The position numbers and the translations under genes were made by a program. Under the pieces are notes generated by a model that saw nothing but the letters and a program-made list of their open reading frames with translations, did no database searches and was not told where the DNA came from. 64,000 nt of DNA, taken from contig NZ_JACZCS010000014.1 in NCBI RefSeq assembly GCF_014904745.1, positions 1-64,000 of the forward strand, in the 5' to 3' direction. The number at the start of each line of letters is the position of its first letter. Position 1 is the stretch's first letter. This document shows, piece by piece, positions 1 to 64,000 of this stretch. The DNA is from Oricola nitratireducens (GTDB taxonomy: Bacteria > Pseudomonadota > Alphaproteobacteria > Rhizobiales > Rhizobiaceae).

Positions 1-545
1 AGCAGGGCGAGTTTCAACGCTTCGGCGGGCAGAAACGGATAAAGCCCGAATTCGAGAACAGGCTTGTCCCAGCCGATCAACGCACCAAGCCAGCCAATTC
101 CGAACGCATAGACCGCCACGAGACCGGCAAGCGCAGCGAATGCCGCGGTAACGAGACGGCGGTCGAAACCACGTTCGGCAAACCATCCGGTCACAAAGGC
201 CGCGACGACGAAACCGGCAAGAAAGCCGCCAGTGGGACCCATCATGTAGGCAAGCCCGATGCCCTTTTCCGGCGTGCCGGCAAAGACCGGCAGGCCGAGC
301 GCGCCTTCGGCGAGATAGAGCAATATGGTCGCCGCACCGAGACGGGCGCCGAGCGCAAATCCGAGGAACAGGACCACGAAGGTCTGCATGGTCATCGGCA
401 CCGGAAAGAACGGGATCTGCACCTTGGCGGAGGCCCAGAGAAGCGCCGTTCCGGCGACTGCGAGCAGGACCGACTGAAGCGCGCTGCGCCTGCCGCCGAG
501 AACGGCGTTCAGAAGCGTCGGGTGCGTGGTGGCGAGTGTGGTCAT
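1..545 (-). CDS. bioY: BioY family biotin ECF transporter S component (3' end outside window)
   Basis: This is the N-terminal 181 residues of a hydrophobic protein that starts at the ATG at 545 (MTTLATTHPTLLNAVLGG) and runs off the left edge. Several membrane segments are visible. The MMGPTGGFLAGF stretch and the preceding FPVPMTMQTF are typical of BioY, the membrane subunit that binds biotin in energy-coupling-factor importers. It lies 20 bp downstream of pxpC on the same strand. It probably belongs to the pxpA-accB-accC-pxpB-pxpC operon, where it would supply biotin to the carboxylase subunits. No BioM/BioN ATPase or T component is visible before the edge. Confidence 0.88.
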   Translation of the reverse strand, partial: MTTLATTHPTLLNAVLGGRRSALQSVLLAVAGTALLWASAKVQIPFFPVPMTMQTFVVLFLGFALGARLGAATILLYLAEGALGLPVFAGTPEKGIGLAYMMGPTGGFLAGFVVAAFVTGWFAERGFDRRLVTAAFAALAGLVAVYAFGIGWLGALIGWDKPVLEFGLYPFLPAEALKLAL

Positions 546-565
546 GATGACGTGTCCTTTCAAGA

Positions 566-1540
566 TCAGGAAAGAGCTTCGCGGATGGCATCCATGGTTT
601 TCGCGCGGTCATGGCGTGCGGCAAGCGCCGTATCCATGTCGACCTTCACGAAGCGGGTCGGCGTATGCGGCTGCAACTGGCCGATCAGGTCCATGTCGGC
701 GGAAATCACCGTGCCGATCATGAAATAACCACCGCCCGACACCGCGTCGCGATGCAGCACGATCGGCTCGGTGCCGCTCGGCACCTGAACGGAGCCGTAG
801 GGATAGCAGGCATCGGTGATGTTGGACGGATCGGCGCCGGCGCCGAAGGGCTGCTCGCGCTCGACGAATTCGAGCTTGCGCCCGCCCTGGAACCGGTAGC
901 CCATTCGGTCGGCCTCGTTCGCCACCTTCCAGGTATCGTCGAAGAAATCCTTCTGGGCCTGTTCGGTGATGCGGTGCCAGTACAGGCCCGGCAGAACGCG
1001 CAGTTCCGCCGGATTGCCCGGACCGCGGCGCAGGGTCTGCGGGACGGTCAGACCTTCCTTGACGGATTTCGACCCCTTACCGAGCGGCAGCGTGTCGCCC
1101 GGCTGGACGGCGCGGCCGTCAATGCCGCCGAGCGCGCCGATGGCGTAGGTCGAACGGCTGCCCAGCTTCGGCTCGGTGTTGATGCCGCCGGAAATCGCGA
1201 TATAGGCGCGCGCGCCGGACTTCAGGAAGTCGAAGGACAGCACCTGCCCTGCCTTCACCGGGAAGGCGGTCCAGGTCTCGCGCGGCTCGCCGTCGAGCTT
1301 GGGCGGCAGTTCGGCGCCGCAGACTGCGACCATGGCGTCCTCGGTGAACTCCAGTTCCGGACCGACAAAGACGGATTCCAGCCCGGCCGCGCCCTCGTCA
1401 TTGCCGACCAGCAGGTTGGCCGTTCTCAGAGCGAGGCGGTCCATAGCGCCACCCATCGGAATGCCGAGGTGATAGTAGCCCGGCCGCCCCATGTCCTGGA
1501 TCGTGGTGGCGATGCCGGCGGAGATGACGTTAATCGGCAT
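566..1540 (-). CDS. pxpC: 5-oxoprolinase subunit C / biotin-dependent carboxyltransferase (KipA family)
   Basis: 324 residues, the usual length for the PxpC/KipA (allophanate hydrolase subunit 2) family. The N-terminus has the family signature TTIQDMGRPGYYHLGIPMGG, followed by MDRLALRTANLLVGN. The SGGINTEPKLGSRSTY segment near residue 120 is also typical. PxpC acts with PxpA and PxpB in ATP-dependent cleavage of 5-oxoproline to glutamate. The same fold is the C-terminal half of the urea carboxylase carboxyltransferase. The ATG overlaps the 3' end of pxpB by 11 nt, so the two are translationally linked. The exact substrate in this organism is an inference. Confidence 0.9.
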   Translation of the reverse strand: MPINVISAGIATTIQDMGRPGYYHLGIPMGGAMDRLALRTANLLVGNDEGAAGLESVFVGPELEFTEDAMVAVCGAELPPKLDGEPRETWTAFPVKAGQVLSFDFLKSGARAYIAISGGINTEPKLGSRSTYAIGALGGIDGRAVQPGDTLPLGKGSKSVKEGLTVPQTLRRGPGNPAELRVLPGLYWHRITEQAQKDFFDDTWKVANEADRMGYRFQGGRKLEFVEREQPFGAGADPSNITDACYPYGSVQVPSGTEPIVLHRDAVSGGGYFMIGTVISADMDLIGQLQPHTPTRFVKVDMDTALAARHDRAKTMDAIREALS

Positions 1541-2405
1541 GGAGGGCCTCCATCAGCTTGGCGTTGGTGCCGTCGATATCGGCGTTGTACTCGTCGAGCG
1601 AGAAGCGGACGTTCTTGATCCGGGGCGCGAAAGTGCCTGCCTGCACCTCGGCGACGGCGGCGTCATATTCCTCGCGGTTGATCGGCTTCCATTTGACGAT
1701 ATCGCCCGGCTTGAAGAAGACCATGAAGTCCTGGAGGTAGGAGACCTTCTGTTCCGGGTCGTAGATCGGCATCGGCGTGATGCCGAACATCTGGTAGCCG
1801 CCGGCGCCGCGCACCGAATAGATACAGGAGAAGCAGCCGCCGTAACCGACCGTCAGGCGCGGCGTGTCGGTTCGCGGGCGCAGATATTTCGGCACCTCGA
1901 TCTGCCGCGGCCGATCGACCATCTGATAGAGGAACGGCAGGCCGGAGACGAAGCCGACCATCGAGACGAACCACGGCGCACCCGAATGCGCCTCGATGAA
2001 CTTCTCGACGCTGTCATAGCCGTTGATGCGCGCGGCATATTCGATGTCGGTGGCGTTCGGATCCTGATGGCGTTCGCGAAAGCGCATCAAGGTCTCGTGG
2101 GTCCACGGATCCTGGTAGTAGACCGGGATCTCGATGATACGGGTATCGAGCACCGGCTCGGCGCTTTCCGCCGTCTCCTCCAGCCGCTTCAACTCCGCCA
2201 TCATGTCGTTCGGGTGGATCACGTCGGGATCGAACTTGATCTGGAACGAGGCGTTGGCCGGGCAGATTTCGGTGACGCCCTTGATGTTGGCTTCGCGCAC
2301 GGCATTCGTCATCGACAGGCTGACGAAGAATGCCTCCAGCGACATCGCCTCGTCGACTTCGACGAAGATGTGCTCATCGCCTCCGAATGTGTATCGGCTA
2401 CCCAT
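1530..2405 (-). CDS. pxpB: 5-oxoprolinase subunit B-like / carboxyltransferase N-half (KipI family)
   Basis: 291 residues, longer than typical PxpB/KipI (about 220-240). The N-terminal extension begins MGSRYTFGGDEHIFVEVDEA. The central KipI region is recognisable as GFVSGLPFLYQM and later GGCFSCIYSVRGAGGYQMFG, but differs from the common GFxPGFPYLGGL and PGGWQLIG motifs. This looks like the sub-type that travels with a stand-alone biotin carboxylase. Together with PxpC it would form a complete carboxyltransferase-like unit. It overlaps accC by 8 nt upstream and pxpC by 11 nt downstream. The family call is secure; pxpB rather than a related carboxyltransferase role is less so. Confidence 0.82.
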   Translation of the reverse strand: MGSRYTFGGDEHIFVEVDEAMSLEAFFVSLSMTNAVREANIKGVTEICPANASFQIKFDPDVIHPNDMMAELKRLEETAESAEPVLDTRIIEIPVYYQDPWTHETLMRFRERHQDPNATDIEYAARINGYDSVEKFIEAHSGAPWFVSMVGFVSGLPFLYQMVDRPRQIEVPKYLRPRTDTPRLTVGYGGCFSCIYSVRGAGGYQMFGITPMPIYDPEQKVSYLQDFMVFFKPGDIVKWKPINREEYDAAVAEVQAGTFAPRIKNVRFSLDEYNADIDGTNAKLMEALHAD

Positions 2406-3798
2406 GTGCCTGAGCCTCCTTTTTTTGCCTGATGAGATCGAGATTGTCTTCGAGCCACGGCTCCAGCCAGCGGGTATGGACCGCGCTGGCGCGAACGTCG
2501 TCGCTCTCGAGAAGCGCCTGGAACAGCGGCGCGGTGGTCGGCAGTCCTTCGATCTGCAACTCGTCGAGCGCGCGCTTGAGGCGCATCAGCGCCTTGTCGC
2601 GGTCTTCCGCCCAGACGATCAGCTTGCCGAGCAGCGAGTCGTAGAAGGGAGGTACCGCGTAGCCCGGATAAAGCATGTGGTCGAAGCGCACGCCCGGCCC
2701 GTCGGGTGTCAGCAATTCGCCGACAATGCCGGGGAAAGGCATGAAGTTGTTGGCCGGGTCCTCGGCGTTCAGCCGCACCTCGATGGCATGGCCCGTCCGG
2801 CTGATCGCTTCCTGGCCGGCGCGCAGCTTGGCCCCTCCGGCGATCGCGATCATCTCGGCGACCAGATCGACGCCGCAGATCATCTCCGTGACCGGGTGCT
2901 CCACCTGGATGCGGGTGTTCATCTCGATGAAGTAGAATTCGCCCGTGACGTCGTCATAGAGATATTCGATCGTGCCGGCGCCCTTGTAGTTGACCGCCTT
3001 CGCCAGCGCGACGGCCGAGCGACAGAGTTGCTCGCGCACATCCTCGTTCAGGGCGACCGACGGCGCCTCTTCCCAGACCTTCTGCCGGCGGCGCTGCAAC
3101 GAGCATTCGCGCTCGTAGAAGTGGACGACATCCTCGCCGTCGCCGAGCACCTGCACCTCGATATGGCGGGCGCGCTCGATGACCTTCTCGATATAGATGC
3201 CGCCGTCGCCGAAGGCGGCCTTTGCTTCCGACGAGGCTTGCGGCGCAAGCGCATGGAATTCGCCCGCGTCGTGGGCGATGCGGATGCCGCGACCGCCGCC
3301 GCCCGCGGCCGCCTTGATCATCACCGGAAACCCGATATGCGCGGCAAGGTGTGCGGCCGCTTCCATGTCCTCGATGACACCGTCGCTGCCCGGCACTGTC
3401 GGCACGTTCGCCCTTTTCGCCTCGGCGCGCGCGGCCGCCTTGTCTCCCATCAGACGGATCGTGTCGCCGCTCGGGCCGACGAAAATCAGCCCGGCATTCG
3501 CGACCGCGTCCGCAAAGGCCGCGTTCTCGGCGAGGAAGCCGTATCCCGGATGGATCGCATCGGCGCCGCTTTCCTTCGCAGCCTTCAGGATTGCCTCGAC
3601 ATCGAGATAGGATTTCGCCGCCTGAGGCGGGCCGATATTGACCGCCTCGTCGGCCATGCGCACCGCACGGCTGTCCTTGTCGGCCTCGCTGTGCACCTGC
3701 ACCGTCGCTATGCCGAGATCGCGCGCCGCGCGGATAATACGGACCGCGATTTCGCCGCGATTGGCGATCAGCAGTTTCCTGATATTGCCTCGTGACAC
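2398..3798 (-). CDS. accC: Biotin carboxylase subunit (AccC family)
   Basis: 466 residues from a GTG at 3798 that reads VSRGNIRKLLIANRGEIAVR. The conserved biotin carboxylase N-terminus begins only there, so the open frame further upstream is not used. The ATP-grasp domain has the glycine-rich AAAGGGGRGIR loop. The catalytic region reads ERECSLQRRRQKVWEEAP and NTRIQVEHPVTEMICGVD. The enzyme carboxylates carrier-bound biotin using ATP and bicarbonate. It sits between a 79-residue carrier and pxpB with gaps or overlaps under 10 nt. It is therefore more likely the dedicated subunit of a Pxp/urea-carboxylase-like complex than the housekeeping acetyl-CoA carboxylase subunit. Confidence 0.92.
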   Translation of the reverse strand: MSRGNIRKLLIANRGEIAVRIIRAARDLGIATVQVHSEADKDSRAVRMADEAVNIGPPQAAKSYLDVEAILKAAKESGADAIHPGYGFLAENAAFADAVANAGLIFVGPSGDTIRLMGDKAAARAEAKRANVPTVPGSDGVIEDMEAAAHLAAHIGFPVMIKAAAGGGGRGIRIAHDAGEFHALAPQASSEAKAAFGDGGIYIEKVIERARHIEVQVLGDGEDVVHFYERECSLQRRRQKVWEEAPSVALNEDVREQLCRSAVALAKAVNYKGAGTIEYLYDDVTGEFYFIEMNTRIQVEHPVTEMICGVDLVAEMIAIAGGAKLRAGQEAISRTGHAIEVRLNAEDPANNFMPFPGIVGELLTPDGPGVRFDHMLYPGYAVPPFYDSLLGKLIVWAEDRDKALMRLKRALDELQIEGLPTTAPLFQALLESDDVRASAVHTRWLEPWLEDNLDLIRQKKEAQAHG

Positions 3799-3805
3799 GG
3801 CCGCC

Positions 3806-4045
3806 TCAGCCCAACTCGGCGATCGTCTGGCCGGCCATGACCGGCTCGGCGTCATCGATCGGAAAACCGGTTATCGTTCCGTCGGCATCCGCCTTGATCT
3901 CATGGAAGGTTTTCATCACCTCGACCAAACCGATGGTATCGCCCTTTGCGACAGTGTCTCCGATCTCCTTGAATACTGGCTGATCGGGCGCGGGTTTGCG
4001 GTAGAAGGTTCCCGGGATCGGGGATCTGACCTCGTGTTTTGCCAT
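3806..4045 (-). CDS. accB: Short biotin carboxyl carrier protein (AccB-like)
   Basis: 79 residues, consisting of a single biotinyl/lipoyl domain. The start is the ATG at 4045 (MAKHEVRSPIPGTFYRK), preceded by an AAAGGAG ribosome binding site; an upstream in-frame start has no such support. The biotin acceptor is expected at Lys45 in VEVMKTFHEI. Ordinary AccB has about 150 residues with a Pro/Ala-rich N-terminal linker. This protein lacks that linker, as do carriers dedicated to secondary carboxylases. It stops 7 nt before the biotin carboxylase start and follows pxpA by about 34 nt. Confidence 0.88.
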   Translation of the reverse strand: MAKHEVRSPIPGTFYRKPAPDQPVFKEIGDTVAKGDTIGLVEVMKTFHEIKADADGTITGFPIDDAEPVMAGQTIAELG

Positions 4046-4079
4046 CGATTTTTCTCCTTTGGGACATCGGCGGGCCGTA

Positions 4080-4808
4080 TCAGGCCGCTTCCAGCTGACT
4101 GACTGCATTCCGCACAGCCTTGACGATTTCGACGGCGCCCGGCGTGTCGGAATGAACGCAGATCGTTTCGGCGCGCACGGCAACCGGTTTGCCGTTGATG
4201 CTTGTGACCCTGCCATCTTTTACGGCATCAGTCGCGCGGGATGCCGCTACGGCAGGCTCGACCGCATGGTGTTCGCGCGTGATGATCAGCCCGCCATTGT
4301 CGTCGTAATCGAGATCGGCGAAAAACTCCGCCTGGAAGGCTATCCCGCGAGCCTTGTAGACTTCCTCGTGCAATGTTCCTGCAAGGCCGAGCACCGGGAC
4401 TTTGTAGATCTCGGCTGCATCCGCGACGGCCTGGGCGATATGCTCCATGCGAGCCGCCATTCCGTAAAGCGCTCCATGCGGTTTGAGATGCGCCAGCGGC
4501 AGGCCGGCGACGTCCAGGAAACCCTTCAGTGCGCCGATTTGATAGATAATGATGTTGAACATTTCGTCGCGGTCGATCTTCATCTCGCGGCGCCCGAAAC
4601 CGGGCAGATCCGGCAACGAGAAATGCGCGCCCACCTTCACGTCGTGTTTCCTGGCGAGTTCGACGGTACGGCGCATGTGATTGGGATCGGAGCCATGAAA
4701 TCCGCAAGCGACATTGGCCTGCGAGATGAAGGGCATGATCCCTTCGTCGTCCCCCATCTTGTAGAGCCCGAAGCTCTCGCCCATGTCGCAATTGATTTCC
4801 ACAGGCAT
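4080..4808 (-). CDS. pxpA: 5-oxoprolinase subunit A (LamB/YcsF family)
   Basis: 242 residues, the normal family length. The N-terminus VEINCDMGESFGLYKMGDD and the motifs NVACGFHGSDP, GAHFSLPDLPGFGRR and HLKPHGALYGM are diagnostic of LamB/YcsF proteins, now PxpA. PxpA is the subunit required for ATP-dependent 5-oxoproline hydrolysis. I chose the ATG at 4808 (MPVEINCD) over the one at 4823 because GGGAG lies just upstream of it. It is the first gene of the minus-strand operon, divergent from a LysR gene across about 320 bp. Confidence 0.92.
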   Translation of the reverse strand: MPVEINCDMGESFGLYKMGDDEGIMPFISQANVACGFHGSDPNHMRRTVELARKHDVKVGAHFSLPDLPGFGRREMKIDRDEMFNIIIYQIGALKGFLDVAGLPLAHLKPHGALYGMAARMEHIAQAVADAAEIYKVPVLGLAGTLHEEVYKARGIAFQAEFFADLDYDDNGGLIITREHHAVEPAVAASRATDAVKDGRVTSINGKPVAVRAETICVHSDTPGAVEIVKAVRNAVSQLEAA

Positions 4809-5126
4809 CGCGTGGTCTCCCATCTTCGGTCAGGCATGCCACTCTGCGCGCGTGGCAGGCTCTCTCTCCATATGAAGACGATAATGAACGAGGTCCGCGG
4901 ACGTAAAATATGATTATCGCGATACCATTTTCTGTTTTTTTTATATGACAGAAACCGATACAGTTCCGGCCGGCAAACCGCCTTGGCCGCAACCGGCTGC
5001 CAATGGAACAGGAAGAATTCTGTTTTCAAAGGGTGAATCATATCAGGTACGAACATGGCCGCGGCCTGGCGTGAGGAACAGCGGCGAGAAGCATTTTCGT
5101 ATTTTTTAATACAAGGCATCAACAAA
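4809..5126. promoter_or_regulatory. Divergent pxpA/lysR control region with candidate operator palindromes
   Basis: This 318-bp AT-rich gap lies between divergent pxpA and a LysR gene and holds no gene I can support. It contains a 10-bp perfect palindrome, TATCGCGATA, at 4915-4924. It also contains a 7-bp inverted repeat, TTTCTGT (4929-4935) and ACAGAAA (4948-4954), separated by 12 nt. That spacing fits LysR-type T-N11-A operators. Assignment to the adjacent LysR protein is an inference from position. Confidence 0.45.
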
Positions 5127-6035
5127 ATGAATGAGCCGACAATCCGCCAGCTCCGCTACTTTATCGCGGTCGCCAACACCGCCCAGATCTCGCGCGCCGC
5201 GATGGAACTCAACGTGTCCCAATCGGCTGTGACGACGGCAGTCAAGCAGCTTGAGGAGACCGTGGGAGCGCAGTTGCTTCACCGCCATGCGAGCGGAGTC
5301 GCACTCACCTATGAGGGCAACATTTTTCTCGATCACGCCCATCGGATCATGGCCGCACTCGACGAGGCCGTCAGGTCTCCGAGCCGTCTGCGCGACGATG
5401 TGAAGGGCAAGCTGCGGCTCGCGATGACCTATACCGTCGCCGGCTATTTCATCCCGCCCTATATCGAACGCTTCGTTCGCGCCTTTCCCGGCGTCGACCT
5501 GCAGCTGACCGAAGCCTCCCGTAACGCCATCGAGGACGGGCTCGTATCCGGCACATTCGATCTTGCCGTGATGCTGACCTCCAACATCGTGAACCAGGAA
5601 GGCATCTCTTACGACACTTTGCTGCAATCGCGCCGCAGGCTCTGGCTGCCATCGCAACATCCGCTGCTCGCCAGCTCCTCCGTTTCGCTGCAGGACGTGG
5701 CGAGAGAGCCCTACATCATGCTCACGGTCGACGAGGCCAGCAACACGGCCCAGCGCTACTGGAACCGCAACAGCCTGCGGCCGCAGACGACCTTCCGCAC
5801 GTCCTCCGTCGAAGCCGTGCGCTCGATGGTCGCCAACGGCATGGGAGTGACGATCCTGTCGGACATGGTCTACCGGCCCTGGTCGCTCGACGGACGCCGG
5901 GTGGAAGTGATCTCGCTGGTCGACCACATCCCGACGATGGACGTCGGCCTGGCATGGGCGACCAACATTGAACACAGTCCCGCCGTGTCCGCCTTCAAGG
6001 AATTCATGCACCTGGGGCCCGCCGAGCGACGCTGA
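5127..6035 (+). CDS. LysR family transcriptional regulator (next to pxp operon)
   Basis: 302 residues. I start at the ATG at 5127 (MNEPTIRQLRYFIAVANTA) because the LysR winged helix begins immediately; the in-frame extension upstream has no family similarity. The helix-turn-helix reads SRAAMELNVSQSAVTTAVKQLE. The effector-binding domain follows from about residue 90. The gene is divergent from pxpA and 21 bp from the 3' end of the convergent hyuA. It is probably the activator of the pxp operon, possibly responding to 5-oxoproline or a related lactam. Confidence 0.9.
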   Translation: MNEPTIRQLRYFIAVANTAQISRAAMELNVSQSAVTTAVKQLEETVGAQLLHRHASGVALTYEGNIFLDHAHRIMAALDEAVRSPSRLRDDVKGKLRLAMTYTVAGYFIPPYIERFVRAFPGVDLQLTEASRNAIEDGLVSGTFDLAVMLTSNIVNQEGISYDTLLQSRRRLWLPSQHPLLASSSVSLQDVAREPYIMLTVDEASNTAQRYWNRNSLRPQTTFRTSSVEAVRSMVANGMGVTILSDMVYRPWSLDGRRVEVISLVDHIPTMDVGLAWATNIEHSPAVSAFKEFMHLGPAERR

Positions 6036-6056
6036 CGCGTGCCGGCTTCAGCTCCC

Positions 6057-8135
6057 TCAGGCCTCGTTGACGATGACATAGACGCCGGTTTCGTGCAGAT
6101 CGGCGGTCCAGCCGGGTTCGATCACAAGCGTCGTCGTTACTTCCTCGATCACCGCAGGCCCCGCCACGCGGTCGCCGGCGCCAAGCAGCCCCCCGTCATA
6201 CACCGGCGTTTCCGTCGTCTTGCCGGAAGCCTCGAAGACCATGGCGCGCACGCCCTTCAGAGCGGTTTCGGCTCCGTTGCCTTCGGCGATGTTCATCCGC
6301 TTGGGATTTTCGACATGGCCCTGGATCGTGCTTTCGACATTGACCACCTCCACGGCGCTGTGGGGTTCGTCATAGGTGTAGAGTTCCCGATGGCGAGCGT
6401 GGAAGGCGTACTTGATCTGCTCAAGCGCGGCCTCGTCCACCTCGAATGCATCGATTTCGACCGTGCATTCGTGCACTTGGCCAACATAGCGCATGTCGAG
6501 ACTGCGCCGGATCGAAATGCGCTCGCGCGTGAAGTCGTCCGCCTCCAGATCGGCTATGCCCCGCGCTTCCAGCCCGTTGAACAGACTGTCGAGCTTCTTT
6601 GCCGCCTCTGCGCCTTCCAGACGCGTCGGCGCGGGCGCCATGTAATTATACTTCACGTCGGAAATGATCTGCCCGTAGGCGCACAGGCCGGAGGCAAGCT
6701 TGGAGACAAGAACCTTCTTGATCCCGATCTCGCGGGCAAGCGCCGTGATATGCGCGCCGGTCGCGCCGCCTGCCCCCATCAGCACGAAATCGCGCGGATC
6801 ATAGCCGCGTTCGACCGACACGCGGCGAATGCCGTTCACCATGTTGTTGTTAACGATGGTGAACATCCCATAGGCCGCCTTTTCGACCGAAATTCCAAGC
6901 GGATCGGCCAGCTTTTCGCGGATCGCGGCACGCGCCTTCGCGCGGTCGAGCGGCAGGCGTCCGCCAACGAGTCCATCGTCGCTGAGATAGCCAAGGGTAA
7001 GGTTCGCATCGGTGGTCGTCGGGTTCTCGCCGCCCTGGCCGTAACAGGCCGGGCCCGGCTCCGACCCCGCCGATTGCGGGCCCATCTGTAGCAGGCCCAT
7101 GTCGTCGATCCAGCCGATGGAGCCGCCGCCGGCGCCCAACGTCTCGACCTGGATCATGGGAATGCCGATCCGGTATCGCAGGAAGTCGATATTCTTGTTG
7201 ACGTTCGCCTTGCCGTCCTTCGTCAGGGTGATGTCGAAGGAGGTGCCGCCCATGTCGATGGTGATGATGTTTTTCTCGTTCCACGGCGCGCCGACATAGA
7301 GCGCGGCCTGTGGCGCGGAGGCCGGGCCGGAATTGATCGCGTAGACGGACTGATCCGATACGACGCTGCCCTTCGCCAATCCGCCGTTCGACTGGAAGTA
7401 ACGCACCGGGTTCCGCGCGCCCAGCGACGCGAAATAGGCATCCACCGCGTCGACGTAACGACGCAGGATCGGCGCGAGATAGGCATTGACGACCGCTGTC
7501 GACGTGCGCGTGTATTCGCGCACCTGCGGATAGAGCTGCGATCCGACGGTCAGCAACACGTCCGGCATCATTTCGCGCACGATTTCTGCTGCGCGCAACT
7601 CGTGGTCGGGATGCAGCACGGACCACACGAAGGATATCGCGACCGACTCCACGCCCTCGTTAAGGAAATGCCGGCAAGCCTCGCGGACATCCTCCTCATG
7701 CAGCGGGGCGTGCACCGAGCCATTCGAGATCACCCGTTCGCGCACGCCGCGGCGCAGATGACGCGGCGCCAGCATCGTCGCCGGCGGGTATTCCGGATCA
7801 TACCGGTAACCGTCCTCTTTGTGACCCAGACGGATTTCGATGCTGTCCTCATGGCCTTTCGTGGCCAAAAGGGCCGTTTTCGCACCTGTATGCGTGATCA
7901 GCGCATTCAACCCGACCGTCGTGCCGTTGATGCAGAGGTCTGAATTCGACACGATCTCCGCGGCGGAAATACCTGTTTCCTCGGTAATCAGCTCGAGCCC
8001 GTTCCTGATCGCCCGCGTGGGATCCGACGGCGTGGATAGCACCTTGAACAGCCGGACATTGCCGTCCCGGCTAGCCAGGACGAAATCGGTGAAAGTACCG
8101 CCGGCGTCGATGCCGAGACGAAATTGCGTACGCAT
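6057..8135 (-). CDS. hyuA: Hydantoinase/oxoprolinase family subunit A
   Basis: 692 residues from the ATG at 8135 (MRTQFRLGIDAGGTFTDFV), preceded by a GAGAGAGGAA ribosome binding site. The actin-like ATP-binding N-terminus GIDAGGTFTDF and the central TIDMGGTSFDITL phosphate-binding segment are typical of HyuA. The GAGGGSIGWID segment around residue 310 is also conserved. The family comprises ATP-dependent N-methylhydantoinases, 5-oxoprolinases, caprolactamases and acetone/acetophenone carboxylases. Sequence alone does not tell these apart. It forms a two-gene unit with hyuB, which ends 22 bp upstream. Confidence 0.92.
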   Translation of the reverse strand: MRTQFRLGIDAGGTFTDFVLASRDGNVRLFKVLSTPSDPTRAIRNGLELITEETGISAAEIVSNSDLCINGTTVGLNALITHTGAKTALLATKGHEDSIEIRLGHKEDGYRYDPEYPPATMLAPRHLRRGVRERVISNGSVHAPLHEEDVREACRHFLNEGVESVAISFVWSVLHPDHELRAAEIVREMMPDVLLTVGSQLYPQVREYTRTSTAVVNAYLAPILRRYVDAVDAYFASLGARNPVRYFQSNGGLAKGSVVSDQSVYAINSGPASAPQAALYVGAPWNEKNIITIDMGGTSFDITLTKDGKANVNKNIDFLRYRIGIPMIQVETLGAGGGSIGWIDDMGLLQMGPQSAGSEPGPACYGQGGENPTTTDANLTLGYLSDDGLVGGRLPLDRAKARAAIREKLADPLGISVEKAAYGMFTIVNNNMVNGIRRVSVERGYDPRDFVLMGAGGATGAHITALAREIGIKKVLVSKLASGLCAYGQIISDVKYNYMAPAPTRLEGAEAAKKLDSLFNGLEARGIADLEADDFTRERISIRRSLDMRYVGQVHECTVEIDAFEVDEAALEQIKYAFHARHRELYTYDEPHSAVEVVNVESTIQGHVENPKRMNIAEGNGAETALKGVRAMVFEASGKTTETPVYDGGLLGAGDRVAGPAVIEEVTTTLVIEPGWTADLHETGVYVIVNEA

Positions 8136-8157
8136 GGTTTTTCCTCTCTCCCCTGCC

Positions 8158-9909
8158 TCAGGCGCTGGCGCGCAGGACCGATGTTGCATCCTCGTCGACC
8201 ACAAGCGTCGCCGGGTCGGCGATGACCACCCCGTAATCGAGCCGGGCGCCTTCAATGCTGACGAGGCCGTTGCGAATGTCATCCACCACCTTGGCTGGAT
8301 CGCGCTCGAAGGCGGGGCCGAACCCGCCACCACCAGGGTTCATGTTCGCGGCGCGTTCGCCAGGCTGGATAGTCTCGATGACGTTGTCGGTGATCACCTG
8401 CGTCTGTCCGTTGCGCGTGATCTCGAGGCGGCCAACCTTCTTGTCGACCATTTCGGATTTTGCACCGGCGGCGCCCATGGCGGGGATCCGGCGGCCCTCG
8501 CCAAATGTGATCAGGGTCATCGGGCGATCGAGCGGCTCGACCTCCCACCGTGTGCCGGAGCCGCCGCGATGCTTGCCGGCGCCTCCTGAGTCCTGCATCA
8601 GCCCGTATTCGTGAATGATGATCGGATAGCTGTGTTCCAGCATTTCAATATCGCCGGAGGTGAGCGCGCCGAAGCAGCATTCCGGACCGCAAGCATGCCA
8701 GCCGTCCTGGGTCGCCGTGGCGCCGGCACCCGAGATGATCGAGGCGAGCACCATCGTCACATATTCCTCGTCATGGCGTGAATCCCAGCCGGCGATGTTG
8801 CAGCCATTGGCGTGGCCCCAGCTCGCAGAGACCTTGTCGGGCGCGGCTTTCTCGAAGGCCAGGCGCACCGCGTCGGTCAGCGTCTCCATCGGCGTCGTCG
8901 TGCAGTTCATGTGCGGAGCGGGAGACTTGGCGTTGCACAGTGTCCCCTTCGGCCCCATGTCGACCGTCACGTTGCGGTAGAGCCCCTCGTTGTAGGGCGG
9001 CGGAAGCTGGGCGAACATCATCAGCCCGAGATAGACGCCGGAGTAGCTGTTTCCCTCGTAGCTGTTGATGAAATAGGGAATCTGCGGCGGGCTCGCGATT
9101 GTAATATGGCAGTTTTCGCCGCTGATCTCGACCGTCGCCGTGATCTCGAAATCACCATAACCGTGACCGGCGTCCTCGAGGATCGCCATTCCCGAATAGG
9201 TTCCGTCGGGAACCTCGGCGATCAGCTTGTTCATGTGCCGGTTCGCCATTTCGAGCAGGACCTCGATGCAGTCCTGCACCGTCTCCTTGCCATACTTGTC
9301 CAGCAGCGCGATCAGGTTGCGGGCGCCGACCTGGCAGGCGCCGATCAAGGCATTGAAATCGCCCTCCTGGTCGCGTCGCGCGCGCATGTTGGTCAGGAGC
9401 ATGTTCAATATGTCGTTGCGCGGCTTGCCCTTGTCCCAGATCTTGATCGGCGGGATGCGCAGGCCTTCGGCATAGATTTCCTTGGCGTCGGGATTGTATC
9501 CGGCCGGGACCGGGCCGCCGATATCCGTCAAATGGCCCTTGCAGACGGTCCAGAACACCAGTTCGCCGTGATAGAAGACCGGGTAGTACATGCAGGTGTC
9601 GATGATGTGGCTGCCCGCATAGTCCGGGTCGTTGTGGAGGATCAGGTCGCCTTCGTTGATATCGCCCTCGAAGAAGCCGTCGACGGCCTTCATGGCCGGT
9701 ATCAGGCTGCCGAGATGGATCGGGATGTCCTGCCCCTGCAGGATCATTTCCGGCGTATGGTTGAACAGCGCCGTGGAATAGTCATGGGCGAGATTGAACA
9801 CCGAGGAACGCGCGGTCTTTTCCAGCGCCATCGTCATTTCACGCTGCGTCGTCTCCAGCACGCCTCTGACGACCGAGAGCGTGATCGGATCCACGTCTTT
9901 CTGGTTCAT
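8158..9909 (-). CDS. hyuB: Hydantoinase/oxoprolinase family subunit B
   Basis: 583 residues, starting MNQKDVDPITLSVVRGVLET, the usual HyuB N-terminus. The metal-region motif LHNDPDYAGSHIIDTCMYYP and the later GGSGTRWEVEPLDRP segment are typical of the B subunit. HyuB carries the ring- or amide-attacking half of the reaction and HyuA the ATP-using half. It is the first gene of the hyuBA unit and is divergent from an AraC regulator across 231 bp. Possible substrates include 5-oxoproline, hydantoins and lactams. Confidence 0.92.
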   Translation of the reverse strand: MNQKDVDPITLSVVRGVLETTQREMTMALEKTARSSVFNLAHDYSTALFNHTPEMILQGQDIPIHLGSLIPAMKAVDGFFEGDINEGDLILHNDPDYAGSHIIDTCMYYPVFYHGELVFWTVCKGHLTDIGGPVPAGYNPDAKEIYAEGLRIPPIKIWDKGKPRNDILNMLLTNMRARRDQEGDFNALIGACQVGARNLIALLDKYGKETVQDCIEVLLEMANRHMNKLIAEVPDGTYSGMAILEDAGHGYGDFEITATVEISGENCHITIASPPQIPYFINSYEGNSYSGVYLGLMMFAQLPPPYNEGLYRNVTVDMGPKGTLCNAKSPAPHMNCTTTPMETLTDAVRLAFEKAAPDKVSASWGHANGCNIAGWDSRHDEEYVTMVLASIISGAGATATQDGWHACGPECCFGALTSGDIEMLEHSYPIIIHEYGLMQDSGGAGKHRGGSGTRWEVEPLDRPMTLITFGEGRRIPAMGAAGAKSEMVDKKVGRLEITRNGQTQVITDNVIETIQPGERAANMNPGGGGFGPAFERDPAKVVDDIRNGLVSIEGARLDYGVVIADPATLVVDEDATSVLRASA

Positions 9910-10140
9910 AGCCGGTATCCTCCACAGTGAAACGGCCCATGCCGCGCGCCGGCGGCGTTGTCGCGACGCGCGGAAGGCACGTCCTCCCGCAGGCTGCCGC
10001 GTTTTTCCGTGCGGGTCTTGACGCTGGAGGAATGATCGTTTGACGTAGAGTGCAGAAATGACGGCGTCGCGCGGCGCTTGCTCCCGCGCCGTCCCCGCTC
10101 TACTCTTCCGCTACAACAAGTGTTGGAACCCGACGTCCCA

Positions 10141-11088
10141 ATGACATGGATTGCCCATTCGACGGACCGCATTTCGCCACCTGAGCGCGCCTCTGCCTGG
10201 AGCGCGGTCATCGCGGACGTCTACTTCCCGCTCAAGCTGACCTACCGCTCGGCGGACCGGTTCCGGGGAGATCTGACCAGTCGTTCGCTCGGTCCCATGG
10301 AAGTCTCGCGGCTGCGGACGGAGCCCTTGCAGTACGAACGCCTTCCACGGCACCTCGACGGAACTGTCGAAGAAGAATTCCTGATCACCATTCCGCAAAA
10401 AAACCCGATCGTGTTCCGGCAGATGAACCGCGAGGTCCGCTGCGAACCCGGCGGTTTCATCCTGGAACGCGGCGACGCGCCCTACAGGTTTTCATACGAC
10501 GACCGCAACGACCTCTTTGTCATCAAGGTGCCGAAGCCGCTGCTGGCCGGATATATGCGGGAACCCGACAGGCACTGCGCGAAGGTTTTCGACGGCTGTT
10601 CGGGCATGGGCGGATTGTTCTCGTCGATGGCCCGGCGTCTTCACCGCGAGGAAATGGCGTCCGGCGCCACCGCCGCCACCGTCCTCAATCGCCATCTTCT
10701 GGAACTGTTGACGCTGGCGCTTGAAAGCGCGGATTCGACGGGACCGGGGGCAGGCTCCGCCGTCAGGGCCGCGCATTTGAGGCGGGCCGAAGATTTCATC
10801 CGGGCCAACCTGACCAATCCCTCGCTGACCCCCGAACTGGTCGCCGGCGCCTGCGGCATCTCCAAGCGTTACCTGCACGACCTGTTCAAGGACGTGAACG
10901 GAACCGTATCGCAGCAGATTCGGGATCAGCGGCTGCTCGCCGCGCGCAACATGCTCGAAGTCGCGCGCAACCGCTCGATCGCGGATATCGCCTATCGTTT
11001 CGGCTTCAGCGACCAGGCGCAGTTTTCGCGGTTGTTCAAGGCAAAGTTCGGTCAAACGCCGTCGGACTGCAGATCCGGCTCGGCGTAG
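10141..11088 (+). CDS. AraC family transcriptional regulator
   Basis: 315 residues from the ATG at 10141 (MTWIAHSTDRISPPERASAW). A TTG 63 nt upstream is in frame but less likely. Residues about 20-190 resemble the AraC-binding-like domain of XylS/FeaR-type regulators. The C-terminal 100 residues carry two helix-turn-helix motifs, ELVAGACGISKRYLHDLFK and SIADIAYRFGFSDQAQFSR. It is divergent from hyuB and is the probable activator of hyuBA. The intergenic region has two TTGACG copies (about 10018 and 10040) that could be half-sites, but this is weak. Confidence 0.88.
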   Translation: MTWIAHSTDRISPPERASAWSAVIADVYFPLKLTYRSADRFRGDLTSRSLGPMEVSRLRTEPLQYERLPRHLDGTVEEEFLITIPQKNPIVFRQMNREVRCEPGGFILERGDAPYRFSYDDRNDLFVIKVPKPLLAGYMREPDRHCAKVFDGCSGMGGLFSSMARRLHREEMASGATAATVLNRHLLELLTLALESADSTGPGAGSAVRAAHLRRAEDFIRANLTNPSLTPELVAGACGISKRYLHDLFKDVNGTVSQQIRDQRLLAARNMLEVARNRSIADIAYRFGFSDQAQFSRLFKAKFGQTPSDCRSGSA

Positions 11089-11111
11089 CGCGGAACGCGA
11101 TCTGGCCGATG

Positions 11112-12047
11112 TCACGGCCTGGCATGATCGACGACAGTGCCCGGCCATGTCCCGTTTCTCACCAGTTTCCTGCAAATCTCGCCGAGGAGCTTGCCGGTCG
11201 CCAGACTGGCGCGCGGACGTCGCGCATCGTGCCGTGACGCAAGATGCAGGGTCCATTCCATTGCCGGTCTGGTGATTTCGACCGCGACGATTTCCCCGCC
11301 GCGGGCATAGGTACCGGTCAGAAAGGTCGGCAGGATGGTGCAGTAACCGGCGATCACCAAAGCGAACAGCCCCGGTAGCGAATCGATGTCCGCCGCGACA
11401 TCGAGCGTCAGGCCTTCGGCGCTGCAATAGGATTCGATATGCCGCCGGATCGAATGATTGGCGCTAGGCAGCACCAGACGAAGGCGGGCGACCTCCTCGA
11501 GCCGAACGCGGCTGCGCCCGGCAAAGGCATGATCAGCAGGCACGAGGAGATGCAGCTTTTCCTGCAGGATGGCCTCGCTGCGCAGGCCCGCCATCGGCTG
11601 AATGTCGTACAGCACGGCCAGATCGAGTTTTCCGAGCTGCAACTGCTCCGACAGAACGCCGCTCATCGCCTCGACGACATGCAGTCTGATTTGCGGATAA
11701 CGCGCCTGCAACACCGGTAGCAGTTCGGAAATGACTCCGCCGGCAACCGTTGTCGGCAGCCCGAGCCGGACGGTCCCGATCGGTTCCTTCGACAGATCCT
11801 TGACGACGGACTTGATCTCCGCGACGTCGTGAATGACGTCGAAGGATTTCTGCAGCACGTATTTTCCTTCTTCCGTCAGCGACGAGCCGCGGGAGTGCCG
11901 CGTGACGAGGATGACCCCCAGCTCCTCCTCGAGGCGCTGCAGCGACGCGCTCAACGCCGGTTGGGTGAGATTGAGCAGGCGCGCCGCGGCCGACAGGCTG
12001 CCGGTTTCGGCGATGCTGATCAGGGCGCGCAAGTCCCTCAACTCCAT
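11112..12047 (-). CDS. LysR family transcriptional regulator (divergent from cyclase-amidase)
   Basis: 311 residues. The N-terminal helix-turn-helix reads SLSAAARLLNLTQPALSASL, followed by a full substrate-binding domain. The ATG at 12047 gives MELRDLRALISIAETGS, the canonical family start. It is divergent from the cyclase-family hydrolase across 248 bp and converges on the AraC gene with only 23 bp between. It probably controls the cyclase-amidase pair. Confidence 0.9.
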   Translation of the reverse strand: MELRDLRALISIAETGSLSAAARLLNLTQPALSASLQRLEEELGVILVTRHSRGSSLTEEGKYVLQKSFDVIHDVAEIKSVVKDLSKEPIGTVRLGLPTTVAGGVISELLPVLQARYPQIRLHVVEAMSGVLSEQLQLGKLDLAVLYDIQPMAGLRSEAILQEKLHLLVPADHAFAGRSRVRLEEVARLRLVLPSANHSIRRHIESYCSAEGLTLDVAADIDSLPGLFALVIAGYCTILPTFLTGTYARGGEIVAVEITRPAMEWTLHLASRHDARRPRASLATGKLLGEICRKLVRNGTWPGTVVDHARP

Positions 12048-12295
12048 CCTGAAATGTCCTTCCGGGAAAAGTTCACATCATGCGCGTTCATGACTCTATT
12101 CATAAAACAGATTGATATCAGATATCCGGATTACCGCAATTGTCAGCCTGTATTTTCTCTGGAAGCATAAATTCTGCAAATGGGCGGCATCCCGACGTGA
12201 TGTTGAATCGGTCGGCGCCGCTCGCGGAATGCTCCCCCGGCGACGCCCGCCGCCAGACGACGCGAAATCGCGCACCCGAACCGAAAGGATCCCAA
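12048..12295. promoter_or_regulatory. Divergent lysR/cyclase control region
   Basis: This is a 248-bp gap between divergent genes. It contains GATATC-A-GATATC at 12114-12126 (two self-palindromic hexamers one base apart) and two TTCAT copies at about 12088-12102. These are candidate LysR contacts only. The downstream cyclase has a good AAAGGA ribosome binding site before its ATG at 12296. Confidence 0.35.
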
Positions 12296-13000
12296 ATGGC
12301 CAAACGCATCGTAGATCTCAGCCTGACCGTCGAAGACAATATGCCGGCGCACAAGCTGTTCCAGAGCCCGATCTATCTCAAGGCGCTGACCCATGAGAGC
12401 ACCTTGTCATTCGGCTTGGGCGTCGAGGGCGACCCGATGACGTTTCAGACCAACTATATCGGGATGCTCGACCATGTCGGCACCCATGTCGACGCCTTTC
12501 TGCACGTCAATCCCGACGGCCTCCCCATCAACGAGATGCCGCTCGATCTTTTCATGGGCAAGGCCGTTTGCTTCGACCTGCGTCACATCGGCGATCTCGA
12601 AGACATCACCGCCGAGCACATGGCGGCAGCCGAAGAAGCCGCGGGCGTGAAGGTCGATGGCCATATCGTTTTGCTGTGCACCGGCTTTCACAATCGCAAC
12701 TGGGACGACAAGAAGCAGATCGTCTGGGGCAATCCGGGCCTGACCGTGGAGGCGACCCGCTGGCTGCATGAGCGCGGTTCGCGCATGCACGGCGTCGAAG
12801 GCCCCTCCACCGACAAGCCGAGCGACAACATCTTCGCCCAGCACAGGCTGTGCCGCGATCTCGGCATGTCCCACTACGAATGGCTGGTCAATCTGGAAGA
12901 GCTTCTCGGCAAGGGCGAGTTCGAGTTCATCGGTCTGCCGATCAAGTTCAAGGACGGCTCCGGATCGCCGGTTCGCGCCGTCGCGCTGCTTGACGAGTAA
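12296..13000 (+). CDS. Cyclase family metal-dependent hydrolase (kynurenine formamidase-like)
   Basis: 234 residues from the ATG at 12296 (MAKRIVDLSLTVEDNMPAH), chosen because AAAGGATCCC precedes it and the family N-terminus starts here. The metal-binding motif is intact: HVGTHVDAFLH, matching the HxGTHxDxxxH pattern of the cyclase/KynB family. Members hydrolyse N-formylkynurenine, isatin, cyclic imides or related amides. Its position 66 bp upstream of an amidase suggests sequential hydrolysis of a cyclic or N-acyl amide. The substrate is unknown. Confidence 0.88.
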   Translation: MAKRIVDLSLTVEDNMPAHKLFQSPIYLKALTHESTLSFGLGVEGDPMTFQTNYIGMLDHVGTHVDAFLHVNPDGLPINEMPLDLFMGKAVCFDLRHIGDLEDITAEHMAAAEEAAGVKVDGHIVLLCTGFHNRNWDDKKQIVWGNPGLTVEATRWLHERGSRMHGVEGPSTDKPSDNIFAQHRLCRDLGMSHYEWLVNLEELLGKGEFEFIGLPIKFKDGSGSPVRAVALLDE

Positions 13001-13066
13001 TCCCTTTCCCGGCCGCGCCCTGCCCTGCGGGTCGCGGACACGGCATTTCGACGGAATTTTGCGCCA

Positions 13067-14491
13067 ATGACAGACCTCGCCTTCTTGACCTTGCGCGAAA
13101 TCAGCGGCGCGATTTCCCGCAAGGAGATTTCGCCGGTCGAACTTCTTGACGACGTGATCCGGCGCTACGAGGCGCTGGAGCCGCGCCTCAACATGTTCGC
13201 CCATGTCGATTTCGGTGCCGCGCGGCGCGACGCCAAGGCGGCCGAGGCGCGCGTCCTGCGCAATGAGAGGCTGGGCGAACTCGATGGCGTACCGACTTCG
13301 ATCAAGGATCTGATCGCCGTGCGCGGCATGCCGCAAAGGTTCGGCTCCAGGGTAACTGCCGATACGCCGATGGAGGCCGACGCCCCGGCCGTGGAGAGGC
13401 TCCGCGCCGCCGGCGCCGTCATCCTCGGCAAGTCGACGACCAGCGAGTTCGGCTGCAAGGCGGTCGGCGACAGCCCGCTGACCGGGATCACCCGCAATCC
13501 GTGGAACACGGCGCTGACGCCGGGAGGCTCAAGTTGCGGCGCCGCGGCAATGGTCGCCGCCGGTCTCGTACCCTACGCCATCGGTACGGATGGCGGCGGA
13601 TCGATCCGCATTCCCGCAGCGCTCTGCGGATTGTTCGGAATCAAGGCACAATTCGGCCGCGTCCCGGTATTTCCGACCTCGGCCACGCCAACCCTGGCAC
13701 ATGTCGGTCCGCTCGCGCGCAATGCCGATGATGCGGCCATCGTCCTTTCGGCGATCGCGGGCTTCGACAAACGCGATCCGTTTTCCGTCAAGGATGACAA
13801 TCCGCGTTTTCTCGCGGACACAAGAATATCCCGCAAACTGAAAGCCGCCTGGAGCCCGACCCTCGGCTATGGCCGGGTAGACCCGGAAGTTGCCGCACTT
13901 ACCGAACAGGCTGTCCTGAATATCGAGCAGATGGGCGTCGACGTCGAACTGGTGGAAACGGTCATGGACGATCCGATCGACTTGTGGACGGCCGAGTTTT
14001 ATGCCGGCGTCGGCACGAAGCTGAGAGACACGGTCGAAACCCGGCCGGAACTGATCGACCCCACCGTCCTCGGCTTGCTGAAGGATGCTCTCCAGCAGAA
14101 CATGCGCACTTATTATGAAAGCGTCTTCGCACGCTATGCGTTTCGCGACAGGATGCGCGCCTTTTTCGAGGAATATGACCTCCTTCTGACGCCGACACTG
14201 CCCGTTGCCGCATTCGAGGCCGGGCTGGACGTCCCACCGGGCTACGAGGACAGGAACGCTGTATCCTGGGCAACCTTCACCTATCCGTTCAATCTGACCG
14301 GACAACCGGGTGCCTCGCTGCCGGTCGGGTATACCGCACAGGGCCTCCCCGTTGGGCTGCAGATCGTGGCATCGCCTTATGGCGAAGCCTCGATATTTTC
14401 GCTCGCCGGTCGTTACGAAAGCGCGTCCCTCGAAACCGATCAGGCGACGCCAGGCGTCCGCCGGCCGCCGATCAACAACCGGACATCCTGA
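13067..14491 (+). CDS. Amidase signature family enzyme
   Basis: 474 residues. The Ser-cisSer-Lys catalytic set is visible: Lys in PTSIKDLIAVRG (near residue 80), the glycine/serine segment PGGSSCGAAAM, and the nucleophile region GTDGGGSIRIPAALCG. It hydrolyses a C-N amide bond. It follows the cyclase-family gene on the same strand. The GSSCG variant replaces the more common GSSGG but keeps both serines. No signal peptide is visible, so it is cytoplasmic. Confidence 0.9.
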   Translation: MTDLAFLTLREISGAISRKEISPVELLDDVIRRYEALEPRLNMFAHVDFGAARRDAKAAEARVLRNERLGELDGVPTSIKDLIAVRGMPQRFGSRVTADTPMEADAPAVERLRAAGAVILGKSTTSEFGCKAVGDSPLTGITRNPWNTALTPGGSSCGAAAMVAAGLVPYAIGTDGGGSIRIPAALCGLFGIKAQFGRVPVFPTSATPTLAHVGPLARNADDAAIVLSAIAGFDKRDPFSVKDDNPRFLADTRISRKLKAAWSPTLGYGRVDPEVAALTEQAVLNIEQMGVDVELVETVMDDPIDLWTAEFYAGVGTKLRDTVETRPELIDPTVLGLLKDALQQNMRTYYESVFARYAFRDRMRAFFEEYDLLLTPTLPVAAFEAGLDVPPGYEDRNAVSWATFTYPFNLTGQPGASLPVGYTAQGLPVGLQIVASPYGEASIFSLAGRYESASLETDQATPGVRRPPINNRTS

Positions 14492-14895
14492 ACCGGTCTC
14501 TCCAGGATACCGGTGAAGGCAAAGCACCGGTCAATTCGAAACCGCAGCCTGCAGAATTCGGTCCAGATTGCGGACGGTCCGCTGCCGGCCCGCTCCGGCC
14601 ATGTGTTCAGTCTGTAGCGAATCGCCTCTCCATCTGGCGGCGAAAGGTTTTCGCGCTGTCGGTTTTGCACCCCAAAGCGGACTCTTTGCCGCTCGTCGCG
14701 GGATGACCGCTTTTGACCTAAAACTTCCGTTCTTCGCTCAAGTAAAGCGTGAACGCTCTTGACCTAGGGCCGAAGTACCGTGAGGCGAATCTGACGCAGT
14801 AGCATGTTAGTGCTTCCCTGCTGGACACAGATTCTGCCAGAGGAGTTTGCCCACGTTTGTTTATCTCTTGAATTAGCGACGATAAAACGATTCCC
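14492..14895. other. Intergenic stretch with a dispersed 20-bp repeat
   Basis: 404 bp between the amidase and convergent glpR. I see no gene or convincing terminator. It contains CAAAGCGGACTCTTTGCCGC at 14673-14692, which recurs exactly at 61068-61087. This and the surrounding AAAGCGGAC-type sequence resemble degenerate intergenic debris common in alphaproteobacteria. Confidence 0.55.
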
Positions 14896-15666
14896 TCAAC
14901 TAACGTCGGGCGCGACGATGACCTCGGTTCCCCATTCATCGCATTTCGCCTGGAGCGCTTCGGTGATCGGTTTGTCCGTGAAGAATGCATCGACCTCGGC
15001 CAACGAAGCGATACGGCCCGGTGCGGTGCGCTGGAACTTGGAGTGGTCGGCAACCAGGAAGGTCTTGCGCGCCTGCCTGATGATCGACTTCGAGACATTG
15101 ACCTCCTGGATGTCGAAATCCAGCATGTCGCCGTCCTGATCGATCGCCGAACAGCCGACAACGACCAGGTCGAACTTGAACTGCAGGATCGTCTGCGTTG
15201 CGAGATCGCCGACCAGTCCGCCGTCGGACCGCCTGAGCGTTCCACCGGTGACGATGACCTGACAATCCGGATTGAGCGCCAGAATGTTTGCCACGTTGAT
15301 GTTGTTGGTCACGACCAGCAGGTTGCGATGATGGACCAGCTGCCGGGCCACCGCCTCGGTGCTCGTCCCGATGTTGAGAAAGACGGAGACGTCTTCGGGA
15401 ATCTGCGCCGCGCAGGCTTTCGCAATGCGCGCCTTTTCCGGCTCGTGCAGACTGCGCCGGTCCTCGTAACCGATATTGTTCGTGCCGGACGGCAACATCG
15501 CGCCGCCGTGGACGCGCTCGAGCCGGCCTGCATCGGCAAGTTCGCTGAGATCGCGCCTGATCGTCTGCTGCGTGACAGCGAAATATTCCGCCAGGCCGTC
15601 GACCGTCACCCGGCCGTCGCGCCGGGCGATCTCGAGAATCTCGTTGTGGCGGAAACTCTGGGACAT
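14896..15666 (-). CDS. glpR: DeoR family repressor of glycerol metabolism
   Basis: 256 residues, normal for DeoR/GlpR. The N-terminal helix-turn-helix reads VDGLAEYFAVTQQTIRRDLS, followed by LERVHGGAMLPSGTNN, the family hinge. The sugar-phosphate sensor domain has FLNIGTSTEAVARQL and VVGCSAIDQDGDMLDFD. It is divergent from glpD and the glycerol ABC operon. It is expected to repress them until glycerol-3-phosphate accumulates. Two matching inverted repeats in the shared intergenic region are candidate operators. Confidence 0.92.
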   Translation of the reverse strand: MSQSFRHNEILEIARRDGRVTVDGLAEYFAVTQQTIRRDLSELADAGRLERVHGGAMLPSGTNNIGYEDRRSLHEPEKARIAKACAAQIPEDVSVFLNIGTSTEAVARQLVHHRNLLVVTNNINVANILALNPDCQVIVTGGTLRRSDGGLVGDLATQTILQFKFDLVVVGCSAIDQDGDMLDFDIQEVNVSKSIIRQARKTFLVADHSKFQRTAPGRIASLAEVDAFFTDKPITEALQAKCDEWGTEVIVAPDVS

Positions 15667-15721
15667 GCGGGCACCTCCTCGCCCTGACAGCGGCCCTTAT
15701 CGCACCTGTTTGTCGGGCGCA

Positions 15722-15735
15722 AATTTTCGATAATG
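15722..15735. promoter_or_regulatory. Candidate GlpR operator, glpR-proximal copy
   Basis: AATTTTCGATAATG lies 56 bp upstream of the glpR start. Its exact reverse complement occurs at 15884-15897 next to glpD. The TTCG core resembles operators of DeoR/GlpR proteins. The two copies could support autoregulation and looping; this is inferred from symmetry and position only. Confidence 0.45.
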
Positions 15736-15883
15736 CGCGATCACGATCAATTCATGCCCAAAACAGAATATTTTTGACCTTTTAACCGGTTCAATCACCC
15801 ATGCTGCAGGTGCGAAGAGACAAATCCTCCACATCTTCATCGTCATATAATCTAATATATTCAATAGTTAAGCCTATAACGAA

Positions 15884-15897
15884 CATTATCGAAAATT
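15884..15897. promoter_or_regulatory. Candidate GlpR operator, glpD-proximal copy
   Basis: CATTATCGAAAATT is the perfect 14-bp reverse complement of the site at 15722-15735. It lies 69 bp upstream of the proposed glpD GTG. The overlapping AACGAACATTATCGAAAA resembles E. coli GlpR operator half-sites. It sits in an AT-rich stretch suitable for the glpD promoter. Confidence 0.47.
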
Positions 15898-15965
15898 ATA
15901 TCTTTTCATTTTTGTTTGTTTCACCTAGGTTTCCCAACGGCAGTTGAGTGATGAGGGAGGACCAA

Positions 15966-17570
15966 GTGCCGCAGTCGCTGGAAGGCAGCCCGTATTGCGA
16001 TCTCATGATCATTGGTGGTGGCATCAATGGCTGCGGGATAGCGCGCGATGCTGCGGGCCGCGGGCTTTCCGTCGTCGTGGCTGAGATGAATGACCTTGCC
16101 TCCGCGACATCCTCAGCCTCGACCAAACTGTTTCACGGCGGCCTGCGTTATCTGGAGTATTTCGAAATCCGTCTGGTGCGCGAGGCGCTTGTCGAGCGCG
16201 AAGTGCTGCTGCGCGCGATGCCGCACATCAGCTGGCCCATGCGCTTCGTCTTGCCCTATCACGACGCGATGCGCTTCGACACGGAAACGCCCGCCTCGAA
16301 GGTGCTCAACGCAGTCATGCCATGGATGAAAGGGCGTCGTCCGGCATGGATGATCCGGCTCGGCCTGTTCCTCTACGATCATCTCGGTGGCCGCCATATC
16401 CTGCCCGGCACGTCGACGCTCGATCTTTCGACGGCGCCGGAAGGCGAACCGCTCAAGAGCGAATTCCGCAAGGCATATGAATATTCTGATTGCTGGGTGG
16501 AGGATTCGCGCCTCGTCGTTCTGAATGCGCGCGACGCACAGGCCCGTGGCGCCCAAATCCTTGTGCGGACGAAGGTCGTCTCCGCGGAGCGGGCGAAGGA
16601 CAACTGGACCGTGACGGTCGAAGATGCCGCGACCGGAACGCAAAGGGTGATCCGGGCGCGTGTCCTCGTCAATGCAGGCGGTCCCTGGGTCGGCGACATC
16701 ATGCGCACCAAGGCCCGGCTGACGTCGAGCGAGGGTATCCGTCTGGTTCGCGGGAGCCATATCGTCACGCGCAGGCTCTACGATCACGACAAGTGCTACT
16801 TCCTTCAGGGAACCGACGGACGGATCATTTTCACGATTCCGTACGAGACGGATTTCACCCTGATCGGCACTACCGATCAGGACCATCCCGACCCGTCCGT
16901 AAAGCCGGAATGCACGCCGGAAGAACAGGACTATCTCTGCGGCTTCGTTTCGGCCTATTTCAAGCGCCCGGTGACCCGGGACGACATTGTCTGGACCTAT
17001 TCCGGCGTACGCCCGCTCTATGATGACGGCGCCAGTTCGGCCACGGCGGCCACCCGCGACTACACGCTGAAGGTCAATGACGAGGGCGGCGCGCCGATCC
17101 TCAACGTCTTTGGCGGAAAAATCACGACCTATCGGCGCCTCGCCGAAAGCGCCATGGAGAAGATCTCGCCGTGGTTTTCCGGCCTGCCGGCGGCATGGAC
17201 TTCGGGCGCGCCGCTGCCGGGAGGCGATTTCCCCGTCGACGGCGTTGGCGCGCTGAAGGAAAAACTGGCGTTGTCCTATCCCTTCCTGGACAGCTTTCAC
17301 GTCAATCGGCTCGCGCGCGCGTATGGAACCGAAGCGTTCGCGGTCCTGGGCACCGCCAAGGAACCTGGCGATCTGGGGCAGTCTTTCGGCGGCACTCTTA
17401 CCGAACGCGAAGCCGCATGGCTGATGGACCGGGAATTCGCCTGCACGGCCGAAGATATCGTGTGGCGTCGCAGCAAGCTTGGCCTGCGCATGAGCGCCGG
17501 CGAAATCAGTAACCTCGACAACTGGATGCAGCACCGCCGCGCAAACGGCGAGACCGCTGCTGCCGAATAG
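15966..17570 (+). CDS. glpD: Glycerol-3-phosphate dehydrogenase
   Basis: 534 residues if started at the GTG at 15966 (VPQSLEGSPYCDLMIIGGG). I prefer it because AGGGAGG lies 6 nt upstream; the ATG at 15951 would bury that site. The FAD-binding IIGGGINGCGIARDAAGRG and SSASTKLFHGGLRYLEY motifs define GlpD. The C-terminal segment AEDIVWRRSKLGLRM is also conserved. The enzyme oxidises glycerol-3-phosphate to dihydroxyacetone phosphate and passes electrons to quinones at the inner membrane. It is the first gene of the glycerol operon. No glycerol kinase gene is present in the window. Confidence 0.95.
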   Translation: MPQSLEGSPYCDLMIIGGGINGCGIARDAAGRGLSVVVAEMNDLASATSSASTKLFHGGLRYLEYFEIRLVREALVEREVLLRAMPHISWPMRFVLPYHDAMRFDTETPASKVLNAVMPWMKGRRPAWMIRLGLFLYDHLGGRHILPGTSTLDLSTAPEGEPLKSEFRKAYEYSDCWVEDSRLVVLNARDAQARGAQILVRTKVVSAERAKDNWTVTVEDAATGTQRVIRARVLVNAGGPWVGDIMRTKARLTSSEGIRLVRGSHIVTRRLYDHDKCYFLQGTDGRIIFTIPYETDFTLIGTTDQDHPDPSVKPECTPEEQDYLCGFVSAYFKRPVTRDDIVWTYSGVRPLYDDGASSATAATRDYTLKVNDEGGAPILNVFGGKITTYRRLAESAMEKISPWFSGLPAAWTSGAPLPGGDFPVDGVGALKEKLALSYPFLDSFHVNRLARAYGTEAFAVLGTAKEPGDLGQSFGGTLTEREAAWLMDREFACTAEDIVWRRSKLGLRMSAGEISNLDNWMQHRRANGETAAAE

Positions 17571-17589
17571 GTCAGGGAGGAGAGGAAGA

Positions 17590-18678
17590 ATGGCACTGGT
17601 TCTTGATGGGATCTCGAAAGTGACGGGCGCGCAGACGCATATCCATCCCACGAGCCTGGAACTGCACAAGGGCACGATGAATGTGCTGTTGGGACCGACC
17701 TTGTCGGGCAAGACGTCTCTCATGCGGCTGATGGCCGGTCTCGACAAGCCGTCATCCGGCCGCCTTCTGTGGCACGGCGAGGACGTGACCGGCATGCGCG
17801 TTCAGGACCGCAAGGTCGCCATGGTCTACCAGCAGTTCATCAATTACCCGTCCATGACGGTCTACGAGAATATCGCCAGCCCTTTGCGGCTCATGGGCAT
17901 GAGCGCGGCCGAAATCGACTCGTCGGTCAAGGCGACGGCGGACCTGATGAAGCTGACGCCGATGCTTTCGCGCAAGCCGCTCGAGCTGTCGGGTGGCCAG
18001 CAGCAGCGCTGCGCGCTTGCGCGTGCGCTGGTGAAAAACGCCGGGCTGGTGCTGCTGGACGAACCGCTCGCCAATCTTGACTACAAGTTGCGCGAGGAAC
18101 TTCGCGTCGAAATTCCGAAGATTTTCGAAGAGTCCGGCGCAATCTTCGTCTACGCGACAACGGAACCCGAGGAGGCGCTCCTGCTCGGCGGCAACACGGC
18201 GACGTTGTGGGAGGGGCGCATCACCCAATTCGGACCAACGCCGGAGGTCTATCGCAAGCCCATTGACGCAACGACGGCGCGCGTCTTCTCGGACCCGCCG
18301 ATGAATTTCCTGAGCATCTCCAAGACCGGCAACAAGCTGCTGTTCGGCGATGGCCAGTCGGTGGCCGCGGCCGGAAAATTGCGCGAACTCGCAGACGGCC
18401 GTTACGTGGCGGGCTTCCGCCCGAACCATGTGGAGGTGGTGCGCCATACCGCCGACGCGATGAAATTCACCGCGCTGCTCAACGTTACCGAAATCACGGG
18501 GTCCGAGACCTTCATTCACCTGGCGCATCACGGCGAAAAATGGGTCGGGCTGATCCACGGCGTTCACGACCTGGAACTCGGTCAGCCGATCGATGTCTAT
18601 CTCGATCCGTCGCATGTCTACATTTTCGCGGAGGACGGCAAGTTGGTCGTCCCGGCTGCCTACGCGATGGCGGCCTGA
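17590..18678 (+). CDS. glpS: Glycerol ABC transporter ATP-binding protein GlpS
   Basis: 362 residues with an ATPase domain and a C-terminal TOBE-like domain (about 280-360). Walker A is GPTLSGKT (35-42), the signature LSGGQ is intact (133-137) and Walker B is VLLDEP. At the switch (H-loop) position the sequence reads YATTEPEEAL, so Thr191 replaces the usual histidine. This is one of two ATPases of the rhizobial glpSTPQUV importer. It follows glpD by 19 bp. GlpT keeps the histidine but has lost the signature, so the pair probably makes one working ATP site. Confidence 0.93.
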   Translation: MALVLDGISKVTGAQTHIHPTSLELHKGTMNVLLGPTLSGKTSLMRLMAGLDKPSSGRLLWHGEDVTGMRVQDRKVAMVYQQFINYPSMTVYENIASPLRLMGMSAAEIDSSVKATADLMKLTPMLSRKPLELSGGQQQRCALARALVKNAGLVLLDEPLANLDYKLREELRVEIPKIFEESGAIFVYATTEPEEALLLGGNTATLWEGRITQFGPTPEVYRKPIDATTARVFSDPPMNFLSISKTGNKLLFGDGQSVAAAGKLRELADGRYVAGFRPNHVEVVRHTADAMKFTALLNVTEITGSETFIHLAHHGEKWVGLIHGVHDLELGQPIDVYLDPSHVYIFAEDGKLVVPAAYAMAA

Positions 18679-18689
18679 GGGAGGAACGC

Positions 18690-21489
<2,800 letters not shown>

Positions 21490-21512
21490 GCGGCAAGAGG
21501 GGAGGAAATTCC

Positions 21513-21785
21513 ATGGACTGGATGGCTTGGACCGCGCCGACGGCGATCTTCTTTATCGTTATAGCGTCGCTGCTGACGGTCTTTTCGATCATTGCGATCC
21601 GCTTTCCGGAATCGCCCCGCATCGGCGTCCTGCGCATCGAGACGACGCGCGGCGACCGCCTCTTCATCACACTGCTTGGCTCGGCCTTTATCAATCTGGC
21701 CTGGCTTGGTCTGGTCAGCCTGCCCCAATGGGGCGCGCTGATCGTCTGCCTGCTCTATGCCACGGCGGTTTTCCGCTGGGTGTGA
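21513..21785 (+). CDS. glpU: Small membrane protein GlpU of the glycerol transporter
   Basis: 90 residues with two or three hydrophobic segments: AIFFIVIASLLTVFSIIAI near the start, and FINLAWLGLVSL and LIVCLLYATAVFRWV near the end. It matches in size, place and character the DUF2160 protein between permeases and binding protein in rhizobial glycerol operons. The conserved middle reads RLFITLLGSAFINLAWLGL. Its role is unknown; it probably stabilises or assembles the importer. It has a GGGAGGAA ribosome binding site. Confidence 0.88.
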   Translation: MDWMAWTAPTAIFFIVIASLLTVFSIIAIRFPESPRIGVLRIETTRGDRLFITLLGSAFINLAWLGLVSLPQWGALIVCLLYATAVFRWV

Positions 21786-21874
21786 GCAGGTCCGAAGAAT
21801 GCCGTCCGGCATGCAACGGTTTGCGCGCCGGATTGCGAACGTCGAAACCGCTTCGCAAAATTGGGAGGACCATT

Positions 21875-23596
<1,722 letters not shown>

Positions 23597-23607
23597 AACT
23601 CAATAGT

Positions 23608-23640
23608 CCGGCCGGAGCGTTCACGCTCCGGCCGGTTTTC
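23608..23640 (+). terminator. Rho-independent terminator of the glp operon
   Basis: A perfect 13-bp inverted repeat, CCGGCCGGAGCGT (23608-23620) and ACGCTCCGGCCGG (23623-23635), is followed by TTTTC. It begins 11 bp after the glpV stop. This is the clearest intrinsic terminator in the window and marks the end of the glycerol operon. Confidence 0.9.
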
Positions 23641-24315
23641 CGTATTTGCGAAGAGTCAGCAGTTTGATGCTGGCCGCCAACAACGCGCCCCAGTTCAAGA
23701 AACTCTGCAGGGCAATCGGCAGGCTGGCGGCGTGGACCACCCTGCCCTCGCTGCGGACCCGGCTCTTCGAGATCCTGCATTCGCCGGACTACTGGCTCGC
23801 GCGTATCGAGATCGTGCGGCGAGTCATGGATGGCCTCTACGCCGTTATTGCGCAGACCGTCGGCAAGTCTGCCGGGCCCGTTCCAGCTGCGATCGCGGGC
23901 CATTCGTTCGGCGCCTACACGTCGCAACTGTTTGCAGGCGCCGAGATCGACATCCCCGGGCGAGGCACACGCCGGTTTCGCGACGACCGCTTCAACGCCG
24001 CGATCCTGCTCAGCGCGCAGGGCCGCGACCAGCAGGGGCTTCGCGAGAGATCGTGGGCCGGGATATCCGGCCCCCTTCTCAACGTCACCGGAACGCTGGA
24101 CGGCGGCGCGAAAGGCCAGGACTGGCACTGGAAGCTCGAGCCGTACAAGTTCGCGCCGCCCGGCGGCGAACCGGCCCGAGCAGCGGGAGGCCGTCTGCTG
24201 GATCACACTGGCTTTCCTGGAAGCCTTCCTGGCGGGCAATGTCGAGGCGAAATCGTGGCTGGCCTCGATCGTCGCCCACGTCGGCGATTGCAGATTGCGG
24301 TTCCGTCGGAAATAG
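23641..24315 (+). pseudogene. Truncated, frameshifted alpha/beta-hydrolase (dienelactone hydrolase-like)
   Basis: The reading frame from about 23646 encodes a hydrolase fragment. It includes the nucleophile elbow AGHSFGAYTSQL and later GPLLNVTGTLDGG. Similarity then continues in a different frame from about 24160-24170 (REAVCWITLAFLEAFLAGN onward) to a stop at 24313-24315, so there is a frameshift near 24165. The N-terminal strands and the start region of the family are missing, with a terminator directly upstream. It looks like a decayed gene. Confidence 0.7.
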
Positions 24316-24324
24316 CGGACCGGC

Positions 24325-25023
24325 TCACACTTCCAGCCATTCCTGCCTGATCTTCTCGTTCGCCATCAGTTCGTCCGGCGTGCCGTCGAAGACCATCCGT
24401 CCGTGGCCCATGACATAGACGCGGTGCGAAACCCGCATCGCGATCACCAGCCGCTGCTCGACCAGCAGGATCGAGATGCCGCGCTTTGCGATTTCCTGTA
24501 GCAACTCGCCGATACGCTCGACCATCTGCGGCGCAAGTCCCTCGGTCGGTTCGTCGATCATGATCAGGTCGGGATCGCCCATCAGCGTGCGGCAGATCGT
24601 CAGCATCTGCTGCTCGCCGCCGGAGAGTGCGCCGCCCGGCGCATCCGCCCGGTCGCGCAGTTGCGGGAACAGCCGCCACGTCTCGTCGACGCTCCAGCGG
24701 CCCTCCTTCTGGCCCGGTTTCAGGCCGAGGAGGAGGTTCTGCTCGACGGTGAGCGACGGAAAGATCGCCCGTTCCTCCGGCACGTAGCCGATCCCGGCCC
24801 GCGCGATGTCGTGCGGCTTGAAGCCGGCGATCGGACGGTCCTTGAAGACGATGTCGCCCTGCGGCGCGGGATCGCCCATGATCGCCTTCAGCGTCGTCGA
24901 CCGGCCGACGCCGTTACGCCCGAGGATAGAAACAATCTCGTTCGTTCCGACATCCAGGTCGACGCCCTGCAGGATGTGGCTCTTGCCGTAATAGGCGTGA
25001 AGATCGCGGACAGTCAGCATCAT
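24325..25023 (-). CDS. livF: Branched-chain amino acid-type ABC importer ATPase LivF (Walker A Lys to Arg)
   Basis: 232 residues from the ATG at 25023, overlapping the livG stop as ATGA. The signature LSGGE (133-137) and Walker B LIMIDEPTEGL are normal. Walker A reads GRNGVGRST, with Arg41 where nearly all ABC ATPases have the phosphate-binding lysine; the codon is CGG at 24901-24903. The H-loop position is Gln (LLVEQRL), common in LivF. Active ATP hydrolysis probably relies on LivG's own Walker A paired with this subunit's signature. It is the last gene of the livJHMGF series. Confidence 0.9.
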   Translation of the reverse strand: MMLTVRDLHAYYGKSHILQGVDLDVGTNEIVSILGRNGVGRSTTLKAIMGDPAPQGDIVFKDRPIAGFKPHDIARAGIGYVPEERAIFPSLTVEQNLLLGLKPGQKEGRWSVDETWRLFPQLRDRADAPGGALSGGEQQMLTICRTLMGDPDLIMIDEPTEGLAPQMVERIGELLQEIAKRGISILLVEQRLVIAMRVSHRVYVMGHGRMVFDGTPDELMANEKIRQEWLEV

Positions 25024-25778
25024 GCCACCTCCGTGCCGAGATAGGCTTGCTGCACGGCGGCATTCGCCTTGATCCGCTTCGGCGTGTCGGAGGCGATCAC
25101 CTCGCCATAGACGAGCACCGATATCCGGTCGGCCAGATCGAAGACGACGCCCATGTCGTGTTCGATCATCACCAGCGTCCTGCCTTCGGTCACCTGGCGG
25201 ATCAGCTCGACCATGCGGTCGGTCTCCGCGTGGCTCATCCCGGCCGTCGGCTCGTCCAGAAGCAGGATGTCGGCATTCCCGGCAATCGTCAGCCCGATCT
25301 CCAACGCCCGCTGTTCGGCATAGGTGAGTAGCCCCGCCGGCATGTCCCAGCGGTCGAGCAGGTTGATCTCGGTGAGGATCTGCTCGGTGCGGTCGCGGGC
25401 GTCGGCAAGACGGTCGACACTGCGCCAGAACGAATAGCGATATCCGAGCGCCCACAGCGTGGCGCAGCGTACATTCTCCCAGACACTCAGTCGCGGGAAG
25501 ACATTGGTGATCTGGAAGCTGCGCGACAGGCCGCGTCGGTTTATCAATTGCGGCGCCATGCCGCCGATCTCCTCGCCACGCATCCTGACGCTGCCAGCGC
25601 TCGGTCGGTAATGGCCGCTGATGAGGTGGAAAAGCGTCGATTTCCCGGCACCGTTCGGCCCAATGATGGCGTGCCGTTCACCGGTCGGCACCGCGAGATC
25701 CACGCCGCGAATAATCTCCAGCGAACCGAAGCTCTTGCGCAGGCCGGAAAGCACGAGTGCGGGTGCTGAACTCGTCAT
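25020..25778 (-). CDS. livG: Branched-chain amino acid-type ABC importer ATPase LivG
   Basis: 252 residues from the ATG at 25778 (MTSSAPALVLSGLRKSFGS), overlapping the livM stop as ATGA. Walker A GPNGAGKS (40-47), Walker B ILLLDEPTAGM and the H-loop IEHDMGVV are intact. The signature is slightly degenerate: LTYAEQRALEIG instead of LSYGEQR. It pairs with LivF to power LivH-LivM. The substrate is probably the ester or keto acid handled by the enzymes upstream, not necessarily a branched-chain amino acid. Confidence 0.92.
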   Translation of the reverse strand: MTSSAPALVLSGLRKSFGSLEIIRGVDLAVPTGERHAIIGPNGAGKSTLFHLISGHYRPSAGSVRMRGEEIGGMAPQLINRRGLSRSFQITNVFPRLSVWENVRCATLWALGYRYSFWRSVDRLADARDRTEQILTEINLLDRWDMPAGLLTYAEQRALEIGLTIAGNADILLLDEPTAGMSHAETDRMVELIRQVTEGRTLVMIEHDMGVVFDLADRISVLVYGEVIASDTPKRIKANAAVQQAYLGTEVA

Positions 25779-27082
25779 CGTCCGGCCCTCCCGCTGCGCG
25801 CTTTTTCCAACGCCGAACCGTAGGCGTCCAGCGCCTTGCGCCCGGCCCGCCGGAAGAGCCAGAAGCCGCCCGCCAGCAATACGGCCGCGACCGCCCATGC
25901 CAGCGGCGAATTGGCGTCGAACGCTACATGGGCAAAGGACATTTGCGGCCCGTCCGCGGTGTTAACGGTGAGATGAAAGCACATCTCCACCATCATGCTG
26001 ACTCCGGTAATCGCGATCAGCCCCGGCACCAAAGCAAGAACATACCAGGGGAGCACGCGATGGAATTGCCCGGCCCGCACCAGTGGCATCTGCATCGCCA
26101 GCAGGCCTGCGATGCCGGTCGGCGCAAACATGACCATCCCCATGAACAGCAGCCCAAAATATAGCTGCCAGGCGCCGGTGATGTCGCTCAGCATCACCTG
26201 CAAATAGGTGACGAGGATCGCTCCGATAATCGGGCCCGCGAAATTGCCGACACCGCCGATGAAGGTCATCAGCACGACCGTGCCCGACTGCGCAGCGCCC
26301 ATCGCCGAAGACGTCACGATCTCGAAATTCAGAGCCGCCAGTCCGCCAGCGATGCCGGCAAACAGGCCGGCCATCGAAAACGCCAAGAAACGGACCGTTG
26401 TGGTGTTATAGCCGATGAAGCCCGTGCGGTCGGGATTGTCGCGGACCGCATTGCAGATGCGTCCGAAAGGCGTGCGGGTTATCGCGTACATTCCTCCCAT
26501 CGACAGGAAGCACCAGCCGGCGATCAGGTAGTAGACCTGTTCCTGCGGGCCGAAGCTGATGCCGAACAGATGTAGCACCCGCGTGCGATCGAAAGCGACG
26601 CCTTCCTCGCCGCCGAAGGCATGGCGCAGGATAAGCGCGCTCGACGAGACCAGTTCGGCGATACCGAGCGTGATCATCGCAAACGCGGTGCCGGAGCGCC
26701 GCGTCGCGACCGCGCCGAATAGGATGCCGAACACAAGCCCAGTCGCCCCGCCGACGAGGGGGAACACTTCCAGCGGCAACGGCGCATGCTCGCCGCGCGC
26801 CGCGTTCATCGCATGCGCCGTCAGGTAGCCGCCAAGACCGAAGAACACGGCGTGCCCGAACGACAAGAGACCGGTCTGGCCAAGCAACATGTTGTAGGAC
26901 AACGCGAAGATGATCATGATCTCCATCAGGCACATGGTGGAAATCGCCAGCCCCGAACTGAAGACCTGCGGCAGGACCGCGAGCACCACAGCCACCGCGA
27001 TCCAGATGGCGGCGGTCGCGACAAGTCCGCTGCCTTGCCCGGACGGCCGGCCCGGGGCGCCATTTTGCGTCGTCTTGCTCAT
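25775..27082 (-). CDS. livM: Branched-chain amino acid-type ABC importer permease LivM
   Basis: 435 residues, longer than usual LivM (about 320-360). It has the conserved N-terminal region NMLLGQTGLLSFGHAVFFG and the RDNPDRTGFIGYN loop. The extra length is a C-terminal extension of about 80-100 residues with two more hydrophobic segments, one of them LAWAVAAVLLAGGFWLF, ending in a basic tail. It overlaps livH and livG by 4 nt each. It forms the channel with LivH. Confidence 0.92.
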   Translation of the reverse strand: MSKTTQNGAPGRPSGQGSGLVATAAIWIAVAVVLAVLPQVFSSGLAISTMCLMEIMIIFALSYNMLLGQTGLLSFGHAVFFGLGGYLTAHAMNAARGEHAPLPLEVFPLVGGATGLVFGILFGAVATRRSGTAFAMITLGIAELVSSSALILRHAFGGEEGVAFDRTRVLHLFGISFGPQEQVYYLIAGWCFLSMGGMYAITRTPFGRICNAVRDNPDRTGFIGYNTTTVRFLAFSMAGLFAGIAGGLAALNFEIVTSSAMGAAQSGTVVLMTFIGGVGNFAGPIIGAILVTYLQVMLSDITGAWQLYFGLLFMGMVMFAPTGIAGLLAMQMPLVRAGQFHRVLPWYVLALVPGLIAITGVSMMVEMCFHLTVNTADGPQMSFAHVAFDANSPLAWAVAAVLLAGGFWLFRRAGRKALDAYGSALEKARSGRAGR

Positions 27083-28029
27083 GTTTCCCGGGTTCCCATC
27101 AGTCCGCGCGGCCGGAAGATAAGGATCAGCACCAGCAGCAAATAGGGCATGACGGCGGATAGCTGCGCCACCGTGACGTTCCAGATATCGCTGACATAGG
27201 CGATCAGGGGCCCGTTTCCGGTGAGTTCGCCGAAGACATCGGCAAGCGACGCGTCGGAGGCAACGGCAAAGGTCTGCAAGAGGCCGATCAGCAGTGAGGC
27301 GACGAACGCGCCGCTGAGAGAGCCGAGGCCGCCCACGACGACGACGACGAACAGGATCGGGCCGAGCGATTGCGCCATGTTGGACTGCGTGACGAGTGCC
27401 GGACCGGCGATCACCCCGGCGACGGCGGCCAGTCCCGCTCCGACGCCGAACACCAGCATGAAAACGCGGTCGACATTGTGCCCGAGCATGCCGACCATTT
27501 CCGGATGGCTGAGCGAGGCCTGCACGACAAGGCCGACGCGGGTGCGCTTGATCACCAACAGCAACGCCAGGAAGATCGCGATGGAAATGAAAAGCTCGAA
27601 GAGCTTGAACGCCGGGTACTCGGTTGAGAAGATCGTGAAGGCGGGGAAATCGAGCAATTGCGGCACGCGGTAGTCGACCGCCAGCTTGCCCCAGACCATC
27701 TGCACCAGTTCCTCGATGATGAAGGTCAGGCCGAAGGTGAACAGCAGTTCGGCGACGTGGCCGTGCTTGTGGACCGTGCGCAATCCGTAGCGCTCGACGA
27801 GCATACCGATGCCGCCGACCAGCACCGGCGCGATCACCAGGCCGGGCCAGAAGCCGACATGGCGGCTGATCTCGAAGCCGAAAAAGGCGCCGAGCATGTA
27901 GAAGCTGGCATGGGCGAAGTTGAGTACGCCCATCATCGAGAAGATGACGGTCAGGCCGCTGGCCATCAGGAACAGCAGCATTCCGAACAGGACGCCATTG
28001 AGCGTAGAAATGAGACCGATCTCAAGCAT
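27079..28029 (-). CDS. livH: Branched-chain amino acid-type ABC importer permease LivH
   Basis: 316 residues from the ATG at 28029 (MLEIGLISTLNGVLFGMLLF). The conserved SGLTVIFSMMGVLNFAHASF N-terminus and SLSHPEMVGMLGHNVDRVF loop are typical of LivH. Several transmembrane segments are present. It lies 102 bp downstream of livJ, separated by two hairpins, and overlaps livM by 4 nt. Confidence 0.92.
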   Translation of the reverse strand: MLEIGLISTLNGVLFGMLLFLMASGLTVIFSMMGVLNFAHASFYMLGAFFGFEISRHVGFWPGLVIAPVLVGGIGMLVERYGLRTVHKHGHVAELLFTFGLTFIIEELVQMVWGKLAVDYRVPQLLDFPAFTIFSTEYPAFKLFELFISIAIFLALLLVIKRTRVGLVVQASLSHPEMVGMLGHNVDRVFMLVFGVGAGLAAVAGVIAGPALVTQSNMAQSLGPILFVVVVVGGLGSLSGAFVASLLIGLLQTFAVASDASLADVFGELTGNGPLIAYVSDIWNVTVAQLSAVMPYLLLVLILIFRPRGLMGTRET

Positions 28030-28048
28030 GGATAATCCCCCTCCCGGC

Positions 28049-28114
28049 GTCTTCCGGATCGCGCGCGGCAATTGCCGGAAGACCGGCGGCGCCCGAGTAT
28101 TCCCGGGCGCCGCC
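28049..28114 (-). promoter_or_regulatory. Tandem hairpins between livJ and livH
   Basis: Two perfect inverted repeats fill the livJ-livH gap: GGCGGCGCCCG/CGGGCGCCGCC (28085-28095 and 28104-28114, 11-bp stem, 8-nt loop) and GTCTTCCGG/CCGGAAGAC (28049-28057 and 28075-28083). Neither has a T-tract on the minus strand. They probably stabilise the livJ message or reduce read-through, which would give more binding protein than permease. Confidence 0.6.
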
Positions 28115-28131
28115 ATTGCCGCCTTCTGCCG

Positions 28132-29379
28132 CTACGGGCGTTCCATCTGACAGGTGGTCGAGACGATCGTGTCGTCGACGGGAACGGTCGCCGCCACCTT
28201 CCAGCCCCAGCCGGTGCCTTCCTCGTCGAAGGGCTGGTTGGCGCCAAGCGGGCCGAGACCGGAGATGTACATCGTCTGGAAGTACTGGTGGTCGTCAGCG
28301 CGCATGAAGCCCTCCTTGCCGTCGATGAAGTCGGCATAGTGCATGCCTTCCAGCTTCGGCACGAACTTCACCGGATCGTCGGAGCCTGCTTCCTCGACCG
28401 CCTTGAAGACCATGCCCATCGCGTTGAAGAGGCGCGGATAGTAGATCGGCGCGTCGGGGTACTTGGCCATGTACTCCTTCACCTTGTCCTGCATCGGCTT
28501 GTAGTCGATATTGTTCACGCCCTCGGTGATCTGGAAAACCTTGTCCTCGAGACTCGCCTGCTTGATGGCGGTCGGCGTGCCGGCGAGACCGGCATAGAAG
28601 GTGTACCAGTTGACGTCCATTCCGGCGTCGCCCGCGGCCTTGATCAGCAGCTGGAGGTCGTTGCCCCAGTTGGCGGTCATTACAGAATCCGCGCCCGACG
28701 CCTTGATCTTGGCGATGTAGGGCGAGAAGTCGGTCACCTTCTGCAGCGGAACGAACTCGTTGCCGACTACCTCGATGCTGGAGCCTTCCGCGCCGAGCTT
28801 CTTGGCCGCGGCATCGGCCACCGAGTGACCGAACGAATAGTCCTGGCTGATCAGGTAGACCTTCTTGATGGCGTCGTTCGCCTTCATGAAGTTGGTCATC
28901 GCCTCGACCTTGATGTTGACATTGGCGTCGAAGGCGAAGTGCCAGTAGCTGCAATTGTCGTTGGTCAGCGACGGGTCGATGGCGGCATGGTTGATGTGGA
29001 CCACTTCCTTGCCGGGATTGCGCGAGTTGAACTTGGTGACGAAGCTCTCGACGGCCGACGCCACGGACGAGCCGTTACCCTGAACGATGATGCGAACGCC
29101 CTGGTCGATGGCCTTCTGGACCTGAACCAGGGAGACCTGCGGATCGAGTTTGTTGTCGTAGGGAATGATCTCGACCTGCTTGCCGAGCACTCCGCCATTC
29201 GCGTTGACCTCTTCGGCGATGTATTTGAGCTGGTTCAGGCCGATCTGGCCTGCGGCGGCGCCGCCGCCCGAAAGCGGGTCGACATAACCGATCTTGAGCG
29301 TGTCCTCGGCGGCCGCGTGGAAGGCGGTCGCGCCGAAGACTGACAGCGCGATGGCCGTCGAGACGAAAAGTTTCCTCAT
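28132..29379 (-). CDS. livJ: ABC importer substrate-binding protein, LivJ-type
   Basis: 415 residues. The Sec signal peptide is MRKLFVSTAIALSVFGATAF with probable cleavage after HAAA. The mature N-terminus EDTLKIGYVDPLSGGGAA and the VNANGGVLGKQVEIIPYDNK segment define the periplasmic Leu/Ile/Val-type binding family, which also binds amides, aromatic acids and urea. It lies 138 bp after the SDR gene on the same strand. The ligand is probably the substrate of the linked esterase/BKACE enzymes. Confidence 0.92.
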   Translation of the reverse strand: MRKLFVSTAIALSVFGATAFHAAAEDTLKIGYVDPLSGGGAAAGQIGLNQLKYIAEEVNANGGVLGKQVEIIPYDNKLDPQVSLVQVQKAIDQGVRIIVQGNGSSVASAVESFVTKFNSRNPGKEVVHINHAAIDPSLTNDNCSYWHFAFDANVNIKVEAMTNFMKANDAIKKVYLISQDYSFGHSVADAAAKKLGAEGSSIEVVGNEFVPLQKVTDFSPYIAKIKASGADSVMTANWGNDLQLLIKAAGDAGMDVNWYTFYAGLAGTPTAIKQASLEDKVFQITEGVNNIDYKPMQDKVKEYMAKYPDAPIYYPRLFNAMGMVFKAVEEAGSDDPVKFVPKLEGMHYADFIDGKEGFMRADDHQYFQTMYISGLGPLGANQPFDEEGTGWGWKVAATVPVDDTIVSTTCQMERP

Positions 29380-29517
29380 GGTACTCCTCCTGAATTCGAC
29401 AGCGGATCATCCACTGCCTTCGATCTTGAGCATCTCCCGCCTTCTGCTGCCTCTCACTCCTCCTGTAAGCGTGGCAGCGGCCAGGGTCCGCCCCGTCAAG
29501 CCGGCATCGGAGCCGGC

Positions 29518-30414
29518 TTATCCCTTTGCCGCCGAGGCGTGGGTGTCCACCCCTGCCCCGGCAAGTTCCTGCTGCGACTGGGCAAAACAGTTGTCCGGCA
29601 CCATGTCGCCCGATCGGTCACCGATCCTGTCCCACGCCTCGACGACCTTGTAGGCGGCTCCCTCGCCGCCGCCGATCCAGGCGCCCTTCGTCAATGTGAT
29701 GTTGGCGCGCGCGAAATATCCCGCCCCGGCGCACAGGATCGCCCTTGTCGGCGCCTCGTCGCCGACAAGCGCCAGCAGGCCTTCGCTGACGAAATCGGGC
29801 GAAAGCCGCGTCAGCGCGTTCTCCGAAAGCACACCCTGCGTCATCTGGGTCGCTGCCGTCGGCGCCAGGCAATTTACCCGGATGCCGTATTTCTCGCCTT
29901 CCAGCGCCAGCGTCTGCATCAGGCCGACCAGCGCCATTTTGGCGGCGCCATAGTTCGACTGGCCGAAATTGCCGTAGAGCCCCGACGACGAGGTCGTCAT
30001 GACGATGCGGCCGTGGCGCTGCTCGCGCATGATCTCCCAGACCGCCTTGGTGCAGACGACCGCCCCCATCAGGTGAACATCGACCACCGTGCGGAAATCG
30101 TCGAGATCCATCTTGGCGAAGGACTTGTCGCGAAGGATTCCGGCATTGTTGATCAGGATGTCGATGCGCCCGAAGGCGGCCATCGCATCCGCGACCATAT
30201 CCGCGACCTTGCCTTCGTCGGTCACCGAGCCCGCGAACGCGATCGCCTCGCCGCCCCCGGCCCTGATCTCGTCGGCGACGTTTTCGGCATTCTCGCCGCT
30301 CATGTCGTTGACGACGACCTTGGCCCCGAGCCCGGCCAGCGCAAGCGCATGGCTTCTGCCAAGCCCCCTGCCGGCGCCCGTGACGATCGCAGTTCGATCG
30401 CGCAATTCCATCAT
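29518..30414 (-). CDS. Short-chain dehydrogenase/reductase (3-hydroxyacyl-type)
   Basis: 298 residues. The NAD-binding motif is TGAGRGLGRSHAL and the catalytic Ser and Tyr-x3-Lys are present in TTSSSGLYGNFGQSNYGAAK. It resembles the dehydrogenase domain of peroxisomal multifunctional enzyme type 2, which oxidises 3-hydroxyacyl compounds. It sits between thiolase and livJ. A plausible role is oxidation of a 3-hydroxy intermediate to the 3-keto form used by the BKACE or thiolase steps. Confidence 0.88.
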   Translation of the reverse strand: MMELRDRTAIVTGAGRGLGRSHALALAGLGAKVVVNDMSGENAENVADEIRAGGGEAIAFAGSVTDEGKVADMVADAMAAFGRIDILINNAGILRDKSFAKMDLDDFRTVVDVHLMGAVVCTKAVWEIMREQRHGRIVMTTSSSGLYGNFGQSNYGAAKMALVGLMQTLALEGEKYGIRVNCLAPTAATQMTQGVLSENALTRLSPDFVSEGLLALVGDEAPTRAILCAGAGYFARANITLTKGAWIGGGEGAAYKVVEAWDRIGDRSGDMVPDNCFAQSQQELAGAGVDTHASAAKG

Positions 30415-30462
30415 TCCTCTTCTCCCTGCCTCAATTTCGTTCCGTCGCCTCGCGCATTTTCG

Positions 30463-31647
30463 TCAGTGGACTACGAACAAACCCGCCGCGCCCATGCCGC
30501 CGCCCACGCACATGGTGACGACGACGTATTTCGCGCCGCGCCTCCTGCCCTCGATCAGCGCATGGCCGACCAGGCGCGCGCCGGTCATCCCGTAGGGATG
30601 GCCGATGGAGATACCGCCGCCATTGACGTTGTAGATATCCGGGTCGATGCCGAGATGATCGCGGCAATAGAGCGCCTGCACCGCGAAGGCCTCGTTCAGC
30701 TCCCACAATCCGATGTCATCGATTGTCAGGCCGTGCTGTTTCAAAAGCTTCGGCACGGCATGGATCGGCCCGATGCCCATCTCTTCGGGAGGGCAGCCGG
30801 CCACCGTCATGCCGCGATAGGTGCCGAGCGGCTCCAGCCCGCGCTTCTCTGCCATCTTCGCCTCCATCAGGATGCAGGCCGACGCGCCGTCGGAAAGCTG
30901 GCTGGCATTGCCGGCGCTGATGACGCCACCCTCGATGACCGGGTTGAGGCCGGACAGCGATTCCAGCGTCGTCTGCGGCCGGTTGCCCTCGTCGCGGTCG
31001 AGCGTCACCTCTTTCATCGTGACCTCGCCGGTCTGCTTGTCCTTCACGGCCATCGTCGCGGTGATCGGCACGATCTCGTCGTCGAAGGCGCCGTTAGCCT
31101 GCGCCTGCGCGGTGCGCTGCTGCGACTGCAGCGCGTATTCATCCTGCGCCTCGCGGCTGACGCCGTATTTCTTCGCGACGCACTCCGCGGTCTGCAGCAT
31201 CGGCATGTAGGCGTGTTCCTGTTGCGCGATGACGTTCGGATCGGCTTCCTGCTGTACCCAGCCGAAATACTGGTTCTGGACGGCGGAAATGTTCTCCTGT
31301 CCGCCGGCGGCGACCACGTCCATGCCGTCGACCATGACCTGTTTGGCCGCCGTCGCCACAGCCATCAGGCCGGACGCGCATTGCCGGTCCATCGTCTGGC
31401 CGGACACTCTCGATGGCGCGCCTGCCGCGAAAACGGCGTTTCGGGCGAGGTTCATCCCTGCCGTGCCCGCACAAAGCACCGTGCCCAGAACGAAATCCTC
31501 GATTTCGCCTGCCTCGATTCCGGCGCGCTCGGTTGCGTGTCGGAGGACATGGCCGGCCAGGGTTGGCGACTTGATGGCATTCAGGCTGCCGCGAAAAGCC
31601 TTGCCGATGCCGGTGCGCGCCGTGCTGACGATGACTGCTTCTCTCAT
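30463..31647 (-). CDS. Acetyl-CoA acyltransferase (thiolase)
   Basis: 394 residues from the ATG at 31647 ([20 protein letters not shown]). The acylated cysteine lies in [15 protein letters not shown]. The histidines of [11 protein letters not shown] and [16 protein letters not shown] and the C-terminal cysteine of [12 protein letters not shown] are present, so it should be active. It cleaves 3-ketoacyl-CoA with CoA. In this operon it could convert the acetoacetyl-CoA derived from a BKACE reaction to acetyl-CoA. It starts 19 bp after the esterase stop. Confidence 0.92.
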
Positions 31648-31666
31648 GGGCAAGTTCTCCGTGATC

Positions 31667-33259
31667 TCAGTTTGATGCCGCTTTCGGCAATGGCGGCGAC
31701 GCGATACCGACATTCCAGTTCCAGGCGATGTCGCCGGCTTTCCGTCGCCGCCGCGCCACTTCCTCATGCAACGGATATGCGCCCGGGAACGGATTGCCCG
31801 AGGCTTTGGGCCTGTCACCGAAACGCATCCAGAATCCACCCTCCGCATGCCGCCGCCAATCCGCATGGCCGGCCGCGACGGGGAAACCGGTCGCGGCAAA
31901 CGACGACCAGTAGTCCGTCATTGCGCCGGAGAATGCCCGTTCCGCCGCGTTTACCGGCACTTTCGGCCAGCGCGGCGGCGTCCGGTCCAGCGTGCCGAAC
32001 ACGTAGGGTATTTCGCCGGCATGGAAGCCGCGAAGCCCGACTTGCGTCGCCGCCGGCCAGGCATGGTCGAACAGGTAGAGATAGGCGGGCGCGCCTTGCT
32101 TGCCCTGCTCCGTTGCCAGTTTCTCGGCGGTCCAGCCATAGAGCGCGTCCCGCGTCGCGGCGAGAATGCTCTCGCCCATGTCTGCGGACGGGTAGAGTTT
32201 CAGGAAATCGTCGGCGAGTTCGCCGTAGCGGCCGCGGATTTCCGCCTCGTAGCTCGCCGCGCTCCCGGGAGCGTCGGGCGCCAGGAACGGAAGCGAACGG
32301 ATTTCGCCGCTATTGAACCCGGCCAACAGCGGAACTTTCGCCTGTTCGCCACGCTCGAAGGTCTCGACGACCTGCCGGTGCAGGACATGACGATCGACGC
32401 AGCCCGAGGGCTGGAATCCCTTCCTTGCAGCGGCAGCGGCGAGTTCCGTCGCGTCCATCGCCCGTAGCTGCGCGATGTCGCGCGCGCCGAGCGCCGCCAC
32501 CATGCGGTCGCCGATCGATTCCGCCGGTTCCTCGCCAAAGCGGGGCAGTCTCAGATCGGGCATCGAGATAGCGTAGGCGCTCTGCGCGACTGCCTTGGAA
32601 AACAGTCTGCGTGCCCGCGGCGCGCACATCAGATAGAGCACGCTCAGCGCGCCGGCAGATTCGCCCGCGACAGTGACATTTCCCGGATCACCACCAAAGG
32701 ACGCGATATTGTCGCGCACCCATTCCAGAGCCGCGATCTGGTCGAGTAGCCCATAATTGCCCGAGACGCCCTCGCGCGATTCCGCGCTCAACGCCGGATG
32801 CGCGAGATAACCGAAAATGCCGAGCCGGTAGTTGATCGACACGAAGACGATCCCGCGCCTGGCAAATTCGGCACCATCGTGGACCGGCTCGGAACTGCCG
32901 CCCCAGATCAGCGAGCCGCCATGAATCCAGACGAATACCGGCGCACGCCTGGCGTCCTGCGGCGTCCAGACATTAAGGGTCAGGCAGTCCTCGCCCGTTT
33001 CCGCCAGTTCGCCGGCATAGATGCTGCCCGGCCGCCGCGGCGGCTGCGGGCAGGCATGGCCAAACTGGAGCGCGTCGCGCACGCCGTTCCATGGCGGAAC
33101 CGGACGCGGCGGCGTCCAGCGGTGCGCGCCTACTGGCGGCAAGGCATAGGGAATGCCCTTGAAGACGCACAGCCCATCCTCTGTCGTTCCGCGCAACGCG
33201 CCGGACGGGCATTGGACGACGGACCCGAAGGTCCGGGTTTTCACTGCGGCCTCAGCCAT
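31667..33259 (-). CDS. Type B carboxylesterase
   Basis: 530 residues of the carboxylesterase/lipase (COesterase) family. The oxyanion segment HGGSLIWGG, the nucleophile motif [11 protein letters not shown], the acid region [13 protein letters not shown] and the histidine region [13 protein letters not shown] are all present. There is no signal peptide, so it is cytoplasmic. It overlaps the BKACE-family stop by 8 nt, implying tight coupling. It would release an acid and alcohol from an imported ester. Confidence 0.9.
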
Positions 33260-34220
33260 TGAGTCTCGCTTCCCCCGCCACGCGGCCGAGCCGGGCCGGG
33301 CCCTCGACCTGCAGGATCTCGCGTGCCTCTTCAGCGCTCGCGATCTCGAACGACAGGTCTTCGATGATGCGTCGGATTTTCAAAACCTGAGCTGCACAGG
33401 ACGTGGCCAGCAGACCCTTGCCGAGATAGAGGCTATCGGCCAGCCCGACGCGGACATGGCCGCCCATGATGGCGCCGAGCGCGACAAGCGGGATCTGATG
33501 TCGCCCGTGCGCGGCGACCGAGAATTCGTAGCCGTCGCGCCCTAAAAGTCGGTCCGCCGTACCCAGCATCATGTGGACATTGTCGGGGTCACTTCCGAGC
33601 CCGCCGACAAGGCCGAAATGAAACTGAATGAAGAGTGGCCCCTGCACCAACCCCTTTTCCATACAATGGGCCAGGTTGTGGAGATGGCTCGGATCGTGGC
33701 ACTCGAAACCAAAACGTGAGTCGTTTCCGTGGCCGAGCCGGGCGAGAACGGTCTTAATATCGTGCAGCGTGTGGCCGTGCACCAGACTGTCGGAGGCTTC
33801 GACAAACCCCTTTTCCCAATCGTATTTCCAGTCGGAAATTCCCCGCGCGGATTTCCGGTAGGAGCGGCTCGTCGCTCCCATGTCTATCGAAAAGACGTCC
33901 GGTTTCGCGGAGAGCGCGCAGGCGAGACGCTCGTCGAGCGGGACCGGAAGCCCGCCGCCGGTCGGGACCGCGATAATCGCATCGGTCTGCGCCCTGATTT
34001 CCGGGACGAAACTGTCGTATATATCGGCGTCATGCGCCGGGCTTCCGTCGGCGGGATTTCGCGCATCGAGATGGAGAATGGCGGCGCCCGCCCGTGCGGC
34101 GTCGATCGCCTGCCGCGCGATCTGCTCCGGCGTATATGGCAGGAACTCTGACATGGACGGGGTATGCACCGCACCCGTCACGGCGCAGGAGATGACGATC
34201 TTGCGCCTGCCGGTCCTCAC
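33252..34220 (-). CDS. BKACE-family (DUF849) 3-keto acid cleavage protein with altered metal site
   Basis: 322 residues from a GTG at 34220 (VRTGRRKIVISCAVTGAVHT), which has AAAGGG upstream; a TTG at 34238 is the alternative. The TIM-barrel family is clear: AAILHLDARNP, SVAAHGRHQIPLVALGAIMG and VRVGLADSLYLGKG. Characterised members use zinc held by two histidines in an HxH motif and a glutamate in VGLED. Here His50 is kept, but the second His is Asp52 and the Glu is Ala261. Family members combine a beta-keto acid with acetyl-CoA to give acetoacetate and a new acyl-CoA. This one is either metal-altered or has another reaction. It is the first gene of the minus-strand operon. Confidence 0.85.
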   Translation of the reverse strand: MRTGRRKIVISCAVTGAVHTPSMSEFLPYTPEQIARQAIDAARAGAAILHLDARNPADGSPAHDADIYDSFVPEIRAQTDAIIAVPTGGGLPVPLDERLACALSAKPDVFSIDMGATSRSYRKSARGISDWKYDWEKGFVEASDSLVHGHTLHDIKTVLARLGHGNDSRFGFECHDPSHLHNLAHCMEKGLVQGPLFIQFHFGLVGGLGSDPDNVHMMLGTADRLLGRDGYEFSVAAHGRHQIPLVALGAIMGGHVRVGLADSLYLGKGLLATSCAAQVLKIRRIIEDLSFEIASAEEAREILQVEGPARLGRVAGEARLNG

Positions 34221-34498
34221 GCCGCGCCCTTTAGGCAAAGCTGGCGGCCGGCGGCGGGTCGGCCCGGCATGGCCTTGCCCAAACCGTAGTCCTCTACCGT
34301 CCCGGATGCGGGCTTCCCCGCCTCCGGGCTAAGCAGCCCTTCGACGCTCGTCATGAAATCCTCCCCCGGACACAGCCTCTCCGCGTCCGATGAGCGGAGG
34401 TTATCCGGTCGATCAGATCAGATGAATGTTCGAGACATCCATCAAGGACGAAAAATTATGTATGGTATGTACCTAACATCGATAGGGAGGGGCCAGAA

Positions 34499-36451
34499 AT
34501 GGGGAGCGAGCTTTTTGACGTCACGGTCGCGCTGCTGGAAAAGATCGGGCATGACGCCGGCGAGACGGAGATCGAGGCGCTGCTCGCTGAAATCGCAGGG
34601 ATCGCGGAGCGCGAGGGCCGTGCAGACGATGTCGCTCCACTTCAGTCGGCGCTCGCCATGATCCGCCAGTCGCTGCGCGACAGTACGCTTTCGGAAAAAG
34701 GCCTCAGCCTGTTTATCGACACGACGCACGATCTGTCGAAGACGCTCGAATTGCAGAGTCTGTTCAAGACACTCGTCGCGCGCGTGCGCAATCTCGTCGG
34801 CGCCAATATCGCCTGGGTGACGATCCTCGACGACGAGCCCGGAATCTTCCGCACTGTCGCAGCGGAGGGCTATCTTTCGCCGTCGACGACCCGAATGACC
34901 AGTCGCTTCGAATACGGCGCCGTCGGCCTGATCATGGAAACGAAGAGCTTCTTCGACACCCAAGACTACCTGAACGACAACCGCTTTCGCCACCTGCCGG
35001 AACTCGACCGCACCTTCGAGGCCGAGAATATCGTGTCGCTCGCCGGGTTTCCGATCCTCGCCGACAGCGAGGTGCACGGCTTCCTCTTCGTCGCCGACCG
35101 CTACGCCCGCAAGCTGAGTGGACGCGAGATATCGGTACTCGGGTCCTTCGCGCTGCATGCCGGCGTCGCCATGCGCAACGCCAACGCCTTTCGCCTGCTG
35201 GCCGAGGCGCTCGACGAGGCGCAGCGCAACCGCAATGCCCTGATCGAGCATATCCAGCGCGTCGAGGCGTCGGCGGCCGCCCATGACGAGATGACCTCGC
35301 TGTTGGCCTCGGGCGGCGAAATGCAGAAATTCCTGCAGCGCATGGCGAACCAGATCGGCGGCGCCATCTTCCTGTTCGACAGCGAACTGGATGCCGCCGA
35401 CGAATTCGTTTCGGCGGCCTATCGCGGGCGGATCGCGGCCGACCTCAGGGGCGGTACCTTCGAGGTCGCGCCGTTGATACGCGCGATCTCGCAATCGCGC
35501 CATACCGGACGCTCCGAGATCATGGCCAATACGCCCGATGAGCAGTGCCGGGTGATCGCCCTGCATGGCGGCGGCGGACGCGGCGAATGCCTTGTCATCT
35601 GCCATGAGGGAGACCTCGACGCCATCGAGGTCCGCAATCTGGAACGCAGCGCCGTGGCGCTGTCGATTGCGCGGCTGTGGAACGAGAAACGCGAGACCGA
35701 GAAACTGATCGCCTCGTCCACTCTTCTGCGCCATCTGGTCCTCGTCACGCCGCCGGATCCGTCGACGCTGTCCGCGGTGCGCGAACGGCTCGGGCTGCAT
35801 GCGGACGAGTCGGTGTCGCTCGCACTCCTCGTCGTCTCCGGCCTCGACCGCGCCTCCCAGACGACGCTCGTACGCGAGGCCGCGAGACGCAGCAACGTGC
35901 TCGTCGACCTTTTCGACGACGCCTATGTCGGCTTCGGCGCGCGGAGCGCCATTTCGGAATTCCTTCGCCATCTGTCGGCAGGCGGCAAGGAATGGAAGGC
36001 GGGAGGCATCGTCTCCGATCCGTTCCCGGACCTTTCCGAAACGTCGACGGAATACGGCCGGCTGAGCCGCGCCTTGCAGGTGGTACGCAAGATAAGGCCC
36101 CTGAGCCGGTTCATCGCGCGCTCCGATCTCGACTTCATCGCGAAGCTTTTCGAGACCGGAGATGCGGCGCGGCTGTCGCGCTACATGGAGGACGCGCTGA
36201 GGCCGATCGATACCAGGGCTCCCCGGCAGGCCGCCGAACTCAAGAAGACTCTGTTGTGCTACCTCGAAGGCCAGTACAGCATCAGGCGGACGGCGGACGC
36301 CCTCGGAGTTCATATCAACACAGTCCGGCAACGCCTCGATTCAATTAAACAGATTACCGGCGGGTTGGACGATCCGGTCAAGACGCTCGAAATGCATGTT
36401 GCCCTTCGCCTGGAAGCATTGCTGACCGACACCGGACATGTTTCGCGATAG
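34499..36451 (+). CDS. GAF-PucR family transcriptional regulator
   Basis: 650 residues from the ATG at 34499, preceded by AGGGAGGGG. Residues about 85-240 form a GAF sensor domain (LFIDTTHDLSKTLELQSLFK start). The C-terminal PucR-type helix-turn-helix is KKTLLCYLEGQYSIRRTADA followed by LGVHINTVRQRLDSIKQITG. Such regulators are typically activators of catabolic genes. It is divergent from the BKACE-esterase-thiolase-SDR-liv block across 260-280 bp and is the natural candidate for its control. Confidence 0.88.
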   Translation: MGSELFDVTVALLEKIGHDAGETEIEALLAEIAGIAEREGRADDVAPLQSALAMIRQSLRDSTLSEKGLSLFIDTTHDLSKTLELQSLFKTLVARVRNLVGANIAWVTILDDEPGIFRTVAAEGYLSPSTTRMTSRFEYGAVGLIMETKSFFDTQDYLNDNRFRHLPELDRTFEAENIVSLAGFPILADSEVHGFLFVADRYARKLSGREISVLGSFALHAGVAMRNANAFRLLAEALDEAQRNRNALIEHIQRVEASAAAHDEMTSLLASGGEMQKFLQRMANQIGGAIFLFDSELDAADEFVSAAYRGRIAADLRGGTFEVAPLIRAISQSRHTGRSEIMANTPDEQCRVIALHGGGGRGECLVICHEGDLDAIEVRNLERSAVALSIARLWNEKRETEKLIASSTLLRHLVLVTPPDPSTLSAVRERLGLHADESVSLALLVVSGLDRASQTTLVREAARRSNVLVDLFDDAYVGFGARSAISEFLRHLSAGGKEWKAGGIVSDPFPDLSETSTEYGRLSRALQVVRKIRPLSRFIARSDLDFIAKLFETGDAARLSRYMEDALRPIDTRAPRQAAELKKTLLCYLEGQYSIRRTADALGVHINTVRQRLDSIKQITGGLDDPVKTLEMHVALRLEALLTDTGHVSR

Positions 36452-36928
36452 CATCACCCGGTAAGCTCGGATTCTAATCGAAGGTCGTGGATCGCAAACC
36501 ACTGGTAAATTTCTGAGCGAGACAGCGACAACTTATCGAAGTTTTGATTGTAGACCCATTTCGAGTTCCGAGTTGGAAAACGGGGAAAGACCGCGTCTGC
36601 GACCGGCCTGGACCGCGGACGTAATTTCGAATCTGCTAGATAAGGCTCTGTATCACGAATTGGTTTTTGGCACTTTTCGGCCAACAAACTGCAGGGGAAT
36701 GGACTTCCGCTTCGCGCCTCATTGCGGCCATCCTCGACGGGCGAAACGTAGACCAAAAGCGGACGCCTATCCGCCTCGTTGGGACCGGCTCGCAACGACA
36801 AGGTGGAGATTGCGGGAGGAGATAAGGACCTTCGGCGGTCCCGGCTAACAAATGGCATGAGAGGGACACACCGGGACGATTGCAGCAAAGGTCGAAGACT
36901 CGCCCTTGGTGAGCGTCACCGCCTCAGC
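36452..36928. other. Gene-poor intergenic stretch
   Basis: 477 bp between the convergent PucR and TetR genes. I see no supported gene. It includes CAAAAGCGGACGCCTATCCGC around 36753, similar in style to the repeat at 14673 and 61068, and probably represents degraded sequence. No clear terminator was found. Confidence 0.5.
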
Positions 36929-37654
36929 CTAGATCGCCGGGTCGGGCCGCTTGAAATAGCGCTTCGCCACCTCCTGTGGTGTCGGTGGATTGACCAGCAG
37001 CGGCATGATCGAAAGCTCGTTCACGGCCTTCATGTCGGGAAAGAACGCAACGTCGTTGCCCTTGCCCAAGGGTTCGTGACCTTGGGTTTCGTAAGCGGCC
37101 AAGCCATGGGGTGCGAGCACGATATAGCCGGCAATACGGACCGGGTCGCCATCGACAATCAATCCGGCACGCTGACATTCGACGATTGTCCCGACCAGTG
37201 TCGAAAGCGCCTTTTCATTGTGGCGGGTTCTGCTGCTCTGTTCGGGATCTTCATCCTCGCGCGCGGTGAACATCAGTGAGAAGAAGCCCTTGTTTTCCCG
37301 CGCAAAGCGAAGATAGGCGAAACCAAGCGCGTTGAACCGCTCGAGAGGGTCGCTCAAGGCCTTATTCAATTCCTCGTCCTGGTAGGCGGCCAAGGTCCGA
37401 AAGCCTTCCGCCGTCAACGCATCGAGCAGGGCAGCCTTGTCGGAAAAATGACGATAGACCGAGGTATGCGTAACGCCGAGCGCGCTTGCGAGCTCGCGCA
37501 TCGAGAAGTTGGGACCGCCGCGTCTGACTATAAGGTCCAGAGCCGTCGTCAAGAGTGCATTGCGCAAGTCGTTGTGATGATAGCCCTTTTTCCGAAGATT
37601 CCCTGGCGGTGCCGTTTTCACTTCCTGGTTTCCCTTTGTTCTTCTCCGCGACAT
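36929..37654 (-). CDS. TetR family transcriptional regulator
   Basis: 241 residues. The N-terminal helix-turn-helix is FSMRELASALGVTHTSVYRH followed by FSDKAALLDAL. The C-terminal half, beginning ERFNALGFAYLRFARENKGF, resembles the WHG/TetR_C_33 ligand domain. It is divergent from a Liv-type binding protein across 176 bp and probably represses that importer and the linked amidase. Confidence 0.9.
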   Translation of the reverse strand: MSRRRTKGNQEVKTAPPGNLRKKGYHHNDLRNALLTTALDLIVRRGGPNFSMRELASALGVTHTSVYRHFSDKAALLDALTAEGFRTLAAYQDEELNKALSDPLERFNALGFAYLRFARENKGFFSLMFTAREDEDPEQSSRTRHNEKALSTLVGTIVECQRAGLIVDGDPVRIAGYIVLAPHGLAAYETQGHEPLGKGNDVAFFPDMKAVNELSIMPLLVNPPTPQEVAKRYFKRPDPAI

Positions 37655-37742
37655 CGAAGAGTTTCCCCCGATGGCATGCGCGTTGATATCCCGACAAGGT
37701 TTCCGCGCGTTGAACTTTCACAATCGAGTAATCGCAGTTGAC

Positions 37743-37767
37743 GAAACGGTTTCACTCTGCATTAATG
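37743..37767. promoter_or_regulatory. Candidate TetR operator
   Basis: In the TetR/binding-protein gap, GAAACGGTTTC (37743-37753, 5-bp arms) is followed by the perfect palindrome CATTAATG (37760-37767). Symmetric short sites between divergent genes are typical TetR targets; the link is positional only. Confidence 0.3.
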
Positions 37768-37830
37768 TTTCCATTGGTGACATAGGAGTTGACCAAAGGC
37801 AACACCGTCACAGCAACGGGAGGTGGGATA

Positions 37831-39123
37831 GTGAGTTTCTTGAACGGACGTTCCAACATTACACGCAGGCAGGCTCTGAAATGGAGCGCGGGAGCCACGG
37901 CTAGCACGTTGTTCATGCCGTCGATCGCGCGCGGTGCGGGATCAATCATCAAGATCGGCTATGTCGGCTCCCTGTCCGGGATTCGTGCCGCTTTCGGAGA
38001 GACCGAGACCTGGACGCTCGAAAAGATGAAGGCGCATTTGGCCAATGGCCTGGAGGTTGGCGGCAAGACCTATCAGGTGGAACTGGTCATCCGTGATAAC
38101 CAGTCCGACCCCAACCGTTCGAATTCGATCGCCAGTGAACTTGTCCTACGCGAACGGTGTAACCTTGTTCTGGCGCAGGACGGCGATGGTGCGCTCTCGA
38201 TCGGCGAACTGGCGGATACGCGACGGGTTCCCACGATTTCAACCATGGTCCCCTGGCAGGGCTGGTTCTTTCCGCGCGGCGGCAATCCGGCAACGGGTTT
38301 CCCCTACACATTTCATTTCTTCGCCGGTTCGGACACCATTCTTCAGACGTTCGTTTCCCTCATGGGTCAAGTCGACACGAACAAAAAGGTCGGAACCCTG
38401 TTCCTGAACAACGAGCCAGGGCAAGCGTTCATGGATCCCGAACTGGGCCTGCCCCCCATGCTCAAGGAGGCCGGCTACATGGAAACGTCGGCCGGCGGCT
38501 TCCCGATTACCGCCAACGATTTCTCAAATGCGGTGTCCACTTTCGCCGCTGTCAAACCGGACATTCTGACCGGCTTCATGTACCCCAATCATTTCATTCC
38601 ATTCTGGAACCAGGTCGGCCAGGCCGGGCTCAAACCGAAGGTCTGCGCGATGGCGGCAGCGTTCCTCTTCCCCTCCGGCGTCGAGGCATTGGGTGACACT
38701 GGAGATGGGATGGCGACGGAAATCTGGTGGTCACCGCGGTTCCCGTACAAGTCGACCATTACCGGCCAGAGCGCCGAAGCGCTGGCGACGGCCTGGGAGG
38801 CCGAAGCCAATCGGCAGTGGACACAACCGCTGGGCTACGGTCACGCCTTGTGGGAAGTCGGGCTTGCCGCCCTTCAGCGCTCAGAGGATCCAACAGATCC
38901 GGACATGGTGCGCGACGCCATTGCATCGCTCAATATGGAAACGGTGATCGGCCCGGTGAATTTCGCCGAAAGCCCGATCAAGAGCGTTGCCATCACCGGG
39001 CTTGCAGGTGGCCAGTGGCGCAAGGGTAGCGGAAAATATCCCTACGAATTGAAAGTCGTGGATAACTCCGCCCTGCCCGACGTGCCTCTCGAAGCGGACA
39101 TGGTTCCGCTTGGCGGCTCCTGA
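37831..39123 (+). CDS. ABC importer substrate-binding protein with Tat signal (Liv-type)
   Basis: 430 residues if started at the GTG at 37831 (VSFLNGRSN), which has GGGAGG 8 nt upstream; a TTG at 37789 is in frame but poorly placed. The N-terminus carries a twin-arginine signal, TRRQALKWSAGATASTLFMP, cleaved after IARGAG or close by. The mature start IIKIGYVGSLSGIRAAFGE is typical of Leu/Ile/Val-type or amide-binding proteins. It is followed 14 bp later by the two ATPases and two permeases. The linked amidase suggests an amide ligand. Confidence 0.88.
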   Translation: MSFLNGRSNITRRQALKWSAGATASTLFMPSIARGAGSIIKIGYVGSLSGIRAAFGETETWTLEKMKAHLANGLEVGGKTYQVELVIRDNQSDPNRSNSIASELVLRERCNLVLAQDGDGALSIGELADTRRVPTISTMVPWQGWFFPRGGNPATGFPYTFHFFAGSDTILQTFVSLMGQVDTNKKVGTLFLNNEPGQAFMDPELGLPPMLKEAGYMETSAGGFPITANDFSNAVSTFAAVKPDILTGFMYPNHFIPFWNQVGQAGLKPKVCAMAAAFLFPSGVEALGDTGDGMATEIWWSPRFPYKSTITGQSAEALATAWEAEANRQWTQPLGYGHALWEVGLAALQRSEDPTDPDMVRDAIASLNMETVIGPVNFAESPIKSVAITGLAGGQWRKGSGKYPYELKVVDNSALPDVPLEADMVPLGGS

Positions 39124-39137
39124 CGGAAACGATCTCG

Positions 39138-39848
39138 ATGGCGTTGATTTCCACCGAAGACGTGTCGCGGCTGTTCGGTTCCGTCTGTGCGGTCGATCGG
39201 GTCAGCGTCGAACTGAACGAGGGGGAGAGCGTCGGCCTTATCGGCCCCAACGGGGCCGGCAAAACGACGCTGCTCTCGTTGTTGACGGGATCTCTCAAGC
39301 CGACGCGGGGCAAGATCACGATGGATGGCATTGACGTGACAATGCTGCCGGTCTTTGCCCGCGTCACCGCGGGAATTGCCCGGGCCGCACAGATCCCGCA
39401 GACCTTCAATCGTCTGACGGTGCGCGAAAACGTACTGTTGCCAGCCTATTTCGGAGCCCAGCTATCACAACACGACGCCGGTGTCTGGGTCGACGAAGTG
39501 CTCGAAATGACCGATCTGTTCGATCGGGCGGGCCAGCAGGCCGCGTCTCTGGGGCTCCTCGACCGCAAGCGGCTGGAATTGGCCAAGGCGGTGGCGAGCA
39601 AGCCGCGGGTACTCTTGCTCGACGAAGTCGCGGCCGGACTTACCGAACCCGAAATCGCCTCGATAAAGGAGGTCGTAAAACGACTGCAGCCGGGCCGTGT
39701 CATCATTTGGGTCGAGCACATCCCCTTTGCCCTGCAGGGCGTATGCTCCCGGCTTCTTGTCATGGACAAGGGCGCCAAGCTCCTCGACGGACCATTTGAC
39801 GAGGTCTGGGCGTCGGATGTGCTGCAAAGCACATATATGGGGATGTGA
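39138..39848 (+). CDS. Liv-type ABC importer ATPase (LivG-like), second system
   Basis: 236 residues. Walker A GPNGAGKTTL, Walker B VLLLDEVAAGLTE and the H-loop WVEHIPFAL are intact. The ABC signature is not canonical: LGLLDRKRLELAKAV instead of LSYGEQRRLEIARAL. It pairs with the next gene, which has a full LSGGQ. It lies 14 bp after the binding-protein gene and 1 bp before the next ATPase start. Confidence 0.9.
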   Translation: MALISTEDVSRLFGSVCAVDRVSVELNEGESVGLIGPNGAGKTTLLSLLTGSLKPTRGKITMDGIDVTMLPVFARVTAGIARAAQIPQTFNRLTVRENVLLPAYFGAQLSQHDAGVWVDEVLEMTDLFDRAGQQAASLGLLDRKRLELAKAVASKPRVLLLDEVAAGLTEPEIASIKEVVKRLQPGRVIIWVEHIPFALQGVCSRLLVMDKGAKLLDGPFDEVWASDVLQSTYMGM

Positions 39849-39849
39849 C

Positions 39850-40554
39850 ATGACCATGGCTCTCGAAATAGCGGAACTGAGCGCCAGCTACGGCCAGTTC
39901 CGCGCGCTGAATGGCGTGTCGATATCGGTCTCTCAGGGCGAAACCGTGGCCCTTGTCGGCGCAAACGGCGCGGGAAAATCGACCTTCCTGAGAATCCTGT
40001 GCGGATTGATGGATAGCTGGGAAGGGCAGATCGCGGTGGGCGGCACCCAACTCGCACGCGGCGACCCGCTCAAATCCTCGCATCTGGGTCTGGCTCTGGT
40101 GCCCGAGGGGCGCATGCTGTTCGGGAGCCTTACCGTCAGGGAGAACCTGTTGATCGGGCAGACGGACCGCGATGGCCCCTGGGACATCGATGCGATCGAG
40201 CGATTGTTTCCCGTCATCAAAGAGCGGCGAAATGCCAAACCTTCCGAATTGTCCGGCGGGCAGCAGCAGATGGTGGCTATCGGCAGGGCGCTGGCTGCCA
40301 ATCCGAGGATACTTCTGTTCGACGAGATTTCCCTGGGCCTGTCCCCGGTCGTGGTGCGGGAAGTCTACAACGCGCTCTCATCGATCCGGAACGAGGGAGT
40401 GACGCTTGTGATCGTGGACCAGGATATTTCCCGTGTCTGCAATGTCGCGGACTCGGTGACCTGTTTCTTCAAGGGAACCGTGACGTTTCATGGCCCCGCC
40501 AAGGGCGTGACCGCCGACGACTTGCACGAGGCTTATTTCGGGGGCAGGTCGTGA
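39850..40554 (+). CDS. Liv-type ABC importer ATPase (LivF-like), second system
   Basis: 234 residues from the ATG at 39850 (MTMALEIAELSASYGQ). Walker A GANGAGKST, signature LSGGQQQMVAIGRAL and Walker B ILLFDEISLGLSP are intact. The H-loop position is not histidine (IVDQDISRV), as is usual for LivF. It overlaps the following permease start by 4 nt (GTGA). Confidence 0.9.
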   Translation: MTMALEIAELSASYGQFRALNGVSISVSQGETVALVGANGAGKSTFLRILCGLMDSWEGQIAVGGTQLARGDPLKSSHLGLALVPEGRMLFGSLTVRENLLIGQTDRDGPWDIDAIERLFPVIKERRNAKPSELSGGQQQMVAIGRALAANPRILLFDEISLGLSPVVVREVYNALSSIRNEGVTLVIVDQDISRVCNVADSVTCFFKGTVTFHGPAKGVTADDLHEAYFGGRS

Positions 40555-41420
40555 CAAGCGCACAGTTCGTTTCTCTGATATTCCAAGGTCTGACCCTTGG
40601 CGGATTATATGCCATGATCGGAGCCGGTCTGGCGCTGAACTACGGCATTTTGAAAGTTCTTCAGCTGGCCCATGGGGAATACATAACGTACGGCGCTTTT
40701 GCCGCGGTCGGCGCCATAGTGCTGTTTCCCGACCTGCCCTTCCCCATCGTCCTTCTGGCCGCCTTTCTTGCGTGCGCATTGCTGGGAGCGGTGGCGCAGT
40801 GGCTCATCGTCGAACGCGCAATGTCATATCGCGACGAAGTCGTGGCCATGCTTGTCACGTTCGGAATGGCGGTGGTGCTGCGCGACTCTTTGGTGGAGGT
40901 CGTGGGCGCGGATTTGCGCGGCTTGTCGGTTGGCCGGCTGGGCCAGGCAAACTTCACCGTCGGCGGCCTGACCTTGGGGGTTCTGCCGCTCTTGTCCCTG
41001 GGCATCGCGGTGGCTTCGTTCGGGCTGCTGGCGTTTCTGACCTTCAAGACACATCTCGGCCGGCAGATCCGCGCGGTCTCCGACCTGCCGGATATCGCCG
41101 CACTGGTGGGCGTCCCGGTCAAGCGTATCCATGTCATCGTGGCCGCGCTATCGGCCGGCCTGGCAGCCATAGCCGGCGTTCTTCTGGCGATGCGGGCAAG
41201 CGTTTCTCCCTTCTCCGGCCTGGACAACCTGCTGATCGCGTTCGAAGTCGTGGTGCTGGGCGGCCTGGGGTCAATCCGCGGCGTGCTCTGGGCGGGGCTT
41301 CTGCTTGGGATGACGCAGGTCGTCAGCACATGGCTCGACAGCAATGCAGGCCTTTTCTACGTGCATCTCGTGTTCTTCATCGTGCTGGTCTTCCGCGCCA
41401 AGACCGGGAGGCTCTCATGA
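40551..41420 (+). CDS. Liv-type ABC importer permease (LivH-like), second system
   Basis: 289 residues from a GTG at 40551. The family motif is LNYGILKVLQLAHGEYITYG, and the substrate-side loop contains LPDIAALVGVPVKRIHV. About eight membrane segments are seen. It is coupled by 4-nt overlaps to the ATPase before it and the permease after it. Confidence 0.91.
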   Translation: MTSAQFVSLIFQGLTLGGLYAMIGAGLALNYGILKVLQLAHGEYITYGAFAAVGAIVLFPDLPFPIVLLAAFLACALLGAVAQWLIVERAMSYRDEVVAMLVTFGMAVVLRDSLVEVVGADLRGLSVGRLGQANFTVGGLTLGVLPLLSLGIAVASFGLLAFLTFKTHLGRQIRAVSDLPDIAALVGVPVKRIHVIVAALSAGLAAIAGVLLAMRASVSPFSGLDNLLIAFEVVVLGGLGSIRGVLWAGLLLGMTQVVSTWLDSNAGLFYVHLVFFIVLVFRAKTGRLS

Positions 41421-42370
41421 TCCGGACTATTGAAATCGTGGCTCTTGTCCTGGGGGCCATCATTGCATGGCTTGCGGCCGCCTATGTCGATTCCGGGCTC
41501 CAGTTTCTGCTATGCGAAGTGTTTCTCCTCTTCATCATGGCTCAGATGTGGAACCTGCTGGCAGGCTATGCCGGGCAGGTCTCGTTCGGTCAGCAAATGT
41601 TCGTCGGGCTCGGGGCCTATGGCCTCTGCCTGATGGCCAACAACACCGGGATTCCGGTCTGGGGGGTGATTGTCATCGTTCCCGTCATCGTCGGCCTGTT
41701 GTCGATTCCACTCGGAATGGTGGTCTTTCACTTGAAACACGCCTATTTCGCCATTGGCATGTGGGTCGCGGCGGAAGTCGTATTTCAGTTTGTCGTCAAG
41801 ACTCCGGCGCTTGGCGGGTCCGGCGGCATCGTTCTTCGGCCCGGCGGGGAAATGATGCAGGGCTTTCCCGAACAAACGGTGCTGCCGGTCTCGCTGTTCC
41901 TTTCGATGGCGCTGATCGTGGGTTTGCGCGTCTTCCTGCGCAGCAAGCTTGGATTGGCGACACTGGCTGTGCGCGACAACGAAGCGGCCGCCGAGGCTGC
42001 GGGCGTCAATATCTGGCGGCTCCACATGATCCTGTTCACGCTCACCGGCGCGGGCACCGCCCTGGCCGCGGCGCTTTACTATACGACGACGCTGTTCGTT
42101 ACCCCGCTGGATGCCTTCGGCGCCAAATGGGTCGTGTTGATGATGTTCATCGTCGTCGTGGGCGGGTTGGGGACGCTGACCGGCCCCGTCGTCGGATTGG
42201 CCCTGTTCATCGGTATCCGCGAATTGATGACTGCGGCCGGATATTCGGGGGGGCAGTACTGGATCGTCATGGGCCTGCTGTCGACCGGCGTGCTTCTCTT
42301 CCTCCCGCAGGGTCTGTGGCCTGCATTCTCCAACTACGTCCAATCGCTTCGAGGCAAGGCATCGTCATGA
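41417..42370 (+). CDS. Liv-type ABC importer permease (LivM-like), second system
   Basis: 317 residues from the ATG at 41417 (MIRTIEIVALVLGAIIAWL). The conserved segments LLAGYAGQVSFGQQMFVGLG and AVRDNEAAAEAAGVN identify LivM. It is of normal length, unlike the extended LivM of the first system. It overlaps the amidase start by 4 nt (ATGA), so transport and hydrolysis are encoded as one unit. Confidence 0.91.
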   Translation: MIRTIEIVALVLGAIIAWLAAAYVDSGLQFLLCEVFLLFIMAQMWNLLAGYAGQVSFGQQMFVGLGAYGLCLMANNTGIPVWGVIVIVPVIVGLLSIPLGMVVFHLKHAYFAIGMWVAAEVVFQFVVKTPALGGSGGIVLRPGGEMMQGFPEQTVLPVSLFLSMALIVGLRVFLRSKLGLATLAVRDNEAAAEAAGVNIWRLHMILFTLTGAGTALAAALYYTTTLFVTPLDAFGAKWVVLMMFIVVVGGLGTLTGPVVGLALFIGIRELMTAAGYSGGQYWIVMGLLSTGVLLFLPQGLWPAFSNYVQSLRGKASS

Positions 42371-43827
42371 ACACTCACCCACACAAGGAACCTCATCTCT
42401 GGACTGCGGTTGAGGCGGTCGACGCGCTCAAGGCCCGCCGGATCGGTTCACTTGAGCTTCTGGAGCACATGCTTGGACGCCAGCAGAGGCTGGACGGGGA
42501 TATCAATTCGGTTGTCGAGATCCGCGCCGACGCGGCGCGCAAGGCTGCTGCCGAAATCGATGCACGCACCGGCGACCCGGGGCCCCTGGCCGGACTGCCG
42601 ATGACCATCAAGGAGCCCTACGAGGTCGAGGGTTTCCACGCAACGGCCGGTATGCCGGAATTGAAGGACTACGTCTCGCGCCAGGATGCGGTTGCCGTTG
42701 CGCGGTATCGCGCCGCCGGTGCCGTGATCTGGGGCAAGACCAATGTGCCGCTCGCAGCTTCCGATCATCAGAGCTACAACCCGCTGCACGGCATTTGCCG
42801 CAATCCCTGGGACACGAGCCGCACGGTAGGCGGGTCTTCGGGCGGCGCCGCTGCGGCTTTGGCCGCAGGCTTTACGGCGCTTGAGCTCGGTAGTGACATC
42901 GGCGGTTCGATCCGGATTCCCTCACATTTTTGCAGGGTCTGGGGGCACAAAACCACCTACGGCATCGTATCCGGGCGCGGCCACGTGCCGCCGCCAGGTG
43001 CGCTGGCGGAACCGCCGCTTGCGGTCTACGGGCCGATGGGACGTTGCGCCGCCGATCTGGAGCTTGGGCTCGACCTGCTCGCCGGCGGAGAACCGGACGG
43101 GGCGTGGGTCCTGAACCTGCCGAAGTCACGCCACGAAAAGCTGTCGGATTTCCGTGTCGCGGTCTGGACCGAGGACAATCCGGTTGATCCGGCGTATGCC
43201 GGGGCAATCCGCGATTTTACCGAAGAGCTTGCCGCGCAGGGCGTCCAGGTCACCCATTTCGACAAGACACCCGAGCCGCTGATCGGCAGTGTAGATCACT
43301 ATATTGCACACCTGTTTGCGACAATCGGGTCCGGTCTGCCCGAGGCAGAGCTTGACGCCTACACGGCGGCTGCGGCCGACCATGCGCCGGATAGTCTACC
43401 GGCCCGCGTGGCCCGGGCAACGCGGTCCAGCGCCGCGGAGTTTGCCGCGATGGTCGAACGCCAGGCGAAATTGAGGCTTGCCTTGCGCGAATGGTTTCGC
43501 GACTACGACATACTCTTATGTCCGGTCAGCATGACCGTCGCCTTCCCGCACCAGACCGAGGACGGGCACGGACCGGTCCCGCAAATGTCGCGTGTTCTTG
43601 ATGTCGGCGGCGAAGTCCGACCATATATGGAAAATTTGTACTGGCCCGGCATTGCCACGTTGGGGCACCTGCCTTCGACCGTCCGCCCCCTGCCAGCCCC
43701 CGTGCGTGGAATGCCGGCGGGCGTTCAGGTCATCGGCCCGGAATTCGGGGATCGCACAACGATTCACTTCACGGCATTATGCGACGAAGTGTTTGGCGGC
43801 TTCGTTCCGCCACCGGGTTTCGAGTGA
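42367..43827 (+). CDS. Amidase signature family enzyme coupled to Liv-type importer
   Basis: 486 residues from the ATG at 42367. The catalytic Lys is in LPMTIKEPYEVEG, the cis-Ser in VGGSSGGAAAALAAG, and the nucleophile region is GSDIGGSIRIPSHFC. No signal peptide is present. Overlap with the LivM-like gene shows that the imported compound is probably an amide hydrolysed in the cytoplasm. It is the last gene of the TetR-controlled operon and converges on the gamma-glutamyltransferase-like gene. Confidence 0.9.
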   Translation: MNTHPHKEPHLWTAVEAVDALKARRIGSLELLEHMLGRQQRLDGDINSVVEIRADAARKAAAEIDARTGDPGPLAGLPMTIKEPYEVEGFHATAGMPELKDYVSRQDAVAVARYRAAGAVIWGKTNVPLAASDHQSYNPLHGICRNPWDTSRTVGGSSGGAAAALAAGFTALELGSDIGGSIRIPSHFCRVWGHKTTYGIVSGRGHVPPPGALAEPPLAVYGPMGRCAADLELGLDLLAGGEPDGAWVLNLPKSRHEKLSDFRVAVWTEDNPVDPAYAGAIRDFTEELAAQGVQVTHFDKTPEPLIGSVDHYIAHLFATIGSGLPEAELDAYTAAAADHAPDSLPARVARATRSSAAEFAAMVERQAKLRLALREWFRDYDILLCPVSMTVAFPHQTEDGHGPVPQMSRVLDVGGEVRPYMENLYWPGIATLGHLPSTVRPLPAPVRGMPAGVQVIGPEFGDRTTIHFTALCDEVFGGFVPPPGFE

Positions 43828-43923
43828 ACCCGTCATGCAGGGGTCCATTTGCATTGTTGCGCGCTAGCGTGATTGTCGCGCGGTAGAGGTTGGACCGCGT
43901 GATCGTCAATCGGGACAACCTGA

Positions 43924-45516
43924 TTATACCCCGAGCGCAATGCCATCTTTCCGCGATTCCGATGCGCCGGTCAAAGTCCCGTTCTTCCAGTCGATGCGAA
44001 TCGCCTGCGCGCCGCCGATCGGATCCTGTGATGGAGTGAAGGTGAAGCCCCGTCGTTCGAGCTCAGCTCGGGTTGAATCGGCAATCGTATGCTCGACCTC
44101 CACGCTGGTTCCGTCGGATGTCGGCATCATACGGGGCAGATCGATGGCTTGCTGCAGATCCATGCCGTAGTCAAAGACCTTGGAGATCAGATTCGCATGT
44201 CCCAACGCCTGGTAATAGCCACCCATGACTCCGAACGGCATCTCAATCCGGCCATTGTGCGACACCATTCCGGGAATGATGGTGTGAAGCGGGCGCTTGG
44301 ACGGCCCGATCCGATTGGGATGGCCGGGCTTGAGCGAGAAACTCTGGCCGCGATTGTGCAGGATCACGCCGGTACGCGGTGCGACGAGGCCCGTGCCGAA
44401 ACAGTCAAAAATCGAGTTGATGAAACTGACGGCATTGCGATCGCGATCGACCACGGAAATATAGACCGTGTCACGATGAAGAGGCATTTCAAAAGGTGGC
44501 AGGTCTGTCAACGCCTGGCTCAGATCGATCGTCGCAGCCAGGCGGTCGGCCAGTGCGTCCGACAGCAGCTCGTCGACTGGCACGTCTGACGTATCCGGAT
44601 CGGCAATCCAGGCGTCGCGTGCGGCATAGGCAAGGCGCGTGGCCTCGATCTCTATGTGCAGCCGGTCGGGAGACTGCGGGTCGCCGTTGGCTTCGAAACG
44701 GCTGAGAATGTTGAGGATCAGAAGAGCGATGATGCCCTGACCGTTCGGAGGGCATTCATGGATACGGTATCCGCGAAAATCGGTGACGACCGGCGTCACG
44801 TATTCACCGTGGGCGTTGGCGAAGTCCTCCATCGTGTGGAGCCCACCAAGTGAACGCAGGTAGGAAACCATGTCTTCGGCGACCGGACCCTCGTAGAAGC
44901 CGCTTCGTCCTTTGGCGGTGATGCGCTTGAGAGTCTCCGCTAGTTCCGGTTGCCGGTGTATTTCCCCGATTTTCGGCGCGTGTGCTGCTGGAAGGAAGAT
45001 CCGCGCTGCCGTTGGATCCGCCGCGAGCAACTCTTCCTCCAACGACCAATCGCGGTGAACGCGTGGCGAGATGGCATATCCCTCCTCCGCAAATCGGATC
45101 GCGGGCGCAAGCAAGTCAGCGAACGGAAGCCGGCCGTGGTCGGCATGAAGACGTGTCCAAGCATCTATTGCCCCGGGAACTGTGACGGCCGCGGGCGACT
45201 GGCGGGGCACCTCGGTCAGTCCTCGTTCCTCGAACCACTCGGGAGTCATTGCAGCGGGCGTGCGGCCGGAGCCGTTGTAGGCAACAACCTCGTCGGAACC
45301 GTTAGGGGCGTAGAGCGCGAAGCAATCGCCTCCGATGCCGGTCGACCCCGGTTCGACGACGCATTGCACTGCGCAGGCAGCAATAGCCGCATCCATTGCA
45401 TTGCCGCCGGCCGTCATGATCTGAAGCGCCGTCAGCGTGGCGGACGGGTGCGATGTCGCAGCCATTGCATCGCGCGACACAGTGACGGATCGAGTTGGTA
45501 TCTCGAAATTGCGCAT
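43924..45516 (-). CDS. Gamma-glutamyltransferase family hydrolase
   Basis: 530 residues from the ATG at 45516 (MRNFEIPTRSVTVS), with GAGGAG upstream. The Ntn-hydrolase family is shown by AGGNAMDAAIAACAVQCVVE, GSTGIGGDCFALY and FGVMGGYYQALGH. Autocleavage should occur before Thr350 in HRDTVYISVVDRD, giving large and small subunits. No Sec signal is visible, so it is probably cytoplasmic like YwrD-type members. It is the last gene of a minus-strand set with two permeases and a binding protein, implying uptake then hydrolysis of a gamma-glutamyl or acyl amide. Confidence 0.88.
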   Translation of the reverse strand: MRNFEIPTRSVTVSRDAMAATSHPSATLTALQIMTAGGNAMDAAIAACAVQCVVEPGSTGIGGDCFALYAPNGSDEVVAYNGSGRTPAAMTPEWFEERGLTEVPRQSPAAVTVPGAIDAWTRLHADHGRLPFADLLAPAIRFAEEGYAISPRVHRDWSLEEELLAADPTAARIFLPAAHAPKIGEIHRQPELAETLKRITAKGRSGFYEGPVAEDMVSYLRSLGGLHTMEDFANAHGEYVTPVVTDFRGYRIHECPPNGQGIIALLILNILSRFEANGDPQSPDRLHIEIEATRLAYAARDAWIADPDTSDVPVDELLSDALADRLAATIDLSQALTDLPPFEMPLHRDTVYISVVDRDRNAVSFINSIFDCFGTGLVAPRTGVILHNRGQSFSLKPGHPNRIGPSKRPLHTIIPGMVSHNGRIEMPFGVMGGYYQALGHANLISKVFDYGMDLQQAIDLPRMMPTSDGTSVEVEHTIADSTRAELERRGFTFTPSQDPIGGAQAIRIDWKNGTLTGASESRKDGIALGV

Positions 45517-45546
45517 TCTGTTCGGTCTCCTCGTCGTTTGCACGCC

Positions 45547-46239
45547 TCAGTCGCGCACCCGATAGGGCGTGAGCCATGCCTCAAGCGCGTTCAGCGCCGA
45601 GATCATGGTGAAATTGAGCGTGAGATAAATGGCGCCTGCGGCCACGAAGACCTCGACGGCGCGATAGGTTTGCGAAATGAGTCCCTGGGCGATGCCCGTG
45701 ACCTCCATCAGCGTGATAATTGATGCCAGAGAGGTGCCCTTGACCATGAGGATGATCTCGTTGCTGTAGCCCGGGATCGCCTGGCGAAAGGCAAGCGGCA
45801 GCACGACGAGACGAAGCGTGAGGAGCCGGGACATGCCGAAGGCGGTCGCTGTCTCGACCAGGCCCCGCGGCACGCCCTGTATCGCCCCGCGCAAGATTTC
45901 ACTACCATAGGCCGCTGTATTGAGACTGAGCGCGAAGATCGCGCACCAATAGGGCTCGCGGAAGAGCCACCAGAGCCCAATCGCCTGAAGCGAAGGCCGG
46001 AACTGGCCGAGGCCGTAGTAGATGAGGAACATTTGCACCAGCAAAGGCGTGCCGCGAAAAACCGCAACAAAGGTGCGGATGGGCCAGACCAGTATCCGAT
46101 GATTTCCCTGTTGGGCGAGCGCAAGCGTCAAGGCCAACACGAAGCCGATACCGATCGAAGAGCCCGCGAGTTGCAAGGTCAGCGGCAAGCCGGCGAGCAG
46201 AGCCGGAATGATTTCGAAAAAGAAGGCAAGGTCGATCAT
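45547..46239 (-). CDS. Polar amino acid ABC importer permease (HisM/GlnP type)
   Basis: 230 residues from the ATG at 46239 (MIDLAFFFEIIPALLAGLP). The conserved RTFVAVFRGTPLLVQMFLIY and RGAIQGVPRGLVETATAFGM segments are typical of the HisMQ family. It overlaps the upstream permease gene by 4 nt. No cognate ATPase gene follows. Confidence 0.92.
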   Translation of the reverse strand: MIDLAFFFEIIPALLAGLPLTLQLAGSSIGIGFVLALTLALAQQGNHRILVWPIRTFVAVFRGTPLLVQMFLIYYGLGQFRPSLQAIGLWWLFREPYWCAIFALSLNTAAYGSEILRGAIQGVPRGLVETATAFGMSRLLTLRLVVLPLAFRQAIPGYSNEIILMVKGTSLASIITLMEVTGIAQGLISQTYRAVEVFVAAGAIYLTLNFTMISALNALEAWLTPYRVRD

Positions 46240-46949
46240 GTCCGAACCATGCCCCGCCAAGCCCGGGCTTCGCCCCATCGGAAAATCGTGCCGGTCGCGG
46301 CGGCAATCAGGAAGTAGAGGGCACCGGCAGCTATGTAAAAGACAAAGGGCTCTCGCGTCGATCCGGCGCCAATCTGTGCCTGTCGCATCAGCTCGACGAG
46401 ACCGATCACCGAAATTAACGCGGAATCCTTGAGCACCAGCTGCCAGACATTGCCCAACCCTGGAAGGGCATGTCGCATCAATTGCGGCACGACGACGAGG
46501 CGCTGCGATTGAAAGCCGGAAAGTCCAAGTGACTTGCACGCATCGAGCTGGCCTCTGTCGACGGCAAAATAGGCGCCACGATAAACCTCAGCCTGATAGG
46601 CGCCAGATATTACGCCGATCGCAAACACGCCGGTCGCAAAGGCGGGCAATCCGATGAAGCCCGTGCCGCCCATGAGCTTGCCGACATGGGTAAGCGCGAT
46701 GCTGCCGCCATAGTAGAGCAGATAGATCGTCAAGAGATCAGGCACACCCCGGAACACGGTACCGTAAGTGCTGGCGAGCCAAACCGGCAACCGCCGTTGG
46801 GAGAGACGTCCGAGCGCTACAACCGCGCCGAAGAGAGCCCCGAGAAGAAAACCGAGGACGGACAATGAAAGTGTGACGCCCGAGGCAAGCAGCAGTGCAA
46901 CGCCCCACCCGCCCTTTCCGACTGTGAGAATACCCACGATATCCATCAT
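46236..46949 (-). CDS. Polar amino acid ABC importer permease (HisQ type)
   Basis: 237 residues from the ATG at 46949 (MMDIVGILTVGKGGWG); an upstream TTG is possible. The family motif STYGTVFRGVPDLLTIYLLY and the EAA-like VDRGQLDACKSLGLSGFQSQ are present. It overlaps the second permease by 4 nt and follows the binding-protein gene by about 76 bp. Confidence 0.91.
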   Translation of the reverse strand: MMDIVGILTVGKGGWGVALLLASGVTLSLSVLGFLLGALFGAVVALGRLSQRRLPVWLASTYGTVFRGVPDLLTIYLLYYGGSIALTHVGKLMGGTGFIGLPAFATGVFAIGVISGAYQAEVYRGAYFAVDRGQLDACKSLGLSGFQSQRLVVVPQLMRHALPGLGNVWQLVLKDSALISVIGLVELMRQAQIGAGSTREPFVFYIAAGALYFLIAAATGTIFRWGEARAWRGMVRT

Positions 46950-47025
46950 GTGAACCAAAGCCTTTCAGCGCGCCGCCCGACGGGTCGACCAAATGCCTGT
47001 CCCGTCGGGCGGGTCTGCCCCGCGC

Positions 47026-47877
47026 TTACTTGACCGGGGTGACGTCCGTATTCACCCATTTCTCCGAAATGCGCTTGATGGTGCCGTCAGCGATGGCTTC
47101 ATCGATTGCCGTGTTCAACATCTCTTTGAGCTTCGTATCCTCCTTCCGGAGGCCCGCGCCGGTTCCGAGACCAAACATGCCACCTACGAAGCCGGGCCCT
47201 GCAAGTGTGAAATCGGAGAAATCCGGCGCCGCGAGGGTCGCAGCCAGCGCTGTCTGCTGCGCGAAAAGGCCATCAATGCGGCCCGCAGCCAGATCGAGAT
47301 CATGCTGCTCGGTTGTCTTGTACTCACGGATTTCCACGGTATCGCCAAAATATTTCTTCACGAATTCGAGATTCGTTGTGGCGGCCTGTACACCGATCAC
47401 CTTGCCCTTCAGCAAGGGCTTCAACTTATCGATTGCCTCAGCGGATGCGGCTTCGTCTTCCAATTTGAACTTTTCGGCCGAAACACCCAGTTTGCCTAGT
47501 TCGCTGTCCTTCGCGACTGCAAAGCCCGACGGATCGACCGCGTAGGGCTGAGTGAAGTCGATGGTCTCAAGCCGTTTCGGCGTGATGAACATGCTGGCCA
47601 TGATCACGTCGAATTTGCCAACGGTCAGCGACGGAATGAGACCCTCCCAGTCCTGTGCGACGATCGTGCACTGGATCTTCATCCGGGAACAAAGATCGTT
47701 GGCTAGCTCGATTTCCAGCCCGTCAAGCTTGCCGTCGGCGGTGGTGAAGTTCCAAGGAGCATAGGCTCCTTCGGTGGCGATTGTAATGGATTTTGGAGCG
47801 TCTTGAGCGACTGTGGTCTGGACAATTCCGAACATGCTCACTGCGGACGCAATTGCGGCCAAAAGATATCTTTTCAT
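47026..47877 (-). CDS. Polar amino acid ABC importer binding protein
   Basis: 283 residues from the ATG at 47877. The Sec signal MKRYLLAAIASAVSMFGIVQ is cleaved near TTVAQ. The mature region ITIATEGAYAPWNFTTADGK and GLEIELANDLCSRMKI belong to family 3 solute-binding proteins for histidine, lysine/arginine/ornithine, opines or gamma-glutamyl compounds. It is the first transporter gene after the GntR gene. Confidence 0.92.
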   Translation of the reverse strand: MKRYLLAAIASAVSMFGIVQTTVAQDAPKSITIATEGAYAPWNFTTADGKLDGLEIELANDLCSRMKIQCTIVAQDWEGLIPSLTVGKFDVIMASMFITPKRLETIDFTQPYAVDPSGFAVAKDSELGKLGVSAEKFKLEDEAASAEAIDKLKPLLKGKVIGVQAATTNLEFVKKYFGDTVEIREYKTTEQHDLDLAAGRIDGLFAQQTALAATLAAPDFSDFTLAGPGFVGGMFGLGTGAGLRKEDTKLKEMLNTAIDEAIADGTIKRISEKWVNTDVTPVK

Positions 47878-47951
47878 GTGCTTCCCTCTTGTTTGGCTGA
47901 TCTGGCTGTTCCCGCGGCCCGTGCCGGTCCCGTCGCCAGCCGGGACCATTT

Positions 47952-48641
47952 TTACCGACCTGTATTCATCGTCCGGTTCGGCGTCACGAACTCGGCCAGC
48001 AACGGTGCCGTGCCGAGAATATGATCCTGCATCACCCGCTCCGCATGACGAGCATCACCAGACCGCAATGCCGAGATCACGGTCGCATGCTCCTCTCGCG
48101 CTGAAAGCGGCTTGTCGACGTCATCAAACCAGATGCGCATATAGGGTTCGACTACCGCATGCAGAGCGGAAATCTGATGGATGAGTTTGGGTCTTTGGCT
48201 CAGCGAACATATGCTTCCGTGAAATTCCTGATGGCGTATGACCCAGTCGCTGCTGCTGCTCTGGCCGGCACGCTCCATACGATCGAGCAGCCGCTCGAGA
48301 TCGTCGATCTCATCCTCGCCGATGTTCGGCATCGCCAACCTGACGGCCAAGCCTTCCAGGACAGATCGCATCTCGAAAGTTTCATTAAGCTCATCGAGAG
48401 TCAGGCCAGCGACCACACAGCCGCGATTGGGCCGCAGAACCACCAGCCCCTCCGACGCCAGACGCCGAAAGGCTTCCCTCACCGGCATGCGGCTCATGCC
48501 GATCTCGGCGGCAATGTCCTCGGGAATGAGCCGCTCCCCTGATTTGTAGCGGCCAACGCGAAGCGCCCGCTGAATATGGCGATAGGCCTCCTCTTCTGCG
48601 GTGGCGGGGGCACGTGGCTCGACGGAGAAGGCTGCTGACAT
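47952..48641 (-). CDS. GntR family (FCD) transcriptional regulator
   Basis: 229 residues from the ATG at 48641 (MSAAFSVEPRAPATAEEEAY). The winged helix contains LIPEDIAAEIGMSRMPVREA, and the C-terminal FCD domain contains LRSVLEG-like and REEHATVISAL segments. It is the first gene of the minus-strand transporter and gamma-glutamyltransferase block. The upstream sequence has ATCCA/TGGAT arms (48672-48676 and 48682-48686), a weak candidate for autoregulation. Confidence 0.9.
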   Translation of the reverse strand: MSAAFSVEPRAPATAEEEAYRHIQRALRVGRYKSGERLIPEDIAAEIGMSRMPVREAFRRLASEGLVVLRPNRGCVVAGLTLDELNETFEMRSVLEGLAVRLAMPNIGEDEIDDLERLLDRMERAGQSSSSDWVIRHQEFHGSICSLSQRPKLIHQISALHAVVEPYMRIWFDDVDKPLSAREEHATVISALRSGDARHAERVMQDHILGTAPLLAEFVTPNRTMNTGR

Positions 48642-48957
48642 GGACCACCAAAAGTATTTTTGTATCCACTTATCCAATCACTGGATTATAAGGAGGTCAA
48701 TCCCCCTCAATACGGCGAAATCAAAACAATCATTCGACTGAAACGATGGAAGCGACCACGTGCCGGGTGATCGAAGTGTGTCACCGGTGTCTGGCAAGGA
48801 TGTCAGACGATATATCGAGCCGGCATCACAAACCTCACGTGCCAAGGGCCAAGGAAGTGCGATATTTGCTGCTATCAGGCAGCTTGAAGGCGAGCGACTT
48901 GTCGCCAAGCGTCCAAGGCTGCTGCTCGTAGTTCGCGATGATGGGCGGAAGGAATAT
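48642..48957. other. Intergenic stretch before IS21 remnant
   Basis: 316 bp. Apart from the promoter side of the GntR gene, I see no gene supported by similarity, ribosome binding site and codon bias. A short open frame here lacks family features. Confidence 0.45.
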
Positions 48958-49085
48958 TGTCAATCGGCACCGAATATTGACCCCTCATCGGCGTCCAAAA
49001 GGGACCTCTTGTTTGTGAGGAGCTGGCCCGATGGTGCGTAGTCTCCATTTAACGCAGCAGTGTCGGGCCAGCGGTGATTGGGTTT
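48958..49085. mobile_element. Terminal part of an IS21-family element
   Basis: TGTCAATCGGCACCGAATAT and the following TTGACCCC and GTCCAAAAGGGACC are characteristic of the non-coding end downstream of istB in IS21-type elements. The istB remnant abuts it. Only this end is recognisable, so the element is defective. Confidence 0.65.
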
Positions 49086-49304
49086 TCAGACCCTGTTTTT
49101 TCGGACCCTGTTCTCGAATCGCCAGCTTTCGTTTCCGGTCTCGACGATTTCACAGTGATGGGTAAGCCGGTCGAGAAGAGCGGTCGTCATCTTCGCGTCG
49201 CCGAAGACGCTCGGCCATTCCCCGAATGCCAGGTTGGTGGTGACGATGATGCCAGGAGCTCCCAGCATATCCTCGACCATCCGCAGGCTGAGCGGAAACC
49301 GGAA
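49086..49304 (-). pseudogene. istB: istB fragment (IS21-family ATPase, C-terminal part)
   Basis: The open segment encodes the last about 70 residues of an IS21 helper ATPase. [40 protein letters not shown] and NESWRFENR are near-identical to the IstB C-terminus. A stop lies just upstream, and the N-terminus, Walker motifs and istA are all missing, so it cannot function. Confidence 0.85.
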
Positions 49305-49422
49305 TTAGAGCCAAACGACATGGGCAATCACCTCCGCTGGAAATCGGTGGCGACGATGAAGAGGATCGCGGGTAAATCTGGTCATCCCACCAGATCTCAA
49401 ATTTTGATCGATGCTCGGTTAA

Positions 49423-49512
49423 CGTTACAGTGCCGCTATTGGCTATCGGTCGCCAGCGGAATTTGAGACGCAAATTACCCAGCAGACGGCCCGGTTTTCA
49501 GTGCCTTCCTGA
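49423..49512 (+). pseudogene. IS3-family transposase C-terminal scrap
   Basis: A 29-codon open stretch encodes SAAIGYRSPAEFETQ and ends at a TGA at 49510-49512. This matches the extreme C-terminus of IS3-family OrfB transposases (HSALGYRSPxxFE). It directly follows the IS21 debris, so several insertions decayed here. Confidence 0.65.
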
Positions 49513-49573
49513 TCCAATCCCAGGGCTCACTCTAGACGGTTCGAACCCTGATCTGCGGCCGTGCCGGCCAATC

Positions 49574-50224
49574 CTATAGTGCGTCGTTTCCAAGGGTCTG
49601 GTTCAACAGGTGAATGGCATCAAGGATATCCGCCTCGATCGCAACGCCCAAGGCTTCGGCATCCCCTCGGCGTATGGCCTCCAGCGTCATCTGGTGCTTA
49701 TCGACCATGCGTGTCGTTTCGTTCATCTCATAAACGCTTCGCATGAATGGGCCAAACTGCATCCAAATGCTTTCCAGCAGAGCGACCAGGACTTCCGAGC
49801 CTCCAGCTCGGTACAATTCGAAGTGAAATTGGTAGTTTTCCCGCATATACGCGTCCGCATCCTTGGCTCCGTAGCTTTGGTTCATGCGTGAATCGCTGGC
49901 TTCCATCGCGGCAATAGTCTCAGACGTCACATAGGGAAGCGCCCGGCGTGCGCAAAGCGGCTCCAGTTGCAGCCGCGCTTGCATAAGCTCCTCGAAACGT
50001 CGGCGAGTGAGTTCGGGAATGCCGACCCGGCCGTTACGACGCACTTCCAGCGCGCGCTCGCCGCCGAGCCTGGTAATCGCCTCACGGACAGGCATCAGTC
50101 CAACGCCCATACTCTTGCTTAGGCCCCTTAGACTAACGCTCGTGCCGGGAGAAAACCGGCCCGAAATAAGCTGCTCGCGAAGCGCCAGATAAACCTGTTG
50201 CTGTTGCGTCGATAGCTCTCGCAT
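49574..50224 (-). CDS. GntR family (FCD) transcriptional regulator
   Basis: 216 residues. The helix-turn-helix region reads SLRGLSKSMGVGLMPVREAI, and the FCD domain includes RLQLEPLCARRAL and the metal-binding-type ENYQFHFELYRAG and VDKHQMTLEAIRRGD. It lies 235 bp downstream of the SDR-ligase-aminotransferase set on the same strand and probably regulates it. Confidence 0.89.
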   Translation of the reverse strand: MRELSTQQQQVYLALREQLISGRFSPGTSVSLRGLSKSMGVGLMPVREAITRLGGERALEVRRNGRVGIPELTRRRFEELMQARLQLEPLCARRALPYVTSETIAAMEASDSRMNQSYGAKDADAYMRENYQFHFELYRAGGSEVLVALLESIWMQFGPFMRSVYEMNETTRMVDKHQMTLEAIRRGDAEALGVAIEADILDAIHLLNQTLGNDAL

Positions 50225-50459
50225 TATTTCCTACACCCCGATACCGCCGCCGCCAGCGGGCCTGCCGCGATATCGTCAAGCCTTGCCGTTACTCTTGGGC
50301 GCAGAACGGTCAATTGCTGAGTTGAATGCCACGCCATAACATAATCCAGTGCTCGACAACCAGTATGTGAGTTGCAATTGCCTTGCAGACATTGCGACAA
50401 GACCACTTGAAAAACCTATGGCTTCAGCTGTCTGGTCGCGAGTTTCCGATTCAGGATGT

Positions 50460-51233
50460 TCAGGCCAGTTGGACCTTGCGTTCCTGGAGGATGTTGCCGC
50501 CATCGACGACCAGCATAGCGCCGTTCACGTAGCTGGCTTCGGCAGAAGCCAGAAAAGCAGCGGCGGCAGCGACTTCATCCGGGGTCCCGGCGCGCCCGGG
50601 TGGCGTGTGCCGCGCAGCGATCCGCTCGTCCTCGGTGGAGGCTCCAGTTTCGATCCAACCGGGGGCGACTGCATTCACGGTCACGCCGCAAGATGCAACT
50701 TCGAGCGCCAGGGCATGGGTGAGCCCCACCATGCCAGCCTTTGCCGCCGAATAGGCAGCTTCTCCCGGATTGGAAACCAGCGGTCCGGTAACAGAGGCGA
50801 TATTCACGATACGCCCGCGCCGCCTTTCAACCATTGACCCCAGAAATGCGCGCGTGACCAGAAAAGCGGTCTTGAGGGTAACGTCGATTCCGATGTCCCA
50901 ATCGGATTCGCTCAGCGCCAGAAAATCGCGTTGCACGGCTGGCACCGCCACGGACCCCATGCCTGCATTGTTGATGAGAATATCAACGGGACCAACAACG
51001 TCCCGCAATCGCAAAACCTCATTTGCCTTGGTGAGATCCGCGACATGGGATGTGACGCTGTAGCCCTGTGCCCGCAGTTCTTCCGCGCGCAGGTGAATCC
51101 GGTCGCTTGCACCGGTAATGAAAACGGCCAGACCTTTCTGTGCAAGCTTGCGGGCAATCGCAAAGCCTATGCCATCTGGTCCTCCAGCTCCTGTCACCAG
51201 AGCCGTGCGAAAGTCGCCTTCGCGCGACGTCAT
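50460..51233 (-). CDS. Short-chain dehydrogenase/reductase
   Basis: 257 residues. The cofactor motif is TGAGGPDGIGFAIARKL, the NNAG segment is present, and the catalytic residues are in NIASVTGPLVSNPGEAAYSA followed by AAKAG. The C-terminal VNGAMLVVDGGN is typical of 3-oxoacyl-ACP reductase-like SDRs. It overlaps the glutamine-synthetase-like gene by 4 nt (ATGA). It would oxidise an alcohol or reduce a carbonyl in the gamma-glutamyl amine pathway; the exact substrate is unknown. Confidence 0.9.
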   Translation of the reverse strand: MTSREGDFRTALVTGAGGPDGIGFAIARKLAQKGLAVFITGASDRIHLRAEELRAQGYSVTSHVADLTKANEVLRLRDVVGPVDILINNAGMGSVAVPAVQRDFLALSESDWDIGIDVTLKTAFLVTRAFLGSMVERRRGRIVNIASVTGPLVSNPGEAAYSAAKAGMVGLTHALALEVASCGVTVNAVAPGWIETGASTEDERIAARHTPPGRAGTPDEVAAAAAFLASAEASYVNGAMLVVDGGNILQERKVQLA

Positions 51234-52612
51234 ATGACGTCGCCATAATAGGCAAACTCTTCGTCTGTCACCTTCGAGGAAAAGAAATCGTGTTCCACAC
51301 GCTTTAGCGCAATGAAGACGGAGGACATGCGTTCACCGAGGGCGTCCTTCAGGAAGTCGGAGCCAGCAGCCCGGTCGATTGCCTCCCGCCAGTCGCAGGG
51401 CAGTGTCGTTTCGGTGTCATCGCTGTAGGTGGTCGACTCTGCGTCTGGCTCTATCCGGTTTTCGATTCCCCTGTAAATCCCGGCAAGGACCGTCGCAGCA
51501 ACCAGATAAGGGTTGGCGTCGACACCGGGGGAACGATGTTCAAGGTGGCGGTTGGCCGGGCTGCCTGCCGGCACCCTGATGGCAACGCTTCGGTTGTTGC
51601 GGCCCCATGTCGGAGATGTCGGCGCATAGCTGTTGCGTGTAAAGCGACGCCAGGAATTCAGATTGGGTGCAAAGACCAGCATCGAATCCGCCATTGTCTC
51701 CTGCAGACCACCGATAGCGTGGCGCAGCGCAGGCGCGAGATCATCTTGCTGGTCGGCAAACAGATTGAGACCCGATGGGTCGGCAAGACTGGCGTGAAGG
51801 TGCATGCCGGAACCCGATTGATGGGCGAATGGCTTGGACATGAAGTTGGCGCGCATGCCGTGGCGGATCGCGAGACCGCGAACGAGCCGCTTGAGCATCA
51901 CCAGATCGTCTGCCGCCCGTAGGCCTTGGGTCTGATGGCGGAGCGTGAGTTCGTACTGGCCGGGCGCATATTCAGAGATGATGGTTTCAACAGGCAGATT
52001 TTGGGCTGCGGCGGCGCGATAAAGCGCATCGATTAACGGCTCGAACTGATCCAGCATGGCAACGCTGTAAACGTGGTTGCCCTGCGCCGCGGTTCCCGAA
52101 AGCGGCAGGCGCGCTGCCTCAGGTTTGCCAGACCCATTTTTTTCGGCGTCAAGAAGATAGAATTCCAGTTCGAAAGCCAGCACCGGGAACAGGTTTTTCG
52201 CTGCAAATCGGTCGATCTGGCGCGCCAGAGCCTGACGGGGATCAGCACCCATGGGAGATCCGTCGAGTTCGTACAGCATGACGCGAACTTCACCGCGTTC
52301 GGGTGACGTCCAGGGCAATGTTACAAGTGAACCGGAAATCGGCCATGCAACTCTGTCGGCGTCTCCATCGTCCCAGGTCAAACCGGTTTCATCGACATCA
52401 GCGCCGGTAACATCGAGCCCGAGAATAGAGCCGGGCAGATGCCGGCCGGAACGGAACAATGGCAAGAGTTCATGACGGCGGATAATCTTGCCGCGCGCAA
52501 CCCCGTTTGGATCGATGAGAACCAGGTCGAAGGCTGCGATTTCCGGATGCTGTTCCAGGAATGTCTCGGCTTCCTCGATAGGCGCCGCATTATGTGGACG
52601 TGTTCCGGTCAT
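51230..52612 (-). CDS. Glutamine synthetase family gamma-glutamyl-amine ligase
   Basis: 460 residues. The ATP- and metal-binding motifs ELEFYLLDAEKNG and GSGMHLHASLAD are present, as are NLNSWRRFTRNSYAP and NNRSVAIRVPAGSPANRHLE. The length and the lack of the adenylylation region point to the PuuA/IpuC/GlnA3-type ligases, which couple glutamate to an amine using ATP, rather than to assimilation GlnA. It lies between the aminotransferase (1-bp gap) and the SDR (4-nt overlap). Confidence 0.9.
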   Translation of the reverse strand: MTGTRPHNAAPIEEAETFLEQHPEIAAFDLVLIDPNGVARGKIIRRHELLPLFRSGRHLPGSILGLDVTGADVDETGLTWDDGDADRVAWPISGSLVTLPWTSPERGEVRVMLYELDGSPMGADPRQALARQIDRFAAKNLFPVLAFELEFYLLDAEKNGSGKPEAARLPLSGTAAQGNHVYSVAMLDQFEPLIDALYRAAAAQNLPVETIISEYAPGQYELTLRHQTQGLRAADDLVMLKRLVRGLAIRHGMRANFMSKPFAHQSGSGMHLHASLADPSGLNLFADQQDDLAPALRHAIGGLQETMADSMLVFAPNLNSWRRFTRNSYAPTSPTWGRNNRSVAIRVPAGSPANRHLEHRSPGVDANPYLVAATVLAGIYRGIENRIEPDAESTTYSDDTETTLPCDWREAIDRAAGSDFLKDALGERMSSVFIALKRVEHDFFSSKVTDEEFAYYGDVI

Positions 52613-52613
52613 T

Positions 52614-54005
52614 TTATGCAGCCTCGGTCATTCTATGCAGGATTTTCTCAAAGCTGGCGACAAGGCCAGCGACATTGGCTTCGCTTGTGGTTGGCGCCAC
52701 AAGAACCATATTGTGGAACGGGGTGACGAGATATCCGAGATTCAGGAATGCCGAATGCAGCGCCTTCTGGATCGTCGAATTGGCCGCAGCCTTTGCTTCT
52801 GCAGCGTTCTGCACCGGATCAGGAGAGAACACGACCTCCAGCCGCGCCCCGACACGACCAACATGCCACGGCAAATTATATTGCTTGATGACCGCCGAGA
52901 AGCCTTCCTCGACAATATCGGCAAGACGGTTCATTTTGGCGTAGGTTTCGGCTGTCATCACCTCTTCGAGGCAGGCCCTGAGGCAGGCGAGTTGCAATGC
53001 GCTGCCAGAGAGCGTTGTGCCTATGCCTGAGTGACCCGTGCCGGTAACTGCCGCGCGCGCAGCGTCGAGCCTGCTCGCCACATCGTCCGTCATGCCCCAT
53101 ACAGCGACTGGAATACCGCCGCCGACGGGCTTTCCAACGATAAAGATATCCGGTTCGAGACCGTGAACCTTTGAATATCCGCCGTACCCGGTCGAAACCG
53201 TATGCGTTTCATCGATGTGAAGCAGCGTCCCGGTGGCGCGCGTCAGATCCCGCAGCGCTTTATGAAAACCGGGATGCGGAAGAATCATGCCGCAATTGGT
53301 CATGACAGGCTCTGCCACCACGCAAGCGATATCACCTCCCTTCAGCGCTGCCTCAAGAGCAGGCACATCATTGAAGGGAATGCAGACCGTCGTCTCGGAC
53401 AGATCCACCGCCTGACCAATCAGGCCACCACGAGGCACCGTTTGCCCGTCGACGAGGTCCACCAACGTTTCGTCGACCGCCCCATGATAGCAGCCATCGA
53501 ACACCAGGATCTTTTTGCGCCCTGTCACCGCACGCGCAACCCGAAGGGCAAAGCGGTTGGCATCACTTGCCGTCGTCGTCACCTGCCACTTTGACATGCC
53601 GAATGTGCTGCGCAAGAGGTTGCCAACGGCATCCAGGTCATTGGAGGGCAACATAGTCGTGAGGCCATGGTTAGCAGCGCCAGCCAGCGCATTCAAAATC
53701 GGCTGCGGCCCGTGACCGAACATCGCGCCACTGTCTCCCAGGCAAAAATCAATCACGTGATTTCCATCGATGTCCCAAACTTCGCTTCCGGACGCTTTGG
53801 CGACCACAACTGGAAACGGCATTGGCCAATCCCGCATCCAGTATTGCGGGACCTGATCGAAGAATCCGGAGGATGGCGCGGCGAAAATCTCCTTACTGCG
53901 CGACCGCCGGCTAATGAAGACGGCAGTTTCTTCGGCAACAATGCGCCTCGCGGCGGTGAGAATTGCGTCGGATTCCAGCTGTCTGGCGGGTGAGGTGCTT
54001 GGCAC
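52614..54005 (-). CDS. Class III aminotransferase (PLP-dependent)
   Basis: 463 residues from a GTG at 54005 (VPSTSPARQLESDAILTAAR) that has GGAAGG 9 nt upstream; a TTG at 54068 also opens the frame. The class III motifs VWDIDGNHVIDFCLGDSGAM, LVFDGCYHGAVDETLV and the DIFIVGKPVGGGIPVAVWGM segment, with the PLP lysine in VGKPVGGG, are clear. It is the first gene of the unit and would move the amino group of an omega-amino compound or hydroxy-amine. Confidence 0.9.
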   Translation of the reverse strand: MPSTSPARQLESDAILTAARRIVAEETAVFISRRSRSKEIFAAPSSGFFDQVPQYWMRDWPMPFPVVVAKASGSEVWDIDGNHVIDFCLGDSGAMFGHGPQPILNALAGAANHGLTTMLPSNDLDAVGNLLRSTFGMSKWQVTTTASDANRFALRVARAVTGRKKILVFDGCYHGAVDETLVDLVDGQTVPRGGLIGQAVDLSETTVCIPFNDVPALEAALKGGDIACVVAEPVMTNCGMILPHPGFHKALRDLTRATGTLLHIDETHTVSTGYGGYSKVHGLEPDIFIVGKPVGGGIPVAVWGMTDDVASRLDAARAAVTGTGHSGIGTTLSGSALQLACLRACLEEVMTAETYAKMNRLADIVEEGFSAVIKQYNLPWHVGRVGARLEVVFSPDPVQNAAEAKAAANSTIQKALHSAFLNLGYLVTPFHNMVLVAPTTSEANVAGLVASFEKILHRMTEAA

Positions 54006-54248
54006 TGATCGAAACCTTCCAAAGTGAATAATGTGATCACATTTATGGGTCCTGCATTTTTGCGTCAACGAAAACCCGGGATTTTTGATGATATTTTTAA
54101 GATTCCGCTCGTCTATTGTTATTATAGTTGGTTGAGGATGACATGCCTGACATTAATGTGATCACCATAATGATGATCAGGTATGAGAGCGGCCGTGCAA
54201 AAGTCGGCCACGGTAACGGCGTGCCAATCTCGCCGCAGGGCGGAGTAA
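54006..54248. other. Promoter side of aminotransferase operon and unidentified sequence
   Basis: This stretch includes AT-rich sequence with ATAATGTGATCACATTTATG near 54028-54047, whose core TGTGATCACA (54033-54042) is a perfect palindrome. That is a plausible regulator site for the minus-strand operon. The rest shows no gene. Confidence 0.4.
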
Positions 54249-54581
54249 AATCCGGCGACCATCCGTGTCGACCAGGGTTCGGAGTTCATCTCTCGCGATC
54301 TCGGTCTCTGGGCGTATCAGCACGACGTCACGCTCGACTCCTCAAGGCATGGGAAGCCGACAGACAACGCTTTCATAGAGGCGTTCAACGGACGGTTCCG
54401 GGCGGAATGCCTGAACAGCCACTGGTTCTTGAGCCTTGAAGATGCGGCCGAAAAGTTGGAGGCTTGGCGTAGAGACTATAATGAGCAACGACCGCATAGC
54501 GCCATCGGGTACAAGGCCCCGGCGGACATGATGAAATCAGCGCACGGCGGAGCGGCGCGGGCGAAACTGGCTCCGACATGA
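54249..54581 (+). pseudogene. IS3-family transposase (OrfB) C-terminal fragment
   Basis: The frame open after a TAA at 54246 encodes VDQGSEFISRDLGLWAYQHD, HGKPTDNAFIEAFNGRFRAE, LEAWRRDYNEQRPHSAIGYK and ends KLAPT at a TGA at 54579-54581. This is the C-terminal third of an IS3 integrase with the DDE-domain Asp and Glu regions. The N-terminal part and OrfA are absent. Confidence 0.88.
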
Positions 54582-54603
54582 CGGAAGAGAGGCGCGAAAA
54601 AAC

Positions 54604-56244
54604 GTGAACACCAAGCTACCGGATTTCACGCCATCGGTCGATCTGACCGTCACGCGCGGCGCGGGCCCAGTGCGCCATCGAAAACCACACTACGTGACGC
54701 TGACGCCGCCGTGCAGCCATGCCTGCCCGGCTGGCGAGGACATCAGGGAATGGTTGGCGGAAGCGCAGGCCGGCCGTTACCGGGAAGCGTGGGACATCCT
54801 GACCGCGCAGAACCCGATGCCGGCCGTGCACGGCCGGGTCTGCTATCACCCCTGCGAAAGCAACTGCAACCGCGGCGCGGTCGACGCGCCGGTGTCGATC
54901 CATGCCGTCGAACGCTTCCTCGGCGACATGGCCGCCACAGAAGGCTGGGCTTTCGAACCCGTCCGGCCGCAGAGCGGGAAGAAGGTTCTGGTCGTCGGCG
55001 CGGGGCCGGCAGGCCTGTCGGCAGCCTATCATCTCGCAAGGCTCGGTCACACGGTCGAGATCCGCGAGGCCGGCCCGGTCGCCGGCGGCATGATGCATTT
55101 CGGCATTCCGGCCTACCGGCTGCCGCGCGCCGAACTGACCAAGGAAGTCGCGCGCATCGAGGCGCTCGGCGTGAAGATCGTCACCAACCACAAGGTGACC
55201 GATCTTCTGTCCGAAAAGCGCGAGGGCGGATTCGACGCGGTGTTCCTGGCGATCGGAGCGGGCCGCGGCAAACACGTCGAGATTCCAGCGCGTGACGCCA
55301 CGAGGGTGCTTGATGCGGTCGACGTGCTGCACGAGACGAGCGCAGACAATCCGCCACTGCTCGGACGCCGGGTCATCGTGTATGGTGGCGGCAATACGGC
55401 GATGGACGCCGCCCGGACCGCCAAGCGGCTGGGAGCGACGGAAGCGCTGATCGTCTACCGGCGCGACCGCGAGCACATGCCGGCGCATGCCTTCGAGGCC
55501 GACGAGGCGATCGAGGAAGGCGTCAAGATTCAATGGTTGACCACGATCAAGGAGATCTCGGGGTCGGACTTGACGGTGGAACGCATGGCGCTCGATGAGC
55601 ATGGCCGGCCGCAGCCGACCGGCGAATTCGAGACGCTGAGCGCCGATGCGGTAGTGCTGGCGCTGGGCCAGCAGAGCGACGGCCGGTTCCTCGCCAAGGT
55701 GCCGGGAATCCGCTTCACGCCGGACGGCGCGGTGGAGATCGGCCCCGACCTGATGACCGGCGCGGACGGTGTCTTCGCCGGCGGCGACATGGTGCCGAGC
55801 CAGCAATCGGTGACGATCGCGGTCGGCCACGGCAAGCGAGCGGCGCGCCATATCGACGCCTGGCTGAGCGGCGGCAAATATGCCGAGCCGGCCGCCGCCG
55901 ATCTGGTCTCTTTCGACATGCTGCATCTGCCGGTCTATTCCGACGCCGAACCGGGCAAGCAGAAGAAGCTCGACGCCGTCGGACGGCTCGACGGTTTCGC
56001 GGAGATCGTTTCGGGTTTCAGCGAAAAGGAAGCGCGGTTCGAGGCACAGCGCTGCTATTCATGCGGCGATTGCTACGAGTGCGACAATTGCTATGCCGCG
56101 TGCCCCGAAGGCGCGATCATCAAGCTCGGGCCCGGCAAGCGCTACGAATACGACTACGCAAAATGCACCGGCTGCGCGACCTGCTTCGAGCAGTGCCCAT
56201 GCCACGCCATCGAGATGGTCCCGGAGGGTTCGACCCATGGCTGA
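54604..56244 (+). CDS. GltD-like NAD(P)H-dependent Fe-S flavoprotein with ferredoxin domain
   Basis: 546 residues from a GTG at 54604. The N-terminal Fe-S region has CSHACPAGEDIREWLAEAQA and CYHPCESNCNRG. The FAD motif is VVGAGPAGLSAAYHLARLGH and the NADPH motif VIVYGGGNTAMDAARTAKRL. The C-terminus carries two [4Fe-4S] clusters, CYSCGDCYECDNCYAACPEG and CTGCATCFEQCP. It probably moves electrons between NAD(P)H and the ferredoxin/nifJ system, like NfnB or glutamate synthase small subunit relatives. It overlaps nifJ by 8 nt. Confidence 0.9.
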   Translation: MNTKLPDFTPSVDLTVTRGAGPVRHRKPHYVTLTPPCSHACPAGEDIREWLAEAQAGRYREAWDILTAQNPMPAVHGRVCYHPCESNCNRGAVDAPVSIHAVERFLGDMAATEGWAFEPVRPQSGKKVLVVGAGPAGLSAAYHLARLGHTVEIREAGPVAGGMMHFGIPAYRLPRAELTKEVARIEALGVKIVTNHKVTDLLSEKREGGFDAVFLAIGAGRGKHVEIPARDATRVLDAVDVLHETSADNPPLLGRRVIVYGGGNTAMDAARTAKRLGATEALIVYRRDREHMPAHAFEADEAIEEGVKIQWLTTIKEISGSDLTVERMALDEHGRPQPTGEFETLSADAVVLALGQQSDGRFLAKVPGIRFTPDGAVEIGPDLMTGADGVFAGGDMVPSQQSVTIAVGHGKRAARHIDAWLSGGKYAEPAAADLVSFDMLHLPVYSDAEPGKQKKLDAVGRLDGFAEIVSGFSEKEARFEAQRCYSCGDCYECDNCYAACPEGAIIKLGPGKRYEYDYAKCTGCATCFEQCPCHAIEMVPEGSTHG

Positions 56245-59200
56245 CGCCGCTGCCGTTCAGGCGACGATCGACGGCAATGCCGCCGTCGCCCACATCGCCT
56301 ACCGGGTTAACGAGGTCTGCGCGATCTATCCGATCACGCCGTCCTCGCCGATGGCAGAGCTTGCCGACGAATGGACGGCGAAGGGCATCACCAACATCTG
56401 GGGCAACATCCCGGTCATCCAGGAGATGCAGAGCGAGGGCGGCGCCGCGGGCGCGCTGCACGGTTCGCTGCAGGCGGGCGCGCTGACGACGACCTTCACG
56501 GCGTCGCAGGGCCTGCTGCTGATGCTGCCGAACATGTTCAAGATCGCCGGCGAATTGACGCCGGCGGTGTTCCATGTCGCGGCGCGCTCGGTGGCGACGC
56601 AGGCGCTGTCGATCTTCGGCGATCATTCCGACGTCATGGCGATCCGTCCGACGGGCTTCGCCATGCTGGCGTCGAACTCGGTGCAGGAAGCCCACGATAT
56701 GGCGCTGATCGCGCAGGCGGCGACGCTGAAGGCGCGCGTGCCGTTCGTGCATTTCTTCGACGGGTTCAGAACCTCGCACGAGGTCAACACGGTGACGCTC
56801 GTGCCGGATGCCGCGATCCGCGCGATGATCGAAGACGATGACGTCATCGCGCATCGCGGGCGGGCGCTCAATCCCGAGCACCCGTTCGTGCGCGGAACGG
56901 CGCAAAACCCGGACGTGTTCTTCCAGGGGCGCGAGGCCGCCAACCGCTTTCACGCGGCAACGCCCGGCATCGTCGCCGAAGCGATGGAGAAATTCGCGGG
57001 TCTCACCGGACGCCAATACCGGCTGTTCGACTATTTCGGCGCGGCCGATGCCGAGCGCGTCATCGTCGCCATGGGATCCGGCGTCGAGGTCGTGCGCCAG
57101 ACGGTGGAGGATCTAAACGCGCATGGGGAGAAGATCGGCCTCGTTGCCGTCCGGCTGTTCCGGCCGTTTTCCGCCGAGCACCTGCTCGCGGCGCTGCCCG
57201 CGAGTTGCAAGGCTGTCGCCGTGCTCGACCGCACCAAGGAGCCGGGCGCGAGCGGCGAACCGCTCTATCTCGATGTCGTCTCGGTTGTGGCCGACGCGGT
57301 CGCGCGCGGCACTCGGGCGACCATGCCGAGGATCGTCGGCGGGCGATACGGCCTGTCGTCCAAGGATTTCGATCCGGCCCAGGTCAAGGCAGTGTTCGAC
57401 GAACTGAAGAAGGCGGAACCGCGCAACGGTTTCACCGTCGGCATCAATGACGACGTCACCTTCACCAGCCTCGAGGTCGACGCGAATTACACAACCGAGC
57501 CGGACGACGTCGTTCGCGCCGTCTTCTACGGCCTCGGCGCGGATGGCACGGTTGGCGCCAACAAGAACAGCGTCAAGATCATCGCCGAAGACTCCGGGCG
57601 CTACGCGCAGGGTTATTTCGTCTACGATTCCCACAAGTCGGGCGCACAGACGGTCTCGCATCTGCGGTTCGGGCCGAACCCGATCCGTTCGCCCTACCTG
57701 ATCCGCTCGGCGAATTTCGTCGCCTGCCACCAGTTCCACTTTCTGGAAAAGACCGACGTGCTGCGGCTGGCCGCGCCGGGTGCGACTTTCCTGTTGAATT
57801 CTCCCTACGGGCCGGACGAGGTCTGGGACCATCTGCCGCGTAGCGTGCAGCAGGAGATCATTTCGCGGAAGCTGAAATTCCATGTCATCGACGCGACGAC
57901 GGCGGCGCGCGAGGTGGGGCTGAAGAACCGCACCAACACAATTCTGCAAACCTGTTTCTTCGCGCTTTCCGGCGTGCTGCCGCGCGACGAGGCGATCGAC
58001 GCCATCAAGCAGGCCATCGCCAAAAGCTATGGCCGCAAGGGCAAGCGAGTCGTCGAGCAGAACTGGGCCGCCGTCGACGGGGCGCTGGCGCGCCTGCACG
58101 AAGTCATCGTGCCGGCGAGCGCGACCAGCGATTTCGAGCGCCCGCCGATCGTTCCCCTGTCCGCGCCGGATTTCGTGCGCCGGGTAACGGCGCGGATGAT
58201 GGAGGGGCTGGGCGACGAGATCGCGGTGTCGGCGATGCCGGTCGACGGCACGTTCCCGTCCGGCACGGCTGCGTGGGAGAAGCGCAACGTCGCCGAAGAG
58301 GTACCGGTCTGGCGTCAAGATCTTTGCATCCAGTGCGGCCAGTGCGGCTTTGTCTGCCCGCACAGCGTGATCCGGGCGAAGTATTATGACGAGGCGCAAC
58401 TGGACGGCGCACCGGAAGCGTTCAAGTCGGCGCCGGTCAATGCGCGCGGCTATCCCGGCGCGCATTTCTCGCTGCAATTCTATGTCGAGGATTGCACCGG
58501 CTGCGGGTTGTGCGTCGAGACCTGCCCGGCGCAAAGCCCTGCCGAGCCGGGGATCAAGGCGATCAACATGGAAGACAAGGCCGGGCTGGTAGACAGGGAG
58601 CGCGAGAACATCGCCTTCTTCGAGGGGCTGCCGATCAACGACCGCTCCCGCGTCGATTTCGCCAATGTGCGCGGCGTACAGTTCCTGGAGCCGCTGTTCG
58701 AGTTCTCCGGCGCCTGCGCCGGCTGCGGCGAGACGCCTTACGTCAAGCTGCTCTCGCAACTGTTCGGTGACCGGCTGATGGTCGCCAACGCCACCGGCTG
58801 CTCGTCGATCTATGGCGGTAACCTGCCGGTGACGCCATGGACGAAAAACGCCGAGGGGCGCGGGCCGGCCTGGTCGAATTCGCTGTTCGAGGACAATGCC
58901 GAATTCGGGCTCGGCTTCCGTCTCGCGGCCGACAAGCATCTGGGGCTCGCGCGCGACCTGCTGCGCCAGTTGGCGACGGAGATCGGCGAGGATCTGGCGG
59001 CCGCCATTCTCGACGCGCCGCAGATCAGGGAATCGGAAATCCGCGTGCAGCGCGAGCGCGTGGCGGCGCTGAAGACGAAGCTGCTGGCGCTGAAGAGCAA
59101 CATGGCGGCCGAGCACCTGCTGTCGGTCGTCGATCATCTGGTCCGGCGCTCGATCTGGATCGTCGGCGGCGACGGCTGGGCCTACGATATCGGCTATGGC

Positions 59201-59836
59201 GGGCTCGACCACGTGCTCGCAACCGGGCGCAACGTCAACATTCTGGTGATGGACACCGAAGTCTATTCCAACACCGGCGGCCAGGCGTCCAAGGCGACGC
59301 CGCTCGGCGCCATCGCCAAATTCGCCGCCGCGGGCAAGCGCACGGCGCGCAAGGACCTCGCGCTGCAGGCGATCGCCTACGGCAATGTCTATGTCGCGCA
59401 GGTGGCGATGGGCGCCAATCCGCAGCAGACGCTGCAGGCGTTCCGCGAGGCGGAAGCCTGGGAGGGACCGTCGCTGATCCTCGCCTACAGCCATTGCATC
59501 GCGCATGGCTACGACCTGCGCAAAGGTCTGTCGCAACAGGACAAGGCGGTGGCGAGCGGCTACTGGCCGCTGCTGCGTTACGACCCGGCGATGCGCGATA
59601 TCGGCGAGGCGCCGTTCCGGCTCGATTCGCCTCGGCCGACGCTGCCGTTCAAGGACTACGCCTACAACGAATTGCGCTACAGCGCCTTGGCCGCGAGCCG
59701 GCCGGAAGACGCCGCGATGCTGCTGACGCAAGCGCAGGAGGCGATCCGCGACAAGTACCGCTCCTACGAGGAATTCGCGCAGATGGAAACAGGCCCTACC
59801 CCTTCCGAAGTCATGGGCGCGGCGCGCAAGTTGTGA
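56237..59836 (+). CDS. nifJ: Pyruvate:ferredoxin (flavodoxin) oxidoreductase
   Basis: 1199 residues, full length. The N-terminal pyruvate domain [20 protein letters not shown], the central ferredoxin clusters [19 protein letters not shown] and [16 protein letters not shown], and the TPP site [20 protein letters not shown] with [16 protein letters not shown] are all present. It oxidises pyruvate to acetyl-CoA and CO2, reducing ferredoxin or flavodoxin. In an otherwise aerobic-looking genome it suggests microaerobic or nitrogen-fixation-linked growth. The start is the ATG at 56237 ([19 protein letters not shown]). Confidence 0.96.
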   Translation: [1199 protein letters not shown]

Positions 59837-59846
59837 GGAGCCGGAC

Positions 59847-60842
59847 ATGGATCTGACCACCAGCTATCTCGGCCTCGAACTGACGAGCCCCATCGTGGCG
59901 AGTGCCAGCCCGCTCAACCGCGACATCGACAATCTGAAGCGGCTGGAGGAGTGCGGCGCGGGCGCCGTCGTCCTGCCCTCGGTGTTCGAGGAGCAGATCG
60001 AGCGCGAGGAGGAAATCCTCGACATGTTGATCGACCGGGGAGCGGAGAGCTTCGGCGAGGCGCTGAGCTATTTTCCCGCCCAGACCGCCTACGCCTTCGA
60101 CACATCGCATCACCTCACCCTGATCGAGAAAGCGGCGCAGGCCCTGAGCATGCCGGTGATCGCCAGCCTCAACGGCGTCACCGACAGCGGCTGGGTCGAC
60201 TATGCCCGCGACATCGAGGCGGCCGGCGCGAAGGCGATCGAGCTCAACGTCTTCTTCGTGCCGTCCGACCTGACGCTGAACGGCCGCGATGTCGAGGCGC
60301 GCTATGTGGACGTTGTCCATTCGGTCAGTTCGGCGGTTGAGCTCCCGGTGGCGGTCAAGATCGGGCCGTATTTCTCGTCGCCCGGCCACATGGCCGGCGA
60401 ACTGGTCAAGGCCGGCGCGAAGGGGCTGGTGCTGTTCAACCGGTTCTACGAGCCGGACATCGACCCGGCGACGCTGACGATCACCCCCAGCATCGAACTG
60501 TCGAACAGCTACGAGATGCGGCTGCCGCTGTTGTGGATCGGCGTGCTTTCCGGACAGACCAAGGCGTCGCTGGCGGCGACGACCGGGGTGGAGAGCGCCG
60601 ATGACGTGGTGAAATACCTGCTTGCCGGAGCCGACGTGGTAATGACGACATCGGCGCTGCTGCGCCACGGCGTCGATCACATGCGAACGTTGGTCGATGG
60701 GCTCGGCGCCTGGCTCGCATCACGCGAGTTTTCCTCGCCCGCCGACATTCGTGGCAGAATGAACCACCGCAACATCGCCAATCCCGAAGCCTACGAACGG
60801 GCGAACTACATCCGCGTGCTGCAGGATTTCGCCGGCCGGTAA
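59847..60842 (+). CDS. Dihydroorotate dehydrogenase-like flavoprotein
   Basis: 331 residues with the DHOD TIM-barrel fold. MDLTTSYLGLELTSPIVASA at the start and SLNGVTDSGWVDYARDIEAA, KIGPYFSSPGHMAGELVKAG and DDVVKYLLAGADVVMTTSAL later define the dihydroorotate-dehydrogenase-like group found next to nifJ in many genomes. Its substrate is not known to me. It lies 10 bp after nifJ, so the three genes form one operon. Confidence 0.88.
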   Translation: MDLTTSYLGLELTSPIVASASPLNRDIDNLKRLEECGAGAVVLPSVFEEQIEREEEILDMLIDRGAESFGEALSYFPAQTAYAFDTSHHLTLIEKAAQALSMPVIASLNGVTDSGWVDYARDIEAAGAKAIELNVFFVPSDLTLNGRDVEARYVDVVHSVSSAVELPVAVKIGPYFSSPGHMAGELVKAGAKGLVLFNRFYEPDIDPATLTITPSIELSNSYEMRLPLLWIGVLSGQTKASLAATTGVESADDVVKYLLAGADVVMTTSALLRHGVDHMRTLVDGLGAWLASREFSSPADIRGRMNHRNIANPEAYERANYIRVLQDFAGR

Positions 60843-61383
60843 TCGAATACAGCGTCAGCGAACGCTCGCTTCCTGCGACAGATCGATGGCGTACAGAGAG
60901 CATGGCTTCTGAACACTGCGCTGACTTCGGCAGCTACTAGATTTATGACCACTCTGGCGTCGTATGAAAAAGAGCTGCTTCTGCAAAATGCCATATGAAA
61001 GCAGACTGTCAGCCTCGGCCCCATATCGGTCGTTAATCTTTCATCGATTTGCCGGCCGTTTATGGCACAAAGCGGACTCTTTGCCGCCCGTTTCGTGATG
61101 TCTTTCTTCGGCCCCAAAACAGCTATCCATCCAATTCGAAACGAGGGCCCGCATTCCGCTCCTTTCGGCCGAAATCGCACGAAATTGTGATCCGGCGCGA
61201 GAGTCCGCTCGCCGGACTCACCTGTCGATCGAACGCGATATGCTGTGCGTTTGGGCTTACGACACGCTGCGGATCTAGCCTCCTCTTAAAGCGGTCACCA
61301 CGCGCCCTAACTGCACACCAGAGTGCACACTGATAAGCAGAACAAAAATTACTGCTAAAGGCCAAACACATGGAAACAGAAAG
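60843..61383. other. Intergenic stretch with dispersed 20-bp repeat
   Basis: 541 bp without a supported gene. CAAAGCGGACTCTTTGCCGC at 61068-61087 repeats the copy at 14673-14692 exactly. The sequence GAACACTGCGCTGACTTCGG at about 60911 belongs to the same kind of vestigial intergenic material. Confidence 0.5.
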
Positions 61384-61474
61384 TGGCGGAGAGGAAGGGA
61401 TTCGAACCCTCGAGACGGGATCACCGCCTACTCCCTTAGCAGGGGAGCGCCTTCGACCACTCGGCCACCTCTCC
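61384..61474 (-). tRNA. serT: tRNA-Ser(GCT)
   Basis: A 91-nt class II tRNA with an encoded CCA. The acceptor stem GGAGAGG/CCTCTCC is perfect. The anticodon loop is CTGCTAA within CCCCTGCTAAGGG, giving anticodon GCT for AGC/AGU codons. A long variable arm and GGTTCGAATCC T-arm are present. Its 3' end faces the nifJ operon. Confidence 0.96.
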
Positions 61475-61581
61475 GCGGACCCCGCCCGTACCATGATTCA
61501 ATTGGCTGTCCAAGGTTTTTTGGGATCGCATGCCCGCACGGCCGGAAACCGGCCGCGCGCATCTCGTTTTCCTCGCAGACC

Positions 61582-63087
61582 TCAGCGCAGATCGTCCGGC
61601 AGCAGGGCCGCCGGCATGTTCTGGTAGCAGACGGGACGCAGGAAGCGGCGGATCGACAGGGTGCCGACCGAGGTCGCGCCGAAATTGGTCGAGGCCGGGT
61701 ACGGCCCGCCATGCACCATCGCGTCGCAAACCTCGACGCCGGTCGGATAGCCGTTGGCGAGAACGCGGCCGGCCTTGCGTTCCAGCACCGGCATCAGGGC
61801 GCGGCCCGCCTCCGTGTCGGCCGCGTCCATGTGCAGCGTGCAGGTGAGCTGGCCGGAGAGGCTTTTCGCCACCGCGAGCATCTCGTCGAGACCGGCGACG
61901 CGCACGATCAGGCCGAGCGGGCCGAACACCTCCTCGCCCAGCACCTCGTTGGCGAGCCATTCGGCGCCGGTCGTCGCGAACAGATAGGGCGTCGCGTTTC
62001 TGAGGTCGCAGGTGGACGTCAGAACCTCCTGCACGCCCTTGGTGCCGGCGATCCGGTCGCGGCCGGCGCGATACGCCCTCGCGATGCCGTCGGTCAGCAT
62101 GGTCTGCGCGCCGACCGGTTCCAGCGCCGCCGTCGCCGCCTCGATGAAGGCGTCCGCCTCCGGCCCGTCGATGACGACCGAGATGCCCGGGTTGGTGCAG
62201 AACTGCCCCGCCCCCATGGTCAGCGATCCGGCCCAGCCCTTCGCGATCTCCACGCCGCGCGCCCTGACCGCCTCCGGCAGCAGGAACATCGGGTTGACCG
62301 ACCCCAGTTCGCCGAAGAACGGGATCGGCTCGGGGCGCGATGCGCATAGGTCGAACAGCGCCCGGCCGCCGGCAAGCGAACCGGTAAAGCCGACCGCCTT
62401 GATCAGCGGATGCGTGACCAGCGCCTGGCCGGTCTCGCGGGTGCCGCCCTGGACGAGCGAGAAGACGCCGGGATGGACGCCGCATTTTTTGATCGCCGCG
62501 TCGATCGCCTGGGCGACGATCTCGCCGGTGCCGGGATGGGCGGAATGGCCCTTGACGACGACCGGGCAGCCGGCCGCCAGCGCGGCGGCGGTGTCGCCGC
62601 CGGCCGTGGAAAAGGCGAGCGGGAAGTTCGACGCGCCGAAGACGGCGACCGGGCCGATCGGGCGCTGGATCATGCGCAGGTCCGGGCGCGGCAGCGGCGC
62701 GCGGTCGGGCAGCGCCTCGTCGTGACGGCGGTCGAGATAGTCGCCCTTCTCGATATGGCTGGCGAACAGGCGCAACTGGCCGGTCGTCCTGCCGCGCTCG
62801 CCCTGCAGGCGCGCTTCCGGCAGGCCGGTCTCCGAGGTGCCGATCGCGGTGATTTCGTCACCGCGCACCTCGATCTCGTCGGCGATGGCATTGAGGAAGG
62901 CGGCGCGCTCGGCGCGGGTCGAATAGCCATAGGACCAGAAGGCGTCTTCGGCGGCCTTCACCGCGGCATCGACATGGGCGGGCGTGCCGACCGAAAAGTC
63001 GTGCGCCTCGCCATGCGCCGGTTCGCTCGCAAATGTCGCGTCGCCAGCGACCCATTCTCCGGCGATCAGGTGGTGTCCAGTCAGCAT
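61582..63087 (-). CDS. Alpha-ketoglutaric semialdehyde dehydrogenase (NADP-type ALDH)
   Basis: 501 residues, starting MLTGHHLIAGEWVAGDATFA. The catalytic Cys is in GAGQFCTNPG and the general-base Glu in FFGELGSVNP; the cofactor segment is AVFGASNFPLAFST. It oxidises 2-oxoglutarate semialdehyde to 2-oxoglutarate, the last step of non-phosphorylative pentose or hydroxyproline breakdown. It starts 12 bp after the FAH/AraD1-family gene, consistent with that pathway. Confidence 0.9.
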   Translation of the reverse strand: MLTGHHLIAGEWVAGDATFASEPAHGEAHDFSVGTPAHVDAAVKAAEDAFWSYGYSTRAERAAFLNAIADEIEVRGDEITAIGTSETGLPEARLQGERGRTTGQLRLFASHIEKGDYLDRRHDEALPDRAPLPRPDLRMIQRPIGPVAVFGASNFPLAFSTAGGDTAAALAAGCPVVVKGHSAHPGTGEIVAQAIDAAIKKCGVHPGVFSLVQGGTRETGQALVTHPLIKAVGFTGSLAGGRALFDLCASRPEPIPFFGELGSVNPMFLLPEAVRARGVEIAKGWAGSLTMGAGQFCTNPGISVVIDGPEADAFIEAATAALEPVGAQTMLTDGIARAYRAGRDRIAGTKGVQEVLTSTCDLRNATPYLFATTGAEWLANEVLGEEVFGPLGLIVRVAGLDEMLAVAKSLSGQLTCTLHMDAADTEAGRALMPVLERKAGRVLANGYPTGVEVCDAMVHGGPYPASTNFGATSVGTLSIRRFLRPVCYQNMPAALLPDDLR

Positions 63088-63099
63088 TTCATTCTCCTG

Positions 63100-64000
63100 T
63101 CAGATAAGATTTCGCGCGGCGAGATTGCGCATCAATGCGCCGATTCCGAAGGTCCATTCAGGACATTCGGTCGACAGGCGCACGGTGTTTCGAAGACTGC
63201 CAAGCCCGGACGACGAGATCGTGACGACGTCGCCTAGTTTGTGGGTAAAGCCCTCTCGGGGCACGTCGCGATCTAAAGTCGGCGCGAACAGCGTGCCGAG
63301 GAACAGCACAAGCCCGTCCGGATACTGGTGATGGCGGCCGAGCGTCTGGGCGACGAGGTCGGCCGGATCGCGGCTGATTTCCTTCATCGACGAATGGCCC
63401 TTCAGCACGAAGCCGTCCTCGCCGGTCACCGTCAGGTCGAGTTCGGCGGCGCGCACGTCATCGAGCGTGAAGGTCTCGTCGAACAGCCGGATCATCGGGC
63501 CGATGGCGGAGCTCGCATTGTTGTCCTTGGCCTTGCCCAGCAGCAGCGCCGAGCGGCCCTCGACGTCGCGCAGATTGACGTCGTTGCCGAGCGTCGCGCC
63601 GACGATCGCGCCCTTCGACGACACGGCGAGAACGATCTCCGGCTCCGGATTGTTCCACTTCGAGATCGGGTGCAGGCCGACATCGGCGCCGGGGCCGACC
63701 GAGGACAGCACCTGCGCCTTGGAGAACACCTCGGCGTCCGGCCCGATGCCGACCTCCAGATAGGGGCTCCACAGCCCTTCCGCGATCAGCGCCGCCTTGA
63801 CCTTTGCCGCCTCGTGCGATCCCGCCCTGATATTGCGCAGCGATCCGCCGATCGCCTCGCCGACACGGACACGGATATCGAGCGCCTTCTTCGGATCGCC
63901 GGCGGCCTTTTCCTCGATCACGCGTTCGACCATGGAACTGGCGAAGGTGACGCCGCAGGCCTTGACCGCCTGCAGATCGCAGGGGGCGAGGAAATGCGGT
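63100..64000 (-). CDS. FAH-superfamily (AraD1-type) enzyme, 5' end outside window
   Basis: The frame enters from the right edge (PHFLAPCDLQAVKACGVTFA) and ends at 63100, giving about 299 residues. The metal-site region SSVGPGADVGLHPISKWNNP and EPEIVLAVSSKGAIVGATLG and the segment GNDVNLRDVEGRSALLLGKA are typical of fumarylacetoacetate hydrolase-fold proteins of the AraD1 group. Several such proteins dehydrate 2-keto-3-deoxy sugar acids to ketoglutarate semialdehyde, which the adjacent dehydrogenase would oxidise. The exact sugar is unknown. Confidence 0.85.
   Translation of the reverse strand, partial: PHFLAPCDLQAVKACGVTFASSMVERVIEEKAAGDPKKALDIRVRVGEAIGGSLRNIRAGSHEAAKVKAALIAEGLWSPYLEVGIGPDAEVFSKAQVLSSVGPGADVGLHPISKWNNPEPEIVLAVSSKGAIVGATLGNDVNLRDVEGRSALLLGKAKDNNASSAIGPMIRLFDETFTLDDVRAAELDLTVTGEDGFVLKGHSSMKEISRDPADLVAQTLGRHHQYPDGLVLFLGTLFAPTLDRDVPREGFTHKLGDVVTISSSGLGSLRNTVRLSTECPEWTFGIGALMRNLAARNLI

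Follow-up and report, generated by a model that had tools for sequence, protein, structure and literature searches.

A small clade of DUF849-fold proteins with a dismantled BKACE zinc and catalytic site

BKACE*, encoded in the window (the whole stretch of 64,000 nucleotides of Oricola nitratireducens DNA analysed here), belongs with five relatives to a small clade within one bacterial family that is derived from true beta-keto acid cleavage enzymes (BKACE, DUF849). The zinc-ligand glutamate, the BKACE tyrosine and a conserved Ser/Thr are missing from all six members and, as far as sequence can tell, the canonical BKACE reaction has very probably been lost. Because the zinc-holding and catalytic residues are gone, yet six genes have stayed intact beside the same regulator, BKACE* and its five relatives have probably acquired another function. 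We prefer, with a confidence just short of even, the reading that the gene was kept, the canonical reaction abandoned and the pocket re-tooled, and we favour it slightly over a barrel that no longer catalyses. The BKACE family is a familiar example of hidden functional diversity.

A GTG at position 34220 opens the 322-residue frame of BKACE* on the reverse strand, and the overlapping stop of a 45-residue upstream frame backs this start. Residues 7–304 match the Pfam family BKACE (PF05853) with 265.7 bits, and the protein belongs to the family by sequence and by TIM-barrel fold. The predicted model superposes on 3e02 (303 residues, 1.3 Å) and on 8rip (307 residues, 1.6 Å); as modelled, the fold is intact. 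The nearest NCBIfam model, NF053538 (3,5-dioxohexanoate:acetyl-CoA acetone transferase), gives a score of 391.8, below its equivalog cut-off of 430. HxH and Glu are retained in each of the four other BKACE matches of this genome. The features are collected in Table 1.

Table 1. Genes of the BKACE* locus and altered or retained residues of BKACE* (window positions)
Feature	Positions	Strand	Remarks
BKACE*	33252..34220	-	DUF849-fold protein, dismantled zinc/catalytic site
Type-B carboxylesterase	31667..33259	-	PF00135, 321 bits; 8-base overlap with BKACE*; the G1131 cluster has a 71% identical gene
Acetyl-CoA C-acyltransferase (thiolase)	30463..31647	-	PF00108/PF02803; family match starts at its ATG; frame open further upstream
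SDR dehydrogenase	29518..30414	-	PF00106; 73–79% identical genes at the five other BKACE* loci
GAF/PucR-type regulator	34499..36451	+	PF13556, PF13185; divergent from BKACE*
45-residue leader ORF	34217..34354	-	TGA overlaps the BKACE* GTG; RBS-like GGGGGAGG upstream
His50 (Kce His46)	34071..34073	-	Sole Kce-type zinc ligand retained; clade 6/6, reference 78/78
Asp52 for second ligand His (Kce His48)	34065..34067 (GAT)	-	Reference His 78/78; Asp only in window and L140
Pro86 for Ser/Thr (Kce Ser82)	33963..33965	-	Clade Pro 6/6 (multiple alignment); reference Thr 62, Ser 16 of 78
Asp113 for Asn (Kce Asn108)	33882..33884	-	Reference Asn 78/78; clade D, S, D, Q, D, E
His175 for BKACE Tyr (Kce Tyr145, PdKce Tyr173)	33696..33698	-	Clade His 6/6; reference Tyr 78/78
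His201, new, strand 6	33618..33620	-	In window, L140 and L150; reference I 38, V 37, C 3
His238, new, directly past strand 7	33507..33509	-	In window and L140; reference A 76/78
Ala261 for zinc ligand Glu (Kce Glu230)	33438..33440 (GCC)	-	Reference Glu 78/78; clade A, A, G, G, G, G

Zinc-site and catalytic residues

Residues 50–52 of the window protein read HLD and the segment VGLAD (residues 258–262) ends in A261–D262; they face HxH and VGLED in the five best PDB sequences (3e02, 3e49, 8rio, 8rip and 3lot). The earlier note had reported that His50 is kept and that Asp52 and Ala261 replace the other two of the three zinc ligands known from Kce; the translation, the codons and the PDB alignments all bear this out. 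The alignment to the BKACE family and structures that it had called for was run, and the real ligands are not placed elsewhere. Misalignment as the source of the missing ligands was ruled out by the sequence alignments together with the structure overlays. Sequencing error is unlikely, since Asp52 and Ala261 recur together in L140 of an independent genome (G1131), the one carrier of both that was found in the proposed homologue search.

The reference set was obtained from 128 aligned BKACE rows, of which 85 remained at less than 90% identity and 78 after seven had been set aside (the window protein, its relatives L036 and L008, and the four distant rows L003, L005, L092 and L092b); it represents the nearest homologues of the window protein, not all of DUF849. 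His52, Glu261, Tyr175, Asn113, Asn84 and Glu171 are each found in 78 of the 78, where the window protein has Asp52, Ala261, His175, Asp113, Ala84 and Gly171, with Pro86 as a further replacement. In place of the BKACE signature of HxH and Glu, the Tyr and the Ser/Thr, the protein thus carries HLD and Ala261, His175 and Pro86. Nine of the 51 reference-invariant columns are altered in it, and 29 of the 51 are unchanged across the six clade members, including His50, Arg54, Gly115, Arg257, Gly259 and Asp262; Arg240 is also invariant in the clade. The statement that the rest of the barrel is well conserved therefore holds for the scaffold, but not for the catalytic face.

Kce numbering was transferred by way of the 2y7d alignment (offset 6). 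On this basis we take His46, His48, Ser82, Thr106 and Asn108 of Kce to be His50, Asp52, Pro86, Ser111 and Asp113 of the window protein, and Glu143, Arg226, Glu230 and Asp231 to be Glu173, Arg257, Ala261 and Asp262, and the same alignment puts Kce Tyr145 at His175. A catalytic role is assumed for Kce Ser82, and roles for Kce Glu14, Arg226 and Asp231 are presumed likewise. The equivalents of the proposed base (PdKce Glu171), of Kce Asp231 and of Arg254 are present in the window protein as Glu173, Asp262 and Arg257.

Within the clade, Glu173 is kept in the window protein, L140 and L008, whereas L036, L149 and L150 have Val or Ala instead; this loss of the proposed base in three of the six had not been foreseen in the earlier note. 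The E171L mutant of PdKce, which changes that proposed catalytic base, is described as inactive (PMC11961710). The pocket residues 84, 113, 171, 173, 236 and 238 vary freely within the clade, and the strand-3 loop is shortened, being partly lost, in four of the six members. In L149 and in L150, pairwise alignment opened a gap at the position of Pro86.

In PdKce/BKACE15 of Paracoccus denitrificans (8RIO, 8RIP, 9HNF), as in 3e02 and 3e49, HxH and Glu are accompanied by Tyr173 and by the Thr before TGG, whereas the window protein has HxD, Ala, His and Pro in their place. Relative to Kce of Cloacimonas acidaminovorans (2y7d-g), the equivalents of His48, Ser82, Asn108, Tyr145 and Glu230 are all changed. 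The cis-epoxysuccinate hydrolase CESH[D] (5ZMU, 5ZMY) is, like the window protein, a DUF849-type barrel without the third Kce ligand, which is reported to be replaced by Glu14 in an enzyme of another reaction (PMC6429283). Its combination of two Kce-type ligands with Glu14 is absent from the window protein, which has Asp52, Ala261 and, via the Kce alignment, Val18 at the place of Kce Glu14. The BKACE Tyr (Tyr145 in Kce numbering) is reported in all BKACE sequences, and the same source describes BsfD of flavophos biosynthesis as having Phe for this Tyr, keeping the zinc ligands His48, His50 and Glu247 and carrying out different chemistry (PMC12871164). BsfD, whose PDB entries are probably 9zsc and related ones, resembles the window protein as a DUF849 member that has lost the Tyr, but differs in having Phe rather than His and in its retained ligands; against its Phe, HxH and Glu stand His175, Asp52 and Ala261.

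The tested DUF849 groups include some listed as not BKACE (PMC4922564). Across a limited search of the open literature, the accessible portions of PMC6429283, PMC12871164 and PMC4922564 describe neither loss of the second His nor a Tyr-to-His change in DUF849, and in the published members considered, to the extent that these portions describe them, no more than one of the three Kce metal ligands is lost. For members of the kind described here, an automatic name such as 3-keto-5-aminohexanoate cleavage protein may be misleading. The options offered by the earlier note, a different metal, none at all or a different reaction, are the right ones, and the choice among them lies beyond sequence. Its interpretation is supported in part: it holds for the ligand loss, but it did not anticipate the loss of Tyr, Ser/Thr and Asn113 or the clade of six.

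The clade and its gene neighbourhood

The five relatives are L140 (G1131; 67% identical to the window protein), L008 (G244; 62%), L149 (G1155; 61%), L150 (G1160; 60%) and L036 of Hoeflea marina (59%), the last matching L148 of G1153 without a difference over 310 residues. L140 shares HLD, VGLAD, His175, His201 and His238 with the window protein, whereas L036, L008, L149 and L150 have HLH with Gly261. In the tree the six BKACE* form one clade (support 100/99) beside the intact L007 (G062) and L089, on branches longer than those of these intact sisters. Intact sisters, Glu-less HxH members and HxD members line up in related gene clusters as a small natural series, on which it can be tested how the barrel of a metalloenzyme gives up or moves its metal, and with what consequences.

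In the genomes sampled the clade is rare. BKACE* is present in one of six genomes of the window's genus, in 4 of 18 genomes of genus g47 and in 3 of 394 genomes of the family sample at E 1e-122; ten genomes of that sample matched, with clade members in the window's genome, G244 and G1131 and intact genes in the other seven. Members with shortened loops may be missed at this threshold, since L140 cleared it barely above the intact ones. A first search had matched 126 of 247 genomes at E 1e-60, and its best 30 loci were examined; a search of the order (121 of 397 genomes matched, E 1e-95) gave no extra member among the 30 best loci (29 and the window). Four small genera were searched too, and genome contigs were scanned once with short exact peptides, a scan that for this reason would overlook most L140-like genes. 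The DNA pattern RVGL[A/G]D[S/T]L matched 4 of 385 genomes of the class including the window's own, and the other three matches are not BKACE (phmmer, E 1e-3).

The SDR gene occurs in all six BKACE* clusters, as does the thiolase, whose counterparts at the other five loci are 82–90% identical, that of G1131 being a truncated fragment. The regulator is the divergent neighbour of BKACE* at the other five loci as well (66–81% identical). A CoA ligase gene is found in the four HLH clusters and was not found in the window or in the examined G1131 stretch; the window-type carboxylesterase is found in the two HLD clusters. Oxidative deoxyribonate catabolism is described as combining a beta-keto acid cleavage enzyme with SDR and lactonase genes and requiring a thiolase encoded elsewhere in the genome (PMC6365646); that enzyme is proposed to act as a BKACE, and it is likened to the window protein by gene company alone. 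At the intact G062 locus the importer described below is present, with no match to a thiolase, ligase or esterase (E 1e-3, 23 kb to the contig end). The company of a thiolase or esterase is not a strict rule, since the intact BKACE of L089 lies near a thiolase and that of L040 has a carboxylesterase.

The earlier note had described BKACE* as fused by overlap to the esterase; the two are separate frames that share only the 8-base overlap ATGGCTGA (33252–33259). The same overlap, there to a permease gene, is found at L036, L135 and L151; L152 has one base changed, and L147 has no such overlap. A ribose-type ABC importer is encoded at the other five loci, and in the window this block is absent from that place, as if it had been excised cleanly at the ATGGCTGA junction. 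The importer includes a 709-residue protein in which a ribose-type ABC permease is fused to a strictosidine-synthase/SMP-30-like propeller and which may unite a transporter with a lactonase; it was seen at L135 (12585–14714) and L134 (12427–14556), and similar genes at L036, L147, L151, L152 and L153. The G1131 thiolase (L157, 1669–1972) lacks most of its middle, with query residues 2–92 and 360–375 matched, and the G1131 cluster may for this reason be partly degenerating.

Constraint and competing explanations

BKACE* is, by its codon fits, under purifying selection: neutrality is rejected and omega is about 0.07, a rough value because dS is saturated (three fits, window–L134 BKACE, window–L036 PucR and L134–L089 PucR, gave very large or unlimited dS). 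The reading frames are open in all six members at identities down to 57%, and the length changes are whole codons. The earlier view that the gene is unlikely to be decaying agrees with the codon evidence and with retention in relatives, but the esterase overlap from which it had been argued is a weak argument.

Divergence at 48 face positions, located at the C-terminal ends of the eight predicted strands and picked independently of conservation, was expressed as a ratio to that of the rest of the protein. Among 2675 intact pairs (57–88% identity, non-independent) the mean ratio is 0.37 and the maximum 0.84, whereas the 15 clade pairs average 0.85, with 12 of them (0.84–1.09) above every intact pair. 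The three lower pairs all lie within subclades (window/L140 0.57, L008/L149 0.48, L008/L150 0.59). The fourth pair of this kind, L149/L150 at 87% identity, has a ratio of 0.88 drawn from few differences (5 of 46 face differences). Even 0.57 is high for a normal enzyme, as 184 of the 2675 intact pairs equal or exceed it. These ratios argue that catalytic-face constraint was lost between subclades and regained partly at best within them. In a hand-picked lumen set, changed invariant columns had been only modestly enriched for the window protein (Fisher p 0.04–0.05) and not significantly so for L036 (p 0.33) or L008 (p 0.14); window and L140 differ at 4 of 27 lumen positions versus 91 of 266 elsewhere (p 0.051), and the ratios are 0.92–1.41 in six other clade pairs and 0.00–0.35 in ten intact pairs. 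This set was replaced by the strand-end set because it had been picked after the window changes were known.

With an SDR and a CoA thiolase encoded in the clusters, a beta-keto product might undergo C–C cleavage at the CoA-ester level via the thiolase; the acetyl-CoA-dependent BKACE step would then be dispensable, and the pocket free to change. BKACE* may act on a pathway intermediate, as an enzyme or a ligand-binding barrel, with a metal held by His50, the new His175 and residue 52, which is Asp in the window type and otherwise His, a proposal drawn from residue patterns that we rate at about even. The three-residue site would have shifted from strand 8 to strand 5, with His201 and His238 added in the window protein and L140, and the remaining Arg54, Arg240, Arg257 and Asp262 could hold a carboxylate. 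A more specific version is rather unlikely, namely that the strand-8 Glu was given up, the strand-5 Tyr became the ligand His175, and the relocated metal would serve a different reaction, with a beta-keto or beta-hydroxy acid of the same pathway as substrate. Such a site would be of the 3-His type (HxH...H) in four members and HxD...H in the window type, a 2-His-1-carboxylate arrangement as in non-haem iron enzymes, to which His201 and His238 might be further neighbours. The candidate facial-triad residues 50, 52 and 175 are conserved in the clade as H, H/D and H, and loss of Glu261 accompanies His175 fully (six of six, versus none of the 78 reference sequences).

Several observations weigh against a re-tooled pocket. 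The association of His175 with Glu261 loss reflects one evolutionary event; varying pocket residues and a partly lost strand-3 loop in four members are easier to reconcile with lost catalysis than with a fixed new chemistry; L149 and L150 are without face conservation; and the window/L140 ratio is high, with the proposed base Glu173 retained in the window protein. It is a serious possibility that BKACE* is a barrel without catalysis or metal, retained because it serves some partner in a structural, oligomerising or effector-binding role, such as an intact BKACE paralogue in the genome, or as a ligand sensor tied to the divergent regulator. The clade-pair ratios, with L149/L150 at 0.88 despite 87% identity, the loss of the base Glu, the shortened loop and the four intact matches in the same genome all point this way; the invariance of His50, Arg54, Arg240, Arg257 and Asp262, the new fixation of His175 in all six and the return of some face conservation in three of the four within-subclade pairs do not. 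An ordinary BKACE that tolerates its substitutions, with zinc on His50, Asp52 and water, would explain why Glu173, Arg257 and Asp262 are retained in the window protein, and DUF849 members can swap one ligand and stay active, but for another reaction, as reported for CESH[D] (PMC6429283). This is very unlikely: two ligands, Tyr and Ser/Thr are all lost together, the NF053538 score falls short of its cut-off, and relatives at the same cluster position lack Glu173, the residue whose Leu mutant in PdKce is dead.

Slow gene decay, after the pathway had switched to CoA thiolysis, is very unlikely as well. It would accord with the branches longer than those of intact sisters, the patchy presence in the window's genus and in g47, the internal truncation of the G1131 thiolase, and the finding that BKACE* of the window and of G1131 are 67% identical but the adjacent regulators 81%, as against 77% and 58% in an intact pair. 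Six open frames with whole-codon length changes, the low omega with neutrality rejected, and the intact predicted fold of the window protein oppose it. Plain decay is disfavoured by the codon evidence, though that evidence includes the three fits with very large or unlimited dS.

The leader frame and the divergent promoter region

The BKACE* genes of the other five loci (L036, L135, L147, L151 and L152) are preceded by ORFs of 28–42 residues; a GGAGG-like site lies ahead of the ATG from which each was read, and the stop codon of each overlaps the start of BKACE*. A leader ORF is absent ahead of the intact BKACE in L134 and L089, where an SDR gene stands instead. The leaders of the window and L147 are recognisably similar. 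In the interval between regulator and leader, an AT-rich stretch at about 34449–34470 of the window resembles AATACATATAATTTTTGA of L147, with a near copy in L135, and is a possible operator for the PucR-type regulator.
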